Part shown: one piece after another, positions 1 to 64,000 of the stretch
Layout of the letters: each line of letters begins with the position of its first letter
Numbering within the stretch: the stretch's first letter is position 1
Assembly: GCF_000265295.1 (NCBI RefSeq)
Contig: NC_018002.1
Coordinates: 496,001-560,000, forward strand
Length of the DNA: 64,000 nt
Reading direction: 5' to 3'
Origin: Sulfurospirillum barnesii SES-3
GTDB lineage: Bacteria; Campylobacterota; Campylobacteria; Campylobacterales; Sulfurospirillaceae
Notes under the pieces: model-generated
Databases searched by the model: none
What the model saw: the letters and a program-made list of their open reading frames with translations, nothing else
Told to the model about the DNA's origin: nothing
Made by a program: the position numbers and the translations under genes

Positions 1-160
1 CATGACCTATTTTGGTGTGAATTTTTATCTCTCAGGGATGCACTCCTATGCAGCAGGAGATCCCGTACCTGTTCCTTCCTTTGTCTATTATACGATTGGG
101 GTTGTTGCCCTTGTGATTGCACTCTCATATTCAAAGCGTGATATAGGAAAAACACTTTAA
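1..160 (+). CDS. ccsA: Cytochrome c biogenesis protein CcsA/CcsBA, C-terminal end (partial)
   Basis: Only the last 53 codons are inside the window, read in frame from position 2 to the TAA at 158-160. The visible part carries the motif VNFYLSGMHSYA followed by a hydrophobic helix (VYYTIGVVALVIALSY) and a short basic tail. This matches the C-terminus of the CcsA/ResC family, inner-membrane proteins that deliver haem to apocytochromes c; in Campylobacterota the protein is usually a CcsB-CcsA fusion. The rest of the gene lies to the left, so full length cannot be judged. A perfect inverted repeat follows 9 bases after the stop. Confidence 0.75.
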   Translation, partial: MTYFGVNFYLSGMHSYAAGDPVPVPSFVYYTIGVVALVIALSYSKRDIGKTL

Positions 161-169
161 CGAAAGCGC

Positions 170-191
170 AAAGAGGGAAATTTCCCTCTTT
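170..191. terminator. Perfect 11-bp inverted repeat, probable terminator after ccsA
   Basis: AAAGAGGGAAA (170-180) is followed directly by its exact complement TTTCCCTCTTT (181-191). The repeat lies between the ccsA stop and the promoter of the next gene. The A-rich left end and TTT right end suit a bidirectional intrinsic terminator, although the T-tract is only three bases. Confidence 0.55.
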
Positions 192-199
192 GAGTGTGC

Positions 200-205
200 T
201 ATAAT
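200..205 (+). promoter_or_regulatory. -10 element for the 231-677 gene
   Basis: A consensus TATAAT lies 25 bases upstream of the ATG at 231, with no clear -35 box. Campylobacterota sigma-70 promoters often lack a recognisable -35. Confidence 0.5.
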
Positions 206-230
206 AAGCAAAAATGAAGAGGCATCGTTC

Positions 231-677
231 ATGGAGGGAAATTATTTAATTGTAACCATCGTTGCCGTCATACTCATTGTGCTCATCTCGCTTTTTGTGA
301 TCGTGGTGAATCTTCAAAAAACAGTGATTGTAAAGACAAAGAGTGTTCAAGAACAAGAAGAAGAAAAAGCGCAACAAATGACCATTGAAGCGCTTGTTGA
401 CATTGCAAGCAAGCGAACATCCACACGCAATGAATTGAGTGCTGCCATTCTTAAGGTAGCAAAGGAGTGTCCTTTCCCTCCTAAGGAAAAAGGACTTTCA
501 CCCAAAAGCGCAAAAATCTATTTGAATTTTATTTTACTGATTGCAAGCCATAAAAATACAGATGCTAAAATGATTGCTTTTATGAATGAAGAACTGAAGA
601 AAATGAATCCTAGCTATAAACACGAAATTGATATTTATGAGAGCGAAGGAATTCATCAAAGAAGTAATAGGATTTAA
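231..677 (+). CDS. Small single-pass membrane protein of unknown function
   Basis: The product has 148 residues. Residues 5-27 are a strong hydrophobic helix (YLIVTIVAVILIVLISLFVIVV), followed by a charged, Glu/Gln/Lys-rich linker (about 30-50) and a soluble alpha-helical domain rich in Lys. It looks like an N-terminally anchored cytoplasmic protein. I recognise no family motif or catalytic residues. It has its own -10 element and sits between ccsA and a convergent tRNA array, so it appears to be a single-gene transcription unit. Function unknown. Confidence 0.7.
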   Translation: MEGNYLIVTIVAVILIVLISLFVIVVNLQKTVIVKTKSVQEQEEEKAQQMTIEALVDIASKRTSTRNELSAAILKVAKECPFPPKEKGLSPKSAKIYLNFILLIASHKNTDAKMIAFMNEELKKMNPSYKHEIDIYESEGIHQRSNRI

Positions 678-692
678 AATTAGAAAGTAAAC

Positions 693-767
693 TGGCGACC
701 CCAGGGGGACTTGAACCCCCGTTCCCGCCTTGAGAGGGCGGTGTCCTAACCACTAGACGATGGGGTC
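693..767 (-). tRNA. tRNA-Glu (anticodon CTC)
   Basis: The reverse complement folds as a tRNA: acceptor GACCCCA pairs with TGGGGTC, discriminator G, encoded CCA. The anticodon stem CCGCC/GGCGG closes the loop CTCTCAA, giving anticodon CTC for GAG codons. Last gene of the six-tRNA array. The body closely resembles the Glu(TTC) gene at 1114-1189, so it is probably a duplicate with a changed anticodon. Confidence 0.93.
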
Positions 768-792
768 GCACATGTGATTTTTTTTAGGACAA

Positions 793-868
793 TGGTGACC
801 CGTGATGGATTCGAACCATCGACCACCTCCTTAAAAGGGAGATGCTCTACCAACTGAGCTAACGAGTC
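793..868 (-). tRNA. tRNA-Lys (anticodon TTT)
   Basis: 76 nt with encoded CCA. Anticodon loop CTTTTAA in a stem of TCTCC/GGAGG. Nearly identical to the Lys gene at 1205-1280; the visible difference is in the D-loop (CAACTG here, CGGCTG there, plus-strand reading). Confidence 0.95.
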
Positions 869-923
869 ATGCTCAGAAAGTTTTAAACAAAACAAACAAA
901 TTCTGAGGGAAAATTGTAAATCG

Positions 924-1000
924 TGGCGCGGCGGACGGGGCTCGAACCCGCGACCCCCGGCGTGACAGGCCGATATTCTAACCAACTGAACTACCGCCGC
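924..1000 (-). tRNA. tRNA-Asp (anticodon GTC)
   Basis: 77 nt. Acceptor GCGGCGG pairs with CCGCCGC, discriminator G, encoded CCA. The anticodon loop holds GTC. Middle member of the array. Confidence 0.95.
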
Positions 1001-1007
1001 GCATAAA

Positions 1008-1083
1008 TGGTGGTCGCTATAAGACTCGAACTTATGACATCCACCTTGTAAGGGTGGCGCTCTACCAACTGAGCTAAGCGACC
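1008..1083 (-). tRNA. tRNA-Val (anticodon TAC)
   Basis: 76 nt. Acceptor GGTCGCT pairs with AGCGACC, discriminator A, encoded CCA. Anticodon stem CCACC/GGTGG with loop CTTACAA. Confidence 0.95.
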
Positions 1084-1113
1084 AAAAGGGAATCACTAAA
1101 GAAGAAATATAAA

Positions 1114-1189
1114 TGGCGACCCCAAGGGGATTTGAACCCCTGTAACCGCCGTGAAAGGGCGGGATCCTGGACCACTAGACGATGGGGTC
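1114..1189 (-). tRNA. tRNA-Glu (anticodon TTC)
   Basis: 76 nt. Same acceptor stem as the Glu gene at 693-767, anticodon loop CTTTCAC, encoded CCA. The major glutamate isoacceptor. Confidence 0.95.
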
Positions 1190-1204
1190 GCACAAATAAA
1201 AGAG

Positions 1205-1280
1205 TGGTGACCCGTGATGGATTCGAACCATCGACCACCTCCTTAAAAGGGAGATGCTCTACCGGCTGAGCTAACGAGTC
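1205..1280 (-). tRNA. tRNA-Lys (anticodon TTT), first gene of the array
   Basis: 76 nt, encoded CCA, anticodon TTT. It lies closest to the array promoter at 1311-1339, so the transcription order is Lys, Glu(TTC), Val, Asp, Lys, Glu(CTC). Confidence 0.95.
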
Positions 1281-1310
1281 ATACACCGTTCTTCTCGTAA
1301 TGAGGCTGAA

Positions 1311-1339
1311 ATTATAGAGAAAAAAATTTCATTTGTCAA
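1311..1339 (-). promoter_or_regulatory. Consensus sigma-70 promoter of the tRNA array
   Basis: On the minus strand TTGACA (1339-1334) and TATAAT (1316-1311) are separated by exactly 17 bases, a full-consensus promoter. The -10 lies 31 bases upstream of the first tRNA-Lys. The -35 box overlaps the stop codon and end of the upstream cinA-like gene. Confidence 0.9.
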
Positions 1340-2442
1340 GAGTTTTTTTCACTTTTTAAAAAAATACTTTCTCCTACATGTAAAAGTAACTTTAGAGCAT
1401 GGTAAGCACTTTGGGTTTGTATATAGGCTCGATTACCCTCTAAAAGAAGTCTCTCGATCATTACATTACCCTCCTTATCCCGTGCGCCCACATACACCGT
1501 ACCGACTGGTTTTTCAAGGCTTCCTCCTGTTGGCCCTGCGATTCCACTGGTGGCAATAGCATAATCTGCGAGGCTAGCATTTAAAACACCCTCAAGCATT
1601 TCACGCACGCACAATTCACTGACTGCCCCAAAATGTTCCAATGTTTCCCCACTGACTCCTAGCCATGACTCTTTTATCTCGTTTGCATACGTGACAAGGC
1701 CTCCTTTAAAAACCGCAGAAACACCTGCGTGCTGTGTGAACATTGTTGTAATAAGACCGCCTGTGCAACTCTCTGCAATACTGAGTGTTTTATTTTGTTC
1801 TTGAAGTCTTTGGATGATATGTTCAATGACATCTGGGTGATTAATAATTTTTTGTGGAAGAAGTGATGTGGCTGCTTTAAAAAAGTTTTCAATGTTGCCA
1901 TATTTACTGGAGATAGCTTCGACAATAATCCACCCATCAATCAAGAGGGTTGGAGTGATTTTAATTTCATAATTTTGTGCAAGAGGCTCAAGAAAGATTT
2001 TTAAAGAGTCTTCATCAATATTAATGACGGAAAAAAGTGCTGAACTTTTGTTGTTAATAAGAATACGAGGCAGTTTTAGTGTTTCACAAATCTTAAGGAC
2101 ATTGATACGCTTATTTTCACGTACCAGTAAGTAACTGTTCTCTTCAATGTGAACTGTTTTGGAAGGAATGAGCATCCCCTCTTTGAGCTCCAGAGCTTCT
2201 TCTCCCAGTGTTGCTACAACTTTGTTAATTAAATTAAAGCTCTCAGCTGTGGTTAAAATCAAGGTATCTTCAGAGTGTGCTATGGCTTCTTCTACAATAC
2301 TAAAAAGTTCTTTATCGTTTTTATCAATGTAAACCGTTTGGTCAGGAAAATCAAGATGATTACTCACGGTCGTATGAATATAATTTAAAAATGAAGTATT
2401 GTAGCGCAGTGCTTTCCCCACTACGATTAAAGAGCTTTTCAT
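1336..2442 (-). CDS. cinA: CinA family protein (C-terminal NMN amidohydrolase-like domain)
   Basis: 368 residues. Residues about 205-355 form the CinA C-terminal domain, which deamidates nicotinamide mononucleotide in the PncC family; AESCTGG (223-229) and GIAGPTGG (300-307) are clear. Residues 1-200 sit where full-length CinA has a MoCF/COG1058 domain, but I see no strong signature motifs there, so the N-terminal half is diverged. The start is ATG 2442. The gene is divergent from ileS. Its last codons contain the tRNA promoter -35 and one TACATGTA motif (1375-1382), read as Leu-His-Val. A role in NAD salvage is known for the family; competence is not implied by the name. Confidence 0.85.
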   Translation of the reverse strand: MKSSLIVVGKALRYNTSFLNYIHTTVSNHLDFPDQTVYIDKNDKELFSIVEEAIAHSEDTLILTTAESFNLINKVVATLGEEALELKEGMLIPSKTVHIEENSYLLVRENKRINVLKICETLKLPRILINNKSSALFSVINIDEDSLKIFLEPLAQNYEIKITPTLLIDGWIIVEAISSKYGNIENFFKAATSLLPQKIINHPDVIEHIIQRLQEQNKTLSIAESCTGGLITTMFTQHAGVSAVFKGGLVTYANEIKESWLGVSGETLEHFGAVSELCVREMLEGVLNASLADYAIATSGIAGPTGGSLEKPVGTVYVGARDKEGNVMIERLLLEGNRAYIQTQSAYHALKLLLHVGESIFLKSEKNS

Positions 2443-2508
2443 GAGAACAACCTTTATCTATTTTCTGTATAAAGAAGACCTTTCATTGCGTGATAAGTCG
2501 TATTTCGC

Positions 2509-2514
2509 ATTATA
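2509..2514 (-). promoter_or_regulatory. Candidate -10 element for cinA
   Basis: ATTATA on the plus strand reads TATAAT on the minus strand, about 67 bases upstream of the cinA ATG. No convincing -35 box at 17 bases. The 177-base divergent gap to ileS holds this and one TACATGTA palindrome. Confidence 0.4.
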
Positions 2515-2570
2515 CCGTAAGTGCTTCTTAAATCGTTTTTAGATAAACTTGCCTCATTTTAAGAGATGCT

Positions 2571-2578
2571 TACATGTA
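2571..2578. repeat. TACATGTA iterated palindrome (cinA-ileS gap)
   Basis: Context CTTACATGTAGA, 42 bases upstream of the ileS start. One of 41 copies in the window; see the finding on the motif. Confidence 0.85.
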
Positions 2579-2619
2579 GACGTTTTCACAGCTGTATAGC
2601 TTCCAAGGAGAGATTATTA

Positions 2620-5427
2620 ATGGACTATAAAGAGACCCTGCTTCTTCCTCAGACCGATTTTCCAATGCGTGGAAATTTGCCCCAAAATGAGCCTGCACGT
2701 TATGCCAAGTGGTTTTCCAAAGAGGAGAGCGCTTATGCAAAAATGCTTCACAACCGTCAAAATGCTTCTAAGACATTTATTTTGCACGATGGACCTCCTT
2801 ATGCCAATGGGCATATTCACATTGGTCACGCCCTCAATAAAATTCTTAAAGATGTCATTATTAAAACGCATTACTTTTTTGGTGAAAAAGTACGTTACGT
2901 TCCAGGGTGGGATTGTCATGGTTTGCCGATTGAGCAACAGGTTGAAAAAAACCTCGGTAAAGAGAAAAAAGATGCACTGCCTAAAAGTAAAATTCGTGAG
3001 CTGTGCCGTGAACATGCCCGTAAATTTATTGATATTCAGCGTGAAGAATTTAAAGCTTTAGGGGTTATTGGGGATTGGGACAATCCGTATATGACAATGA
3101 AATTTAAGTTTGAAGCGGATATTTACCGTGCATTGTGTGGGGTTGCAGACAAAGGACTTTTGGTTGAGAGAAGTAAGCCTGTGTATTGGTCGTGGGCAGC
3201 TAGAAGTGCCTTGGCTGAAGCGGAAGTAGAGTACGAAGATAAAGAAGATTACTCTATTTTTGTGGCGTTTGCACTAAGCCCTGAAGCCAAAACAAAATTA
3301 GATATTAGCTCGGATGCTTCGGTGATTATCTGGACGACAACGCCATGGACGCTGCCTGCCAATGTGGGAATTTCGTTTAGTCCCGATGAAAACTATGTAC
3401 TCACCAGTGATGGTTATATCGTGGCTGAGCCTTTACATGTAAAGCTTTTGGAGCAAGGCGTTGTGAAAGGTGAAATCGTTAAAACCTTTAAAGCCAGTGT
3501 GCTTGAAAATAGCTTTGCCATCAATCCGCTTAATGCTCGCTCATCACAGTTGATTTTAGGCAATCATGTTACGATGGATGGCGGAAGCGGTTGTGTTCAT
3601 ACCGCACCAGGGCATGGTGATGATGACTACAAAGTAGGGCTTCGTTATGGTCTTGAAGTGGTGATGCCCGTCGATGAGAGAGGCTGTTACGATGAGAGCG
3701 TTGTTCGTTTAGGACTGCTTCCAAATCCTGAAAGTTTTGTGGGCGAGCATATCTTTAAATGCAATGAGCGTATTTTAGAGCTTTTAGGCGATAGACTTTT
3801 AAAATGCTCCAAATTCACACACTCCTATCCTTTTTGTTGGAGAACGCATCAGCCCGTCATTTATCGCGCAACAAAGCAGTGGTTTGTGGCGATGGATGAA
3901 GCGGTGGATGGTCGTGAGAGTCTTCGTAAAATGGCGATGGATGAACTGGGGAAGGTTCGTTTTTATCCAAAATCAGGCATTAATCGTTTAGGTTCGATGA
4001 TTGAAAATAGACCTGATTGGTGTATTTCTCGTCAGCGTGACTGGGGTGTGCCTATTGCATTTTTTAGAGATAAAACAACAGGTAAACCAATCTTTGACAC
4101 CAAAGTAGTTGAGCATATCGCCAACATCTTTGAAGAAAAAGGTGCGGATGCGTGGTGGGATTTAGAAATTGCAGAGCTTTTGGTTGAAGAGAGCGGTTAT
4201 AATCCTGAGAACCTTGAAAAAGTGATGGATATTTTAGACGTGTGGTTTGACAGTGGTAGCACATGGAAAGCCGTTTTGCAATCCAACGATTATGACGCAG
4301 GGGAATATCCTGCGAGTATGTATTTGGAGGGAAGTGACCAACATCGTGGGTGGTTCCAAAGCTCCCTTTTGGTGAGTACCGCTAATAATGGCATTGCGCC
4401 TTACGCTAAAATTTTGACCCATGGTTTCACCGTCGATGAGAAGGGTGAGAAAATGAGTAAATCAAAGGGCAACGTGGTAGCACCTTCAGATGTTGCGAAA
4501 CAATACGGCGTTGAGATTTTACGTCTGTGGGTGGGTACGAGTGAGTACACCACTGATTTGAAAATTAGCGATAATATTTTAAAGCAAATCAGCGAGCAAT
4601 ACCGAAAAATCCGCAATACCTTTCGATTTTTATTGGCAAATGTCAATGACCTTGAAACCATTATGCCTATTGCGCAAATGGGTGAACTCGATAAATGGAT
4701 ACTCAAGCATGCAAAAGGTGTTTTTGATGAAGTTGAAGCTTATTTTAGAGAGTATGAGTTTTCTAAAGGCTTTGCGCTTCTCAATCATTTTATTGCCGTG
4801 GAACTTAGCGGAATTTATTTGGATATTTCAAAAGACAGACTTTACTGTAATGCTAAAAATGACCCCCTTCGCCTCTCTGCACAAAGTGCGATGGCACTCA
4901 TCGCTGAGAAACTCATGGCACTGATGGCTCCCACGCTTACTTATACGATTGATGAAATGATGGAGTACGCCCCTGCACTTTTGAAAAAAGAGAGCGTATT
5001 TGACCTTGTTTACACACCGCTACCCGAAATTAAAGTTCCACGTTTTGATGAATCTCATATGATGAAGTTAAGAGAAGAATTTTTTGAACGAGTAGATAGG
5101 TTAAAAAAAGGTGGAAAGATAAAATCTACATTGGAACTTGCCCTTGTCATTATGTCAGACAAGCTATATCAAGATTCTATTCTAACAGAAATAGATTTAG
5201 AAGATTGGTTTACAACGAGTCAAGTTTGTATGGTTCAAGAAAATGGGACAGCTCAAAGTCTTGCAAAGAGTTTAGGAACGGATATGGGGGAAACTTTTGG
5301 CTCTGAAAATGGTGACATGGTATTTATAGTGAAAATAAATGGTCATAAATGCCCACGTTGTTGGAAATACCGCTCAAAAAGCGAAGAAGAGCTCTGCCAT
5401 AGATGTCATGAGGCACTCAATGCCTAA
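2620..5427 (+). CDS. ileS: Isoleucyl-tRNA synthetase
   Basis: 935 residues, class I aminoacyl-tRNA synthetase that charges tRNA-Ile in the cytoplasm. HIGH is at 67-70 (within [11 protein letters not shown]) and KMSKS at 611-615. The C-terminus carries the zinc-binding pair CPRC (911-914) and CHRC (926-929). I chose the ATG at 2620 because AAGGAG (2605-2610) sits 9 bases upstream and the protein begins [10 protein letters not shown] like its relatives; an upstream in-frame ATG at 2566 would add 18 residues without a good ribosome binding site. The stop overlaps the start of the next small gene by 8 bases. Confidence 0.97.
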
Positions 5428-5548
5428 TCTCAGTGCGCCTATAGAGCTTAACATTGTGTTTGCAACCGTTGGTGTTATTTGTGTAGTCATTGGCGTGTGT
5501 GTGTATATGATCAATCAAAGAACGAAGAAGTTAAAGGATATGAAGTGA
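5420..5548 (+). CDS. 42-residue single-pass membrane microprotein
   Basis: Small ORF starting at ATG 5420 ([11 protein letters not shown]), inside the last codons of ileS, and ending TGA 5546-5548 inside the GTG start of gatA. An in-frame ATG at 5408 is also possible. Residues 10-31 form one hydrophobic helix ([22 protein letters not shown]), followed by a basic tail ([11 protein letters not shown]), the pattern of an Nout-Cin bitopic protein. The tight overlaps on both sides suggest translational coupling, which supports a real gene. Function unknown. Confidence 0.7.
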
Positions 5549-6903
5549 TAACCTTAAAAGAGGCGTTGAAACTTCCTAAAGAAGAGATCGAAGCGTTTAG
5601 AAGCGATTTAAAACAAGAGATAGAAGCGAAAAAAAGCTTAGGTGCGTATGTGGAACAGCTTACATGTAAACCTTTGAGCGAGTATGGCACAGGTATCCCC
5701 ATTGCCATTAAAGATAATATTCAAGTGGATGGTTGGGAAGTGACGAGTGGTTCTAACATCCTTCAAGGCTATGTTGCACCTTACAATGCAACCGTTATTG
5801 ATAATATGTTACGCCATGGCTTAGCCCCTTTTGGTCGAACCAATATGGATGAATTTGCGATGGGAAGTTCAACTGAATCTTCCTTTTACGGGAAAACACT
5901 CAATCCCCACAATCCAAACTGTGTGCCTGGTGGAAGCAGTGGTGGAAGTGCAGCAGCGGTGGCAGGTGGCATTGCCATTGCTGCATTAGGGAGTGATACG
6001 GGGGGCAGTATTCGCCAACCTGCGGCATTTTGCGGTTGTGTGGGGCTCAAACCTACCTATGGCAAAGTAAGTCGTTACGGTTTGGGAGCATATTCAAGCT
6101 CTTTAGATCAGATTGGACCCATTACGCAAAATGTGGAAGATGCGGCGATTTTGTACGACATTATCGCAGGGCATGAACCCAAAGACTCCACCAGTGCAAA
6201 TATGGCACATCAAAGTGTGGCAGATAAACTCAACCCTAATCGTAAAATGACCATTGCAGTGATTGAAAATTATTTAAATGAAGCCAGTCCTGAAGTGCGT
6301 GAAAAAATGGTTGAAGGAATTCGTGCGCTTGAAAAAGCGGGGCATAAAATTATTTATCGTAATTTCATTAACTCAAAATATGACATTGCAACCTATTATG
6401 TTATCGCCACCGCTGAAGCGAGTGCGAATTTAAGCCGCTACGATGGGGTACGTTATGGTAACCGTGGAAGCAATGACAATCTTAAAGAGATGTTTATTCA
6501 AAGCAGAAGCTTAGGGTTTGGTGAAGAGGTTAAGAGAAGAATCCTTTTAGGGACGTTTGTTTTAAGCAGTGGGTATTACGATGCCTATTACATTAAGGCA
6601 CAAAAAGCACGCCATTTTATTAAAGCGCAATACGAAGCCATTTTTAAAGAGGCGGATTTGATTTTGATGCCAGTAACGCCAACTAGTGCGTTTGAGTTTG
6701 GTTCAAAAGCCGATCCTTTGGAGATGTATTTGAGTGATATTTATACCATTTCACTCAACCTTGCAGGACTTCCAGGTATTTCAGTGCCATTAGGTTTTGA
6801 TAGTAAAGGGTTGCCAGTTGGTGCTCAGTTAGTTGGTCAAGCATACGGCGAGCAAGCGCTTTTGGATGGGGCGTTGAGCTTAGAGAGAGCATTAGGATTA
6901 TAG
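5545..6903 (+). CDS. gatA: Glutamyl-tRNA(Gln) amidotransferase subunit A
   Basis: 452 residues. Amidase-signature enzyme that releases ammonia from glutamine for the GatB-catalysed conversion of Glu-tRNA(Gln) to Gln-tRNA(Gln). The Ser-cisSer-Lys triad is visible: Lys56 in IAIKDN, the Gly/Ser-rich GGSSGGSAAA near 129-137 and SDTGGSIRQ with Ser near 155. Start GTG 5545 (VITLKEALK) overlaps the previous stop and gives the normal family length; the upstream in-frame extension from 5479 is the microprotein region in another frame. One motif copy (5661) is read as Thr-Cys-Lys. Confidence 0.95.
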   Translation: MITLKEALKLPKEEIEAFRSDLKQEIEAKKSLGAYVEQLTCKPLSEYGTGIPIAIKDNIQVDGWEVTSGSNILQGYVAPYNATVIDNMLRHGLAPFGRTNMDEFAMGSSTESSFYGKTLNPHNPNCVPGGSSGGSAAAVAGGIAIAALGSDTGGSIRQPAAFCGCVGLKPTYGKVSRYGLGAYSSSLDQIGPITQNVEDAAILYDIIAGHEPKDSTSANMAHQSVADKLNPNRKMTIAVIENYLNEASPEVREKMVEGIRALEKAGHKIIYRNFINSKYDIATYYVIATAEASANLSRYDGVRYGNRGSNDNLKEMFIQSRSLGFGEEVKRRILLGTFVLSSGYYDAYYIKAQKARHFIKAQYEAIFKEADLILMPVTPTSAFEFGSKADPLEMYLSDIYTISLNLAGLPGISVPLGFDSKGLPVGAQLVGQAYGEQALLDGALSLERALGL

Positions 6904-8361
<1,458 letters not shown>

Positions 8362-8375
8362 ACGAGTTAAAACGT

Positions 8376-8387
8376 TTTACATGTAAA
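8376..8387. repeat. Perfect TTTACATGTAAA palindrome downstream of guaB
   Basis: Perfect 12-mer 14 bases after the guaB stop and just upstream of the metX leader hairpins. Confidence 0.9.
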
Positions 8388-8394
8388 GAATATT

Positions 8395-8467
8395 TTGTCT
8401 GGAAAGAGACAAGCTTCAGTGCCACAGCATCAAGTGTAGGTTTTTGGGCAAAGCCCAAAAACCGTGG
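8395..8467 (+). other. Structured 5' leader of metX (two hairpins)
   Basis: Hairpin 1 pairs TTGTCT (8395-8400) with AGACAA (8407-8412). Hairpin 2 is an 11-bp perfect stem, GGTTTTTGGGC (8439-8449) with GCCCAAAAACC (8453-8463) and loop AAA. An outer helix CCAC (8422-8425) with GTGG (8464-8467) encloses it. No T-tract follows, so it is not an ordinary terminator. It ends 11 bases before the metX ribosome binding site (AAGGA, 8479-8483). A cis-regulatory RNA for methionine biosynthesis is possible; I do not recognise a known SAM or SAH riboswitch class. Confidence 0.5.
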
Positions 8468-8488
8468 TAAAAAGTGATAAGGAATTAT

Positions 8489-9598
8489 GTGAAAATACAA
8501 ACAGCGATTGCTCAGTTTGATGAACCGCTTTATTTGGAGAGTGGACGTATCTTAGAGACGTATGAACTCATATATGAGATGTACGGTGAAATGAACGAAG
8601 CAAAAAGCAATGTCATTGTGGTCTTTCACGCACTTACAGGAAGTCATCATGCGGCAGGTCGCTACGAGGGCGAGACCAAAGCGGGATGGTGGGATCCTTT
8701 GATTGGCGATGGAAAAGTGATTGATACGACAAAGTTTTGTGTGATCTGTGTCAATATTTTGGGGAGTTGTTTTGGCTCCACGGGCCCCATGAGTATTAAT
8801 CCTAAAACCAAAGAGCCCTTGCGTTTAAAATTTCCTGTGTTAACCATTAGTGATATGGTAAGAGCCCAGATGAATCTGTTTGATCGTTTGGGTATTAAAG
8901 AGGCGTATGCGATTATTGGGGGTTCACTGGGTGGAATGCAAGGGCTTTGTATGTCCATTGAGTACCCTCATTTTACAAAACGAGCCATACTTCTTGCGAC
9001 AACGTATGCGACAGGGCCTTGGGCGATTGCATGGAATAAGATTGCTATGGAGGGTATTTCGCATGACCCTCGTTTCAAAAAGGGCAATTATCATCCTGAA
9101 GATTTTGAAGAAGAGGGCTTGCACAGTTTTGCCATGGGACGAATGGCAGGACACATTAGCTTTTTAAGTCCCTATTCGATGAACAAAAAATTTGGGCGTA
9201 ATTACGTTGAGACGGACGGTTTGTATGAGCTTTTTGGGCGTTTTCAAGTGGAAAAATACATGGAGTACAACGGGTACAGTTTTGCCAAACGCTTTGATCC
9301 TTTAAGTTATCTCTATATTATTAAAGCCATGAATATTTTTGATGCGATGCGCAATTACGACTCTTTGGAAGATTCGATTCAACATATTAAAGCAAAACTC
9401 ACACTGGTTTCATTTAAAGGTGATTGTCTTTTTATGCCTGAAGAGATGGAATTGATTAAAACAACGATGGAAAATATGGGGCGTGGTGAGAAGGTGGATT
9501 ATGTCTGCATTGACAGCAATTATGGGCACGATGCCTTTTTAGTTGAGTACGATAAGTTCGATTTTTATATTAAAAAAGCGTTGGAAGCAAAGGTTTAA
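8489..9598 (+). CDS. metX: Homoserine O-acetyltransferase
   Basis: 369 residues, alpha/beta-hydrolase fold. It acetylates homoserine with acetyl-CoA for methionine synthesis by direct sulfhydrylation. The nucleophile elbow GGSLGGMQ holds Ser146; FKGDCLF supplies the Asp and GHDAFL the His near the C-terminus. I chose GTG 8489 (VKIQTAIAQF) because AAGGA ends 5 bases upstream; GTG 8474 is in frame but has no ribosome binding site. A structured leader precedes the gene. The family also includes succinyltransferases that cannot be separated by eye. Confidence 0.92.
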   Translation: MKIQTAIAQFDEPLYLESGRILETYELIYEMYGEMNEAKSNVIVVFHALTGSHHAAGRYEGETKAGWWDPLIGDGKVIDTTKFCVICVNILGSCFGSTGPMSINPKTKEPLRLKFPVLTISDMVRAQMNLFDRLGIKEAYAIIGGSLGGMQGLCMSIEYPHFTKRAILLATTYATGPWAIAWNKIAMEGISHDPRFKKGNYHPEDFEEEGLHSFAMGRMAGHISFLSPYSMNKKFGRNYVETDGLYELFGRFQVEKYMEYNGYSFAKRFDPLSYLYIIKAMNIFDAMRNYDSLEDSIQHIKAKLTLVSFKGDCLFMPEEMELIKTTMENMGRGEKVDYVCIDSNYGHDAFLVEYDKFDFYIKKALEAKV

Positions 9599-9599
9599 C

Positions 9600-9803
9600 A
9601 TGCACGAAGAAAAACAGAGTTTTGAAACAAAATTAGAACAGGCAAAAACCATTTTAGAAAATCTCTCAGACCCTGAACTCTCCTTAGAAGAGGGTATGAA
9701 AAAATACCAAGAGGGGATTGCGATTTTAAAAGAGGCGACCCAAATGCTAGAAGAAGCAAAATTGACCTATACAAAATTGCAAGAGAAGGAAGTATTGGCA
9801 TGA
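9600..9803 (+). CDS. xseB: Exodeoxyribonuclease VII small subunit
   Basis: 67 residues, starting ATG 9600 one base after metX. The sequence FETKLEQAKTILENL followed by LSLEEGMKKYQEGI is the XseB helical hairpin, which binds several per XseA in the nuclease that degrades single-stranded DNA. An upstream in-frame extension into metX is not needed. Its stop overlaps the next gene by 4 bases (ATGA). Confidence 0.92.
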   Translation: MHEEKQSFETKLEQAKTILENLSDPELSLEEGMKKYQEGIAILKEATQMLEEAKLTYTKLQEKEVLA

Positions 9804-10591
9804 AAATAGCCGCATTGCAACTGAGCACACTGCCGATGAGTGAAGCAAAGTTGGATTATTACTTTCGTATTTGCAAACAAAAAGAGGTTGAAGTGGTCTT
9901 GCTGAGTGAGTACGCACTTAATAGCTTTTTTAAAGAGCTAGAGAGTATGCCTATCTCGATGATTAAAGAGCAATCTAACCATAAAATCGAAGTTTTAAAA
10001 AAGCTCTGTGCTGAGTATGATTTGCATGTTATTGCGCCTATTGTCAATGTCAAGGGTGATTTTTGTTACAAATGCAATGCCCATTTTTCACCCAAATCGG
10101 TGCACTTTTTTGAGCAACAATTTTTGATTAATTATAAGCATTGGAACGAAGAGAAGTTTTTTGCCAATACCATTTCAAAATATACCTTGCCTATTTTCTT
10201 GCATCGAGGCATTCGCTTTGGTATTGTCAGTGGGTATGAACTGCATTTTGATACGGTATGGACTGAGGTGATGCGTAAAAACGTGGATGTTGTCCTGAGT
10301 GCCACATCTTCTACGTTTGATTCCATGAGACGTTGGGAAGAGCTTTTAAAAATGCGTGCGATGCTAGGAAATGTCTACATTTTACGAGCAAATCGTGTGG
10401 GCACGTACAAAGAAGAAGAGACATGGCAGTTTTACGGACAAAGTAGTCTGGTATCGCCTTTTGGTGAGGTTGAACTTACCTTAGGGGATAAAGAAGAGAT
10501 GCTTGTCGCAACTATTGAAAAAGAAAGTTTAAACGATGCACGAAAATTGTGGGGTTGGAAAAAACAGGTGAGCAAGCGAGAAGCGTTATGA
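9800..10591 (+). CDS. Nitrilase-superfamily protein lacking the catalytic cysteine
   Basis: 263 residues with the carbon-nitrogen hydrolase fold. The Glu (SEYAL, Glu37) and Lys (INYKHW, Lys113) of the triad are present, but the segment that normally reads G-x-x-I-C-[YW]-[DE] is GIVSGYE (141-147), with Gly145 in place of the nucleophilic Cys. It is therefore probably not an amidase. It overlaps both xseB and the ThiF-like gene by 4 bases, so all are likely co-translated. Helicobacter pylori has a nitrilase homologue near a moeB-like gene, which suggests a linked role. Substrate or partner unknown. Confidence 0.8.
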   Translation: MKIAALQLSTLPMSEAKLDYYFRICKQKEVEVVLLSEYALNSFFKELESMPISMIKEQSNHKIEVLKKLCAEYDLHVIAPIVNVKGDFCYKCNAHFSPKSVHFFEQQFLINYKHWNEEKFFANTISKYTLPIFLHRGIRFGIVSGYELHFDTVWTEVMRKNVDVVLSATSSTFDSMRRWEELLKMRAMLGNVYILRANRVGTYKEEETWQFYGQSSLVSPFGEVELTLGDKEEMLVATIEKESLNDARKLWGWKKQVSKREAL

Positions 10592-11256
10592 TGGCGTATT
10601 TTCACAGGCAAATTCAGCTGTGGGGTGAAGAGATACAAGCCTCTTTGCACGATAAAAAGATTGTGATTATTGGGTGTGGAGGACTGGGAAGTTCTTTAGC
10701 CTATGCGCTAGGCAGTTCGGGTATTGGTGAGATTCATCTGGTTGATTTTGATACGGTGAGTGTGCATAATATTCACCGTCAAATCGCTTTTAAAGTCGGT
10801 GATGAGGGCAAATACAAAGCCGAAGTGGTGAAACAAAGCATTGAAGAGCGTTGCCCTTACGTGAAGGTTTTTGCGCATGTAGAAGCTTTGGAAGCCTTTA
10901 CATGTAAAGAAATTAGCGTTGATTTAATCATCGATGCCACCGATAATTTACCCACACGCTCTTTGATTGATGCCTATGCCAAAAGTGTGAATACTCCGTG
11001 GATTTATGGTTCAGTGGAAGCCTTTAATGGACACGTCTGTTTTTTTGAAAAGAGTGGTTTTGGTGCGTTTAAAGTCAGTGACAAAAAGCCTGCAGGCATT
11101 GCGGCTCCTATTGTTATGCACATTGCCTCGTTACAAGCCAATCTAGCCTTACGCTATCTTGCGGGGCTTAGTGTGAAAAAAGATAGGCTCTATTACCTCT
11201 ATTTTAATGATGAGGGTGAACTGATGACCCAAAAATTCAGTATGCCTACCACCTAA
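10588..11256 (+). CDS. ThiF/MoeB/HesA-family adenylyltransferase
   Basis: 222 residues, E1-like Rossmann enzyme that adenylates the C-terminus of a ubiquitin-like sulfur carrier or a related acid. Seen: GCGGLGSS nucleotide loop (29-36), DFDTVSVHNIHRQ (53-65) with the conserved Asp, Asn and Arg, and DATDN further on. No CxxC zinc pairs and no rhodanese domain are visible, so it is a short form. Start ATG 10588 overlaps the previous TGA; ATG 10591 is also possible. One TACATGTA copy (10899) encodes Thr-Cys-Lys. The specific pathway (thiamine, molybdopterin or other) cannot be fixed. Confidence 0.85.
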   Translation: MMAYFHRQIQLWGEEIQASLHDKKIVIIGCGGLGSSLAYALGSSGIGEIHLVDFDTVSVHNIHRQIAFKVGDEGKYKAEVVKQSIEERCPYVKVFAHVEALEAFTCKEISVDLIIDATDNLPTRSLIDAYAKSVNTPWIYGSVEAFNGHVCFFEKSGFGAFKVSDKKPAGIAAPIVMHIASLQANLALRYLAGLSVKKDRLYYLYFNDEGELMTQKFSMPTT

Positions 11257-11261
11257 TTATC

Positions 11262-11273
11262 TTTACATGTAAA
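11262..11273. repeat. Perfect TTTACATGTAAA palindrome upstream of dapC
   Basis: Fills most of the 28-base gap between the ThiF-like gene and the aminotransferase; the ribosome binding site AAGG follows immediately. Confidence 0.9.
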
Positions 11274-11284
11274 AAGGAAAACCA

Positions 11285-12415
11285 TTGCATTTTCAACCCT
11301 ATCCCTTTGAAAAATTAAGTGAATTACTTAAAAATATAACACCAAACAGTGCGTATCCAGCTGTTTCTTTAACCATTGGTGAACCGCAGTTTGATACGCC
11401 TGATTTTATACAAGAAGCCTTGAAGCAAAACAGCGCTCTTTTAAATAAATACCCAAAATCCTTAGGCGAAGTGTGTGTCAATGAAGCACAGCGCAGTTTT
11501 GTGAAAAAGCGTTTTGGTGTGGAACTAAAAGCCAGTGAGCTTATTTCTACGTTTGGAACCAGAGAAGTGTTGTTTAATTTTCCACAATACTTTTTGTTCG
11601 ATAAACCCAATCCTGTGATGGCGTACACCAATCCCTTTTATCAGATTTATGAAGGCTCAGCGATTGCGAGTCGTGCAAACGTCATTCATCTTAATCTTAC
11701 CAAAGAGAATGCCTTTAAGCCTGATATAAATATACCTGAGCTTCAAAATGCGAATTTGATTATCTTAAATTTTCCGAACAATCCAACGACTTCCACCCTC
11801 TCTTTAGAAGAGTTAGGCGAATGGGTGCGCTTTGCACTCAAACATGATATTGTGCTTTTAAACGATGAGTGTTACAGTGAAATTTATGCTGAAACAAAGC
11901 CTGTATCGCTCCTAGAAGCCTCTTTACATGTAGGAAATCACAGCTTTAAAAATGTATTGGTTGTGAACTCCATCTCTAAACGAAGCTCAGCCCCTAGTTT
12001 GCGTTCAGGTTTTATTGCAGGAGATGCAACTATTTTAAAAGGGTATGCGCAGTATCGAACCTATGTGGGTATGGGGATTCCTATGCCGATTCAAATGGCG
12101 TCAGCCCTTGCATGGAGCGATATGGAACATGTGGAACACACCCGCAAAGAGTACGCTAAAAACCTCTCTTTAGCGCAGGAGATTTTGGGTGTTTCAAAAG
12201 TGGATGCTACCTTTTACATTTGGTTGGAAGTGGGCGATGATATTGCCTTTACATGTAAACTCTATGAAGCGAAAAATATCAAAGTTTTACCAGGGCGATT
12301 TGTAGGACGTGAGGGCATGGGTGAGGGATATGTGCGTATTGCGCTGGTGGAAAACAGTGAAAAAACCGAAAAAATTTTAAAAGAGATTGCAGCGTTTATG
12401 AAGGAAAATCATTGA
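11285..12415 (+). CDS. dapC: PLP-dependent aminotransferase, probable succinyldiaminopimelate transaminase
   Basis: 376 residues, fold-type I class I/II aminotransferase. Lys232 in SISKRSSAPSLRSGF is the PLP Schiff-base lysine; NFPNNPTT and NDECYSE are the conserved cofactor segments. Start TTG 11285 is preceded by AAAAGGAAA. It overlaps murC, and dapE lies 4 kb downstream. Helicobacter pylori has an equivalent aminotransferase beside murC. The DapC role (forming N-succinyl-diaminopimelate) is inferred from this context; another amino donor or acceptor is possible. Motif copies at 11925 (Leu-His-Val) and 12250 (Thr-Cys-Lys). Confidence 0.75.
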   Translation: MHFQPYPFEKLSELLKNITPNSAYPAVSLTIGEPQFDTPDFIQEALKQNSALLNKYPKSLGEVCVNEAQRSFVKKRFGVELKASELISTFGTREVLFNFPQYFLFDKPNPVMAYTNPFYQIYEGSAIASRANVIHLNLTKENAFKPDINIPELQNANLIILNFPNNPTTSTLSLEELGEWVRFALKHDIVLLNDECYSEIYAETKPVSLLEASLHVGNHSFKNVLVVNSISKRSSAPSLRSGFIAGDATILKGYAQYRTYVGMGIPMPIQMASALAWSDMEHVEHTRKEYAKNLSLAQEILGVSKVDATFYIWLEVGDDIAFTCKLYEAKNIKVLPGRFVGREGMGEGYVRIALVENSEKTEKILKEIAAFMKENH

Positions 12416-13725
12416 AAAGAAGAGTTCATTTTGTAGGTATTGGGGGCATTGGGCTCTCTGCTTTGGCAAAGTATTTAAAGCAAGAGGGTTATGAGATTAC
12501 AGGCTCGGATATTAAAGCGACTAAAATTACAGCGGGGCTAGAAGAGCTAGGAATTCCTGTGCGTATTCCCCATGATGCGGATTGTATTAATGAGCAAGAT
12601 TTGGTGGTCTACTCAGCGGTCATTAAACCTGATAATGTGGAGTTGGTACGTGCTCGTGAAAAAGGAATCGCCATTATGCCACGCCGTGAAGCACTTTTGT
12701 TTATTTTAAAAGACAGACGGGTTTTTTCCGTCTGTGGAGCGCATGGAAAAAGTACTACCAGTGCGATGCTTGCCTCATTGATTGAGGGCTCTTTGGTCAT
12801 TGGGGCGGAGAGTAAGCAGTATGGCACCAATATGTACTACAAAGAGGGCAATAATGTCATTTTTGAAGCCGATGAGAGCGATGAGAGTTTTTTAAATTCA
12901 AATCCTTATGTGGCGGTTGTGCCTAATGCTGAACCTGAGCATATGGAGTATTATAACTACGATTTGAACCGTTTTTATGGGGCGTATCGCCATTTTTTGC
13001 AGAGTGCGAAGATTCGTGTGATTAACGCAGAAGATGAGTTTTTGAGTACATTAACCGAACTAGAAGCGACCAGACTCTATCCTAGCAAGGACATTAAAAA
13101 CATTCAAACTCTGATGCATGAGGGTGAGCCGTATACCTCTTTTGAACTCAAAGATTTGGGGCGTTTTGAGGTATGGGGCATTGGAGCGCATATGGCGCTG
13201 AATGCGTCATTGGCGATTTTGGCTGCCTTGCATGAGATGGATGTAGAGAGTGCGCGCACAAAACTAAAATTTTACAAAGGCATTAAAAAGCGTTTTGATA
13301 TTATTGCCAAAGAGGAGAATTTTGCGCTGATTGATGATTATGGGCATCATCCAACGGAGATTAAAGCGACCCTCAATTCAGCGAAAATCTATGCTAATTT
13401 AATGGGCTTTAAAAAAGTAACGGCGATTTGGCAACCACACAAATACTCACGCACCATTGATAATTTGCAGAGTTTTGTCTCCTGTTTTGAGGGTGTGGAT
13501 GAGCTGGTGATTTTACCCGTATGGAAAGCAGGTGAAAAAGAGGTATTTATTGATTTTGAAGCAGAGTTTGCACGCTATAAACCACTTTTTGCGCCTCGCA
13601 TTTACCGAAAAAATGATAGTATAGAGGTATGCCCAAACGAAGCAAATCAGCGTGTGTTTGATGAGGGATTGGTGATTAGTTTTGGTGCGGGCGATATTAC
13701 CTATCAACTTCGAGGAGTTATCTGA
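12412..13725 (+). CDS. murC: UDP-N-acetylmuramate--L-alanine ligase
   Basis: 437 residues, cytoplasmic Mur ligase that adds L-Ala to UDP-MurNAc. FVGIGGIGLSALA (7-19) is the UDP-binding glycine loop and GAHGKSTT (109-116) the ATP P-loop; EADESDESF and DDYGHHPTE are also Mur-ligase motifs. The TTG start at 12412 overlaps the dapC stop (TTGA). Confidence 0.96.
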   Translation: MKRRVHFVGIGGIGLSALAKYLKQEGYEITGSDIKATKITAGLEELGIPVRIPHDADCINEQDLVVYSAVIKPDNVELVRAREKGIAIMPRREALLFILKDRRVFSVCGAHGKSTTSAMLASLIEGSLVIGAESKQYGTNMYYKEGNNVIFEADESDESFLNSNPYVAVVPNAEPEHMEYYNYDLNRFYGAYRHFLQSAKIRVINAEDEFLSTLTELEATRLYPSKDIKNIQTLMHEGEPYTSFELKDLGRFEVWGIGAHMALNASLAILAALHEMDVESARTKLKFYKGIKKRFDIIAKEENFALIDDYGHHPTEIKATLNSAKIYANLMGFKKVTAIWQPHKYSRTIDNLQSFVSCFEGVDELVILPVWKAGEKEVFIDFEAEFARYKPLFAPRIYRKNDSIEVCPNEANQRVFDEGLVISFGAGDITYQLRGVI

Positions 13726-14066
13726 TGCAATTTTTACTCTTTATTGGGATAGCTTTATTTCTCAGTGCTCTTTGGTACGCTAACAATGAGGCTCTTTCAA
13801 AACGAAATAAACAAATACTGTTGGTTTTGATTGTTTTAACCATTGGCAGTGGTGGTGTGTATGAGTGGCAAAATGATAAAAAAAGTGCCCACAATAGAGA
13901 GATGGCAAACGCCTTTAAACAAGGTAAAACTTTGCTTTGTAAAGATAAAGAAATTAGCAATGAAAGCTTTATTTTTGTGAGTGGAACACAGAGTTTTATT
14001 CCCAATGAAACCAATACAAATGACAAAGGTGTCGTGATTGACATCGTTACATGTAAACTCAAATAA
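13725..14066 (+). CDS. Small membrane protein of unknown function
   Basis: 113 residues starting ATG 13725, overlapping the last base of the murC stop. Two hydrophobic helices are visible (about 2-18 and 28-46) separated by NNEALSKRNKQ, then a soluble domain of about 65 residues with two cysteines. The last residues VTCKLK come from a TACATGTA motif copy (14048). No recognised family. Placement between murC and mutS2 with minimal spacing suggests the same operon. Confidence 0.7.
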   Translation: MQFLLFIGIALFLSALWYANNEALSKRNKQILLVLIVLTIGSGGVYEWQNDKKSAHNREMANAFKQGKTLLCKDKEISNESFIFVSGTQSFIPNETNTNDKGVVIDIVTCKLK

Positions 14067-14068
14067 GC

Positions 14069-16270
14069 ATGGAAAAGCTTTTTTCAAAACTTGATTTGGT
14101 TGATTATGCGAGCTCATTCAAGCATTTTTTAGCCCGTGAAAAACCTCTGTTTATGGAAGGTGATGCTAATTTACACTATAAACTGATTCATGAACTTCTT
14201 ATGCGTGATCGCTTAAAGCCTTTGCCTGAAGTGCCTAATTTAGATGTGGCACTGATGCATTTGAGTAAAATGGGTGTGCTAAGGCTTAGCGAAATTTTTG
14301 CCTTTGTGCAGATGATTGCTTACTTCCTCTACCTCAAATCCATTTTGCGTGAGCAGAGTTTGGGCGAGTGGATGGAGCGTATTTTAATTCCCGAAGAGCT
14401 TCAACGAATTTGTGACTATTTTGATGACAAAGGTGAGCTTAAGGCGAGTGTGGATGAACAGTTTGCGCATATTGCTAAAAGCTTGAAGATGGTTAAAGAG
14501 GAGATGAACTCTACGCTGAGACGTCTCATCTCTACGGAGAAAATCGCCCTGTATTTAGCCGATAAACAGATACATTACATCAACAACCAAGAAGCGCTTT
14601 TAGTGCGTGGTGGATTCAATCATGTCTTAAAAGGCAATGTCATTGGGCGCAGTAGCAGTGGCTTTTTTTACGTGGTTCCAGAAGCACTCTCAAAGTTGGT
14701 CAGTCGTGAAAGTGAACTTTTAGATAAAAAAGAGGAGTTGGTCTATACCTATGCCAAACAAATCTCTTCGCTTTTTAGCAAGCAGTTAAAATTCTTGAGC
14801 TTTGCGAACAAAGAGTTTGACCGTTTTGATGCCTACTATGCCAGAGTCGCTTATGCCAGAGAAAAAGATATGGATTTTGTGCTTCCTTCCAAAGGCAATG
14901 CCTTAAAACTGGAAAATTTTGCCCATCCAGCCCTCTTGCATCCAAAGCCTATTAGCATTGACTTTAGTAAACAAGTACTCATGATAACAGGTGTGAATGC
15001 GGGTGGAAAGACCATGCTTTTAAAATCCATACTTTCAGCTGCCATTTTAAGTAAATACCTCCTGCCTATGCGCATTGATGCGAAACACTCCACCATTGGT
15101 TCGTTTAAAGAGGTTTTTGCCATTTTAGATGACCCTCAAAATGTGAAAAATGACATTTCAACCTTTGCGGGGCGCATGAGCGAATTTAGCAAACTCTTTG
15201 GTAAAAAAGCAACGCTTGTGGGCGTGGATGAAATCGAATTAGGAACAGATGCCGATGAAGCGGCCAATCTTTTTAAAGTGATGATTGAAAAACTCATTGA
15301 TAAAGAGATGAAAATCGTCATTACCACGCACCATAAACGCCTAGCATCCCTTTTGGCGACACACCCTGAGGTAGAGCTTTTAGCCGCCATTTACGATGAA
15401 AAAACCGAACGTCCGACGTACAGTTTTTTAAAAGGAACCATAGGGAAAAGTTATGCCTTTGAAACCGCTCTTCGGTATGGGATTCCCCAAACACTCGTGG
15501 CAGAGGCTAGGGTGTTGTACGGTGAGGATAAAGAGAAGCTCAACGATTTGATTCAAAAGAACATTGATTTGGAGCTGAAAATGCGCCAAACTTCTGAAGA
15601 ATTAGAGACAAAATTGCATGAGGTTGAAAAACTTAAACTCTCGTTAAAAGATGAAAAAGAGCGCGTCAAAGATGAGTTTGAACTGGCGTACTCAAAGATG
15701 GCAAAAGAGTTTCAAGAAGCCATTGGTGAAGCCAAAAAAGCCATTAAAAGTACCGATACCAAAGAGTCTCATCGTCTTTTAAATAAAGCCAATCAACTCC
15801 ATCAAGAGACCAAAAAGGTGATTCCAGAGCATAAGCCTGAACCATTGGTCGTGGGTGATAGAATTAAATACGGAAGCTCAAAAGGTGTGATTAAGAGCAT
15901 TAAAAAAGAAGAGGCGATGATTGAGTGCGATGGTATTAGCCTTCGTGTGCCTCTCTCTAAACTGAAGCGCAGTGGCAATCCGCCAAAAGCCCAACGTGCG
16001 GGTGTGAGTATCTCCAAAGAGACCCCCAGCGCTTCGATGATATTAGATTTGCATGGGCTAAGGGCGGATGAGGCGATAGAGCGTCTTGATAAATTTTTAA
16101 GCGATGCCTTAATGAGTGGGTTTGATGAGGTGTTGGTCTATCATGGTATTGGGACGGGCAAACTTGCCTATGCGGTGAGAACCTTTTTAAGTAGCTATCC
16201 TGCATTGGTTTCGTATGGCGATGCGCCAATTAACATGGGTGGATTTGGTGCCACGCTGATTAAACTTTAA
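14069..16270 (+). CDS. mutS2: MutS2-family protein with C-terminal Smr domain
   Basis: 733 residues. The ATPase core has Walker A GVNAGGKT (about 307-314) and Walker B-like TLVGVDEIELGTD. A long coiled coil (about 480-580) follows, then an Smr nuclease domain (about 655-733) with LDLHGLRADEA and YHGIGTGKL. MutS2 lacks the mismatch-recognition domain; family roles include suppression of recombination and, in Bacillus, rescue of collided ribosomes. Start ATG 14069 follows the previous stop by 2 bases. Confidence 0.93.
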   Translation: MEKLFSKLDLVDYASSFKHFLAREKPLFMEGDANLHYKLIHELLMRDRLKPLPEVPNLDVALMHLSKMGVLRLSEIFAFVQMIAYFLYLKSILREQSLGEWMERILIPEELQRICDYFDDKGELKASVDEQFAHIAKSLKMVKEEMNSTLRRLISTEKIALYLADKQIHYINNQEALLVRGGFNHVLKGNVIGRSSSGFFYVVPEALSKLVSRESELLDKKEELVYTYAKQISSLFSKQLKFLSFANKEFDRFDAYYARVAYAREKDMDFVLPSKGNALKLENFAHPALLHPKPISIDFSKQVLMITGVNAGGKTMLLKSILSAAILSKYLLPMRIDAKHSTIGSFKEVFAILDDPQNVKNDISTFAGRMSEFSKLFGKKATLVGVDEIELGTDADEAANLFKVMIEKLIDKEMKIVITTHHKRLASLLATHPEVELLAAIYDEKTERPTYSFLKGTIGKSYAFETALRYGIPQTLVAEARVLYGEDKEKLNDLIQKNIDLELKMRQTSEELETKLHEVEKLKLSLKDEKERVKDEFELAYSKMAKEFQEAIGEAKKAIKSTDTKESHRLLNKANQLHQETKKVIPEHKPEPLVVGDRIKYGSSKGVIKSIKKEEAMIECDGISLRVPLSKLKRSGNPPKAQRAGVSISKETPSASMILDLHGLRADEAIERLDKFLSDALMSGFDEVLVYHGIGTGKLAYAVRTFLSSYPALVSYGDAPINMGGFGATLIKL

Positions 16271-16341
16271 AAAAGCTTGAGAGAAAAAGATAACCTTAAA
16301 AAGAGAATGGATTCTAAACAAGACTCCTTTAGAATGGAAAA

Positions 16342-17457
16342 ATGATGATAAAAACAGATGAACTTTTTTTAAAACTTTTACGATGTGTTTCGATTACACC
16401 CGAAGAGGGTGGCTCATTTTCGCTGATACGAGAGTATTTGAATGATTTTGAAGCGATTGAAGTGAATGTGGAAGAGACGAAAAATCTTTTTTTATACAAA
16501 CGTTTTGGGGAAGGGCCACATCTTTGCTTTGCGGGGCATCTTGATGTGGTTCCTCCAGGGCAAGGCTGGCAGAGTGATCCTTTTGAGCCTGTGGTGAAAG
16601 AGGGTGTCGTGTATGCCAGAGGAGCGCAAGATATGAAAAGTGGCGTGTGTGCTTTTGTACAAGCGCTTAAACAGACAAAAACCTTTAATGGTACACTCTC
16701 AGCCCTTTTAACGAGTGATGAAGAGGGTGATGCGAAGCATGGAACGATAGAGGTGCTTAAGCTTTTAAAAGAGCGTTCATTTTTGCCTGATTATGCCATT
16801 GTGGCGGAACCAACATCTGAGAAAGTGTTTGGCGATGCGATAAAAGTAGGACGAAGAGGTTCCATTAATGGAGTGATTGAGATAAGAGGGAAGCAGGGGC
16901 ATGCGGCTTATCCTGAAAAAGCCATCAACCCTGTGCATCAAATAGCTCCCGTTTTATCAAAACTTGCAGGACATCAACTCGATGCAGGAGATGAATTTTT
17001 TGCACCTTCAATGATGGTTATCACCGATATAAGAGGCGGTATGGAAGTGAGCAATGTCACCCCGCAAAATTTAAAAATTATGTTTAATGTACGAAACTCC
17101 ACCAAAACGACGGCTGAGGCGATTGATGCGTATGTGAAAGAGGTTTTAAACGGGCTTGATTTTACGCTATGTTTGAATCAAACTGCACATCCTTTTGTTA
17201 CATGTAAAGACGCTTTGATTGTTAAAGCGGTTGAAAAAGCACTCTTACATGTAACGCACCATTCGCCTAAACTTTCCACAGCAGGTGGCACAAGCGATGC
17301 ACGCTTTTTTGGTGCATTTGGTGTAGCAACGATTGAATGTGGCGTGGTCAATGACACCATTCATGCCCCCAATGAGTGTTGTCCCTTAAGTGAAGTAGAA
17401 TCTCTTGAAGCCGTTTTTAACCATGTGATAGAAAATTTTACAAAGGAAGAACAATGA
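16342..17457 (+). CDS. dapE: Succinyl-diaminopimelate desuccinylase
   Basis: 371 residues, M20-family zinc hydrolase producing LL-diaminopimelate for lysine and peptidoglycan. Metal ligands are visible in FAGHLDVVPPG (His66, Asp68), GAQDMKSG (Asp97) and TSDEEGDA. The start is ATG 16342, or the adjacent ATG 16345. Works with the upstream dapC-like gene. Two motif copies lie only 47 bases apart (17199 Thr-Cys-Lys; 17246 Leu-His-Val). Overlaps ridA by 4 bases. Confidence 0.94.
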   Translation: MMIKTDELFLKLLRCVSITPEEGGSFSLIREYLNDFEAIEVNVEETKNLFLYKRFGEGPHLCFAGHLDVVPPGQGWQSDPFEPVVKEGVVYARGAQDMKSGVCAFVQALKQTKTFNGTLSALLTSDEEGDAKHGTIEVLKLLKERSFLPDYAIVAEPTSEKVFGDAIKVGRRGSINGVIEIRGKQGHAAYPEKAINPVHQIAPVLSKLAGHQLDAGDEFFAPSMMVITDIRGGMEVSNVTPQNLKIMFNVRNSTKTTAEAIDAYVKEVLNGLDFTLCLNQTAHPFVTCKDALIVKAVEKALLHVTHHSPKLSTAGGTSDARFFGAFGVATIECGVVNDTIHAPNECCPLSEVESLEAVFNHVIENFTKEEQ

Positions 17458-17828
17458 ATGTTATCTCAACCCCAAATGCGCCCTGCGCCATTGGACCTTA
17501 TTCTCAAGCGATTGTCGCTAATGGGATGGTTTTTACCTCAGGTCAAATTGCCCTGCGTCCTGATGGAACATTTTTAGAAGGCGATGTTATTGCTCAGACG
17601 ACGCAAGTATTAGAAAATTTGAGCGCCGTGTTAACAGAGGCAAAGAGCGGTTTAAGTCGTGTGGTGAAAACAACTATTTTTTTAGCCAATATGGACGATT
17701 TCGCAAGTGTTAATGCCGTCTATGGAACTTTTTTTGGTGAGCATAAACCTGCACGCAGTACGGTGGCAGTAAAAACTTTGCCTAAGAACGCTTTGGTCGA
17801 GATTGAAGCGATTGCTTTACACGCTTAA
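17454..17828 (+). CDS. ridA: RidA-family enamine/imine deaminase
   Basis: 124 residues, the family's usual size. It hydrolyses reactive enamines such as 2-aminoacrylate made by PLP enzymes. Family motifs: PNAPCAIGPYSQA, FTSGQIAL and the C-terminal ARSTVAVKTLPKNALVEIEAIA including the conserved Arg. Coupled to dapE by ATGA. Confidence 0.93.
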   Translation: MNVISTPNAPCAIGPYSQAIVANGMVFTSGQIALRPDGTFLEGDVIAQTTQVLENLSAVLTEAKSGLSRVVKTTIFLANMDDFASVNAVYGTFFGEHKPARSTVAVKTLPKNALVEIEAIALHA

Positions 17829-17933
17829 AGTGTATGAACTAGCATATGAATGTTAAATGAGTTTAAAGTTTTTGTTGGATGTTTTAGAATAAAATGTGTT
17901 ACCCTAAAATCTTAGAGTAGGAAGTTTTTTATC

Positions 17934-19274
17934 ATGACAAAAAATCATTATGATGTCTTAGTTATTGGCGGCGGTATCTCAGGCGCAGCTCTGTTTTATG
18001 AGCTTGCAAAATATACAGATATTAAGCGTATTGCGCTTGTAGAGAAGTATGAGCGTTTAGCAAAACTTAATTCTGCTGGAACTTCCAATTCCCAAACCAT
18101 TCACTGCGGTGACATAGAGACCAATTACACCTTAGAGAAAGCATCTAAAGTGAAAGAAACGGCGGGTATGGTTTCGAAGTATTGTTTGCAATACGGGTAT
18201 CAAGATAAATTTTTGTTTCCACATCAAAAAATGGCCATTGGAGTAGGTGATACAGAAGTAGAGTATATGCTTAAGCGTTATGAGGATTTTAAAGGGCTTT
18301 ATCCTTATTTAGAAGTCTTTGATAAAGAAAAACTTTCTAAGATTGAGCCAAAACTTGTCTTTGACCAGTATGGTAAAGAGCGTCCTGAAAATATTGTGGG
18401 TGTGGGTGTTGAGGGCGGACAGTACAGCACCGTTGATTTTGGGCAAATGACAGAAAGTTTGGTAGAACAAGCACAAAAAATTGAGGATAAAGTTGCCGAT
18501 GTTTTTCTAAATTCTCAAGTGACAAGTATTACTAAACTGGGCGATATGCATGTGGTTATGACGAAAGATAAAACATTTACCGCTGATTTTGTGGTGGTCA
18601 ATGCAGGGGCACACTCACTCTATCTTGCCCATGAAATGGGTTATGGAATGGATTTGGCGTGTTTACCCGTGGCTGGAAGCTTTTATATGACAAAGCAAAA
18701 GCTACTGAATGGTAAAGTCTATATGGTTCAACATCCAAAACTTCCTTTTGCAGCCTTGCATGGCGATCCTGATATTTTAGCAGAAGGATGTACCCGTTTT
18801 GGACCAACGGCTTTGGTGCTTCCAAAATTAGAGCGCTATACAGGGGGTACGTATCTTGATTTTTGGCAAACGCTTCAGTTTGATACCAAAGTGGCTAAAG
18901 TCTTTTATGATTTGATGAAAGATAGCGATATTCGCAACTATATTTTTAGAAACTTTTTCTTTGAAGTGCCAAAGTATGGAAAAGAACTCTTTGTTAAAGA
19001 TGCACGTAAAATCGTTCCTTCTTTACAAGTAGAAGACATTGAATATGCGCATCACTTTGGAGGGGTTAGACCTCAAGTGATTAATAAAACGGAGAAAAAA
19101 TTGATGTTAGGAGAAGCCAGCATCAATCCAGGTACGGGTATTGTTTTTAATATGACACCAAGTCCAGGGGCAACCAGTTGTTTAGGCAATGCACGTCGTG
19201 ATGTACGTATTTTATGTGAATACCTCGGAAAAACCTTTAACGAAGAATTGTTCAAACAAGAACTCGTTGATTAA
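17934..19274 (+). CDS. mqo: Malate:quinone oxidoreductase (Campylobacterota type)
   Basis: 446 residues. FAD-dependent peripheral membrane enzyme that oxidises malate to oxaloacetate and reduces menaquinone. VLVIGGGISGAALFYEL (9-25) is the FAD dinucleotide loop; the C-terminal GTGIVFNMTPSPGATSCL is characteristic of the Helicobacter/Campylobacter Mqo group. Start ATG 17934 with AGGA upstream. It stands alone, with a 105-base upstream gap and a strong terminator after it. Confidence 0.9.
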   Translation: MTKNHYDVLVIGGGISGAALFYELAKYTDIKRIALVEKYERLAKLNSAGTSNSQTIHCGDIETNYTLEKASKVKETAGMVSKYCLQYGYQDKFLFPHQKMAIGVGDTEVEYMLKRYEDFKGLYPYLEVFDKEKLSKIEPKLVFDQYGKERPENIVGVGVEGGQYSTVDFGQMTESLVEQAQKIEDKVADVFLNSQVTSITKLGDMHVVMTKDKTFTADFVVVNAGAHSLYLAHEMGYGMDLACLPVAGSFYMTKQKLLNGKVYMVQHPKLPFAALHGDPDILAEGCTRFGPTALVLPKLERYTGGTYLDFWQTLQFDTKVAKVFYDLMKDSDIRNYIFRNFFFEVPKYGKELFVKDARKIVPSLQVEDIEYAHHFGGVRPQVINKTEKKLMLGEASINPGTGIVFNMTPSPGATSCLGNARRDVRILCEYLGKTFNEELFKQELVD

Positions 19275-19285
19275 AACTCCTAAGA

Positions 19286-19311
19286 AGGCGTGCTTGCACG
19301 CCTCTTTTTTT
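19286..19311 (+). terminator. Intrinsic terminator of mqo
   Basis: AGGCGTGC (19286-19293), loop TT, GCACGCCT (19296-19303), then C and an uninterrupted run of eight T (19305-19312). Confidence 0.9.
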
Positions 19312-19322
19312 AAAGAAGTCTT

Positions 19323-20012
19323 ATGATAAATCCTCTTGATCTCTACGCAAAAATTGAATCACTGATTGGCTTTGATGCTCAGTATGAAATGCTTTACCAA
19401 AACTATTTAGAGATTTTAAATGCGTTACATGTAAAGCGTGTTTTAGATGTGGGGTGTGGCAATGGAAGGTTTTTAAAGCACCTCAAAGATAATGGATTTG
19501 AGGCATTAGGCATTGACAGAAGTACTAAAATGGTGGAGCGAGCGCTTGCGTTAGGGGTGCGTGCTTCAACTAAGGAGCTTTGTGAATGTGAAGCGGAGAG
19601 TTTTGAGTGTGTGGTCGCCATTGCGGATGTTCTCAATTATATTGCACCTTTAGAGATAAACGCTTTTTTAGATGATGTGGCGTTGGTTTTACCCAAAGGA
19701 GGTTATTTTATTTGTGATGTTAATACGCTTTATGGCTTTGAAGGGGTTGCTGAGGGTGTTATGTACCACGACAATGGTACACAGTTTTTGTGCGTTGATG
19801 CAACATTTGCTAACAAAGAGCTCTTAACAAAAATTGTGCTTTTTGAAAAAGAGCATGAACTATACCGAAAGGAAGAGGGAAGTATTACTCAGTATTTTCA
19901 CCCACTCTCTTTTTTTAAAAAACTCATATCCTTTAAACTGGTTTCAACCAGACCCATCATTCTTTTTGGGGATGAGCCTGATAAAACCCTTTTAATTTTT
20001 CAAAAGCGTTAA
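19323..20012 (+). CDS. Class I SAM-dependent methyltransferase
   Basis: 229 residues. VLDVGCGNGRFLKHL is SAM motif I, GIDRSTKMVERA motif II and CVVAIADVLNY motif IV. The substrate cannot be read from the sequence. One motif copy (19426) encodes Leu-His-Val. Its stop overlaps that of the convergent gene at 20009 by 4 bases. Confidence 0.8.
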   Translation: MINPLDLYAKIESLIGFDAQYEMLYQNYLEILNALHVKRVLDVGCGNGRFLKHLKDNGFEALGIDRSTKMVERALALGVRASTKELCECEAESFECVVAIADVLNYIAPLEINAFLDDVALVLPKGGYFICDVNTLYGFEGVAEGVMYHDNGTQFLCVDATFANKELLTKIVLFEKEHELYRKEEGSITQYFHPLSFFKKLISFKLVSTRPIILFGDEPDKTLLIFQKR

Positions 20013-20497
20013 GCCAAATCTTTTAAAAAAGTGGTGAGTGTTGAGGTTTGTTGTTTGAGCTCGTCTTCGGCTTGCATCTTCTCTTGCAACTGTTTACGGT
20101 ACGCATCAAGCATATCCTCTAAAAGTGCTAGCGCATTGGCTCGCTCTTCTCCCACCAGTGGTGGCTGTGTATTTTCTCCAAGACCTAACTTATCCATAAG
20201 CTCTGCTTTTTTCTCTTCAATCATCTTTTCAATTTTCTCAAAATTGTAATCTTGATAAAATTGAAGAGCACCTTTGGTTCTAAGTGCCTCTTTGAATGCT
20301 TCGATTGCTTCATCTTGCGAAGAAGATGCTAGCTCTTCAATAGGGGTGTCATTTGAAGAACTTTTTTGCTTAATGGTGATTTCGCTCTCTAAAATAGAGG
20401 AAAAGGCACTTCCTACCTCTTTATTTTTAGTGGCAATCGTATTAAGCGTTTCTTGCAAAAACGTGTTAACCCGTATTTTACTCTCATCAACAGTCAT
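20009..20497 (-). CDS. Acidic helical protein of unknown function
   Basis: 162 residues (MTVDESKIRVNTFLQETLNT). I chose ATG 20497 because AAGGAGG lies just upstream; an upstream ATG at 20533 would add 12 residues without support. The protein is charged and helix-rich with a likely coiled coil at 105-160, no membrane segment and no cysteine. No family recognised. Divergent from the acetyltransferase gene. Confidence 0.7.
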   Translation of the reverse strand: MTVDESKIRVNTFLQETLNTIATKNKEVGSAFSSILESEITIKQKSSSNDTPIEELASSSQDEAIEAFKEALRTKGALQFYQDYNFEKIEKMIEEKKAELMDKLGLGENTQPPLVGEERANALALLEDMLDAYRKQLQEKMQAEDELKQQTSTLTTFLKDLA

Positions 20498-20545
20498 ACG
20501 TACCTCCTTGTGATGAATAAATATAACAAGCAAAAAAGGTTCCTA

Positions 20546-20554
20546 TGTTACAAT
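20546..20554 (+). promoter_or_regulatory. Extended -10 promoter for the GNAT gene
   Basis: TGT followed by TACAAT, 32 bases upstream of the ATG at 20587; a perfect TTTACATGTAAA lies between them. Confidence 0.5.
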
Positions 20555-20562
20555 ATAGGCTC

Positions 20563-20574
20563 TTTACATGTAAA
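20563..20574. repeat. Perfect TTTACATGTAAA palindrome in the GNAT gene leader
   Basis: Lies between the -10 and the ribosome binding site AAGGAAAAG. Confidence 0.9.
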
Positions 20575-20586
20575 AGGAAAAGAAAT

Positions 20587-21036
20587 ATGTGGTTTGTTGA
20601 ACAAGCTAAGCTCTCTGAATTAGAAGATTTATCAGCCTTACTTGCAATTCTTTTTTCTCAAGAAAGCGAGTTTACACCCAATCTTGAGCTTCAATGCAAA
20701 GGGCTAGAGATGATTTTAGAAGAGCCTTCGATGGGAACTATTTTTGTGTTGAAATCTGAGGCGAAAATAGTAGGAATGGTAACATTATTGTGGAGTATCA
20801 GTACAGCACTGGGTGGAAAAGTCGCATGGTTGGAAGATATGATTGTAAAACCAGCCTATCAACATAAAGGAGGAGGAAGTCTCCTTTTATCCGCTGCTAT
20901 CACCCATGCAAAAGCTTCACATTGCAAACGCATTACTTTGCTTACCGATACAGACAATATTAACGCACAAACGTTTTATAAGCGGTTGGGTTTTACACAC
21001 TCTTCAATGTCTGCAATGCGTTTTCTAATGGTGTAA
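20587..21036 (+). CDS. GNAT-family N-acetyltransferase
   Basis: 149 residues from ATG 20587, preceded by AAAAGGAAAAG. The acetyl-CoA-binding segment VKPAYQHKGGGSLLL (motif A) and the C-terminal DTDNINAQTFYKRLGF (motif B) are typical GNAT features. An upstream in-frame ATG at 20545 would include the palindrome and lacks a ribosome binding site. Acceptor substrate unknown. Confidence 0.85.
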   Translation: MWFVEQAKLSELEDLSALLAILFSQESEFTPNLELQCKGLEMILEEPSMGTIFVLKSEAKIVGMVTLLWSISTALGGKVAWLEDMIVKPAYQHKGGGSLLLSAAITHAKASHCKRITLLTDTDNINAQTFYKRLGFTHSSMSAMRFLMV

Positions 21037-21040
21037 CCTC

Positions 21041-21052
21041 TTTACATGTAAA
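21041..21052. repeat. Perfect TTTACATGTAAA palindrome between convergent genes
   Basis: Occupies most of the 19-base gap between the GNAT gene and the convergent CheX-like gene. A partial copy (AACATGTA) lies 20 bases further on. Confidence 0.9.
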
Positions 21053-21055
21053 GCA

Positions 21056-22108
21056 TTATTTGGTGATAAACATGTAAAAAGGTTTTTCATCCAATTGCAT
21101 ATCAATCCAAACACCATTCGAACCTAAGGTATCAGAAAGTGCTACTTGTAGTGAGAGATAGGTTTTAGGAAGTTCAAAAAGAACTTTAAGATTCTTGTTG
21201 GAGAAGATAACTTTCGCTGCTCCTGTAATGATATTACAAAATTCCGCCACACCATCAACAATACCCGCCGTATCATCAGACGAAACAGCCTCTCCTAACA
21301 TTGCTTCAAGTGCAATAAGCGCAAGCTCTTTTGGAAATATGAGAAAGAATATACCGCTAATATCTCCTTTAAATTTCATCGCTGCAATAATGGTTTGAGG
21401 TGGAATTTTTTCATTAAAAGGTCTGATTTCATGCTTGATTTTTTGAGCTTCCAGTCCTGTCATCGTGACCAGTGAGTTTACAGCCGTATCAATAAAAACA
21501 GGTAAATTGATAATTAATTGTTTTGAGAGCCCTAAACTTGCTGTTTGAGATGTATTCTCCTTCGCATGGTTAATCACCGTGTGGGTAATGGTCATATCGT
21601 ATTTTTTAGCCGATGCTTTGATACGAAACTCTTCTGCATCATTGGCTTGTACGATAGAATAACCTAGTTTTGAGAGTTCACGGGTGATTTTATTTGCATT
21701 CTCTTTATCTTCATCATAAATTAAAACATCTAACTCTTTTTTTACGGTACTAGGATTGAAAAACAAAAGTGCAATGTGTATGTTTTGGAAGAGCTTAAGA
21801 GAGGTTGTTGTACTTAAGTGTTTGAGATAAGCAAAAACATCTTTTTTGTAGTCCCCAATGGCAATAGGAATGTCTATTTTATGGCTTACTTTTTCGAGTT
21901 GTTTGACAAGATTTCCCAAATGCGGATCTTCTTTGACCAGAGGAGAATAAGGCGCATTTTTGAGAGAAATAAAAATCCCTTTAATACCTCGTTCTTTAAA
22001 AGAGGCATACTGCCCTACAATGGTATTGCATAAAACAGTGTTACGATTTTCTAAAATCGTTTCATTGTAATGAAAAATTAAAATGGAATGCTGAATGGTA
22101 TTTGTCAT
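21056..22108 (-). CDS. cheX: CheX-domain protein with an N-terminal STAS/receiver-like region
   Basis: 350 residues. The C-terminal part (about 200-350) looks like CheX, a phosphatase for CheY-P: EFCN matches the ExxN signature (VAEFCNIITGAAK), and MKFKGDISGIFFLIF resembles its beta strands. Residues about 125-185 resemble a degenerate receiver (DVLIYDEDKENANKI) and 1-115 an unassigned alpha/beta domain. It may dephosphorylate CheY or act in signalling without chemotaxis. Monocistronic and divergent from pyk. Confidence 0.65.
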   Translation of the reverse strand: MTNTIQHSILIFHYNETILENRNTVLCNTIVGQYASFKERGIKGIFISLKNAPYSPLVKEDPHLGNLVKQLEKVSHKIDIPIAIGDYKKDVFAYLKHLSTTTSLKLFQNIHIALLFFNPSTVKKELDVLIYDEDKENANKITRELSKLGYSIVQANDAEEFRIKASAKKYDMTITHTVINHAKENTSQTASLGLSKQLIINLPVFIDTAVNSLVTMTGLEAQKIKHEIRPFNEKIPPQTIIAAMKFKGDISGIFFLIFPKELALIALEAMLGEAVSSDDTAGIVDGVAEFCNIITGAAKVIFSNKNLKVLFELPKTYLSLQVALSDTLGSNGVWIDMQLDEKPFYMFITK

Positions 22109-22243
22109 GCTTGTGCTTCAAATATCTTATTTGTTAGGATAATAAGTTATGATGATAACACAGAAAGCTTTTAAATTTATTGAAAGAAAGATTTGGATGC
22201 ATAAAACTTCATCATTGTTTCAAGCATGAATAATAAAGCCTTA

Positions 22244-22252
22244 TGATATAAT
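22244..22252 (+). promoter_or_regulatory. Extended -10 promoter of pyk
   Basis: TGA followed by consensus TATAAT (22247-22252), 57 bases upstream of the pyk ATG. No -35 resemblance, as expected for an extended -10 promoter. Confidence 0.65.
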
Positions 22253-22308
22253 TTCGTTACCATAGAATGATAATATTGAATGTAGTAATTTAAAAGAAGG
22301 ATAAAAAT

Positions 22309-23754
22309 ATGGACAAAAAGACAAAGATTTTAGCAACCGTTGGTCCTGCAAGTGATAGCGTAGAAATTTTAGAGGGCTTAATTAAGGCAGGAGTAAATGT
22401 ATTTCGTCTCAATTTTAGCCACGGAAGCCATGAATACCATGCAAGTACTTTAGCAAAAATTAGAGAAGCCGAAGCAAAAGTGGGCAAAAAAGTGGGGGTA
22501 TTGCAAGATATTTGTGGTCCTAAGATTCGTGTGGGAAAATTAGAAGAAGATTTTATGCTCGTAGCAGGAGATAAACTCCACTTTAGTAAAGAGGAAATTG
22601 TTGGAAAAAAAGTCAAAGAGGGGGAGTATGAACTTTGCATCAATCAACCTCAAATCCTAGCGATGCTTAAAGAGGGTGAGTATATTTATCTTTACGATGG
22701 AAATATTCGTGCACGGGTGATAGAAGCAGGTAAGAAAATTGTCACAGAAGTGGAAAACAGCGGTAAACTTTCCTCAAATAAAGGGGTAAATTTCCCTAAC
22801 ACGGTGATTAACATTGAAGTAATTACACCTAAAGATGAAGCAGATCTTTTATGGGGTGCGCAAAATGGGGTTGATTTTGTGGCTGTTTCGTTTGTACAAA
22901 ATGCCAATGACATTTTACATGTAAGAAATATTTTAAAAGAGCATAAATCCCGTGCGCATATTTTTGCCAAAATTGAAAAGTTTGATGCTGTTGAGAAAAT
23001 TGATGAAATTTTAGAAGTGAGTGATGGAATTATGGTGGCTCGTGGAGATTTAGGAATTGAAGTTCCTTACTATAAAGTGCCAAGCATCCAAAAGAAAATT
23101 ATTGCTAAAGCCAATGCTGCTTCAAAACCTGTTATTACGGCAACTCAAATGTTGCTTTCCATGGCAGAAAAAGAGATGGCAACACGGGCTGAAATTAGCG
23201 ATGTTGCGAACGCAGTACTTGATGGAACGGATGCGGTGATGCTCTCCGAAGAGAGTGCCATTGGGGTCAATCCTATTCACGTTGTTGAAGTTATGGCCGC
23301 AACGATTAGGGAGACAGAAAGCATCTATCCGTATGGAAAATTTGAGGTTTATCCTTTCTTAGATGAAACCGATATTATCTCTTCTTCCACAGCGAGGTTA
23401 GCAGATCGTTTGGGTGTTGAAGCGATGATTTCACTCACAAGTTCAGGAAAATCCGCTAAAAAATTGGCACGGTATCGCATTCGTGCTGATATTTATGCGG
23501 TTACACATGATGAGAGAATCGCACGATCTCTAACCATTGCATGGGGCATTAAACCTATTATGAACATCGATACAAGCAATTTAAATGTGATGATTGGACA
23601 AACCCTTCAAAGAGGCATTGAAAAGGGTTTGATTGATAAAGAAAAAACCTATATTGTCACTGCAGGGCATCCATCAGGGGTTGAGGGAAGCACTAATTTT
23701 ATTCGTATTTTGAAAAAAGACCAAATTGAATATTATACGGATATGGTTCTTTAA
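22309..23754 (+). CDS. pyk: Pyruvate kinase
   Basis: 481 residues, normal length. It transfers phosphate from PEP to ADP. Family motifs: KILATVGPAS (N-terminus), FRLNFSHGSHE, the catalytic AKIEKFDAVEKIDEI with Lys, VARGDLGIEV (Mg2+ site) and KPVITATQML. Start ATG 22309 with AAGGATAAA upstream. One motif copy (22916) encodes Leu-His-Val. Confidence 0.97.
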   Translation: MDKKTKILATVGPASDSVEILEGLIKAGVNVFRLNFSHGSHEYHASTLAKIREAEAKVGKKVGVLQDICGPKIRVGKLEEDFMLVAGDKLHFSKEEIVGKKVKEGEYELCINQPQILAMLKEGEYIYLYDGNIRARVIEAGKKIVTEVENSGKLSSNKGVNFPNTVINIEVITPKDEADLLWGAQNGVDFVAVSFVQNANDILHVRNILKEHKSRAHIFAKIEKFDAVEKIDEILEVSDGIMVARGDLGIEVPYYKVPSIQKKIIAKANAASKPVITATQMLLSMAEKEMATRAEISDVANAVLDGTDAVMLSEESAIGVNPIHVVEVMAATIRETESIYPYGKFEVYPFLDETDIISSSTARLADRLGVEAMISLTSSGKSAKKLARYRIRADIYAVTHDERIARSLTIAWGIKPIMNIDTSNLNVMIGQTLQRGIEKGLIDKEKTYIVTAGHPSGVEGSTNFIRILKKDQIEYYTDMVL

Positions 23755-23760
23755 AAAAGA

Positions 23761-23836
23761 GGGAGAGATTTTATATCTTTAATAGTTCCTTAAAGAAATT
23801 TTAGATACAATCCAAACCTTAAATAAAATCTCTCCC
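23761..23836. repeat. 14-bp inverted repeat flanking the rplU promoter region
   Basis: GGGAGAGATTTTAT (23761-23774) and its perfect complement ATAAAATCTCTCCC (23823-23836) are 48 bases apart. A -10-like TACAAT lies at 23806-23811 in the enclosed segment. The right arm ends 15 bases before the rplU ATG. Confidence 0.75.
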
Positions 23837-23851
23837 AAGAAGGACATACGC

Positions 23852-24160
23852 ATGTATGCAATTATTAAAAATGGCGGGAAGCAATATAAAGTTCAAGAAG
23901 GCGACTATTTAAATGTCGATAAACTTGACGCTCAGCCAAAAGAGAAAATAGTAGTGACGGAAGTTTTAGCTGTGAATAACGGCGAACTTAAAGTGGGTGC
24001 CCCATTCGTCAATGGTGCTACAGTAGAACTTGAAGTTGTTACTGAAGGCAAAGACAAAAAAGTTATTACTTTCAAAAAACGTAGACGTAAAGACTCAAAA
24101 GTTAAACGTGGTTTTAGACGACAATATACTCGAGTAAAAGTTGTAAGCATTAAAGCTTAA
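23852..24160 (+). CDS. rplU: Large-subunit ribosomal protein L21 (bL21)
   Basis: 102 residues. Starts [14 protein letters not shown] and ends with the RNA-binding [24 protein letters not shown], both diagnostic of bL21. AGAAGGA precedes the ATG. First gene of rplU-rpmA-obgE. Confidence 0.97.
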
Positions 24161-24178
24161 CCTACCTAATAGAATTCT

Positions 24179-24270
24179 GCCAACGGCTGTTGGCTCGCTT
24201 TAGTGCCCTATAGAGGCTAACGTAGCTTGAAAAGCTTGCTTTTTAAGCGTGTAGTGGAGTTTTTAAACTC
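24179..24270 (+). other. Three consecutive hairpins in the rplU-rpmA spacer
   Basis: The 141-base spacer contains GCCAAC/GTTGGC (24179-24194), an 11-bp stem closed by a 2-base loop (24225-24235 with 24238-24248, one G-T pair) and GAGTTT/AAACTC (24257-24270). None has a following T-run. They may be processing or regulatory structures in the mRNA. Confidence 0.45.
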
Positions 24271-24301
24271 TCATTTAAGATACAAAAATCAGGAGTAACC
24301 A

Positions 24302-24559
24302 ATGGCTCACAAGAAAGGTCAAGGAAGTACCCAGAATAATAGAGACTCAGCTGGACGTAGACTGGGTGTTAAAAAATTCGGTGGTGAATTTGTACGCGCA
24401 GGCAATATTATTATTCGCCAACGTGGAACAAAAGTACATGTAGGAAGTAACGTAGGTATTGGTGTAGATCACACTATCTTCGCATTAGTTGATGGTTTTG
24501 TACAATTCCAACGTAAAGATAAAACACGAAACAAAGTTTCTGTTATCCCCGCAAACTAA
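24302..24559 (+). CDS. rpmA: Large-subunit ribosomal protein L27 (bL27)
   Basis: 85 residues. [20 protein letters not shown] is the diagnostic N-terminus reaching the peptidyl-transferase centre, without the cleavable extension of Firmicutes. AGGAG precedes the ATG. One motif copy (24435) is read as Val-His-Val. Confidence 0.97.
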
Positions 24560-24568
24560 TTCATAATG

Positions 24569-24598
24569 GAAGGAGGAGTTTACTCCTTCTTCTTTTCT
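24569..24598 (+). terminator. Probable terminator of rpmA
   Basis: GAAGGAG (24569-24575) pairs with CTCCTTC (24583-24589), followed by a T/C-rich run (TTCTTTTCT). Confidence 0.6.
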
Positions 24599-24635
24599 CC
24601 TCTTAAACTAATTCAATACTTTCAATGATTATGCT

Positions 24636-24647
24636 TTTACATGTAAT
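24636..24647. repeat. TTTACATGTAAT palindrome upstream of obgE
   Basis: 11 of 12 bases match the perfect motif. It lies 42 bases before the obgE ATG. Confidence 0.85.
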
Positions 24648-24688
24648 GATTCAAGGTATTACTCTATACACAAAAAAAAGGTTTTACA

Positions 24689-25795
24689 ATGTTTATTGAT
24701 AATGTACTACTCACTTTAAGCTCTGGAAAAGGTGGTCCTGGTTGCGTTTCTTTCCGTAGAGAAAAACATGTGATTCAAGGTGGTCCTGATGGTGGGGATG
24801 GTGGAAAGGGTGGAAATATTTATTTTCAAGTCGATAAAAATACCCATACGCTATCTCATTTCCGAAATAACCAACACCTCAAGGCCAAAAATGGTGAGCA
24901 AGGTATGGGACGTAAAATGTATGGTAAATCGGGCGAGCATTTAGTGATTATTGTTCCACCTGGCACACAAGTGATTGATGCACAGACCAATGAGGTGTTG
25001 CTTGACCTTGTAGAAGAGGGTGATAAAAAACTCTTTTTAGAAGGAGGCATTGGAGGGCTTGGTAACACACACTTTAAAAGTTCAACCAATCAACGCCCCG
25101 AATTTGCACAACCAGGTCGACCAGGTCTTAGTAAAACTATTCGCTTGGAATTAAAATTAATTGCTGATGTGGGACTTGTTGGATTTCCAAATGTAGGTAA
25201 ATCAACACTAATTTCTGTGGTCTCCAATGCAGAGCCTGAAATTGCAAATTATGAGTTTACAACACTTACACCTAAATTAGGGGTCGTTGTCACGGAGGAT
25301 TATCGTTCGTATGTGATGGCCGATATCCCAGGAATCATTGAAGGTGCAAGCGATGGAAAAGGGTTGGGTATTGAATTTTTACGCCATATTGAGCGTACTA
25401 AATTTTTACTTTTTATGATAGATTTAGCAAACTACCGTAGTCTTGAAGAACAGTATGAGACATTAAAAAAAGAGTTGCAAAAATTTTCTACTTCATTATC
25501 ACAGCGAGATTATGCTATTGCACTTACCCGTTGTGATACGCTTACTCCTGAAGAGATTAATGAAAAAGTAGATTTCTTTTTAAATCTTTTAGGTTTAAAG
25601 CGTAATGATTTGGCACAAAAATATAAAGCCAGAGAGGATTTGCATTCGTATTGTCAAGATGTGTATGAAAGAGATGGCAACTTACCCTTCTTTGTTATGC
25701 CACTTTCCTCTGTATCAAAGATCAATGTGGATCCTATTAAATATGCATTATCTGATGTTATTCGAAAGGTTCGGGATGAAGAGAGTCGTTGTTAA
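24689..25795 (+). CDS. obgE: Obg-family GTPase (ObgE/CgtA)
   Basis: 368 residues. The N-terminal Obg domain is glycine-rich ([24 protein letters not shown]), followed by the GTPase domain with G1 GFPNVGKST (about 166-174), DIPGIIEGA (G3) and TRCD (G4). Ribosome-associated GTPase needed for 50S assembly. Overlaps proB by 20 bases. Confidence 0.96.
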
Positions 25796-26540
25796 AGTTG
25801 GTACACACGTTTTAAGTGAACAAAACCGTTTATGTAAAGAGCGCATTTTAAATTTAGTTGAATTTTTAGTAGCCCTCATGGAAAAGTACGAAGTCATTTT
25901 GGTCTCTTCGGGTGCTGTGGCTGCTGGGTATTCCATTTTGAAGTTGGACAAAAAGTTACTCCACAACCGTCAAGCGATTGCTGCTGTGGGACAACCCCAA
26001 CTGATGGCAACTTACAATAAAAAACTTGAACGATTTGGTAAAAGTGGAGCGCAATTACTTCTTACAGCCGATGATTTTGACTCACGTAAACGCTGTTATC
26101 ATGCTAAATGTACAATTGATACTTTGTTGGAAAATGGCATCTTACCGATTATTAATGAAAACGATGCCACGGCAACGGAAGAGCTTGTTTTTGGGGATAA
26201 TGACCAACTCTCTTCTCGGGTCGCGTACTATTTTGGTGCAGATTTATTGATTTTACTCTCCGATATTGATGGCTACTACGATAAAGACCCCCATAAATAT
26301 GAGGATGCAAAAATGCGAAAAATTGTCCATGAAATTGAACCCTCAGAACTTGAAATGGAAAAATCAGCTCATTTTGCTTTTGCAACGGGTGGCATTGTGA
26401 CCAAACTCAAAGCAGCGCAATTTTTGTTGGAGCACCAAAAATCAATGTTTATTGCCAGTGGATTTGATTTGAGCGATGTGAAAAGTTATATGCTAGAAGG
26501 TGTTCATAACGGTGGAACCCTTTTTACATGTAAGGATTAA
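25776..26540 (+). CDS. proB: Glutamate 5-kinase (short form without PUA domain)
   Basis: 254 residues, amino-acid kinase fold only, as in Campylobacter. It phosphorylates glutamate for proline synthesis. Motifs: [43 protein letters not shown]. Start ATG 25776 lies inside the obgE end; longer upstream readings merely re-read obgE. The last codons Phe-Thr-Cys-Lys come from a motif copy (26525). Confidence 0.94.
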
Positions 26541-26541
26541 A

Positions 26542-27459
26542 ATGCGTGTTGTTTTTATGGGAACACCTTCGTATGCAACAACCATTTTAGAAGCGTTGTG
26601 TAATGAACCTTCGATTGAGGTTACGCTTTTAGTGACACAAGAAGATAAACCTGTAGGTCGAAAACAACTTTTAACGCCGCCCCATACCAAAGCATGGCTT
26701 TTAGAACAGGGTTTACATGTAGAGATTTTCCAGCCAAAAACCCTGCGTTCCAAAGAGGCGCAAGAGAAAATTTCTGCGTACCATCCCGATTTTATTGTGG
26801 TTGCTGCCTATGGGCAAATTTTACCTCGAGACATACTCGATATTGCTCCTTGTATCAACCTTCATGCTTCTTTGCTTCCTAAGTACAGAGGAGCAAGTCC
26901 TATTCAATCGGCTCTTCTTTCGGGCGAAGTATATACTGGAGTAACTTCCATACTCATGGAAGAGGGGCTTGACACGGGTGCAATGCTAGGATTTTCGTAT
27001 CTCAAAATTGAGCCAGAGCATAATGCATCTTTTTTATTTGATACTTTATCGGACTGTGCAGCACAATTGACATTAAGAACCCTGAAAAACTTCTCTTCTC
27101 TTTTGCCAATCAAGCAAGAAAGTGCGAATGCAACCCATTGTAAAAAAATAAAAAAAGAGGATGGTCTCATCTCTTTTGCCTTAGATGCTTCTGAAATTGT
27201 GAAGCGTTTTAAAGCACTTTCTCCTTGGCCTGGGATTTTTTTAGCATCAGGTTTAAAGTTGATAGAAATGAAGCACATTGATAGCACCAACAATGAGACG
27301 TTTGGTTTGATTAGTGAGGTAACATCTGAGGGAATTATACTTACATGTAAAACAGGCAAACTACTACTTAAAACGCTCCAGCCCGTCTCTAAAAGTGCTA
27401 TGAGTGCGAGGGATTATATTCGCGGAAAAAGGTTGAACTGTGGTGATTCACTGGTTTGA
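26542..27459 (+). CDS. fmt: Methionyl-tRNA formyltransferase
   Basis: 305 residues from ATG 26542, one base after proB. It formylates initiator Met-tRNA. GTPSYATTILEAL (N-terminus) and the catalytic INLHASLLPKYRGASPIQ with Asn, His and a downstream Asp (EEGLDTGAML) are clear. Motif copies at 26714 and 27342. Overlaps birA by 20 bases. Confidence 0.95.
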   Translation: MRVVFMGTPSYATTILEALCNEPSIEVTLLVTQEDKPVGRKQLLTPPHTKAWLLEQGLHVEIFQPKTLRSKEAQEKISAYHPDFIVVAAYGQILPRDILDIAPCINLHASLLPKYRGASPIQSALLSGEVYTGVTSILMEEGLDTGAMLGFSYLKIEPEHNASFLFDTLSDCAAQLTLRTLKNFSSLLPIKQESANATHCKKIKKEDGLISFALDASEIVKRFKALSPWPGIFLASGLKLIEMKHIDSTNNETFGLISEVTSEGIILTCKTGKLLLKTLQPVSKSAMSARDYIRGKRLNCGDSLV

Positions 27460-28075
27460 AACACTTGCATCAACGCATCAATATTTAATCACTGCGTTGC
27501 GTGAGGGTACACTTTATGCACCTTATGCTATCGGTACTAAACGCCAGACACAAGGGATTGGGAGTAGAGGTAATCGTTGGATAGGCGAAGAAGGTAATTT
27601 TTTTTTCTCATTCTGTATTGAAGAAAAATATTTACCTCACGATTTACCTTTAGCTTCTGTTTCTATCTATTTTTCTTCCTTAATGAAAGACGTTTTAGCA
27701 TCGTATGGCTCGAAAGTATGGCTGAAGTGGCCTAATGATTTTTATTTGAAAGAGAAAAAAATTGGTGGCATGATTACCACAAAAATTGGAAGCACTATTG
27801 TAGGTTCAATTGGGCTAAATATTGCTATGGCTCCACCAGAATTTGGATGTTTGGATGTTTGCATTGCTCCTTTAGAGTTAGCCGAGCGTTTTATTGGCGA
27901 AGTGGGACAAAAGAAATCGTGGAAGAAAGTTTTTAGTAATTATAAGATAGAATTTGATGAAAATCGAAATTTTTCTTTCCACTTAGATGGGAAATTGGTC
28001 TCTTTAAAAGATGCGGTATTGTGTGATGATGGCTCTATTGAGCTAGAAAATAAAAAGGTGTACAGTTTACGATGA
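27440..28075 (+). CDS. birA: Biotin--[acetyl-CoA-carboxylase] ligase
   Basis: 211 residues, catalytic domain only; no N-terminal helix-turn-helix, so no repressor role is expected. GIGSRGNRWIG is the biotinyl-AMP loop and LKWPNDF the second signature. The start is GTG 27440 or the adjacent GTG 27443. Overlaps parA by ATGA. Its substrate is AccB, encoded elsewhere. Confidence 0.92.
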   Translation: MVIHWFETLASTHQYLITALREGTLYAPYAIGTKRQTQGIGSRGNRWIGEEGNFFFSFCIEEKYLPHDLPLASVSIYFSSLMKDVLASYGSKVWLKWPNDFYLKEKKIGGMITTKIGSTIVGSIGLNIAMAPPEFGCLDVCIAPLELAERFIGEVGQKKSWKKVFSNYKIEFDENRNFSFHLDGKLVSLKDAVLCDDGSIELENKKVYSLR

Positions 28076-28857
28076 GCGAGATTATAGCGATAGCAAATCA
28101 AAAAGGCGGTGTTGGTAAAACAACCACTGCTATTAATTTGGCTGCCTCCTTAGCAGTTGCTGAAAAGCGCGTCTTATTGATCGACATTGATCCTCAAGCG
28201 AATGCTACCACAGGACTTGGGTTTCATCGAAGCGATTATGAGTACAACATTTATCACGTCCTCATTGGGAGAAAACGGCTTTCTCAAGTCATCCTAGAAA
28301 CATCCCTTTCAACCTTACATGTAGCGCCATCAAACATTGGACTGGTTGGTGTTGAAAAAGAGTTTTATGATAACAACACCAAAGGTCGAGAGCTTATTTT
28401 AAAAACAAAAATTGAAGAGATTAAAGACCAGTACGATTACATCATTATTGATTCTCCTCCAGCCCTCGGAAGCATTACGATTAATGCGCTAAGCGCTGCC
28501 AATTCGGTGATTATTCCTATCCAGTGCGAGTTTTTTGCATTAGAAGGACTTGCCCAGCTTCTCAATACGGTGAAATTAATTAAAAAAACGATTAATCCAA
28601 CCCTTGAGATTAAAGGATTTTTGCCAACCATGTACAGCACCCAGAATAATCTTTCAAAGCAAGTTTTTGCAGATTTGAAAGAACATTTTAAAAGCAAACT
28701 CTTTTTAGATAAAGAGAGTGCGTCGTATGTAGTCATTCCTCGCAATATTAAATTAGCAGAATCTCCTAGTTTTGGAAAACCTATCATCCTATACGATGTA
28801 GAATCTCCTGGTTCAAAGGCATATCAAAATCTTGCCAATTCCATTTTAGTGAGTTAG
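28072..28857 (+). CDS. parA: Chromosome-partitioning ATPase ParA (Soj)
   Basis: 261 residues, deviant-Walker ATPase: KGGVGKTT (11-18), DIDPQANAT and IIIDSPPALG. It moves ParB-parS complexes on nucleoid DNA. The short N-terminus without a DNA-binding domain marks the chromosomal type. One motif copy (28316) encodes Leu-His-Val. Confidence 0.95.
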   Translation: MSEIIAIANQKGGVGKTTTAINLAASLAVAEKRVLLIDIDPQANATTGLGFHRSDYEYNIYHVLIGRKRLSQVILETSLSTLHVAPSNIGLVGVEKEFYDNNTKGRELILKTKIEEIKDQYDYIIIDSPPALGSITINALSAANSVIIPIQCEFFALEGLAQLLNTVKLIKKTINPTLEIKGFLPTMYSTQNNLSKQVFADLKEHFKSKLFLDKESASYVVIPRNIKLAESPSFGKPIILYDVESPGSKAYQNLANSILVS

Positions 28858-28858
28858 T

Positions 28859-29713
28859 ATGAGTACAAAGAAAGTTTTAGGTCGAGGATTAAGTGCTATT
28901 ATTGAAGACGTAGAAGAAGCGTATAAGCAAGATGTCGCTCAAGCTAAAGATTTAGTGCGTGAGGTTGATATTGATCGTGTGACTCCCAACCCCTATCAGC
29001 CACGTGTTACGTTTAATGAAGTTGCACTTAAGGAACTCAGTGAATCTATTAAACGTCATGGTCTCCTTCAGCCTATTATCGTTGTGGCAAAAGATGATAA
29101 TTATATGCTCTTGGCAGGTGAAAGACGACTTCGAGCAAGTAAATTAGCAGGCTTTACAAAAATTAAGGCGATTGTCGCTGACATTGAGTCAAAAAACCTA
29201 CGAGAATTAGCGCTCATTGAAAATATTCAGCGAGAAGATTTAAATCCAATTGAGTTAGCCGTAGCCTATAAAGAACTTATTGAAGAGTATCAAATTACAC
29301 AAGATGGTCTTTCGGAAATTATTCATAAAAGTAGAACCCAAATTACCAACACTATTCGTTTGTTAAGTTTAAGTGAACAGACAAAACAATATCTTGCGGA
29401 GGGAACTCTTTCTCAAGGCCATGCAAAAGTTTTAGTAGGACTTGAAGCCAAAGATGAAGCAACAATTGTCAATACTATTTTAGGGCAAAAACTGAGTGTT
29501 AGAGAAACCGAAGCATTGGTTAAACATCTCAAAGGAAATGATAAACCTATTGGTAAAGAAGAAAAGACCGCAATACGTATTCCCGATGAATTATATGCCG
29601 TTTCTACACGTCTAAAAGAGCTTGGTTTCGATGTTAAACCAAAGTCAAATAGTATTACAATACATTTTAAAAATGGTGAAGCAATCTATACTTTTTTAGA
29701 ACGTTTTAAATAA
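28859..29713 (+). CDS. parB: Chromosome-partitioning protein ParB (Spo0J)
   Basis: 284 residues. PNPYQPRVTFNE and LLAGERRLRASKLAG are the ParB/Srx CTP-binding boxes, and ALIENIQREDLNPIE leads into the helix-turn-helix that reads parS. One base after parA. I saw no canonical parS site in the window. Confidence 0.95.
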   Translation: MSTKKVLGRGLSAIIEDVEEAYKQDVAQAKDLVREVDIDRVTPNPYQPRVTFNEVALKELSESIKRHGLLQPIIVVAKDDNYMLLAGERRLRASKLAGFTKIKAIVADIESKNLRELALIENIQREDLNPIELAVAYKELIEEYQITQDGLSEIIHKSRTQITNTIRLLSLSEQTKQYLAEGTLSQGHAKVLVGLEAKDEATIVNTILGQKLSVRETEALVKHLKGNDKPIGKEEKTAIRIPDELYAVSTRLKELGFDVKPKSNSITIHFKNGEAIYTFLERFK

Positions 29714-29748
29714 TTTTTGTAATTTTAATAAACTATTTTCCTTTAACA

Positions 29749-29757
29749 TGGTAAAAT
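29749..29757 (+). promoter_or_regulatory. Candidate extended -10 promoter of the atp operon
   Basis: TGG followed by TAAAAT in the 127-base AT-rich gap between parB and atpF', about 84 bases before the first ATG. Confidence 0.45.
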
Positions 29758-29840
29758 TCGCAAAATTTTTTTATACCAGACCTAATTGATAGTAAAAATC
29801 TTAAAACAAAGTGTGATCTTAAGCTAAAGGAGCAAGAAAT

Positions 29841-30263
29841 ATGTTGGATATTATACCAGCACTCTTACTGGTGACTGGAACTGTATTTTTAGTTTTGTTA
29901 ATTGTTCTTAACAAAACACTTTATAAACCTCTTTTGGAGTTTATCGATAATAGAAATAATTCTATTAATCGTGATTTAGAAAATGCAGGGAAAAATGCTA
30001 GTGATGTTGTCGCCTATTATCAAGAAATAGAAACAATTTTGTCTGCAGCTAAACTTGAAGCGAGTAAAATTCGTGAAGTTGCAATTAATGAAGCGAATGA
30101 AAAAGCTTCAAAACGTATCGATCAAAAGAAAAATGATCTTGAAGTCCAAAGTGTTGTATTTTTCAATACCCTGGAATCAGAAAAAAATGAATTTAAAAAT
30201 AGTTTAATGGCAAATATACCTCTTTTTAAAGAGGGAATTCATGCTAAATTAAACACGATTTAG
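29841..30263 (+). CDS. atpF': ATP synthase F0 subunit b'
   Basis: 140 residues. N-terminal membrane helix (about 5-25), then a charged coiled coil through the stator stalk. A distinct b' paired with b is normal for Campylobacterota. AAAGGAG precedes the ATG. Leads atpF'FHAGDC; subunits a and c are not in this cluster. Confidence 0.92.
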   Translation: MLDIIPALLLVTGTVFLVLLIVLNKTLYKPLLEFIDNRNNSINRDLENAGKNASDVVAYYQEIETILSAAKLEASKIREVAINEANEKASKRIDQKKNDLEVQSVVFFNTLESEKNEFKNSLMANIPLFKEGIHAKLNTI

Positions 30264-30273
30264 GGAGCGAGAA

Positions 30274-30792
30274 ATGAAAATAAATTATTTTTTACTCTTC
30301 TTGTTAGCGCCTATTGCACTTTTAGCAAGTGGTGGAGAAGGAAGTGGAGAAACGGATATTTTTCCAAGAGCGGTTAACTTTTTAATTTTTGCTTCTATTT
30401 TGTATTATTATGTCTCAGGTACTCTTAAAGAATGGTATATAGGTCGCAAAAATGAGATCGCTACTAAGTTAGATTCCATTCAAGTGAAGCTTAAAGAGTC
30501 AAATAGTAGAAAAGAAATTGCCCTTGCTAAAGTTGAAGAAGCAAAAGTAAATGCAAAAAACCTTGTTGAAACAGCAAAAAAAGAGGCTTTATTACTTGCT
30601 GAAAAGATTTCACAAGAAACAGATGCAGAAGTTGAAAATTTGGAAAAGGCATTTCAAGATCGTATCTCTATTGAACGTCGTAAAATGCAAAGAATGATTA
30701 TTTCTGAAGTATTAGACGAGATTTTCAAAGAAGATTCTATTGCTTTAGATAACAATGAAATTGTTAAGATCATTAACAAGAAGGTTGCCTAA
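30274..30792 (+). CDS. atpF: ATP synthase F0 subunit b
   Basis: 172 residues. Signal-like N-terminus (MKINYFLLFLLAPIALLAS) before the membrane helix at about 32-48, then a long coiled coil. Forms the peripheral stalk with b'. Overlaps atpH by 1 base. Confidence 0.93.
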   Translation: MKINYFLLFLLAPIALLASGGEGSGETDIFPRAVNFLIFASILYYYVSGTLKEWYIGRKNEIATKLDSIQVKLKESNSRKEIALAKVEEAKVNAKNLVETAKKEALLLAEKISQETDAEVENLEKAFQDRISIERRKMQRMIISEVLDEIFKEDSIALDNNEIVKIINKKVA

Positions 30793-31322
30793 TGAGTCAT
30801 GCCCTAGCAAAAAAATATGTTAACGCCCTGGTTCAAGGCTGTAATGATAATGAATTAGAGGAAGTGTATCAAGCATTAATGCATTTAAGTCAAGCATATA
30901 AGGTGGAAAAATTTAATACTATTATTCTTTCACCGAATATAAGCAAATTAGATAAAGAGACATTTGTGTTATCGTTACTTAAAACAACAGATAGCAAATT
31001 TGTAAATTTTATTAAATTTTTAAATTCAAATGATAGATTAAAATATGTTCCTTTAATTGTAAAAGAATTGGCATACCAACGTGCATTAAAAAGTAATACT
31101 TTTGAAGGTACTATTTCAACAAATTTTACAATGAGCGAAGCTCAAATTAAAATGTTAGAGGATAATTTTAGTAAGAAATTTACTGCAAAGATTCAATTGA
31201 AAAATGTGCTTAATGCTTATCCTGGTATTAAAGTGGAAATTGATGATTTGGGTGTTGAAGTAAGTTTCTCGGTTGAGCGACTTAAAGCTCAGATGAGTGA
31301 ACATATCTTAAAAGCAATCTAA
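30792..31322 (+). CDS. atpH: ATP synthase F1 subunit delta
   Basis: 176 residues, OSCP/delta family. N-terminal helical domain (HALAKKYVNALV) and a C-terminal beta region with GIKVEIDDLGVEVSFSVERL. Links F1 to the stator. Confidence 0.93.
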   Translation: MSHALAKKYVNALVQGCNDNELEEVYQALMHLSQAYKVEKFNTIILSPNISKLDKETFVLSLLKTTDSKFVNFIKFLNSNDRLKYVPLIVKELAYQRALKSNTFEGTISTNFTMSEAQIKMLEDNFSKKFTAKIQLKNVLNAYPGIKVEIDDLGVEVSFSVERLKAQMSEHILKAI

Positions 31323-31366
31323 TAAATCAAGATAAATAATAATAAAGAAAGATTAAGGAGTAATGT

Positions 31367-32884
31367 GTGGGAGCAAAAATGAAAGCTGACGAAATCAGTT
31401 CCATCATTAAAGAGCGTATTGAAAATTTTGAACTTAATGTTGACATTGAAGAGACTGGGAAAGTTATTTCAGTAGCGGATGGTGTTGCAAACGTTTATGG
31501 TTTGAAAAACGTTATGGCTGGTGAAATGGTTGAATTTGAAAACGGTGAGAGAGGAATGGCGCTTAACCTTGAGGAATCAAGCGTAGGTATCGTTGTTCTT
31601 GGTAGTTGTAATGAAATCAAAGAGGGTTCATCTGTTAAACGAGTGGGAAAACTTTTACGTGTTCCTGTTGGTGAAGCACTTGTAGGTCGTGTTGTTAACT
31701 CTTTAGGTGATCCTATTGATGCTAAAGGTCCAATAAACGCAACTGAAACTCGTTTTGTTGAAGAAAAAGCACACGGTATTATGGCTAGAAAATCTGTTCA
31801 TGAACCACTTCAAACAGGTATTAAAGCGATTGATGCCCTTGTTCCAATTGGTAGAGGACAAAGAGAGCTTATTATTGGTGATAGACAAACAGGTAAAACA
31901 ACCATTGCAATTGATACCATTATCAATCAAAAAGGTCAAAACGTTACATGTATTTATGTAGCCATTGGTCAAAAGCAATCTACGGTTGCGCAAGTGGTTA
32001 AAAAACTAGAAGAACACGGCGCAATGGATTATACCATCATCGTTAATGCAGGTGCGAGTGATTCTGCTGCGATGCAATTCTTGGCTCCGTATGCGGGTGT
32101 TTCTATGGGTGAGTATTTTAGAGACAGTGGCAAACATGCCTTGATCGTTTACGATGATCTTTCAAAACATGCGGTTGCTTACCGTGAGATGTCATTGATT
32201 CTTAGACGTCCTCCAGGTCGTGAAGCCTATCCAGGTGATGTTTTTTATCTCCACTCCAGACTACTTGAGCGTGCAGCAAAAGTTAATGATGAGTTAGGTG
32301 CAGGTTCTCTAACAGCACTTCCAATTATTGAAACACAAGCGGGTGACGTATCAGCGTATATTCCAACGAACGTTATCTCGATTACCGATGGTCAAATCTT
32401 CTTAGAATCAGATCTCTTTAACTCAGGTATCCGTCCAGCGATTAACGTAGGTCTTTCAGTATCACGTGTTGGTGGTGCGGCACAAATCAAAGCAACCAAG
32501 CAAGTAGCCGGTACAATGAGACTTGACCTTGCACAATACCGTGAACTTCAAGCATTTGCACAATTTGCAAGTGATTTGGATGAATCAAGCCGTAAACAAT
32601 TGGAGCGTGGACAAAGAATGGTTGAGCTTTTAAAACAACCTCCTTATGCTCCTATTACCATTGAAAAACAAGTTTTGATTATTTTTGCAGGTGCGAAAGG
32701 CTATTTAGACAGTATTGATGTTAAAGAAGTGAGTCGTTTTGAACTTGAACTTAACTCTTATGTTGCTGCAAAATATCCAAGTATTATTGAACAACTTAAC
32801 GTTAAAAAAGCAATTGATAAAGAATTAGAAGAACAATTACATAAGGCATTGAGCGAGTTTAAAGCGACTTTTGCAGTTAAGTAA
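31367..32884 (+). CDS. atpA: ATP synthase F1 subunit alpha
   Basis: 505 residues. Walker A GDRQTGKT, regulatory nucleotide site, and the signature [17 protein letters not shown]. The GTG at 31367 has AAGGAG ending 6 bases upstream; ATG 31379 (MKADEISS) would be 18 bases from it and is less likely. One motif copy (31945) encodes Thr-Cys. Confidence 0.97.
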
Positions 32885-32893
32885 GGATAAGCT

Positions 32894-33778
32894 ATGGCAA
32901 ACCTTAAAGAGATAAAACGAAAAATCAAGAGTGTTCAAAACACTCAAAAAACGACACGAGCTATGAAACTTGTTTCAACTGCAAAGTTAAAACGAGCCGA
33001 AATGGCAGCAAAGCAATCACGTGTGTATGCCGTTAAAATTAATGAGGTACTTTCTGAAATTGCTTATAAAATTAATCAATATAAAAATGGGGCGGTTGAA
33101 AGTCGTTTTTTCGATAACAACCAAACGCCTCGTATTGTTGATATAGTTTTTGTTACCGCAGATAAAGGCTTATGCGGTGGGTTTAATGTTCAGACCATCA
33201 AAGCAGTCAGAAATTTATTGGCTGAGTATTCTGAACAAAAGATTACTGTACGATTACGTGCTGTTGGTAGAAAAGGAATTGCATTTTTTAACTTTCAAGG
33301 TGTTGAGCTTTTAACTTCTTATGCGGGAGTCAGTTCAAGTCCAAGTTATGAAAAAGCACAAGAGATTATTAAAGCCGCAATTGATGATTTTATTGAAGGT
33401 AAAACCGATAAAGTTATTTTAATTCACAATGGCTATAAAAATATGATATCACAAGAATTAAAGATTGTGGATGTAGTTCCCGTACAATCACCTGTTGAAT
33501 CACAAGAAACAAGTTCTTTGATGGAGCTTGAACCTGAAGCTAATGGTGAGGAAATTTTAGATTCTTTACTTCAAAAATATTTTGGATACAACATGTATTA
33601 TGCGCTAATTGATTCATTAGCCGCTGAGCATAGTGCAAGAATGCAAGCTATGGAAAATGCCACCAATAATGCCAAAGAGCGTGTTGGTATTTTAACATTG
33701 GCATACAATAAAGCTAGACAAGAGTCTATTACCACTGAACTCATTGAGATTATCAGTGGTGTAGAATCTATGAAATAA
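32894..33778 (+). CDS. atpG: ATP synthase F1 subunit gamma
   Basis: 294 residues. N-terminal coiled coil ([23 protein letters not shown] split by the turn) and C-terminal [25 protein letters not shown] form the rotor shaft. [11 protein letters not shown] is the family signature. Confidence 0.96.
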
Positions 33779-35209
<1,431 letters not shown>

Positions 35210-35228
35210 GAAGCAATAAGGTTAAAAA

Positions 35229-35624
35229 ATGAATACATGTAAATTGGAAATTGTGACTCCTTTGGGTCAAATTTTTGACAACAATGTAAAAAGTGTTACG
35301 CTTCCTGGAAAAGAAGGTGAGTTTGGAGTTCTTCCAAACCACGCTTCTCTTGTAGCACTCTTAAGCGCTGGTGTCATCGATATTGAGTTAGCTGATGGAA
35401 GTCATGATGTTGTGGCTATTAATTGGGGACATGTAAAGGTGGATGAAAATTCTGTAACCATCTTAGCAGATGGCGCTGTTTCTATTGGTGGTACAACAGA
35501 AAGTGAAGTGGCAAAATCATTGGAAGCGGCTACAGAACTTTTAAAAAGTATTTGTGATTCTGACGCTGCTATTGCAATGGCAACCGCTAAAATAGAATCT
35601 ATTAGAAAATTGAAAAAGTTTTAA
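35229..35624 (+). CDS. atpC: ATP synthase F1 subunit epsilon
   Basis: 131 residues. N-terminal beta sandwich (LEIVTPLGQIFDNNVKSVTLPGKEGEFGVLPNHAS) and a C-terminal helical pair that can inhibit hydrolysis. The start MNTCKLE contains a motif copy (35234) just after the ATG. Confidence 0.95.
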   Translation: MNTCKLEIVTPLGQIFDNNVKSVTLPGKEGEFGVLPNHASLVALLSAGVIDIELADGSHDVVAINWGHVKVDENSVTILADGAVSIGGTTESEVAKSLEAATELLKSICDSDAAIAMATAKIESIRKLKKF

Positions 35625-35628
35625 TTGT

Positions 35629-36216
35629 ATGTCGTCCTTTGAATTAATAATTAATTTTTTCGCAAGAAGCAATTTTTTTACGTGGGTTATTATGATTTGG
35701 TTGTCTGTTTATTTTATTATTACGTTTGGAATATTATTTAGCAGGCATCTTTATTTAACGCATTGGCTTTCTGTTGAAAAAAATTCTTTAGAGTCCATGT
35801 TAATGGGTGCAAAGAATGTACGAGATGATTCAATTTTAAGAAAATGTTCTAGTGTTTCTGGTACCTCAGAAAAATTGTTGAATGTATGTAAAAACGTCGC
35901 AGAAAAAAATGCTACAAGTGGTTTATGGATGCTTTCCATTATTGCTTCAACAGCTCCTTTTATTGGCCTTTTTGGCACGGTGGTTTCAATTTTGGAAACT
36001 TTTAGTGGTTTAGGTCAATCAGGAAGTGCTTCTTTAGGTGTAATCGCACCTGCAATTAGTGAAGCATTAGTGGCCACAGCAGCAGGTATTTTTGTTGCAA
36101 TTCCCGCATACAGTGCTAATCTTTTTCTAAGACGTAAAGCTTATGAAGTTATTGTTTACGTGCAAAGAGAAGTGGATATTTTACTTTCTTCAACCGAAGC
36201 AAAAAGAGTTTCTTAA
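35629..36216 (+). CDS. tolQ: TolQ/ExbB-family proton channel subunit
   Basis: 195 residues with three membrane helices (about 16-38, 105-130, 145-168). The segment IASTAPFIGLFGTVVSILETF is the MotA/TolQ/ExbB signature. Partner of TolR and TolA, energising the envelope from the proton motive force. TolQ rather than ExbB because tolB-pal-cpoB follow directly. Confidence 0.9.
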   Translation: MSSFELIINFFARSNFFTWVIMIWLSVYFIITFGILFSRHLYLTHWLSVEKNSLESMLMGAKNVRDDSILRKCSSVSGTSEKLLNVCKNVAEKNATSGLWMLSIIASTAPFIGLFGTVVSILETFSGLGQSGSASLGVIAPAISEALVATAAGIFVAIPAYSANLFLRRKAYEVIVYVQREVDILLSSTEAKRVS

Positions 36217-36608
36217 TGCACAGTCAATTAGATGAAGTTCCTGAGCTAAATATTACACCTTTAGTTGATATTATGTTGGTTTTACTTGCTATTTTGATGG
36301 TAACGACACCAGCCCTTGTTTATGAAGAAGTGATCAAATTACCTGATGGTAGTAAGTCTTCTGTTGTAAATAAACTCCCTGAGCTTGAAATACGTATTAC
36401 AAAAGAGAGAAAAGTTTATTTAAAAAATGATACTTTTATGCTTTCTGAGTTTCCTGATAGCTTTATGATGCAAAAAAGTAAATACCCCCTTAAAAGTATT
36501 GTATATATCAAAGCAGATGAGGGTCTTTCATATAAAGACGTTATGTTTGTATTGAAGAGCATTAAACAAGCAGGGTTTACCAATATATCACTAGAAACGA
36601 ATGGATAA
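36216..36608 (+). CDS. tolR: TolR/ExbD-family protein
   Basis: 130 residues. LNITPLVDIMLVLLAILMVTTP holds the single membrane helix with the conserved proton-carrying Asp (near residue 18), then a periplasmic domain. ATG shares a base with the tolQ stop. Confidence 0.9.
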   Translation: MHSQLDEVPELNITPLVDIMLVLLAILMVTTPALVYEEVIKLPDGSKSSVVNKLPELEIRITKERKVYLKNDTFMLSEFPDSFMMQKSKYPLKSIVYIKADEGLSYKDVMFVLKSIKQAGFTNISLETNG

Positions 36609-36613
36609 ATAAC

Positions 36614-37390
36614 GTGTCAAACGTTAATAAATATGCCTCTTTAGGATGGACATTGTCCATCCTTCTTTATATTTTTCTTCTTATATTTTTTGGATATATG
36701 ATCAGCAGTGAAAAAAAAGCAATCAAAAATTACACATCCAACAAAAATCCCATGAATATTGCTCTTGTCGAGAGAAAGAAGAATGATTCAGAAAAACCTA
36801 AAGATGAAAGAAAAAAAGAAGAAGTCATCAAACCTGTTGAAAAACCTTCAGAAAAACCTAAAAGTGAAGAAAAAAAAGTTGCATCGTCTCCCAAAGAGGC
36901 TGTTAAAAGCCAATCATTAAGAGGTTTATTTGAAGATATCAATACTTCAAAGCTTAAACCTGATGCAAAAGAACAGAAAAAAGATCAAACACAGCCAACA
37001 CGTATTAAACCGAATAAAGAAGAGACAAAAGAGAAAAGCGACAATGTGGCTTCTAAAATTGCAAATTCTCTTAATTTTGCTGAACAAAAACATTTAACAG
37101 ATATGCAAAAAGCGGGTGAATACGATCCTTTTATTGGTAAAGTACAAGAAATATTAGAAGAACATTGGCAAAGAACAGTTGATACAGAAAATGGTAATGT
37201 TGCTAAAGTGCTCATTAAAGTCAGTAACCAAGGTGTATTTAGCTATAAAATTATTTCATTGTCGTATAATAACGATTTTAATACTAAATTAAAAGAGTTC
37301 CTTCACAGTATGGAAAGTATAGAGTTTCCAAAATACGATAAAGGGGAGCGCTTTGAATTACCTGTTGAATTTAAAGATATTAAGGAGTAA
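36614..37390 (+). CDS. tolA: TolA/TonB-like envelope-spanning protein
   Basis: 258 residues from GTG 36614. Membrane helix about 14-33, then a long Lys/Glu/Pro-rich periplasmic stretch (about 50-150, repeats of EKPKSEEKK type), and a C-terminal globular domain ending VEFKDIKE. It connects the TolQR motor to Pal at the outer membrane. C-terminal sequences in this family are poorly conserved, so the name rests largely on order. Confidence 0.75.
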   Translation: MSNVNKYASLGWTLSILLYIFLLIFFGYMISSEKKAIKNYTSNKNPMNIALVERKKNDSEKPKDERKKEEVIKPVEKPSEKPKSEEKKVASSPKEAVKSQSLRGLFEDINTSKLKPDAKEQKKDQTQPTRIKPNKEETKEKSDNVASKIANSLNFAEQKHLTDMQKAGEYDPFIGKVQEILEEHWQRTVDTENGNVAKVLIKVSNQGVFSYKIISLSYNNDFNTKLKEFLHSMESIEFPKYDKGERFELPVEFKDIKE

Positions 37391-37393
37391 ATC

Positions 37394-38662
37394 ATGATAA
37401 AAAAAATAATCTGTTTTTTACTGTTGACACTGTTCTCATATGCTAATGATGCAACCGTAGAAATTGTTAAAAAAATTGATGTTCTACCCAAGATTGCTAT
37501 TCAAGATGCTAGCCCTAGAACCAGTGATGCCCTGTTTAGACAAAGCTTTTTTAAATTATTGGTTGGTGATTTACGTGTAAGTAGTCATTTTCAAGTGCTT
37601 GATGAGTATTTGCAAAGCAGTTATGAGGGTGGCCCACTTGAAAATTTCCTATCCGAAAAAAGGGTTGATTTAATTTTACGCTACAACTTAACGCAAGATT
37701 TTAATACAATGTCTGTGAGCGTTAAATTAATTAATGCAAAGACTGGCGTGAGTACATTCGAGAAAATCTATTCTCTTAATGACAAGCAAAGGCACCCTTT
37801 TTTAGCCCATAAAATTATCGTAGATGTTAATGACCAAATAGGTGCACCTTCTATTAAATGGATGGAACAATCGGTTCTTTTTGCTCGTTATATTGGTACT
37901 AAAAAAAGTGAGATTGTCATTTCTGATTATACGCTTAGTTATCAAAAAATAATGGTAACGGGTGGACTGAATATATTTCCTAAATGGGCAAATAATGAGC
38001 AAAATTCATTTTATTATACCTCTTATAATGGAGCTGAACCAACAATTTATTTTTACGATTTAAAAACGGGAGCTCGTAGGAGTATTATTTCAAGTGCAGG
38101 TATGTTGGTTTGTTCGGATGTATCAAAAGATGGTACGAAACTTTTACTTACAATGGCACCCAAAGATCAACCTGATATTTACATGTACGACTTGAGAAGT
38201 AAGAAAATTACTAAAATTACTGAATACAATGGTATTGATGTTAATGGAAATTTTATTGATAATGACCAACGTATCGCTTTTGTATCAGATCGTTTAGGCA
38301 ATCCTGATATTTTTGCACAAGGTATTTATGATAAAAGTTTTGAGAAATTGGTTTATCATGGTAAAAATAAAAATTCAATTTCAACCTATGATAACTATAT
38401 TGTCTATTCAAGCAGAGAGGCTGAAAGTGAGTTTGGAAGAAACACATTCAATCTTTATCTGATTTCAACCAAAACAGATTATTTACGTCAACTTACTGCA
38501 ACAGGTGAGAATCTTTATCCTCGTTTTGCGAACGATCCTGATACCATTATGTTTATAAAACAGTATGGAAATCAAAGTGCTTTGGGTATTATTCGCTTAA
38601 ATGCAAACAAAACGTATCACTTTACGTTAAAAACTGGTAAATTACAGTCAATTGATTGGTAA
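37394..38662 (+). CDS. tolB: Tol-Pal system beta-propeller protein TolB
   Basis: 422 residues. N-terminal signal peptide (MIKKIICFLLLTLFSYA), an alpha/beta domain, then WD40-like/PD40 repeats such as SDVSKDGTKLLLTM and VSDRLGNPDIF. Periplasmic partner of Pal. One motif copy (38180), in the rare third frame, encodes Tyr-Met-Tyr. Confidence 0.94.
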   Translation: MIKKIICFLLLTLFSYANDATVEIVKKIDVLPKIAIQDASPRTSDALFRQSFFKLLVGDLRVSSHFQVLDEYLQSSYEGGPLENFLSEKRVDLILRYNLTQDFNTMSVSVKLINAKTGVSTFEKIYSLNDKQRHPFLAHKIIVDVNDQIGAPSIKWMEQSVLFARYIGTKKSEIVISDYTLSYQKIMVTGGLNIFPKWANNEQNSFYYTSYNGAEPTIYFYDLKTGARRSIISSAGMLVCSDVSKDGTKLLLTMAPKDQPDIYMYDLRSKKITKITEYNGIDVNGNFIDNDQRIAFVSDRLGNPDIFAQGIYDKSFEKLVYHGKNKNSISTYDNYIVYSSREAESEFGRNTFNLYLISTKTDYLRQLTATGENLYPRFANDPDTIMFIKQYGNQSALGIIRLNANKTYHFTLKTGKLQSIDW

Positions 38663-38687
38663 TTTTTTAAAAAAAAATGGTATAATT

Positions 38688-38696
38688 CCAAAGTTG
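38688..38696 (+). promoter_or_regulatory. Extended -10 promoter for pal
   Basis: TGG followed by TATAAT (38691-38696), 30 bases before the pal ATG; a second TATAAT starts at 38701. Extra transcription for the abundant lipoprotein is plausible. Confidence 0.6.
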
Positions 38697-38725
38697 TAAA
38701 TATAATTTCCAAAAAGGATATGATA

Positions 38726-39226
38726 ATGGGTAAATTAGCGTTAACAAGTTTAGCGGTAGCAGTTTTAGTATTGACTGGTTGTAGTCAAAAAAGTCCAGAG
38801 GTTGATATGACTAAATCAACAACCGATGCAAAATCAAGTGTTGATGATGGTATGAGTGCACTTCAAAAATTAATTGCTTCTTTAGAAGCTAATTCTAAAG
38901 TAATCTATTTTGATTTTGACAAATACAATGTTAGAAAAGATCAACAAGCAAATATTGATGCAAATGCTGCATTATTCAACTCAGCAGAAGCAAAAAGCTT
39001 TTCAATTAAAGTTGAAGGTAACTGTGATGAATTCGGTACTGACGAATACAACTATGCACTTGGTCTTAAAAGAGCAAAAAGTGTTAAAGATGGTTTAGTT
39101 GCTAAAGGAATGAATGCTGATAGACTTACAGTTGTAAGTTATGGCGAGAGTAATCCTGCAGTAAACGAGCACAATAAAGATGCTTGGGCAAAAAACAGAA
39201 GAGCAGAATTTAAAGTACTTCCATAA
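38726..39226 (+). CDS. pal: Peptidoglycan-associated lipoprotein Pal
   Basis: 166 residues. Lipobox LTGC with the lipidated Cys19, then an OmpA-like peptidoglycan-binding domain (VIYFDFDKYNV through YGESNPAV and KNRRAEF). I chose ATG 38726 because AAAAAGG is 8 bases upstream; ATG 38720 would be only 2 bases away. Outer-membrane anchor of the Tol-Pal system. Confidence 0.95.
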   Translation: MGKLALTSLAVAVLVLTGCSQKSPEVDMTKSTTDAKSSVDDGMSALQKLIASLEANSKVIYFDFDKYNVRKDQQANIDANAALFNSAEAKSFSIKVEGNCDEFGTDEYNYALGLKRAKSVKDGLVAKGMNADRLTVVSYGESNPAVNEHNKDAWAKNRRAEFKVLP

Positions 39227-39234
39227 TTGCTTTG

Positions 39235-40161
39235 ATGAAAAAAAAGTTTTTTATATGTTCGATAGCACTACTACCATTAGTAGTGCTATCAGCTGAACCT
39301 TCTGCTTATGGTACAATAGATAGTAATTCTATCTCTTCCAAAGAAATTATTTCACAAGACGTGAATAGTTATCAAACTACCCCTAATGTTCCTGTTCCAT
39401 CAAAATCAATTCGTTATTCAGAACCCGAAGCAAGTTCAAGCAACAGCTCTGAGCAGTATGAAGGTGTTCGTTCGGTTCTTCAAAGTTATGAGACAAAAAT
39501 TTCGAAGCAAGATGCTCGTATTAGAGAACTTGAAGATGAAATGGGTAAGCTAAAAGGCTATGTTGAAGAGAGCCGAAAAATTCAACTTGAAAATCAAGAA
39601 AAAGTTAAAATTGTGCTAGCAGAATTGAGCACTTTAATTGATTCTATTAATAAAAATTATGTTTCAAAAGAAAAATTCGATCAATTAGCGAATGAGTTAA
39701 AAGGTTCGAAAACGGTATCATCAAAACAAACGGCTACAACCCCATCAGATGCTGCCAACACAACACCAGAAAAAGAAGCGTCATCTAAAACGGTTTCTGC
39801 AAAAGAGTTAAGTCAGAAAGATAGTGCAACATTGATGAAAGAAGCAGATGATCTTTTTGAAACTAAAGCGTATGCGAATGCTGAAGTAATGTATAAAGAA
39901 CTCTTAAATCGTAACTACAAACCAGCAAAAGCCAATTTTAGTTTAGGTGAAATTGCATACAGTAAAAAATCCTATGCCATGGCAATTGAGTATTATAAAA
40001 CCAGTATCTCTTTGTTTGATAAAGCACCTTATATTCCAACACTTCTCTATCACACAGGGGCTTCTTTTGAAAAGCTTGGAAAAGCGAAAGAAGCGCAAGG
40101 TTTTTATAAAGCACTGAAAGAAAATTACCCCACATCCCCTGAAGCAAAAAAAGTAAAATAA
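39235..40161 (+). CDS. cpoB: Cell-division coordinator CpoB (YbgF)
   Basis: 308 residues. Signal peptide (MKKKFFICSIALLPLVVLSA), Ser-rich linker, a trimerising coiled coil (about 78-135), and C-terminal TPR repeats (about 190-308). Periplasmic partner of TolA that coordinates envelope constriction with septal synthesis. A TTG 3 bases upstream is in frame but ATG 39235 is preferred. Confidence 0.88.
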   Translation: MKKKFFICSIALLPLVVLSAEPSAYGTIDSNSISSKEIISQDVNSYQTTPNVPVPSKSIRYSEPEASSSNSSEQYEGVRSVLQSYETKISKQDARIRELEDEMGKLKGYVEESRKIQLENQEKVKIVLAELSTLIDSINKNYVSKEKFDQLANELKGSKTVSSKQTATTPSDAANTTPEKEASSKTVSAKELSQKDSATLMKEADDLFETKAYANAEVMYKELLNRNYKPAKANFSLGEIAYSKKSYAMAIEYYKTSISLFDKAPYIPTLLYHTGASFEKLGKAKEAQGFYKALKENYPTSPEAKKVK

Positions 40162-40239
40162 TCTTTATAATTTTTAATCATTTTTTTGTCTAAAGTCTAC
40201 GCTTTTCCTTCTTTTGTAAGAGCTTCTATACTAAAATTA

Positions 40240-40248
40240 TGCTATCAT
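40240..40248 (+). promoter_or_regulatory. Candidate extended -10 promoter of slyD
   Basis: TGC followed by TATCAT, 29 bases before the slyD ATG, in the 116-base gap after cpoB. Confidence 0.45.
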
Positions 40249-40277
40249 CCCAGTCACTATAAATTAAGGGAGAAGTT

Positions 40278-40904
40278 ATGTTAATTTCTGATAACAAAGT
40301 TGTTTCAATTCATTATGAACTTAAAAGTGTTGATAATGGTGAAATTTTAGATAGCAATTTAAATGCTACACCCCTCTCTTTTATTGTTGGAAAAGGTCAG
40401 ATTATTCCAGGATTAGAAGAAAAAATTAAAGAGTATAAAGCAGGCGATAATGCAGATATTCACGTCTCAGCTGCAGATGCCTATGGTGTGTATGACGATA
40501 ATGCTGTTCAAACATTACCAAAAGAACAATTTGCAGGACTAGAGCTTAAAGTAGGAATGACACTTTATGGTCAAGGTGAACACGGTGAGACGGTTCAAGT
40601 AAGTGTTAAAAATTTCAATGATGAAACCGTTGAAATTGATTTTAACCATCCTTTAGCAGGTAAAGATTTGTTGTTTGCTATTAGTATTGTAGAAGTTCGT
40701 GATGCAACAGCAGATGAACTACTTAATGGTTATGTAGGCAGCCAAGGTGGTTGTGGATGTGGAACAGGTGGCAGTTGCCACACTACAAATGATGACGATA
40801 GCGAGTGTTGTGGTGGACATGGGCATGACCATGACCACGGTGAAGGTGGATGCTGCGGCGGTGAAAGTCACTCTCATGGTGGCGGATGTTGTGGATCACA
40901 CTAA
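40278..40904 (+). CDS. slyD: FKBP-type peptidyl-prolyl isomerase SlyD
   Basis: 208 residues. FKBP domain with the inserted IF chaperone flap, followed by an unusually Cys/His-rich tail (from about 155: GCGCGTGGSCH, ECCGGHGHDHDHGEGGCC, CCGSH) that should bind Ni2+ or Zn2+. In other bacteria SlyD assists nickel delivery to hydrogenase. GGGAG precedes the ATG. The next ORF begins within its last codons in another frame. Confidence 0.93.
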   Translation: MLISDNKVVSIHYELKSVDNGEILDSNLNATPLSFIVGKGQIIPGLEEKIKEYKAGDNADIHVSAADAYGVYDDNAVQTLPKEQFAGLELKVGMTLYGQGEHGETVQVSVKNFNDETVEIDFNHPLAGKDLLFAISIVEVRDATADELLNGYVGSQGGCGCGTGGSCHTTNDDDSECCGGHGHDHDHGEGGCCGGESHSHGGGCCGSH

Positions 40905-41655
40905 TTATATAGCAAAGTCAAGAGCCTCGATTGAGGCTCTTAAGTCAGCCAATCTTCTAAAAACAGTTTCTATCAATGCTTTAATTTTAGGGGAAAGTGG
41001 TGTTGGTAAATTAACACTTGCTAGGCATATTTCTACTGCACCTGTGGTTGATGCAACATCAATGAATGATTTGCTAGCACTTATTGAAACAAATGATACA
41101 CTTATTGTAAAAAATTTTCATAAAATTACTAATTATAAAAAGCTCAAGATTGCTCTTGATGTTTATAAGACACGTTTAATTGCTACCTCACATATCAGCA
41201 TAAACGATAACATCGTAGATGAATTTTTTAGCTTGAAAATTGTTATTCCTCCTTTAAGAGAGCGTAAAGAAGATATTTTAGCTTTAATGGAGAAATTTGC
41301 ACATGAAGCGTATTTAATGTTTGATGATACAGAAGGCGAGACGTTTTCACTGGAATCTATCGTTCCTGATTTAACGAAGAATTGCTATTCATTAAGACGC
41401 TCCGTTTATAATGCTTATTTAATGAATTCATTTGGTGAGGAAGAAATTTTAACCATGATGGAGAACTTTTTGTTACATAGAATTGGTGGGAGAAACGATT
41501 ATCGTGACCTTTTATACCTTTTTGATGTTCCTATGATTAAAAGTGGTTATAGAAAATTTGGCTCACAACTTGCCATTAGTGAAAAATTTGGACTTAACCG
41601 AAATACCCTGCGTAAAAAAATCAATGACTACAAAGATAGATTATCAATAGACTAG
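40891..41655 (+). CDS. Degenerate NtrC-like AAA/Fis-type regulator without GAFTGA
   Basis: 254 residues from GTG 40891 (VDHTNYIAKS); an in-frame ATG 40876 would add 5. It looks like a shrunken sigma-54 activator: IAKS at the start of the AAA domain, Walker A GESGVGKLTLA, LPxLRERxED-like IPPLRERKEDILALM, and a C-terminal Fis-type helix-turn-helix (SEKFGLNRNTLRKKINDYK). The stretch between Walker A and B is only about 30 residues and has no GAFTGA sigma-54 contact loop, so activation of sigma-54 is doubtful. It interrupts an otherwise conserved slyD-fabD order. Confidence 0.75.
   Translation: MDHTNYIAKSRASIEALKSANLLKTVSINALILGESGVGKLTLARHISTAPVVDATSMNDLLALIETNDTLIVKNFHKITNYKKLKIALDVYKTRLIATSHISINDNIVDEFFSLKIVIPPLRERKEDILALMEKFAHEAYLMFDDTEGETFSLESIVPDLTKNCYSLRRSVYNAYLMNSFGEEEILTMMENFLLHRIGGRNDYRDLLYLFDVPMIKSGYRKFGSQLAISEKFGLNRNTLRKKINDYKDRLSID
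40920..40941 (+). other. 9-bp perfect hairpin at the slyD/regulator junction
   Basis: AAGAGCCTC (40920-40928), loop GATT, GAGGCTCTT (40933-40941). It lies 15 bases after the slyD stop and inside the first codons of the regulator. There is no T-run, so termination is uncertain. Confidence 0.5.
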
Positions 41656-41682
41656 AATAGATATTTGGTATTTTAAATAGTG

Positions 41683-41694
41683 TTTACATGTAAA
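41683..41694. repeat. Perfect TTTACATGTAAA palindrome upstream of fabD
   Basis: In the 55-base gap before fabD, 16 bases before the ATG. Confidence 0.9.
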
Positions 41695-41710
41695 CGATAA
41701 AGGCTAATCA

Positions 41711-42634
41711 ATGAGTAATACAGTGTTTATATTTCCTGGCCAAGGCAGTCAAAAAGTTGGTATGGGAAAGGATTTTTATGATAATAGTGCTCTTGCTAAA
41801 GAGATGATTGAAACAGCAAGTGAGCGTGTAGGATTTGATTTTAAACATCTACTGTTTGAAGAAAATGAAAATTTGGAACAAACCCAATATACGCAACCTG
41901 CTATTTTACTAGTGAGCTTAATAGCACACCGTCTTTTTACAGAACATTCAACCGTAGCTCCAATAGCGCTCTTAGGCCACTCTTTAGGCGAATTTTCTGC
42001 ACTCAGTGCCACAGGTGCTATGGATTACCTAGATGCGGTTGAATTGGTCTACCGACGAGGACTTCTGATGAAACAAGCATGTGAAGGTATTAATGCTGGA
42101 ATGATGGCACTTTTAGGGCTTGATGATGAAAGTGTTGAAGCAATTACATGTAAAGAGCGTGAGTCTGGGAAAAAAGTGTGGGCAGCAAACTATAATGGCG
42201 ATGGTCAAATTGTCATTGCAGGCAATAAAGATGATTTGGCTTCGTTGGAGTCAGTATTTAAAGACTCAGGAGCAAAAAAAGCTGTTTTATTAGCGATGTC
42301 AGTTGCCAGTCATTGTCCTCTTTTAATATCTGCACAAGCACCTTTAGAAACTTACTTAGACCAGTGGATGAAAGATGCTTTTGTGGCACCTATTATCTCA
42401 AATGTAACAGCAAGTGCTTATCAGGCAAAGACGGAAGCGAAACACTTACTTTCAGAACAACTTGTCTCTCCTGTAAAATATAAACAATCCATTTTACATG
42501 TAGAAGACTCCGTGGATATGTTTATTGAATTTGGTGGCAGTGTGCTTAAAGGGTTAAATAAAAGAATCACACAAAAACCAACCCATAGCATTGTTGATAT
42601 GAAAAGTTTAGAAGAAGTGCTTGCACTGTTTTAA
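41711..42634 (+). CDS. fabD: Malonyl-CoA:ACP transacylase
   Basis: 307 residues. FPGQGSQKVGMGKD (N-terminus) and GHSLGEFSA with the catalytic Ser; a conserved His follows in SVASHCPLL. It loads malonyl groups onto ACP for fatty-acid synthesis. Motif copies at 42145 (Thr-Cys-Lys) and 42495 (Leu-His-Val). Confidence 0.96.
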   Translation: MSNTVFIFPGQGSQKVGMGKDFYDNSALAKEMIETASERVGFDFKHLLFEENENLEQTQYTQPAILLVSLIAHRLFTEHSTVAPIALLGHSLGEFSALSATGAMDYLDAVELVYRRGLLMKQACEGINAGMMALLGLDDESVEAITCKERESGKKVWAANYNGDGQIVIAGNKDDLASLESVFKDSGAKKAVLLAMSVASHCPLLISAQAPLETYLDQWMKDAFVAPIISNVTASAYQAKTEAKHLLSEQLVSPVKYKQSILHVEDSVDMFIEFGGSVLKGLNKRITQKPTHSIVDMKSLEEVLALF

Positions 42635-42643
42635 AGGAAAAAA

Positions 42644-43339
42644 ATGAAAATAGCAATTATGGGTGCGATGGTCGAAGAGATTACTCCCCTTTTAGATTTT
42701 TTTGGAAGTTATGAAACAATAGCGTTTGCAAAAAACCGTTACTACACGACAACGTATAAAGGGTTAGAGTTAGTGATTGCGTATAGTAAAATTGGTAAAG
42801 TCAATGCGAGTTTAACTGCAACCACGCTGATTGAAAAATTTGGTGCAGAGCAACTGCTCTTCTCAGGTGTGGCAGGTGCGCTCAATCCGAACTTACATGT
42901 AGGAGATGTTTTAGTCGCAACGGCTTTAACACAACATGATTTAGATATTACGGCGTTTGGGCATCCTCATGGTTATGTCCCCGAGGGTTCTGTTTATGTA
43001 GAAACCGATGCATCGCTTCGAGCTTTAGCACATAAAGTAGCCCATGCACAAAATATCTCTTTGCAAGAGGGCATTATTGCTACAGGTGATCAATTCATTT
43101 GTGATGGAACTAAAAAGGAGTGGATTTACAAAACCTTTAATGCAGATGCGACGGAGATGGAAGGCGCATCGGTTGCTGTGGTGTGTGATGCCCTCAAAAT
43201 TCCTTTTTGTGTTTTTAGAGCGATTAGTGATGCGGCAGATATGGATGCGGGTTTTAGTTTTGATGAATTTTTAGTAAGCTCTGCTAAAGAGAGTGCACAA
43301 TTTATTATTGCTATGTTGGATGAATTGGCCAATGCTTAA
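42644..43339 (+). CDS. mtnN: 5'-methylthioadenosine/S-adenosylhomocysteine nucleosidase
   Basis: 231 residues. MKIAIMGAMVEEITPLLD, SGVAGAL and TEMEGASVAVV with the nucleoside-binding Glu and AISDAAD with the catalytic Asp. It recycles SAH and MTA and, in Campylobacterota, also takes part in the futalosine menaquinone pathway. AAAGGAAA precedes the ATG. Confidence 0.95.
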   Translation: MKIAIMGAMVEEITPLLDFFGSYETIAFAKNRYYTTTYKGLELVIAYSKIGKVNASLTATTLIEKFGAEQLLFSGVAGALNPNLHVGDVLVATALTQHDLDITAFGHPHGYVPEGSVYVETDASLRALAHKVAHAQNISLQEGIIATGDQFICDGTKKEWIYKTFNADATEMEGASVAVVCDALKIPFCVFRAISDAADMDAGFSFDEFLVSSAKESAQFIIAMLDELANA

Positions 43340-44111
43340 TATCAGTAAACGTCTCTTGCGCATTGCTGGGCGTACGAATGCCCGCTATAAACTCATTCAT
43401 GAGGGTGATAAGATTCTTTTGGGGCTTAGTGGTGGTAAAGATTCTCTGAGCCTTGCGCACATTTTAAAGCATATGCAACGGGTTGCTCCGTTTGATTTTG
43501 AATTTAAAGCGGTTACGATTACCTATGGTATGGGAGAAGAACTGCACACACTTCATCAACACTGTGTTGAGCATGAAATAGACCATGAAATTGTGGATAC
43601 TAAAATTTTTGATTTGGCTCAGGAAAAAATTAGAGAAAATTCTTCATTTTGTAGCTTTTTCTCACGCATGCGAAGGGGAGCGCTTTATACCTATGCGTTG
43701 GAGCATGGCTATACAAAATTAGCACTCGCACACCATTTAGACGATGCGGTAGAGAGCTTTTTTATGAACTTTTCCTACAATGGAACATTGCGTTCCATGC
43801 CTCCAAAATACACAGCGCAGAATGGTTTAGAAGTAATTCGTCCATTGATTCATGCAAGAGAGCGTCAATTACGTGATTGTGCAAAAGAACATAACATGCC
43901 AACCATTGGCGATGAAGCGTGTCCTGCCATGCGTTTTGATGTTAAAATGCCCGTGATGCGTGCACGTACCAAAGAGATGCTTACACAGATGGAGCAAGAG
44001 AATCCTGAGCTTTTTATTTCGCTTAAAAAAGCATTTGAGAGCTTACAGGTTTCAAGTTTTTGTGATGAGCGTTATTTAGAAGAAATCTCTGAATCTAAGG
44101 CTCAAGACTAA
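43332..44111 (+). CDS. TtcA-like PP-loop tRNA thiolase family protein
   Basis: 259 residues from ATG 43332, overlapping the mtnN stop by 8 bases. PP-loop SGGKDS binds ATP; AHHLDDAVESF and MPPKYT follow as in TtcA. TtcA holds its Fe-S cluster with a CxxC pair before RLRRG, but here the segment reads CSFFSRMRRG, so the second cysteine is Phe. One later Cys (GDEACPAM) matches the third ligand. It is either a variant 2-thiocytidine synthase or a relative with a different cluster or target. Confidence 0.75.
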   Translation: MLNISKRLLRIAGRTNARYKLIHEGDKILLGLSGGKDSLSLAHILKHMQRVAPFDFEFKAVTITYGMGEELHTLHQHCVEHEIDHEIVDTKIFDLAQEKIRENSSFCSFFSRMRRGALYTYALEHGYTKLALAHHLDDAVESFFMNFSYNGTLRSMPPKYTAQNGLEVIRPLIHARERQLRDCAKEHNMPTIGDEACPAMRFDVKMPVMRARTKEMLTQMEQENPELFISLKKAFESLQVSSFCDERYLEEISESKAQD

Positions 44112-44725
44112 AATCCTTCTAGTAAAATTTTCCATAGCACATTGATGTGGTCATCGCTCAGTGCTATGGTACTCTTTTCTTCAAATAATCTTTTTACATG
44201 TAAGTGCTCAAAGGTCTCGTTCCATGCACAGGTTTTATGAGCAGGTAAAAAACCTCGAATGAGTGTTAAATCATTTAAAATAGCTTCTTCACAATTAAAA
44301 CAGATAAAATCATCGTGCAATCTTCCCTCATAATCTAAGAGTTTAATGTATGCTTCAATAGCGATACGTTTTGGATTTTGTTTATGCCAAATAGCGGTAC
44401 AAGATTCGAGCAATTCAAAATAGAAATTTTCTAAGGTAGCAATATCTTTAAGATGCGTATAAAAGAGTCGCACAAAAGCTTGCCAAAGCAGCATACGTTC
44501 ACGATGCGCATTCCATTGGGTCGCTAGATGAAGGATGGAACGTAGCTGAGGTAGGGAGGATTTTAAAGAGGTCTGCACTTCAAAATCGATTTTGTAGCCT
44601 AAGTGAATTGTGGAGTGTCTTGCCCCGTAAAATCGGTAAAGTGTTTTGATGCTATTGGGTGTTAGCAGTGTCACGATAAGATCTTCGTCTTTAACACGTG
44701 TAATGTTGATAATATAACCTTGCAT
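44108..44725 (-). CDS. recO: DNA repair protein RecO
   Basis: 205 residues from ATG 44725 (MQGYIINITRVKDEDLIVTLL); an upstream ATG 44740 would add 5. The N-terminal OB fold and a C-terminal FICFNCEE segment fit the short RecO of Campylobacterota. It loads RecA with RecR at gaps. Convergent overlap of 4 bases with the TtcA-like gene. One motif copy (44195) encodes Leu-His-Val. Confidence 0.85.
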   Translation of the reverse strand: MQGYIINITRVKDEDLIVTLLTPNSIKTLYRFYGARHSTIHLGYKIDFEVQTSLKSSLPQLRSILHLATQWNAHRERMLLWQAFVRLFYTHLKDIATLENFYFELLESCTAIWHKQNPKRIAIEAYIKLLDYEGRLHDDFICFNCEEAILNDLTLIRGFLPAHKTCAWNETFEHLHVKRLFEEKSTIALSDDHINVLWKILLEGF

Positions 44726-44802
44726 AGGGAATTTTAACATTAGAATATTTTTATAATATTAAAATAAATAATTAATATAGTTAATTAATATTTTAAATTT
44801 TA

Positions 44803-44831
44803 TTGACAATTAATATTTATTAAGGTATGAA
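44803..44831 (+). promoter_or_regulatory. Candidate sigma-70 promoter of gltB
   Basis: TTGACA (44803-44808), 17 bases, then TATGAA (44826-44831). The 228-base divergent gap between recO and gltB is very AT-rich, especially at 44745-44825, and also serves recO. Confidence 0.5.
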
Positions 44832-44953
44832 AATGTACAGAATGGCATAAAATACTGTTTAATTATTTTTTAATTTAAATTTGTGTAACATCCTTGGCTT
44901 TTAACTTAAAAATTTGTCATATTTTGATGAAAATTCCACAAAAGGCTTGTTCA

Positions 44954-47900
44954 ATGGATCTTATTACAGGATTTAAAGACAATTGCGGTTTTGGTCTAAT
45001 CGCAAACATAAAAAATGTCCCCACCCATGAAAATGTTGAAGATGCAATTACCGCATTGGAGCGCATGATGCATAGAGGTGCGATAGCAGCGGATGGTAAA
45101 AGTGGTGATGGAAGCGGTCTTTTGTTCTCCATGCCTGTTGAATTTATGAAAAATGAAGCAAAAAAATTAGGAGTTGACCTTCCAAAACAGTTCGCTGTTG
45201 CCATGATATTTTTACAAAATGATGAACAAAAACAGATTTTTGAAGAGACCTGTGAGCAAAATGACCTTAAAGTTCTTTTGTATCGTGACGTGCCTGTCAG
45301 AACAAAAGCATTAGGAAAATTAGCACTGGATTCTTTACCACAGATTGTACAAGTATTTGTGACATCGTCTTCATTGGTTGCGACCAAACGCTTCGAAGCA
45401 CTTTTGTATTTAACCCGTAAAATGGTTGAGAAAAAGCTAGCACATGCCTCTGATTTTTACATTGCCTCATTTTCAAGTAAAGTGATTTCGTACAAAGGCT
45501 TGGTGATGCCAACGTACATTAAAACCTTTTTTCCTGATTTGAGCGACAAAGCGTTTAAAGCAACCTTTGCATTGTTTCATCAACGCTTTTCTACCAATAC
45601 CCTGCCTAAGTGGAAATTGGCACAACCCTTTCGTACCCTTGCACACAATGGAGAAATTAACTCTATTTCAGCGAATCGTTTTTACACACAAGTAAGAAGT
45701 GAATCAATTAAAAGCGCTATTTTTACACCCGAAGAACTACAAAAACTTTATCCCTTAACCAGTGATGATGTAAGCGATAGTGCAAGTTTGGATAATATGT
45801 TTGAGTTTATGCTCATTAATGGTTTTGATTTTTTTAAAGCCATTCGCTCTTTAATTCCAGTACCGTGGCAAAATGCACCGCATATGGATGCAGAGCTTCG
45901 AGCCTTTTATGAATACTCTAGTATTAATTTTGAGCCATGGGATGGTCCTGCTGCAATTTCACTCACCGATGGACGTTACATAGCCTGTGTTTTAGATAGA
46001 AACGGTTTGCGTCCTGCTAAATATATTATTACCAAAGATGACCGTATTTTAATTTCAAGTGAGTATGGTGTTTTAGATATTGAAGAAGATAACATTATTG
46101 AACGTGGTCGTCTGCAAAGTGGACAGATGATAGGCTTAGACCTTAAGTTTGGCAAAATCATGAAAGATGATGATATTAACGACTACATCAAAAGTTCCAA
46201 TACCTATACCGAATGGCTCAATAAAGGTTTGGTATACCTTCAAGAGTTTGTGGATATTCCTTTTTCTAAAACAACGGATTATGTGCGTGAAAATTTAGAG
46301 ATAGAACAACGCTATTTCAATGTCACACAAGAAGTGAAAGACATGGTTTTAGAACCCATGATGAAAGATGGTAAAGAGGGCGTTGGCTCTATGGGTGATG
46401 ATACTCCAATGGCTGCATTTAGTACCGTACAACGTAATTTTAGTGACTATTTTAAACAAAAATTTGCGCAAGTCACCAATCCACCTATTGATCCAATTCG
46501 TGAAAAAGTGGTGATGAGTTTAAATACCAATTTTGGAATTATTCGTAATATTTTGGAAGAAAATGAAGAGCATGCGTTGTGTATTAAAACGATTTCACCT
46601 ATTTTGATGCAAGAGAAGTATGAGATTATTGATTCGTTTGGCGATGCTAGCAAACCTCGTTATAAGACAGAGTATAAAAATCGTTATTTCTCAACACTCT
46701 TTGAAGATAATCTAAAAGGTAGCTTGGAAGATCTTGCGTATGATATTTTGCAATCGGTAAAAAACGAGGGCGTACGTGTTGTTTTTCTTGATGATCGTGG
46801 TATGAGTGAAAAACAAAAACCAATGCCCATGACCATGGTGATTGGACGGATTAATCAAGTCTTGTTGGACGAGGGTGTACGCTCTTTGGTTTCAATTGTG
46901 GCTATTAGTGGTGAAGCCTTGGATGCACATTCGTGTGCTACCATGGTAGGATTTGGTGCAAGTGCAATTTATCCCTATCTTTTATACGCAACTGTATTGG
47001 ATGAATGCAAAAAGAGTGAACTCAATGCCTACGATACAAAAACAAAACTCAAAAATGTAAGCCATGCTCTTAATCAAGGCTTACTTAAAATTATGTCTAA
47101 GATGGGTATTGCCACCATTGCTTCGTATCGAAATTCTGCCTTATTTGACGTACTAGGACTTTCCAGTGAAGTCGTTAAAGAGTGTTTTAATGGGGCTATT
47201 TGTTTAATCCCTGGTCTTGGATACGCTGATATTGAGGAGCGTTTGAATACAAATCATCAAAAGGCATATGCGCTTAATATCAACAAAAAACTTTTTCCCC
47301 TTGAAATTGGTGGTTTTTATAAATACATTGATGGGCAAGAGTTTCATGATTACCATCCAAACATTGTGCATGCCATTCATAAAGCCGTTGTCACAGCGGA
47401 GAAAAAAGATTTTACAGAATTTACCAAAATGGTCAATAACCGTGGTTTTAAAATGATTCGTGACTTTTTTGAACTTAAATCCGATCGTGCACCTATCTCA
47501 TTGGAGAAAGTAGAGAGCAAAGAGGCGATTTTTAAACGTTTTGCCACTGCGGCCATGAGTTTAGGTTCTATCTCTCCAGAAGCACATGAAGCGCTGGGCG
47601 AGGCAATGAATAAAATTGGCGGTATGAGTAACTCAGGTGAGGGTGGTGAAGCGCCAGAGCGTCTTAAAACCAACAAAAACTCTAAAATTAAGCAGATTGC
47701 ATCGGGTCGTTTTGGTGTTACTCCTGAGTATTTACGTTCAGCCACAGAGATTCAAATCAAAGTAGCACAAGGGGCAAAACCAGGTGAGGGCGGACAATTG
47801 CCAGGGCATAAGGTAACACCTTTAATTGCCTCTTTACGCTATACCGTTCCTGGCGTGACGCTCATCTCACCACCACCGCATCATGATATTTACTCTATCG

Positions 47901-49378
47901 AAGATTTAGCACAACTTATTTTTGATATGAAGCAGATTAATCCTGATGCGATTATTACGGTTAAATTGGTTTCGACCGCAGGTGTTGGAACGATTGCTGC
48001 GGGTGTGGCAAAAGCGTATGCGGATAAAATTATTATCTCTGGAGGGGATGGTGGTACAGGTGCAGCACCTCATACGTCGATTAAATTTGCAGGAAATCCT
48101 TGGGAATTAGGACTTAGCGAAGCACACAATGCGTTAAAAGCAAACCATTTGCGTGATAGCGTGCATCTTCAAACCGATGGAGGTTTAAAAACAGGACTTG
48201 ATGTTATCAAGGCTGCTTTATTGGGTGCAGAGAGTTATGCCTTTGGAACGCTTTCTTTGACCATCATTGGATGTAAAGTCCTTCGTGTTTGTCATCTCAA
48301 TCGCTGTTCTGTGGGTGTTGCCACGCAAGATGAGAAACTTCGAGATCATTTTGTAGGAACGGTGGATAAGCTAGTGAACTTCTTTACGCTTTTAGCCGAA
48401 GATGTAAGGGAAATTCTTGCACAGCTAGGGTATACGCATATGGAAGAGATTATTGGACGCAGTGAGCTTTTACATGTAATCGATGATAGCTTTGCGAAAA
48501 AGTTTGATTTCTCCTCCGTGCTCATGCGCCTTGAAGGTCCAAATACTCACAATGGAAAAACCAATGATCCGTTTGATAAAAACGAATTTGAAAAAGAGAT
48601 TTTAAAAGAGGTTTACAAAGTTATTGAAAATCCTGAGGAAAAAATAGTATTACACAAAAGTATTTGCAATACCCATCGAAGTTTTGGAACCTTGATTAGC
48701 GGCGAAATTGCAAAATATTATGGCAATAAAGGATTAAAAGATGAGAGCATTGTTTTAAGACTCAATGGTGTTGCGGGTCAATCTTTGGGTGCTTTTTTAG
48801 CCAATGGTATGAGTATTAACCTCAAAGGAACTGCCAATGATTATGTAGGCAAAGGCATGAACGGTGGTAAAATCGTCATCGCACCTAAATATCAAGGTAG
48901 AGGCTACTCGTGTGCGGGAAATACCTGTTTGTACGGCGCAACGGGAGGAAAACTTTTTGTTGCAGGCAATGTAGGTGAGCGTTTTTGTGTACGAAATTCA
49001 GGCGCTACGGCTGTGGTTGAGGGAACGGGTGATCATGCCTGTGAATACATGACAGGTGGCATCGTTGCTATTTTAGGAAGTACGGGTGTAAACTTTGGTG
49101 CGGGTATGACGGGTGGCGTGGCATTTATTTACGATGAAAATCGTGATTTTATTGATAAACTCAATCAAGAACTCGTGGTCGCTGAACGTATTGATACCGA
49201 TGATATGGATGAAGCACGTCACTTTTTAAAACGCCTCCTTAGAACCCATGTCAATGAAACCGTGAGTTTTAAAGCGACGCATATTTTAGAGAATTTCCGT
49301 GATGTACTGCGAGATTTTTGGATGGTGCGCCCCAAAGATATGACCAAAGTACCACTTAATCCAGCGCAAGGAGACTAA
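44954..49378 (+). CDS. gltB: Glutamate synthase (NADPH) large subunit
   Basis: 1474 residues. Starts MDLITGFKDNCGFGLIA; Cys11 should become the N-terminal nucleophile of the class II amidotransferase after propeptide removal. The FMN-binding synthase domain follows (GGEAPERLKTN, GAKPGEGGQLPGHKV, SGGDGGTGAAPHTS), with the 3Fe-4S segment CKVLRVCHLNRCSVGVATQ and the C-terminal beta-helix. ATG 44954 leaves a normal short propeptide; an upstream in-frame TTG at 44894 would lengthen it. It transfers glutamine amide to 2-oxoglutarate with GltD. One motif copy (48471). Confidence 0.96.
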   Translation: MDLITGFKDNCGFGLIANIKNVPTHENVEDAITALERMMHRGAIAADGKSGDGSGLLFSMPVEFMKNEAKKLGVDLPKQFAVAMIFLQNDEQKQIFEETCEQNDLKVLLYRDVPVRTKALGKLALDSLPQIVQVFVTSSSLVATKRFEALLYLTRKMVEKKLAHASDFYIASFSSKVISYKGLVMPTYIKTFFPDLSDKAFKATFALFHQRFSTNTLPKWKLAQPFRTLAHNGEINSISANRFYTQVRSESIKSAIFTPEELQKLYPLTSDDVSDSASLDNMFEFMLINGFDFFKAIRSLIPVPWQNAPHMDAELRAFYEYSSINFEPWDGPAAISLTDGRYIACVLDRNGLRPAKYIITKDDRILISSEYGVLDIEEDNIIERGRLQSGQMIGLDLKFGKIMKDDDINDYIKSSNTYTEWLNKGLVYLQEFVDIPFSKTTDYVRENLEIEQRYFNVTQEVKDMVLEPMMKDGKEGVGSMGDDTPMAAFSTVQRNFSDYFKQKFAQVTNPPIDPIREKVVMSLNTNFGIIRNILEENEEHALCIKTISPILMQEKYEIIDSFGDASKPRYKTEYKNRYFSTLFEDNLKGSLEDLAYDILQSVKNEGVRVVFLDDRGMSEKQKPMPMTMVIGRINQVLLDEGVRSLVSIVAISGEALDAHSCATMVGFGASAIYPYLLYATVLDECKKSELNAYDTKTKLKNVSHALNQGLLKIMSKMGIATIASYRNSALFDVLGLSSEVVKECFNGAICLIPGLGYADIEERLNTNHQKAYALNINKKLFPLEIGGFYKYIDGQEFHDYHPNIVHAIHKAVVTAEKKDFTEFTKMVNNRGFKMIRDFFELKSDRAPISLEKVESKEAIFKRFATAAMSLGSISPEAHEALGEAMNKIGGMSNSGEGGEAPERLKTNKNSKIKQIASGRFGVTPEYLRSATEIQIKVAQGAKPGEGGQLPGHKVTPLIASLRYTVPGVTLISPPPHHDIYSIEDLAQLIFDMKQINPDAIITVKLVSTAGVGTIAAGVAKAYADKIIISGGDGGTGAAPHTSIKFAGNPWELGLSEAHNALKANHLRDSVHLQTDGGLKTGLDVIKAALLGAESYAFGTLSLTIIGCKVLRVCHLNRCSVGVATQDEKLRDHFVGTVDKLVNFFTLLAEDVREILAQLGYTHMEEIIGRSELLHVIDDSFAKKFDFSSVLMRLEGPNTHNGKTNDPFDKNEFEKEILKEVYKVIENPEEKIVLHKSICNTHRSFGTLISGEIAKYYGNKGLKDESIVLRLNGVAGQSLGAFLANGMSINLKGTANDYVGKGMNGGKIVIAPKYQGRGYSCAGNTCLYGATGGKLFVAGNVGERFCVRNSGATAVVEGTGDHACEYMTGGIVAILGSTGVNFGAGMTGGVAFIYDENRDFIDKLNQELVVAERIDTDDMDEARHFLKRLLRTHVNETVSFKATHILENFRDVLRDFWMVRPKDMTKVPLNPAQGD

Positions 49379-49379
49379 G

Positions 49380-50762
49380 ATGCAAAATTTTATCAATGAA
49401 GAAAGAATTGAACCCCGTAAGCGCTCAACCAGTGATAGGGTAAGAGATTTTAAAGAGATTTATGAAGTAATGGGACGTGAAGATGCAAAAGAGCAAGCAG
49501 AGCGCTGTATTCAATGCGGTGACCCGTTTTGTCATAGCAAATGCCCGTTGCACAATTACATCCCTTTTTGGCTTAAGGCTACCAGTGGTATGAAGCGAGA
49601 GTTGGCATTTAATCTCTCCAATGAGAGCAACCCTTATCCTGAGATTACAGGGCGTATTTGTCCGCAAGATAGACTCTGTGAGGGGGATTGTACGCTCAAT
49701 GATGGCTATGGTGCGATTACCATTGGAGCCATTGAGACGTTTATCTCTGAAGAAGGTTTTAAAAAGGGACTCAAACCCTCTTTCCCTGGAATTACCACAA
49801 AGAAAAAAGTGGCAATCATTGGCGCAGGACCTGCTGGGCTTGCATGTGCGACATATTTGTTAAGAGCGGGAATTGCAGTCAGTTTATACGATAAGCAAAA
49901 CAGAGCAGGCGGGCTTTTAACCTATGGAATTCCTGGCTTTAAGCTGGATAAAGAGGTTGTCGCACGTCGTGTGAAGTGGCTCGAAGAAGCAGGCATGCGC
50001 TTACATGTAAACACAGATGTAGGCAAAGGGTTAAGCTTTGATGAGGTGGCGCACAGTCATGATGCTATTTTTCTAGGCATTGGTGCGGAGAGTCCACGAA
50101 AAGCCAATATTGCCAATGAAAATGCAGAGGGCGTTTTTCTTGCCATTGATTTTTTACGCTCTATTCAAAAAAAGCTTTTTAATGAAGCCTACGATAAAAA
50201 GTTTGAAGTTAAAGGTAAAAATGTTGTGGTCATCGGTGGTGGTGATACGGCAATGGATTGTTTACGAACATCTATTCGTGAGGGTGCAAAGAGTGTCACC
50301 TGTTTATACCGAAGAGACAAATACAATATGCCAGGCAGTAAAAAAGAGTTTAAAAACGCCATTGAAGAGGGTGCAGAGTTTGTCTACAACGTCACACCGA
50401 AAGAGATTTTAGTGAATTCTGAAGGACACGTGGTTGGTATTGACATGCACAAAACGATTTTGGGTGCAAAAGATGCAAGTTGCCGTCAGTGCGTTGAAAT
50501 TGTCAAAGGTGGCGATTTTAGAGTGGATGCGGATGTGATTATTTTTGCCCTAGGTTTTACCCCAACCATTCCACGCTTTTTGGCGGAAAATGGAATTGAG
50601 GTCAATAAATCAGGCTGTATTATGGTAAATCATGAGTACCAAACAAGCAAATCAGGAGTGTATGCTGGAGGCGATTGCAAACGAGGCTCCGACCTTGTGG
50701 TTACCGCAGCAAAAGAGGGTAAAGAGGCTGCCATGCACATCATTAAGAAATTGCTCGGATAA
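49380..50762 (+). CDS. gltD: Glutamate synthase small subunit
   Basis: 460 residues. Two N-terminal cysteine clusters for 4Fe-4S (CIQCGDPFCHSKCP; CPQDRLCEGDC), FAD loop AIIGAGPAGLACA and NADPH loop VVIGGGDTAMDC. It passes electrons from NADPH to GltB. AAGGAG precedes the ATG, 1 base after gltB. Confidence 0.96.
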   Translation: MQNFINEERIEPRKRSTSDRVRDFKEIYEVMGREDAKEQAERCIQCGDPFCHSKCPLHNYIPFWLKATSGMKRELAFNLSNESNPYPEITGRICPQDRLCEGDCTLNDGYGAITIGAIETFISEEGFKKGLKPSFPGITTKKKVAIIGAGPAGLACATYLLRAGIAVSLYDKQNRAGGLLTYGIPGFKLDKEVVARRVKWLEEAGMRLHVNTDVGKGLSFDEVAHSHDAIFLGIGAESPRKANIANENAEGVFLAIDFLRSIQKKLFNEAYDKKFEVKGKNVVVIGGGDTAMDCLRTSIREGAKSVTCLYRRDKYNMPGSKKEFKNAIEEGAEFVYNVTPKEILVNSEGHVVGIDMHKTILGAKDASCRQCVEIVKGGDFRVDADVIIFALGFTPTIPRFLAENGIEVNKSGCIMVNHEYQTSKSGVYAGGDCKRGSDLVVTAAKEGKEAAMHIIKKLLG

Positions 50763-51487
50763 TGAATTTTATAGAGGCCAGTTTGTGTGCCAATGAGGAA
50801 CTGTATACGCTTTTACATGTAAAGGGTCTAGTCCAAGAACATCACCTTGCTTTTGACGTAGGAGCAGGAGGGGATGTGAGTGTGGGGATTGATTTAGTAG
50901 CGGAGAAGATTTTCATCAAGTATCTTTTGCCTTTTGGAGAGATTCATTCAGAAGAGAGTGGGGTAATAAAAAGTCCCACTGCTTCTGCTCGTATTGTACT
51001 TGATCCTATCGATGGGAGTGAAAATCTGCTTTCTCATTTGCCCTATTATGGCACCTCTGTGGCCTATTTTGAAGCAGGAAAATGCACCCAAGCGGTGATC
51101 GCTAATTTAGCCAATGGCGATGTTTTTATTAAAGATGAAAAAGGCTTAAGGCGAGGCAAAATTGGCTCAAAAAACTTTTTACATGTAGAGAAAAATAGCT
51201 TTTCAAAAGTGGGTATTTTTGAACGCTCTTATGCTTCTTTGCAAATGCATGAAAAACTTCACAACGCACAGATAAAGTACCGCTCTCCTGGTGCGTTTGC
51301 TCTTTCTTTAGCCTATGCGCATGAAGTTGCGTTTGTTCTTTATGTGGGAAAAATGCGCTCGTATGATGTGGAAGCAGGCTTGTTTATGTGTGAGCGTTTA
51401 TACACATTTCATCAAGGTGATATTTTTCTCGTAAGTAAAGATAAGGAAACTTTGGATAAAATAATAGGCTTATTTAAAAGCGATTAG
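50762..51487 (+). CDS. Inositol-monophosphatase-family phosphatase
   Basis: 241 residues. DPIDGSENL is the metal-binding signature and EESG supplies another ligand; SPGAFALSLAY sits where the family's second Asp motif lies, but only YDVEAG resembles it. Members act on inositol phosphate, PAP or fructose bisphosphate. C. jejuni has the same gene beside accD. Start overlaps the gltD stop by 1 base. Motif copies at 50814 and 51180. Confidence 0.82.
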   Translation: MNFIEASLCANEELYTLLHVKGLVQEHHLAFDVGAGGDVSVGIDLVAEKIFIKYLLPFGEIHSEESGVIKSPTASARIVLDPIDGSENLLSHLPYYGTSVAYFEAGKCTQAVIANLANGDVFIKDEKGLRRGKIGSKNFLHVEKNSFSKVGIFERSYASLQMHEKLHNAQIKYRSPGAFALSLAYAHEVAFVLYVGKMRSYDVEAGLFMCERLYTFHQGDIFLVSKDKETLDKIIGLFKSD

Positions 51488-51508
51488 CTTCAAACGAGGA
51501 TAAAACCT

Positions 51509-52387
51509 ATGCGATTTGCAGAAATTTTCAGCAGCATTCGAAAAATGCAATCTACTCCAAGCGAAGCCCCAAGCCATTGGGTAAAGTGTGGTTCATGCCA
51601 ATCTTTGATGTATTATAAAGAAATTGAACAGTGTTTAAATGTCTGCCCAAAATGCGGTTTTCATATGCGCATTTCCGCAAAGCAACGTATCGAACAATTA
51701 TGCGATGAGGGAAGTTTTCTTGAGTTTGATACGAACCTCATTCCCATTGACCCCCTTAAATTTGTTGATAAAAAATCGTACAAAAAACGTATTGAAGAGG
51801 CACAGGAAAAAACAGGCAAAAATTCTTCTGTTGTATGTGGTTCATGCCAAATAAACGGAGTAAGTGTTCAGCTTGTGGTATTTGATTTTGCCTTTATGGG
51901 TGGAAGTTTAGGCTCGGTTGAGGGCGAAAAGATTGTCCGTGCCATAAACCGTGCTATTGCCAATAAAGAGGGCTTAATTATTATCAGTGCGAGTGGTGGG
52001 GCACGTATGCAAGAGAGTACATTTTCTTTGCTTCAAATGTCTAAGACATCCGCAGCGCTTACCAAGCTTGCTGATGCAAAATTACCGTATATTTCTATTT
52101 TAACAGACCCAACTATGGGTGGGGTCAGTGCATCCTTTGCCTTTTTAGGCGATATTATTATGGCAGAACCAGGTGCGTTGGTTGGTTTTGCAGGCCAAAG
52201 AGTCATTAAGCAAACCATTGGTGCCGATTTACCAGAAGGTTTTCAAAAAGCAGAGTTTTTGCTGGAGCATGGTTTAATTGATATGATTGTAAAACGAAGT
52301 GATATGAAAGATGTTTTATCAAATTTACTCACACTTTTAGGCGGATGTTGCCATAAAGATACGTTTGAACTAAAACTTAAAGCATGA
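51509..52387 (+). CDS. accD: Acetyl-CoA carboxylase carboxyltransferase subunit beta
   Basis: 292 residues. N-terminal zinc ribbon (CGSCQSL and CPKCGFH), then the crotonase-fold transferase with ASGGARMQEST and TDPTMGGVSASFA. With AccA it makes malonyl-CoA. Overlaps rlmH by ATGA. Confidence 0.96.
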   Translation: MRFAEIFSSIRKMQSTPSEAPSHWVKCGSCQSLMYYKEIEQCLNVCPKCGFHMRISAKQRIEQLCDEGSFLEFDTNLIPIDPLKFVDKKSYKKRIEEAQEKTGKNSSVVCGSCQINGVSVQLVVFDFAFMGGSLGSVEGEKIVRAINRAIANKEGLIIISASGGARMQESTFSLLQMSKTSAALTKLADAKLPYISILTDPTMGGVSASFAFLGDIIMAEPGALVGFAGQRVIKQTIGADLPEGFQKAEFLLEHGLIDMIVKRSDMKDVLSNLLTLLGGCCHKDTFELKLKA

Positions 52388-52839
52388 ATATAGGTTTTTT
52401 TACGATTGAAAAAAGTAGTGACAAGACCATTGATGCGATGGCGAGTGAGTATACGAAAATGATCTCTCGTTTTGCAAAAGTAGAAGAGACAAAGATTTTT
52501 AACAAACACATTGCTTCTGCACAAATGATAGGTGCTAAAGAAGCAAAAGCTTCATACACAAAAGCATATGAGCCTTTTTTAAAGGGCTACAACATAGCCC
52601 TTGATGTACAAGGTGACGTATTAGACAGTGAGGCATTTAGTAGACTTTTTGATCATGATGTGAACATAAATTTTTTTATCGGAGGTGCGTTTGGCTTTGA
52701 AGAGGCTTTTTTAGGCAAAACTCAAAAGATTATAAGTTTAAGTAGATTAACATATGCGCACAAAATTGCCAAGGTGGTTTTGTTTGAGCAGGTGTATCGG
52801 GGATTGTGTATAAAAAACAACCATCCCTATCACAAATAG
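52384..52839 (+). CDS. rlmH: 23S rRNA (pseudouridine1915-N3)-methyltransferase
   Basis: 151 residues, SPOUT fold. FFIGGAFGFEE is the SAM-binding knot and the C-terminus VVLFEQVYRGLCIKNNHPYHK is diagnostic. It modifies helix 69 of 23S rRNA. Confidence 0.94.
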   Translation: MNIGFFTIEKSSDKTIDAMASEYTKMISRFAKVEETKIFNKHIASAQMIGAKEAKASYTKAYEPFLKGYNIALDVQGDVLDSEAFSRLFDHDVNINFFIGGAFGFEEAFLGKTQKIISLSRLTYAHKIAKVVLFEQVYRGLCIKNNHPYHK

Positions 52840-52844
52840 TTATT

Positions 52845-52850
52845 TATAAT
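52845..52850 (+). promoter_or_regulatory. -10 element for dksA
   Basis: TATAAT in the 43-base gap after rlmH, 32 bases before the dksA ATG; no clear -35. Confidence 0.45.
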
Positions 52851-52882
52851 TGGTTTCAATTTTTCGTAAAGGAAACAAATAG

Positions 52883-53242
52883 ATGAGAGAGCACGAGCTA
52901 AAGCATTTTGAGGACATTCTTAAAGAAAGAAAAGTTCAAATTAAGAAAAATATTGAAGATTCAATGCGAGAGATTGAAGATTTAAGTGACAGTGAAGTGG
53001 GCGATGAGGCAGATCATGCTTCTGTGAGTACCGATCGTATGATTGAGCAAGCGATTAGTGCTCAACAAACCAGAGAACTCAATGAAATTGAGTTTGCACT
53101 TAATAAAATTCGCAATGGCAGTTACGGTATTTGCGAAATGTGTGAGGAAGATATTGGTTTTCAACGCCTTAAAGTGAAACCTCATGCAAGATATTGTATT
53201 GTATGTCGAGAAATCATAGAGAAATCAGCAAAAAACAAGTAA
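52883..53242 (+). CDS. dksA: DksA/TraR zinc-finger transcription factor
   Basis: 119 residues. Coiled-coil N-terminus with the acidic tip region (SEVGDEADHAS), and a four-Cys zinc finger CEMCEED...YCIVC. It binds RNA polymerase's secondary channel and works with ppGpp on rRNA and amino-acid promoters. AAAGGAAA precedes the ATG. Confidence 0.93.
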   Translation: MREHELKHFEDILKERKVQIKKNIEDSMREIEDLSDSEVGDEADHASVSTDRMIEQAISAQQTRELNEIEFALNKIRNGSYGICEMCEEDIGFQRLKVKPHARYCIVCREIIEKSAKNK

Positions 53243-53264
53243 GACACACTAGGAGAACTAAGAC

Positions 53265-54275
53265 ATGGGAATGAAACGCTATTTTCTAATATCACTTATC
53301 TATATGTTAGCCATTGGGCTGTATGTGTATAGTTTTAATGGAGAGAGTTATGCTTTGGAGCTTTTTGGGCTTTCATTTACTCTTCCAGTAGCGTTTTGGA
53401 TTGTGCTACCTGTTTTCTTTTTAGCGATTGCTTCTATGGGGCATTTGGTGTTTTATAATTTTAAAGACTTTTTATACAAACGTGCATGGAAAAAAGACAG
53501 TGAGCTTTTCCATGAAGCGGCAAAAAATCGTATTTTAGGTGAAATTGTCAATGTTTCGTATAAAACAGAGGGATTTAAATTTGCAGGGAAAATGCTACAA
53601 GCAATGAAGTTTGACCCTTCCGTTGCCTCTTCTTTTCTTGAAGAAGATATTGCAAGTGTTTCAGCTCTTGCGGTCAGTATACAAAATGGTAATTATGAAG
53701 ATTTAAAAAAGTATAAACTCTCAAAAGAGAATCCTTTGGTCATTCAAAACACCATCAATCGTTTAAAAATTGAGCCAAAATATGCCATAGAAGTGTTGAA
53801 AAATTGCAAAGAGCTTAAAGATGAGTTGTGTCAAAAAGCCTATGCAACGCTTCTTGATTTTGCAAGTTTTAATGAAATTAAGCGTTACAATTTTCCCATT
53901 GACAAACCAACCTTTAGACGTATGTTGGAGCGTTATTTAGATTCTGATGATAGCTTTGAAATGGATATAAAATCCATTGAAGAGATGCTAACACAGCTGA
54001 ATGCTGAACGATCTGATTATGTAGAATTGGCACGTAAAATAAAAGTGAAATTCTCGCCTGATGCCTTAATTGCGCTGTTTGAGAAGCTTTATAATTCCAA
54101 AGGTTCTGTAGCAGCCGATGCGTATTTGTATGTTTTATACGATGTACAAATGATTGATAAAATCAGAGAGATTTTACTTAATGCGGATGCTGAGGAATTT
54201 GTGAAGTTTCGAACCCTTCTTTTCTTAAGGGATAATGGCAAAAGCATTGATATTAATACCTTTTTAAATGCATGA
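53265..54275 (+). CDS. Conserved membrane protein of unknown function next to dksA
   Basis: 336 residues. Two membrane helices (about 5-24 and 36-62), then a cytoplasmic helical domain of about 270 residues. Start ATG 53265 has AGGAG 9 bases upstream; ATG 53271 is less well placed. C. jejuni has a membrane protein between dksA and dus, so the order is conserved. No motif suggests a reaction. Overlaps dus by 4 bases. Confidence 0.8.
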   Translation: MGMKRYFLISLIYMLAIGLYVYSFNGESYALELFGLSFTLPVAFWIVLPVFFLAIASMGHLVFYNFKDFLYKRAWKKDSELFHEAAKNRILGEIVNVSYKTEGFKFAGKMLQAMKFDPSVASSFLEEDIASVSALAVSIQNGNYEDLKKYKLSKENPLVIQNTINRLKIEPKYAIEVLKNCKELKDELCQKAYATLLDFASFNEIKRYNFPIDKPTFRRMLERYLDSDDSFEMDIKSIEEMLTQLNAERSDYVELARKIKVKFSPDALIALFEKLYNSKGSVAADAYLYVLYDVQMIDKIREILLNADAEEFVKFRTLLFLRDNGKSIDINTFLNA

Positions 54276-55210
54276 ATCGTGAAATAGACTTTGAGCGAGG
54301 GATTTTAGCCCTTGCTCCTCTTGCTGGATTTACAGACCTTCCTTTTCGTTCCGTTGTTAAAAAATTTGGTGCAGATGTTACTTTTTCTGAAATGATTAGT
54401 GCAAATGCCCTGCGCTATGGCTCAGAAAAAACCCTCAAAATGCTGACAAAATCTCCGCTTGAAACGCCCTATATTGTTCAAATAGCAGGGTCTGATTTGG
54501 AATCAATTAAACAAGCTGTTCTTATTTTAAATGGAATTGAGGGTATTGACGGGATTGATTTGAATTGTGGGTGTCCTGTACCTAAAATGGTTGCACAAGA
54601 AGCAGGCTCATCTCTTTTACTCAATTTAGGGCATATGCAAAAAGTCATTGAGACGATTAAAACCTATTCTAATAAGCGCTACACCAGTGCAAAAGTGCGT
54701 TTGGGTTTTAATACAAAAATTCCTGAAGAAATAGCCAAAGCCTGTGAGGGGGCGGGTGTTGATTTCATGAGTATACACGGACGAACACGCTCTGGTGCGT
54801 ATAAGGCTGAGGTAGATTATGAAGCGATTGCACGAGCCAAAGAAGCCGTTCGTATTCCTGTGATTGCCAATGGTGACATTACCAGTTATGAAAAAGCGTT
54901 ACATGTAAAAGAGATTACAGGCTGTAAGAGTTTGATGATTGGTCGAGGAGCCGTGGGGAATCCATGGATTTTTTATCAGCTTAAAAATGAGTGCATTCAT
55001 GTTGAAAAAACAAAGATTTTAGAGATTGTCCTAGAGCATTACGATGCAATGGTGAATTTTTATGGTGAAAAAGGAGTCTCTATTTTCCGTAAGCACCTTC
55101 ACACCTATTCAAAAGGTTTTCGTGAAGCCTCAGAATTTAGAGATACCATCAATCGCATTGAAGATAAAATGCAGATGCGTGAAGCGATTGAGCGCTTTTT
55201 TGCTCAATAA
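54272..55210 (+). CDS. dus: tRNA-dihydrouridine synthase
   Basis: 312 residues, FMN-dependent TIM barrel. LAPLAGFTDLPFR, GIDLNCGCPVPKM with the catalytic Cys, HGRTRSGAYK and MIGRGAVGNPWIF are all family signatures. It reduces uridines in tRNA D-loops; DusB-type by overall sequence. Ends 7 bases inside the convergent gene. One motif copy (54900). Confidence 0.94.
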   Translation: MNREIDFERGILALAPLAGFTDLPFRSVVKKFGADVTFSEMISANALRYGSEKTLKMLTKSPLETPYIVQIAGSDLESIKQAVLILNGIEGIDGIDLNCGCPVPKMVAQEAGSSLLLNLGHMQKVIETIKTYSNKRYTSAKVRLGFNTKIPEEIAKACEGAGVDFMSIHGRTRSGAYKAEVDYEAIARAKEAVRIPVIANGDITSYEKALHVKEITGCKSLMIGRGAVGNPWIFYQLKNECIHVEKTKILEIVLEHYDAMVNFYGEKGVSIFRKHLHTYSKGFREASEFRDTINRIEDKMQMREAIERFFAQ

Positions 55211-55557
55211 CCATCATTAAAGCCTTGCGCTTTGTGTTTCTCTTTTTTATAGCTACCTTGATACTTCTCTTTCTCAAGCAGGTTGGCTTCTTTGGTAAGA
55301 CGTTTTTGCACTTCTTGAGGGTCCTTTTGTTCATTGGCAATCGTCTGCGCAACAAGATTAGCATAATTTTGAAGCGCATTGGTGTAGCGTGAGTCCAAAT
55401 TTACAGCTTCAACTTTTTGCAAGGTTTTTAGGCTTTTTTCCGCACGTTTCACAAACAAAGCATATTCAAAATTTTCATTTTTTAAGGTATTAACACAGCT
55501 TCCTAAAAAGCGCTCCAGTGCACGGATGTATTTAACCCTTGCTTCCTTATCTCTCAT
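55204..55557 (-). CDS. Small charged helical protein of unknown function
   Basis: 117 residues, rich in Lys, Glu and Gln, with no signal peptide or membrane helix. Its ATG overlaps the stop of the AEC transporter gene by 4 bases, which supports translation. Last gene of the fliN-led operon. No family recognised. Confidence 0.65.
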   Translation of the reverse strand: MRDKEARVKYIRALERFLGSCVNTLKNENFEYALFVKRAEKSLKTLQKVEAVNLDSRYTNALQNYANLVAQTIANEQKDPQEVQKRLTKEANLLEKEKYQGSYKKEKHKAQGFNDGY

Positions 55558-56483
55558 ATCAGGCTCACAATACGAAAGTGTTGCAGTAAATTGCTTACAA
55601 AAATAAAAAAAGGTATAAAAACTAAAGAGGTAAAAAAGACAAGCACGGTTACATCAAGGGGTTTACACTCATACAATGCTGCTAAATTGACATTGGTTAC
55701 AGCAAGTGGAACAATAAGTTCAATGAAAATCAGTGTGGCTAACATAGGCTCCAAATCAAGGATACCATACAAAATCCATCCCGCAATCAATGGTGTCATG
55801 ATAAACTTAATCAGGCTTACATGTAAAAGCAATTTATAGTTAATGCTACGCAGTTTAATGTTGTACAAATACATACCAAAAATCACCAATTGAATCACCA
55901 TAGTACAGTATGCGCCCATTTGCAGAGGTGTTTTCATGGCAGGGTGAAGTTGTATGTCACACACATTCATAATCAAGGCTAAAGAGGCAAACCAAATGAC
56001 AGGTAGTTTGATAATATTAAGGAGGGATTGTTTAATGCTAAAGTTTCCTCTGGAGTAAAAATAAACTCCCAATGTGTAGACAACAAAAACATTGGTGATA
56101 TTAATCATACTCATATAGATAATGGAAGCTTCTCCAAAAAGAGCCATACCTAAGGGAATACCAAGATTGCCTGTATTTCCTAAAACAACACAAATCGTCA
56201 CAATGGATTTTTCTTTAATATCGTCTTTAAAAAAGAGATACGCAATTGCTGAACTTAAAAGCACACAAATAAATGAAATCAGTAAATACCAAAAGGGCGC
56301 TTGTAAGAGTTCAAGTTCAATGGGTTTGGTTGAGAGTCCCCAAAACGAGAGCATGGGTTGTAGAAAATAGATGGACATTAAAATCATGCCCTTCTCATTC
56401 ATCTCCTCTTTGAGCATGCGTTTTGCCATAAAGCCTAAAAAAATAAAGGCATAAATAGACAAAATCGAAATAGCAATCGTCAT
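55554..56483 (-). CDS. AEC-family transporter
   Basis: 309 residues with about ten membrane helices in two inverted halves. Family features include the N-terminal helix block with GFMAKRML and the central NTGNLGIPLGMALFGE, whose broken-helix glycine/proline segment is typical of auxin-efflux-carrier proteins. Bacterial members export organic acids such as malate; the substrate here is unknown. Six bases after the FliO-like gene. One motif copy (55818) encodes Leu-His-Val. Confidence 0.85.
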   Translation of the reverse strand: MTIAISILSIYAFIFLGFMAKRMLKEEMNEKGMILMSIYFLQPMLSFWGLSTKPIELELLQAPFWYLLISFICVLLSSAIAYLFFKDDIKEKSIVTICVVLGNTGNLGIPLGMALFGEASIIYMSMINITNVFVVYTLGVYFYSRGNFSIKQSLLNIIKLPVIWFASLALIMNVCDIQLHPAMKTPLQMGAYCTMVIQLVIFGMYLYNIKLRSINYKLLLHVSLIKFIMTPLIAGWILYGILDLEPMLATLIFIELIVPLAVTNVNLAALYECKPLDVTVLVFFTSLVFIPFFIFVSNLLQHFRIVSLI

Positions 56484-56489
56484 AGGTGT

Positions 56490-57365
56490 TTAACGGGCTT
56501 CATCATAAGGAGCATAATCAGCCGAGGCTTTTTCCTTGTAACTGCTTTGTTTGGTGTTGTCTTGTAGTTTTAAATATTCATCTAAGCGACGGCGATTTTC
56601 CTCAAAGACTTTTTCAAAATCAGTGTCGTCTTTGACTTCTCCGTTTTGAAACTTTTCTAACAAAAGGTTTGAACTTCCTGTCATGACAAGGTATTTGATG
56701 GAACCGTATTCAAAGAGTACCACACTGTTTTGCGTATCAATAGGTTTTTTGTGCAAAAGGGTTACTTCGTGTGTTGAGGCGGTTTTTTGGTTAAAAAGCC
56801 AAGAGGAACGATTGGAATGAACGGATTTTGGATTGTTTTGAAGATTCACACGTCGTTTAACCCAGAGCATAAGAAGAATTAAAATAAAAAGAATCGTAAT
56901 AACAATGATATAACGTGAATCAATTAAATCCATTGAAGTGGATGCATCCGTTGGTAAGGATGCGGTAGATGAGGTGGCTTCAGAACTTTGAGCTTGTGTT
57001 GCATTTTGCATCAGACTGCTACGAATTCGAAGTCCAAAACCATCGACTGTTTTAGAGGCAATGACGCTGATTTTTTTATCACTTTTAAGCAGAATTTGAA
57101 GCGTGTTATTTTTCTCTGGAACAATAGTTAAATCTTGAAGAATCAAAGAATTAATACTTTTTTCGATCATTTTATCGTAGCTTAAATCATTAATCGTAAG
57201 CACAATCGTATTTGCATCACTTTTTTGTGTAATGCTTCCCTCATGTGGGGCATCAAAAGAGAGCATAACATCGACTCTGTCGGTTCGCTCATACACATTG
57301 TAGGTGAGTAAATTAGCAGCACTGATCCATGTGCATAGGGCGATGATAGCAAGGAAAATTCTCAT
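56490..57365 (-). CDS. fliO: FliO-like membrane protein downstream of fliN
   Basis: 291 residues. Signal peptide (MRIFLAIIALCTWISA), a periplasmic beta-rich domain (about 20-115), a Ser/Thr-rich linker, one membrane helix (about 152-170, IIVITILFILILLMLW), and a charged cytoplasmic tail with YLVMTGSSNLLLEKF, the phase expected for FliO. Helicobacter pylori FliO is likewise encoded just after fliN and has an extended periplasmic part. It helps assemble the flagellar type III export gate. Coupled to fliN by a 4-base overlap. Homology is inferred, not proven. Confidence 0.65.
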   Translation of the reverse strand: MRIFLAIIALCTWISAANLLTYNVYERTDRVDVMLSFDAPHEGSITQKSDANTIVLTINDLSYDKMIEKSINSLILQDLTIVPEKNNTLQILLKSDKKISVIASKTVDGFGLRIRSSLMQNATQAQSSEATSSTASLPTDASTSMDLIDSRYIIVITILFILILLMLWVKRRVNLQNNPKSVHSNRSSWLFNQKTASTHEVTLLHKKPIDTQNSVVLFEYGSIKYLVMTGSSNLLLEKFQNGEVKDDTDFEKVFEENRRRLDEYLKLQDNTKQSSYKEKASADYAPYDEAR

Positions 57366-57673
57366 CGATTCTCTTTTTTAAAGTATTGAATAACGGTTTT
57401 TGAGTCTAAAATTTCATTGATACGAATGGCAAGGTTTTTCTCGTACACCATCACTTCGCCTTTACCAAAAATCTTATTGTTGATGTAGAGCTCAACGCTC
57501 TCGCCTGCTGGCTTTTCAAGGTCAATAACAGAGCCTTTTTCGAGTTTTAAAAGACGTTGAATGGTAATATTGGTGGTGCCAAGTTCTGCCACGAAATCAA
57601 CACTAATATCCAGTAAATTTTCAAATCCTGAAAGAAGTTTGCGTTCGACATATTCTTGATCGACTGCGTCCAA
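57362..57673 (-). CDS. fliN: Flagellar motor switch protein FliN
   Basis: 103 residues, SpoA/FliN domain. LLDISVDFVAELGTTNITIQRLLKLEKGSVIDLEKPAGESVELYINNK is diagnostic. C-ring component that binds CheY-P with FliM and docks the export ATPase. The start is TTG 57673, with AAAGGAAGC just upstream. Confidence 0.93.
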   Translation of the reverse strand: MDAVDQEYVERKLLSGFENLLDISVDFVAELGTTNITIQRLLKLEKGSVIDLEKPAGESVELYINNKIFGKGEVMVYEKNLAIRINEILDSKTVIQYFKKENR

Positions 57674-57741
57674 TGTGCTTCCTTTGAAATGTGTTGATTG
57701 AATAAAGCAAAAACTCTTCCAACCCTTGCTAAATAAGACTT

Positions 57742-57747
57742 ATTATA
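57742..57747 (-). promoter_or_regulatory. -10 element of the fliN operon
   Basis: ATTATA on the plus strand reads TATAAT on the minus strand, about 69 bases upstream of fliN. No -35 consensus and no obvious sigma-54 site. Confidence 0.5.
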
Positions 57748-57779
57748 GTTTATTTTCTTTAAATTGTTTATTAACCCTT

Positions 57780-57791
57780 TTTACATGTAAA
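57780..57791. repeat. Perfect TTTACATGTAAA palindrome between xth and fliN
   Basis: Two bases downstream of the xth stop (57794-57796, minus strand), inside the 120-base gap. Confidence 0.9.
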
Positions 57792-57793
57792 GA

Positions 57794-58558
57794 TTAAAGC
57801 ATTATATCGATACCCACAGGGCAATGATCCGAACCATGAATTTTATTTAAAATAAAGGCATCGTTGAGTTTGCTTTTAAGTTCATTGGAAATAAAAAAGT
57901 AGTCAATTCTCCATCCCACATTTCGCTCTCTAGCCCCTGAACGATAGGACCACCACGAGTAGGCGTCTTTCACATCACCGTGCACTTCTCTAAAGGTATC
58001 AAGGTAGCCTTTTTCTAAAAGGGTATCCATCCATGCACGCTCAATGGGTAGAAAGCCTGAAGTGTTTTCATTGGCTTTTGGGTTGGCAAGGTCGATTTCA
58101 CGGTGTGCGGTATTGACATCACCGCAAATAATAATTCCTTTTCCTTTTTGACGTAAGGCTTCGGTATGTGCTAAAAAGTCACTGTAAAATTTCATTTTAT
58201 GACTAAGACGTTCTTCGCTTTGCTGACCGTTGGGAAAATAGACATTAAAGAGGGCAACATCTCCAAAATGATGCTCCAAAATGCGCCCCTCTTTGGTGTG
58301 GTCGATATGCCATGCCGTATCTGTTGTATCAAAGGTTTGTGTGGAAAAGCTCATGGTACCAGAGTAGCCTTTTTTGCTCGCAGAGTTGATATGTTTACAT
58401 GTAAAAGGGTGTGTGAAAAGAGGTTCAGGGATTTGAGGTGCTTCTGCTTTGATTTCTTGTAAGCACAAAACATCAGGTTTTATCTCATCGACCCATGAAA
58501 AGCCATTTTTATTTGCAACCGCACGAATGCCATTGACATTCCACGAAATTAGTTTCAT
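57794..58558 (-). CDS. xth: Exodeoxyribonuclease III
   Basis: 254 residues, AP endonuclease family. MKLISWNVNGIRA, LQEIKAE (catalytic Glu), CGDVNTAHREIDLANPK, and GSDHCPVGIDI (His/Asp pair) are all present. It cleaves abasic sites and removes 3' blocks. One motif copy (58396) encodes Phe-Thr-Cys-Lys. Confidence 0.96.
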   Translation of the reverse strand: MKLISWNVNGIRAVANKNGFSWVDEIKPDVLCLQEIKAEAPQIPEPLFTHPFTCKHINSASKKGYSGTMSFSTQTFDTTDTAWHIDHTKEGRILEHHFGDVALFNVYFPNGQQSEERLSHKMKFYSDFLAHTEALRQKGKGIIICGDVNTAHREIDLANPKANENTSGFLPIERAWMDTLLEKGYLDTFREVHGDVKDAYSWWSYRSGARERNVGWRIDYFFISNELKSKLNDAFILNKIHGSDHCPVGIDIML

Positions 58559-58622
58559 TCATCATCCTTCATTGTTCAGTAGGCAGAATCCTAGCACAGG
58601 CATCTTGAAAGGGATGTTTTGT

Positions 58623-58634
58623 TTTACATGTAAA
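58623..58634. repeat. Perfect TTTACATGTAAA palindrome upstream of xth
   Basis: In the 128-base gap between xth and the bd-like operon, near the terminator. Confidence 0.9.
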
Positions 58635-58650
58635 GAGAAAAAAGAAGGGT

Positions 58651-58688
58651 GATGTACCATGCACGAATGCATTGGTACATCTTTTTTT
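58651..58688. terminator. Bidirectional terminator at the end of the bd-like operon
   Basis: GATGTACCA (58651-58659) pairs with TGGTACATC (58673-58681), and TGCA/TGCA extend the stem over a one-base bulge to the loop CGAA. Seven T follow on the plus strand, overlapping the minus-strand stop codon of 58687-59880; a T-rich stretch is also present on the minus-strand side. Confidence 0.85.
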
Positions 58689-59880
58689 AGAGGATATTGT
58701 TAAATAAAATACCAATGCCCCAGACAAAATAAATTGCCATCCATGTAATCATGATGTAAAGTGTTGATTTTCCAAGTCTGCTCACCATCACATCTTTGGA
58801 ACCATCAAAAACACCTTCATTTTTGCCCACTTTCCATGCCATACTAAGTAAATATGCCACGCCGACAAAGCCCATAATTAAAAAGGTACCTAGGAACATG
58901 ACAATGGTTGGGATTTCAAGATTGACAGGATAATCGTAAATGTTATAGCCCAATTTTCCCATAATATCAAAACGAATCACCTCTCTCATGGTGGAGATAA
59001 GCAGAGCAACGACCACCAAAACCAAGGTTGTATAGTAGCTGTTGCTGTTCATTTTTGCCATCACCAAAAGTACCAAAACACCGACAACCGTAGCAAGCGA
59101 TACGAGGTGGAAAAGGTAGCCAATTTGGAGCATCCACAACACAAACAATGCCGCACTGATGAGCAGTCCCATAACGGCAAGATTGGTGCCTAATTTGGCA
59201 GTGTAGCTAATAAAAGAGGCTTCAAAATCTTTTCGTGTGGATAAAAATCGGCTGTAGTTTTGTAAAAAGATACCTACAACAGGGATGCTTAAGCTCACCA
59301 TAAAGGCTAAACGAATTACATCGATGTTAAACGTCCAACCACTGGTATCGACAACACCATTGGGTGCGTACATGTTCATCCACGCATTAGGCATAATGGA
59401 AGTAACGGCAAAATTGTGCATTAAGATGCCTGCAAAAACCAAGATGCCAAAGGAGATAAAACCAATAAGTGTACTGCCCGATTTTTGACCTCTGTTGGCA
59501 TAATAGTACCAATAATACATACTATAGCCCACGATGAGCGTATAAATGAAAATGAAGACCCACATGCCTGAAAGCGTGTTGGTCACGTACCAATTGGGAT
59601 CATAAATAACCTGCGTAAACAAAAGCGGAGCTACCCCTAAAACAATCAAAATCGAGATACTGATTTTGCCTGTTTGAATGAGATGCGGTGTTAAAATACT
59701 CCAATGTTTATCACTACGTCCTTTGGCTGAGCCGTAAAGCGAAAGCCCCATGGAACCTAGAGCAAGAAGCACAAAGGCTGCATGCAATGCCCATGTTAAG
59801 ACATAGAGTATTTGAAAAACGATGGGGTAAAAAGGAACCCCTGCAGGGTCTCTGAGTGCTAATAATACAGATGCGTCCAT
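58687..59880 (-). CDS. Polytopic subunit of a cytochrome bd-superfamily-like complex
   Basis: 397 residues, about nine membrane helices. The first helix (YVLTWALHAAFVLLALGSMG, His near 32) resembles CydA helix I, which ligates a b-type haem; further His lies in LMHNFAV. It is paired with the larger CydA-like subunit 9 bases upstream and looks like a second, diverged CydA-type subunit rather than CydB. No c-type haem motif. AAGGAG precedes the ATG. It most likely forms a heterodimeric quinol or cytochrome oxidoreductase with its partner; the substrate is unknown. Confidence 0.6.
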   Translation of the reverse strand: MDASVLLALRDPAGVPFYPIVFQILYVLTWALHAAFVLLALGSMGLSLYGSAKGRSDKHWSILTPHLIQTGKISISILIVLGVAPLLFTQVIYDPNWYVTNTLSGMWVFIFIYTLIVGYSMYYWYYYANRGQKSGSTLIGFISFGILVFAGILMHNFAVTSIMPNAWMNMYAPNGVVDTSGWTFNIDVIRLAFMVSLSIPVVGIFLQNYSRFLSTRKDFEASFISYTAKLGTNLAVMGLLISAALFVLWMLQIGYLFHLVSLATVVGVLVLLVMAKMNSNSYYTTLVLVVVALLISTMREVIRFDIMGKLGYNIYDYPVNLEIPTIVMFLGTFLIMGFVGVAYLLSMAWKVGKNEGVFDGSKDVMVSRLGKSTLYIMITWMAIYFVWGIGILFNNIL

Positions 59881-59889
59881 TGTTTCTCC

Positions 59890-61227
59890 TTAGTATTTAA
59901 GCGATGCAAAGTATTCTGCCATTGCATCGTATTCGTTTTCGGGTAATTTGAGGGTTGGCATATAAGAAAATGAACCTTCGCCTATGGCGTATAAAATAGC
60001 CTTAACGCCCTCTTTATCCATACCCACGAGTCTGTCTTTTAACGGTCTAAACACCCCCGTTTTTTCCAACGAGTGACAGTTTGAACACGCCATTTTGGCT
60101 AAGAGTTCTCCTGCTTCAAGTCTGTTTTCATCCGTGAGTGTTTTCAGACGTTGTGGCACAAAAGGGTTTACATGTAAAAGTCCTTTTTCCGCAATGATGG
60201 GAAGTTCACTTTTAATATGTTTACCAGGAACATCACGGCTGATGATTTGGTTGGAGTAGATGTACTGACCCGCAACATAGGGTTTTCGCATAGACTCTCT
60301 TAATTTCTCACCCGACCACAATCCTGAGATAAGAATCACACCGATCATAGCACTAGCAAGTACTGGGTTAATAAACTTCGGCTTGATAATAGCCACTGCA
60401 AAATACACCATAAAAAGAAGGGTCAAAATAATTCTATTTTGAATAATCTCATCTTTAGAAAATGCAAAAACAGCATGCGCATTATCAGGGAGTGTTCCCA
60501 TATACCAGATAAAGAAAAAGAGGGTAATAAACCCACCCAAGATACTCACATAGCCCATTTTGCGGCTGAGTTCATTGGAGAGCGCTTCGTTTTCTTTTCG
60601 CATGGCACTGGAAATAACCAAACCAATCACCCCTGAGAGCATAATCATAAAACCAATACGCAAGAACATATGGGGGAAGGTATTGATCCCAAAAAAAGCA
60701 TCACTTGCACTGCCTGTTGTATAGTACGCTTGTGTGCCTGGCCACATCATAAAACTGATAATACCAATGATAAGTGCTAAGGTTCCCACCGAAGCAATGG
60801 CAAAGGTGTAGGTAAGCTGAAGATGTGTTTTTTTGTCTATTTTGTTCATGAAGTAGACCAGCACAAAAACGCCGATGACTTCATATACAAAAAAGACCCA
60901 CTCGGTTGCCCAAACCCATACAAAGTTGTGAATCAGAGCACTAATACCTCTAGGGCTAGCCGCCGTTGCGGTGTACCAAATACCAGGACCTGTGATAGAG
61001 CCTATGACGTAAGAAAAAATCAACAAAAACATACCGTATTTTTTCATATACGGATAGTAGTCATTTCGATTTTCTGTGTACGCTTTGTGTGCCAAGAAGG
61101 CAAAAAGCATCGCTGCTCCAACTGACGTATGCGAAGCTAAGATGTGTATCGTGCCCGTGACACCCATCATCCAAGCACTTCCAAATTCTGGAAAATAAAA
61201 CAATGGAAATTGTCCTATTATATCCAT
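59890..61227 (-). CDS. CydA-like membrane subunit fused to a C-terminal cytochrome c domain
   Basis: 445 residues. Residues 1-305 hold about eight membrane helices resembling CydA: helix I with His28/His33 (GTIHILASHTS), ATEWVFFVYEVIG with Glu109 and Glu116 near where CydA has Glu99/Glu107, and His186 (FPHMFLR). No GRQPW quinol-loop motif is visible. Residues about 365-445 are a periplasmic mono-haem cytochrome c with CSNCH (381-385) and axial Met423 (YMPTLKLP). AAAGGAG precedes ATG 61227. The combination suggests a bd-superfamily enzyme that exchanges electrons with c-type haem. Confidence 0.7.
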   Translation of the reverse strand: MDIIGQFPLFYFPEFGSAWMMGVTGTIHILASHTSVGAAMLFAFLAHKAYTENRNDYYPYMKKYGMFLLIFSYVIGSITGPGIWYTATAASPRGISALIHNFVWVWATEWVFFVYEVIGVFVLVYFMNKIDKKTHLQLTYTFAIASVGTLALIIGIISFMMWPGTQAYYTTGSASDAFFGINTFPHMFLRIGFMIMLSGVIGLVISSAMRKENEALSNELSRKMGYVSILGGFITLFFFIWYMGTLPDNAHAVFAFSKDEIIQNRIILTLLFMVYFAVAIIKPKFINPVLASAMIGVILISGLWSGEKLRESMRKPYVAGQYIYSNQIISRDVPGKHIKSELPIIAEKGLLHVNPFVPQRLKTLTDENRLEAGELLAKMACSNCHSLEKTGVFRPLKDRLVGMDKEGVKAILYAIGEGSFSYMPTLKLPENEYDAMAEYFASLKY

Positions 61228-61341
61228 GAAGTCTCCTTTGAGTAAAATTTTTAACCAAATGGTATTATCAAACAGGTGTGTTAAATAAGTGTTAATTTTA
61301 ATTTAAATTAATTTTATTGATAGATTATTTCAGGAAACGAG

Positions 61342-61360
61342 AGGTTAAACTGTTTAACCT
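61342..61360. promoter_or_regulatory. 19-bp perfect palindromic operator at the HugZ-like promoter
   Basis: AGGTTAAAC, centre T, GTTTAACCT. It covers the expected -35 region of the promoter at 61365-61373 and lies in the 165-base divergent gap to the bd-like operon. Dyad symmetry around one base is typical of a dimeric repressor or activator site. Confidence 0.7.
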
Positions 61361-61364
61361 TTCA

Positions 61365-61373
61365 TGCTACAAT
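61365..61373 (+). promoter_or_regulatory. Extended -10 promoter of the HugZ-like gene
   Basis: TGC followed by TACAAT, 19 bases before the ATG at 61393. Confidence 0.6.
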
Positions 61374-61392
61374 CCAAAGAAAAAGAGAAAAA

Positions 61393-61875
61393 ATGAAAGA
61401 ATTTATCGCTACGATTCAAACCACCATCATCGGCACCCTAGATGCAAAAGGGCTTCCCTTTAGCTCTTACGCACCTTATATTTACGATGCAAATCGTTTT
61501 TATGTCTACATCTCTGACATCGCAACCCACGCCAAAAACATTCAAAGAAACCCTAAAGCCTCACTCTTTTTTGTGGAAGATGAGAGTAAAACGGAGAATG
61601 TATTTGCCAGAAAGCGTGTGTCATTGCAATGCGATAGCCAAAAAATTGAGCGAGGCAGTGATCGCTTTGAAGAAGTACTGGGTTTGTTCGCTGAAAAATT
61701 TGATGCCAAAATGGTTGGTACACTGAAAAAAATGTTGGACTTTAATCTGTACGAATTTAAAGTCACCTACGGCGAAGCAACCTTCGGGTTTGGCAAAGCC
61801 TATTTTATCGGTGGAAAAAATATGGACGAACTGGTCGAGCGAACAGGCGACAATCCGCACCATGGAGTGAAGTGA
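61393..61875 (+). CDS. HugZ/pyridoxamine-phosphate-oxidase-like FMN protein
   Basis: 160 residues, split beta-barrel flavin-binding fold. TIIGTLDAKGLPFSSYAPYIY, NPKASLFFVED and ARKRVSLQC fit the PNPOx/HugZ group, and the C-terminal YGEATFGFGKAYFIGG followed by His-rich NPHHGVK resembles the HugZ haem-contacting end. HugZ degrades haem to release iron in Helicobacter and Campylobacter. It is shorter than H. pylori HugZ, so a non-haem FMN role is possible. It is divergent from a haem-dependent oxidase-like operon. Confidence 0.7.
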   Translation: MKEFIATIQTTIIGTLDAKGLPFSSYAPYIYDANRFYVYISDIATHAKNIQRNPKASLFFVEDESKTENVFARKRVSLQCDSQKIERGSDRFEEVLGLFAEKFDAKMVGTLKKMLDFNLYEFKVTYGEATFGFGKAYFIGGKNMDELVERTGDNPHHGVK

Positions 61876-61956
61876 AACGTTTTATATGTAAAGATTTTTA
61901 GGCAAATTTAGCTAAACTTTAATGCATAAAATAGATTGTTAATCATCAAAAGTTAA

Positions 61957-62139
61957 AAGTCAAGCCCTATTTTCTGTACCAAATCACTGAGCGAAAAAAG
62001 GCAAACCACTATTCGCTTTTCCGCCAGTGACCTAGCCGTACTCAAAGCAAAATCCAAAGAGCTAGGCATCGGGTATCAAAACCTCATTCAAGCCTTGGTG
62101 CATAACTATGTGAAGGGTGATATTAAGTTGGAAGTGTGA
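61957..62139 (+). pseudogene. Remnant of a ribbon-helix-helix/BrnA-type antitoxin
   Basis: An open frame without a start codon runs from after the TAA at 61954 to TGA 62137-62139. It reads RQTTIRFSASDLAVLKAKSKELGI then YQNLIQALVHNYVKGDIKLEV, the pattern of RHH antitoxins of the type [KR]xxIR-S-DLxxLKxKxxxxGIxYQxLI-LHxYVxG. The N-terminal half is missing. The rest of the 377-base gap (61876-62252) shows only a degenerate copy of the palindrome (TTTATATGTAAA, 61881-61892) and no toxin gene. Confidence 0.6.
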
Positions 62140-62252
62140 GGGTTTTAGCTTTACAAGTAAAAGTAAAAGTTTAGTCAACCCCTTTTTAATTACTTTGATA
62201 AATTCTTTGTATAATATAGCTTGATAAAAAATAATTGAGTATAGGGACGTAA

Positions 62253-62924
62253 ATGATTTATAATTATGACTTTGAATTCCAAAATGCTATAGAAAATACA
62301 ATTAAAGTAGGGGTTAACATAGATAATTATGAACCAACTAATAAAAGATACTTTACCCAGAATATAGGAGATTTTTCAAATAAGATCATTTCAACATTGC
62401 TTTGGCTTAAAGAAAAGAAAAAAATCAAAGGTCAACCAGAATTCATTCCTTTGTTAGGAGCAATAATAGGAAATTGTGGACCATTTCATAATTATATGAA
62501 GCCAATTATAGAACAAGCCTTTAATTGTAAAAGTTTTTTAACGCTTGGTTATATTAAATTAACTTACAATGATATGGAAGAAACAACATATCACAAATTT
62601 GAATTAACTGATATTGAAAGATCAATTAATTCAAATGGAATATTTTCGCATAATCATCATATTTGGTTAACTTTAGATTCTGGTGAAATTTTAGATATGA
62701 CATTTTTAATGACCTATAAGAGTATCAATGATAAGAACTTTTATAAAACTGTTGTAAACGAAGGGATACCATTTGAATTTGTCACTAGGCATTATTCTGA
62801 GCTTCCAAAAGGGATGGAGTATAAACCAATGTTTGTTGGAGACGAGGTTTTAAATAAAGCAGGTTATAATATTAAATCTTTAACTAATATAGTTGTGTGG
62901 GATAGTTATCCCGAAAATATCTAG
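62253..62924 (+). CDS. AT-rich orphan gene of unknown function
   Basis: 223 residues, MIYNYDFEFQNAIENTIKVGV. Noticeably richer in Ile, Asn, Lys and Tyr, and visibly more AT-rich than its neighbours; only a weak ribosome binding site (AGGGA). No signal peptide or clear membrane helix. GNCGPFHNYMKP and SHNHHIWLTLDSGEILDMTF include conserved-looking Cys and His, but I recognise no family. Beside an antitoxin remnant, it is probably horizontally acquired accessory DNA. Confidence 0.7.
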   Translation: MIYNYDFEFQNAIENTIKVGVNIDNYEPTNKRYFTQNIGDFSNKIISTLLWLKEKKKIKGQPEFIPLLGAIIGNCGPFHNYMKPIIEQAFNCKSFLTLGYIKLTYNDMEETTYHKFELTDIERSINSNGIFSHNHHIWLTLDSGEILDMTFLMTYKSINDKNFYKTVVNEGIPFEFVTRHYSELPKGMEYKPMFVGDEVLNKAGYNIKSLTNIVVWDSYPENI

Positions 62925-62948
62925 TATTTGTTATTCGGCTGAGAAGAG

Positions 62949-62975
62949 TTTAGCCCTTGAATTTCAAGGGCTAAA
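62949..62975. terminator. Bidirectional terminator between orphan gene and thiC
   Basis: TTTAGCCCTTGAA (62949-62961) and TTCAAGGGCTAAA (62963-62975) are perfect complements. It lies between convergent genes; the thiC stop follows at 62981. Confidence 0.75.
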
Positions 62976-62979
62976 ACGT

Positions 62980-64000
<1,021 letters not shown>

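Follow-up and report, generated by a model that had tools for sequence, protein, structure and literature searches.

A CydA-like protein fused to cytochrome c and its CydA-like partner in Sulfurospirillum barnesii: a candidate cytochrome c-linked oxygen reductase of the bd superfamily

The locus considered here raises the question of whether an enzyme of the cytochrome bd superfamily may be driven by cytochrome c rather than by quinol, and which substrate it would reduce. Cytochrome bd oxidases are heterodimers of related subunits and, to our knowledge, the bd oxidase biochemistry known so far was all obtained on quinol-driven enzymes, the archaeal CydAA' included. The minus strand of the window, i.e., the whole stretch of 64,000 nucleotides of S. 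barnesii SES-3 that was analysed, encodes subunit A (59890..61227; 445 aa), with a CydA-like eight-helix core (aa 1-331) and a cytochrome c domain (aa ~366-445), and subunit B (58687..59880; 397 aa), a CydA-like paralogue with the eight-helix core and two additional C-terminal helices, without the cytochrome c domain. The two genes form an operon: the Shine-Dalgarno sequence of A, AAAGGAG, lies at 61233..61239 (minus strand), and that of B, AGGAG (59886..59890, minus strand), is inside the 9-base gap past the stop codon TAA of A. Both are certainly genuine coding genes, because the pair is still conserved in another phylum, where the identity falls to 49%/36%, and both ATGs are preceded by a Shine-Dalgarno sequence. 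The gene B stands downstream of A at all loci with a long enough contig (38 loci in species genomes), the pairing being conserved at >60 loci, and 145 positions in A and 71 in B are invariant among 37 sequences. An earlier note, made from the letters of this DNA alone, had proposed these open reading frames and, in A, the residues His28, His33, Glu109, Glu116, His186, CSNCH 381-385 and Met423; the frames are both present with the same coordinates, and each residue is found at its place.

The fold of each subunit was modelled singly and haem-free by AlphaFold2 from the alignments of 44 (A) and 43 (B) relatives, with pLDDT 78 and pTM 0.74 for A, and pLDDT 83.9 and pTM 0.81 for B. The model of A contains the eight core helices expected from the note. 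Among the solved structures, ranks 1-10 for A were occupied by CydA chains of bd oxidases, which superpose over about 305 residues at 3.5-4.0 Å (Z 21.7-24.2) and are headed by 6rx4_A (Z 24.2, 304 residues, 3.7 Å rmsd); alternative complex III (Z 17.8) and PsrC (Z 14.6) follow. The ranking for B, with 7ose_A at the top (Z 25.2, 332 residues), had the same order, CydA was the best chain within each bd entry, and the NrfD-like chains of alternative complex III and PsrC were clearly lower than CydA for both subunits. These next matches are what would speak for a quinol:cytochrome c oxidoreductase or an NrfD/alternative-complex-III-like module, in which the haem c is the electron exit and not the entry. 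However, for A and B alike the CydA chains lead by 4-6 Z units, there is neither an iron-sulfur nor a molybdopterin subunit, the quinol loop is missing, and neither A (44 members) nor B has an NrfD-type Pfam match; the NrfD-like subunits and PsrC share a related membrane helix arrangement, but differ in motifs and partners and score lower structurally, so that we regard this reading as very improbable. The CydA fold, on whose presence the earlier note had staked its reading, is thus found in A by structural comparison, and no better match to another family, such as NrfD-like, occurred, alternative complex III and PsrC scoring lower.

The sequence profiles point in the same direction. The hhalign comparison gave E 3.3e-5 for A-CydA and E 7.8e-6 for A-B, P-values of such comparisons varying with the sequence set and being weaker for the subtype I described below alone (0.002 for A-CydA and 0.0014 for A-B), while B and the CydB profile showed no match (P 0.11). 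On these profiles, B reads as a paralogue of A, and a CydA-type ancestry of B is favoured, in agreement with the description of the 397-aa partner in the note as CydA-like and not CydB-like. The Foldseek matches of B, however, include CydB chains as well, and judged by fold alone it could therefore be named CydA/CydB-like. The family PF01654 matches 16 of the 44 A relatives (best 1.9e-6), and B has no Pfam family match. The sequence search of the PDB gave no match for A as a single sequence, cytochromes c and one weak CydA only for the A profile, and noise only for B. Taken together, A and B very probably constitute a complex of the cytochrome bd superfamily.

The cytochrome c domain of A (aa 366-445; 59893..60132, minus strand) matches PF13442 and aligns structurally (VIA-align) to cytochromes c, with the haem c motif CSNCH at 60087-60073 (minus strand) and Met423 in the same domain. 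The fusion described by the note is confirmed by PF13442 in all 44 A members, whereas Met423 is kept in 35 of 37 relatives. In three sequences of a Sulfurospirillum group (L033/L037/L077), this axial Met of haem c is replaced by Ile (YIPPI), and these three members without the Met ligand count against the best explanation given below. A remnant of the cytochrome c domain of A was observed in another genome of the same genus (L076, 5838-6194), where the remainder of the operon was not found.

The residues of the active-site type were compared with those of E. coli CydA. His28 and His33 of A lie in helix I (61129..61146, minus strand), His28 being invariant in 44 members and aligning with the CydA helix-I haem ligand, which we take to be His19 in E. 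coli; the CydA helix-I-like His ascribed by the note to B is His33, invariant in both subtypes. Glu109 and Glu116 in helix III (60880..60903, minus strand) are candidate counterparts of E. coli Glu99/Glu107 by helix position only, since the helix-III profile alone gave no alignment to CydA; they are invariant in the 44 members of both subtypes, Thermus A has Asp in place of Glu116, and their spacing, as noted earlier, is seven residues versus eight in E. coli CydA, i.e., differs by one. The positional basis of this equivalence, the spacing and the Thermus Asp likewise weigh against the best explanation. The residues H28, H33, E109, E116, H186, C381, C384 and H385 are kept in 37 of 37 A relatives, and those invariant across both subtypes are H28, H33, E109, E116, R190, E307, R310, E311, R314, K315, P316 and CxxCH. 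In B, the motif R299-E300-x-x-R303 (58972..58986, minus strand) is the counterpart of R310-E311..R314 of A, with Glu or His at position 300 depending on the subtype; the helix-I His and the R-E-x-x-R motif are retained and the Glu pair is absent, the active-site-type residues being by computation conserved in A only. The topology of A, with helix boundaries from the AlphaFold2 model, is N-terminus out, eight helices and cytochrome c at the C-terminus. By analogy with the CydA topology, the haem c and the conserved His and Glu would face the periplasm, and His28/33, Glu109/116, His100, His186 and Glu307/311 of A would lie in the periplasmic half.

Further canonical features of CydA are lost or diverged. 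The note had found no GRQPW quinol-loop motif: the strict GRQPW is indeed absent from A, but the place of this motif is the end of helix VIII, not the Q-loop. The segment E311-S-M-R-K-P-Y at the end of helix VIII of A (60277..60297, minus strand) is read as a counterpart of E-x-GRQPW, whose Glu445 in E. coli is presumably the ligand of haem b595. The helix-VIII profile gave LRESMRKPY to VAEVGRQPW as the best alignment, weak alone (p 0.049), and the structural alignment of A to E. coli CydA ends at model residue 322 and chain residue 456, an offset compatible with GRQPW; RKPY is therefore considered as a diverged counterpart of GRQPW. The check for a b595 ligand proposed in the note thus leads to E311-x-x-R-K-P-[YF] at the GRQPW site, the profile support being weak (p 0.049). 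The haem b558 ligands of E. coli CydA are, as we assume, His186 and Met393. No invariant Met that matches Met393 was found in helices VI-VII of A among 37 sequences, and His186 of A belongs to subtype I only and is offset from the canonical b558 position; both the lack of a Met393 counterpart and the loss of His186 in the divergent subtype weigh against the best explanation. The canonical Q-loop sits between helices VI and VII (PMC9846854). The corresponding loop of A in the AlphaFold2 model has 13 residues (245-257), so that the long Q-loop is missing and A is without a conserved quinol site.

The protein A is present in 53 of 397 sampled Campylobacterota genomes and at full length in 3 of 398 sampled Pseudomonadota, one further genome matching the cytochrome c domain only, and plasmid-borne relatives occur in Methylosinus (50%), Thermus thermophilus (32%) and Agrobacterium (26%). 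A divergent subtype (II), with A 25-28% identical to that of subtype I, was found in 8 of the 53 A-bearing Campylobacterota genomes and in two Pseudomonadota; in all 7 members compared, its B carries a CxxCH domain of its own. The profiles of the subtypes are homologous end to end (P 6.3e-34 for A and 1.9e-11 for B). In three genera, both are found at one and the same chromosomal position: thiC-mrp-[operon]-chemoreceptor, with flanks 85-99% identical (L122/L026 versus L073); a slot of an Arcobacter-like genus, with flanks of 59-78% (L120/L121 versus L070/L072); and a weaker one in a third genus, where one neighbour has 81% and another 58% (L123 versus L074). Such in situ displacement of one subtype by the other suggests their equivalent function. 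The mutual exclusion of the subtypes per genome was also seen, but not used, about one co-occurrence being expected by chance. Across the subtypes, position A100 (His or Arg), A186 (His/Met or Ser/Gly/Gln) and B155 (His or not) co-vary; the Thermus proteins follow the subtype I pattern with Met186, and those of Agrobacterium the subtype II pattern, yet with B lacking the cytochrome c. Haem binding by the residues A100, A186 and B155 is a speculation. We would only tentatively propose a copper-free bd-fold cytochrome c oxidase in two interchangeable wirings that displace each other in one slot: subtype I with the haem c and an extra low-spin haem, held by the subtype I-only His100 and His/Met186 of A and perhaps by His155 of B, and most of subtype II with a second haem c on B.

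The genomic context bears on the substrate and on the role. Small c-type cytochromes adjoin the operon in L007, L033, L037, L039 and on one Methylosinus plasmid; in L033, a linked kinase, a regulator and c-type cytochromes were seen directly upstream. The alphaproteobacterial operons of the Methylosinus and Agrobacterium plasmids run on into a kinase and a regulator, for which ActS/PrrB/RegB and ActR/PrrA/RegA are the top NCBIfam models (E 1e-45 to 1e-67) and which are labelled only RegBA-like, as the scores are below the curated cut-offs. In the divergent-subtype operon of Campylobacterota, a thioredoxin-like and then a Fer4_18 protein follow downstream, which would fit haem c or oxidase assembly. 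The adjoining c-type cytochromes, the RegB/RegA-like operon partners and the in situ subtype replacement support the view that A-B is probably a bd-superfamily cytochrome c:O2 oxidoreductase. The earlier reading as a possible cytochrome c-linked oxygen reductase is supported, with O2 activity and the cytochrome c donor as its presumed parts. A bd-fold reductase of another small molecule, such as NO, peroxide or nitrite, is an unlikely alternative, counted because bd oxidases react also with NO and peroxide and the axial residues alone leave the substrate unfixed; against it, the residues of the CydA O2 site have counterparts here, the RegB/RegA-type regulators point to respiration, and no NO- or nitrite-specific gene was met in the neighbourhoods read.

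The same cytochrome c:O2 chemistry might serve another role, namely an O2-scavenging or stress oxidase (O2, cyanide, sulfide, copper shortage) and not an energy-conserving terminal oxidase, which we hold to be possible but the lesser chance. Besides the A-B operon, the single-contig host genome of 2,510,109 bp carries genes for the cbb3 subunit CcoN and a canonical CydA, and two genes for cytochrome b; with these, an electron chain is at hand, in favour of the cytochrome c:O2 reading. The heme-copper gene is taken as CcoN since ccoNOQP is carried by all Sulfurospirillum genomes (PMC4794192). The two other oxidases already in Sulfurospirillum count against the best explanation and, as cbb3 and CydAB, in favour of the stress role, as do the mobility of the operon among chromosomal contexts and plasmids, the Zn uptake genes adjoining it in Arcobacter and Thermus, the methanobactin genes nearby in Methylosinus and the apparently dedicated OmpR-type box; the metal-gene neighbours may, however, be a coincidence, and the sequence does not separate a stress from an energy-conserving role. 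The flanks in Thermus (L126) and Arcobacter (L070) contain metal-binding proteins of the ZnuA type and a protein of the CobW or Fur family. On the Methylosinus plasmid pMSC49c (L125, 8001-17332), the operon is near methanobactin genes and feoB, a setting in which an oxidase without copper would make sense for a methanotroph with its high copper demand.

The regulation of the operon was approached through its upstream region. The direct repeat TTAACAC-N4-TTAACAC with an 11-bp period (61278..61295, minus strand) is the sole exact match in the genome, and the putative -10 hexamer GATAAT (61264..61269, minus strand) follows 8 bases downstream. The direct-repeat box is shared among Campylobacterota copies and is absent from the L033/L037/L077 group. 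Of the 64 distinct upstream regions, 26 contain [TC]TAAC-N6-TTAACA of the same period, then a -10 at fixed distance, versus 0.01 expected from mononucleotide shuffles, a contrast that overstates the case, as the regions are related and the pattern was derived from some of the same sequences. Direct repeats of an 11-bp period ahead of the -10 are typical of OmpR/PhoB regulators, and a regulator of this type is a direct neighbour of the operon in L029, L070 and L033; by analogy, the repeat looks like a putative dedicated OmpR-type box. No FNR-like sites were found upstream of A. The perfect palindrome GGTTAAACTGTTTAACC at 61343-61359 is unique in the genome and was dropped as a regulatory element, being absent from all relatives. 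Further upstream, a divergently transcribed gene (61393-61875) encodes a HutZ/HugZ-like haem-utilisation protein (131 bits versus the curated cut-off of 225), whose adjacency to the haem-enzyme operon is not conserved; the 223-aa frame between it and thiC (62253-62924) has no Pfam or NCBIfam match. The HugZ/thiC/fliN neighbourhood was rejected as a conserved context, since it is retained in close relatives only.

Compared with the canonical quinol-oxidizing CydAB (E. coli 6rko/6rx4, Geobacillus 5doq), A-B shares the fold, the helix-I His and the heterodimer, and A the E..R-x-P-aromatic motif at the end of helix VIII; A differs in lacking the Q-loop, the strict GRQPW and an invariant Met393 counterpart and in the Glu spacing of 7 versus 8, and the pair differs in the added haem c domain and the CydA-like, not CydB-like, partner. 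Murali, Gennis and Hemp in 2021 reportedly described an OR-C family of the bd superfamily with a cytochrome c domain and without the quinol site. Set against this description, A-B likely belongs to the published OR-C kind, the CydA-type core, the fused cytochrome c domain (44/44 members) and the lack of a conserved quinol site being common. We know of no one who has measured the cytochrome c:O2 reaction for this branch of the bd superfamily. The OR-C family is named in PMC10839748, PMC13189123 and PMC11707229; in the papers found that cite Murali 2021, family names are given but no OR-C biochemistry, and no paper on the A-B operon in Sulfurospirillum was found. According to PMC10839748, OR-N type CydA/CydA' occur in Nitrospinota and Nitrospira and have in common with A-B that both subunits are CydA-like and cytochrome c is the proposed donor. 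The divergent-subtype B is related to two proteins (L110/L111, profile P 1.2e-8), presumably of the OR-N type, which differ from A-B in being longer and without the fused cytochrome c. Two further proteins, both long, CydA-like and weakly matched by the Pfam bd family (L114, 5322-7742; L115, 6017-7837), are akin to the divergent-subtype B and possibly of the OR-N type.

In the proposed cytochrome c:O2 mechanism, a soluble cytochrome c, fed by a cytochrome b/c complex, would reduce the haem c of A, from which electrons would go directly to a pair of haems at the active site of A, bypassing the canonical b558-quinol site; these haems would be held by His28, Glu311 and the Glu109/Glu116 pair. At the haem on the His28 side, O2 would be converted to water, the protons coming from the cytoplasm, and B would replace CydB as a structural or extra haem-binding partner. 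The complex A-B would then add to cbb3 and the canonical CydAB a third terminal oxidase, one free of copper. New here are the conserved A-B pair, the subtype swapping, the RegB/RegA-like operon partners and the Campylobacterota promoter box. Sulfurospirillum and Arcobacter are cultivable, and hence the question is open to experiment. If true, a cytochrome c-driven bd oxidase would be the copper-free equivalent of cbb3, and the reading of respiration from genomes, in which B is without a Pfam annotation and A is labelled 'cytochrome c', would change.
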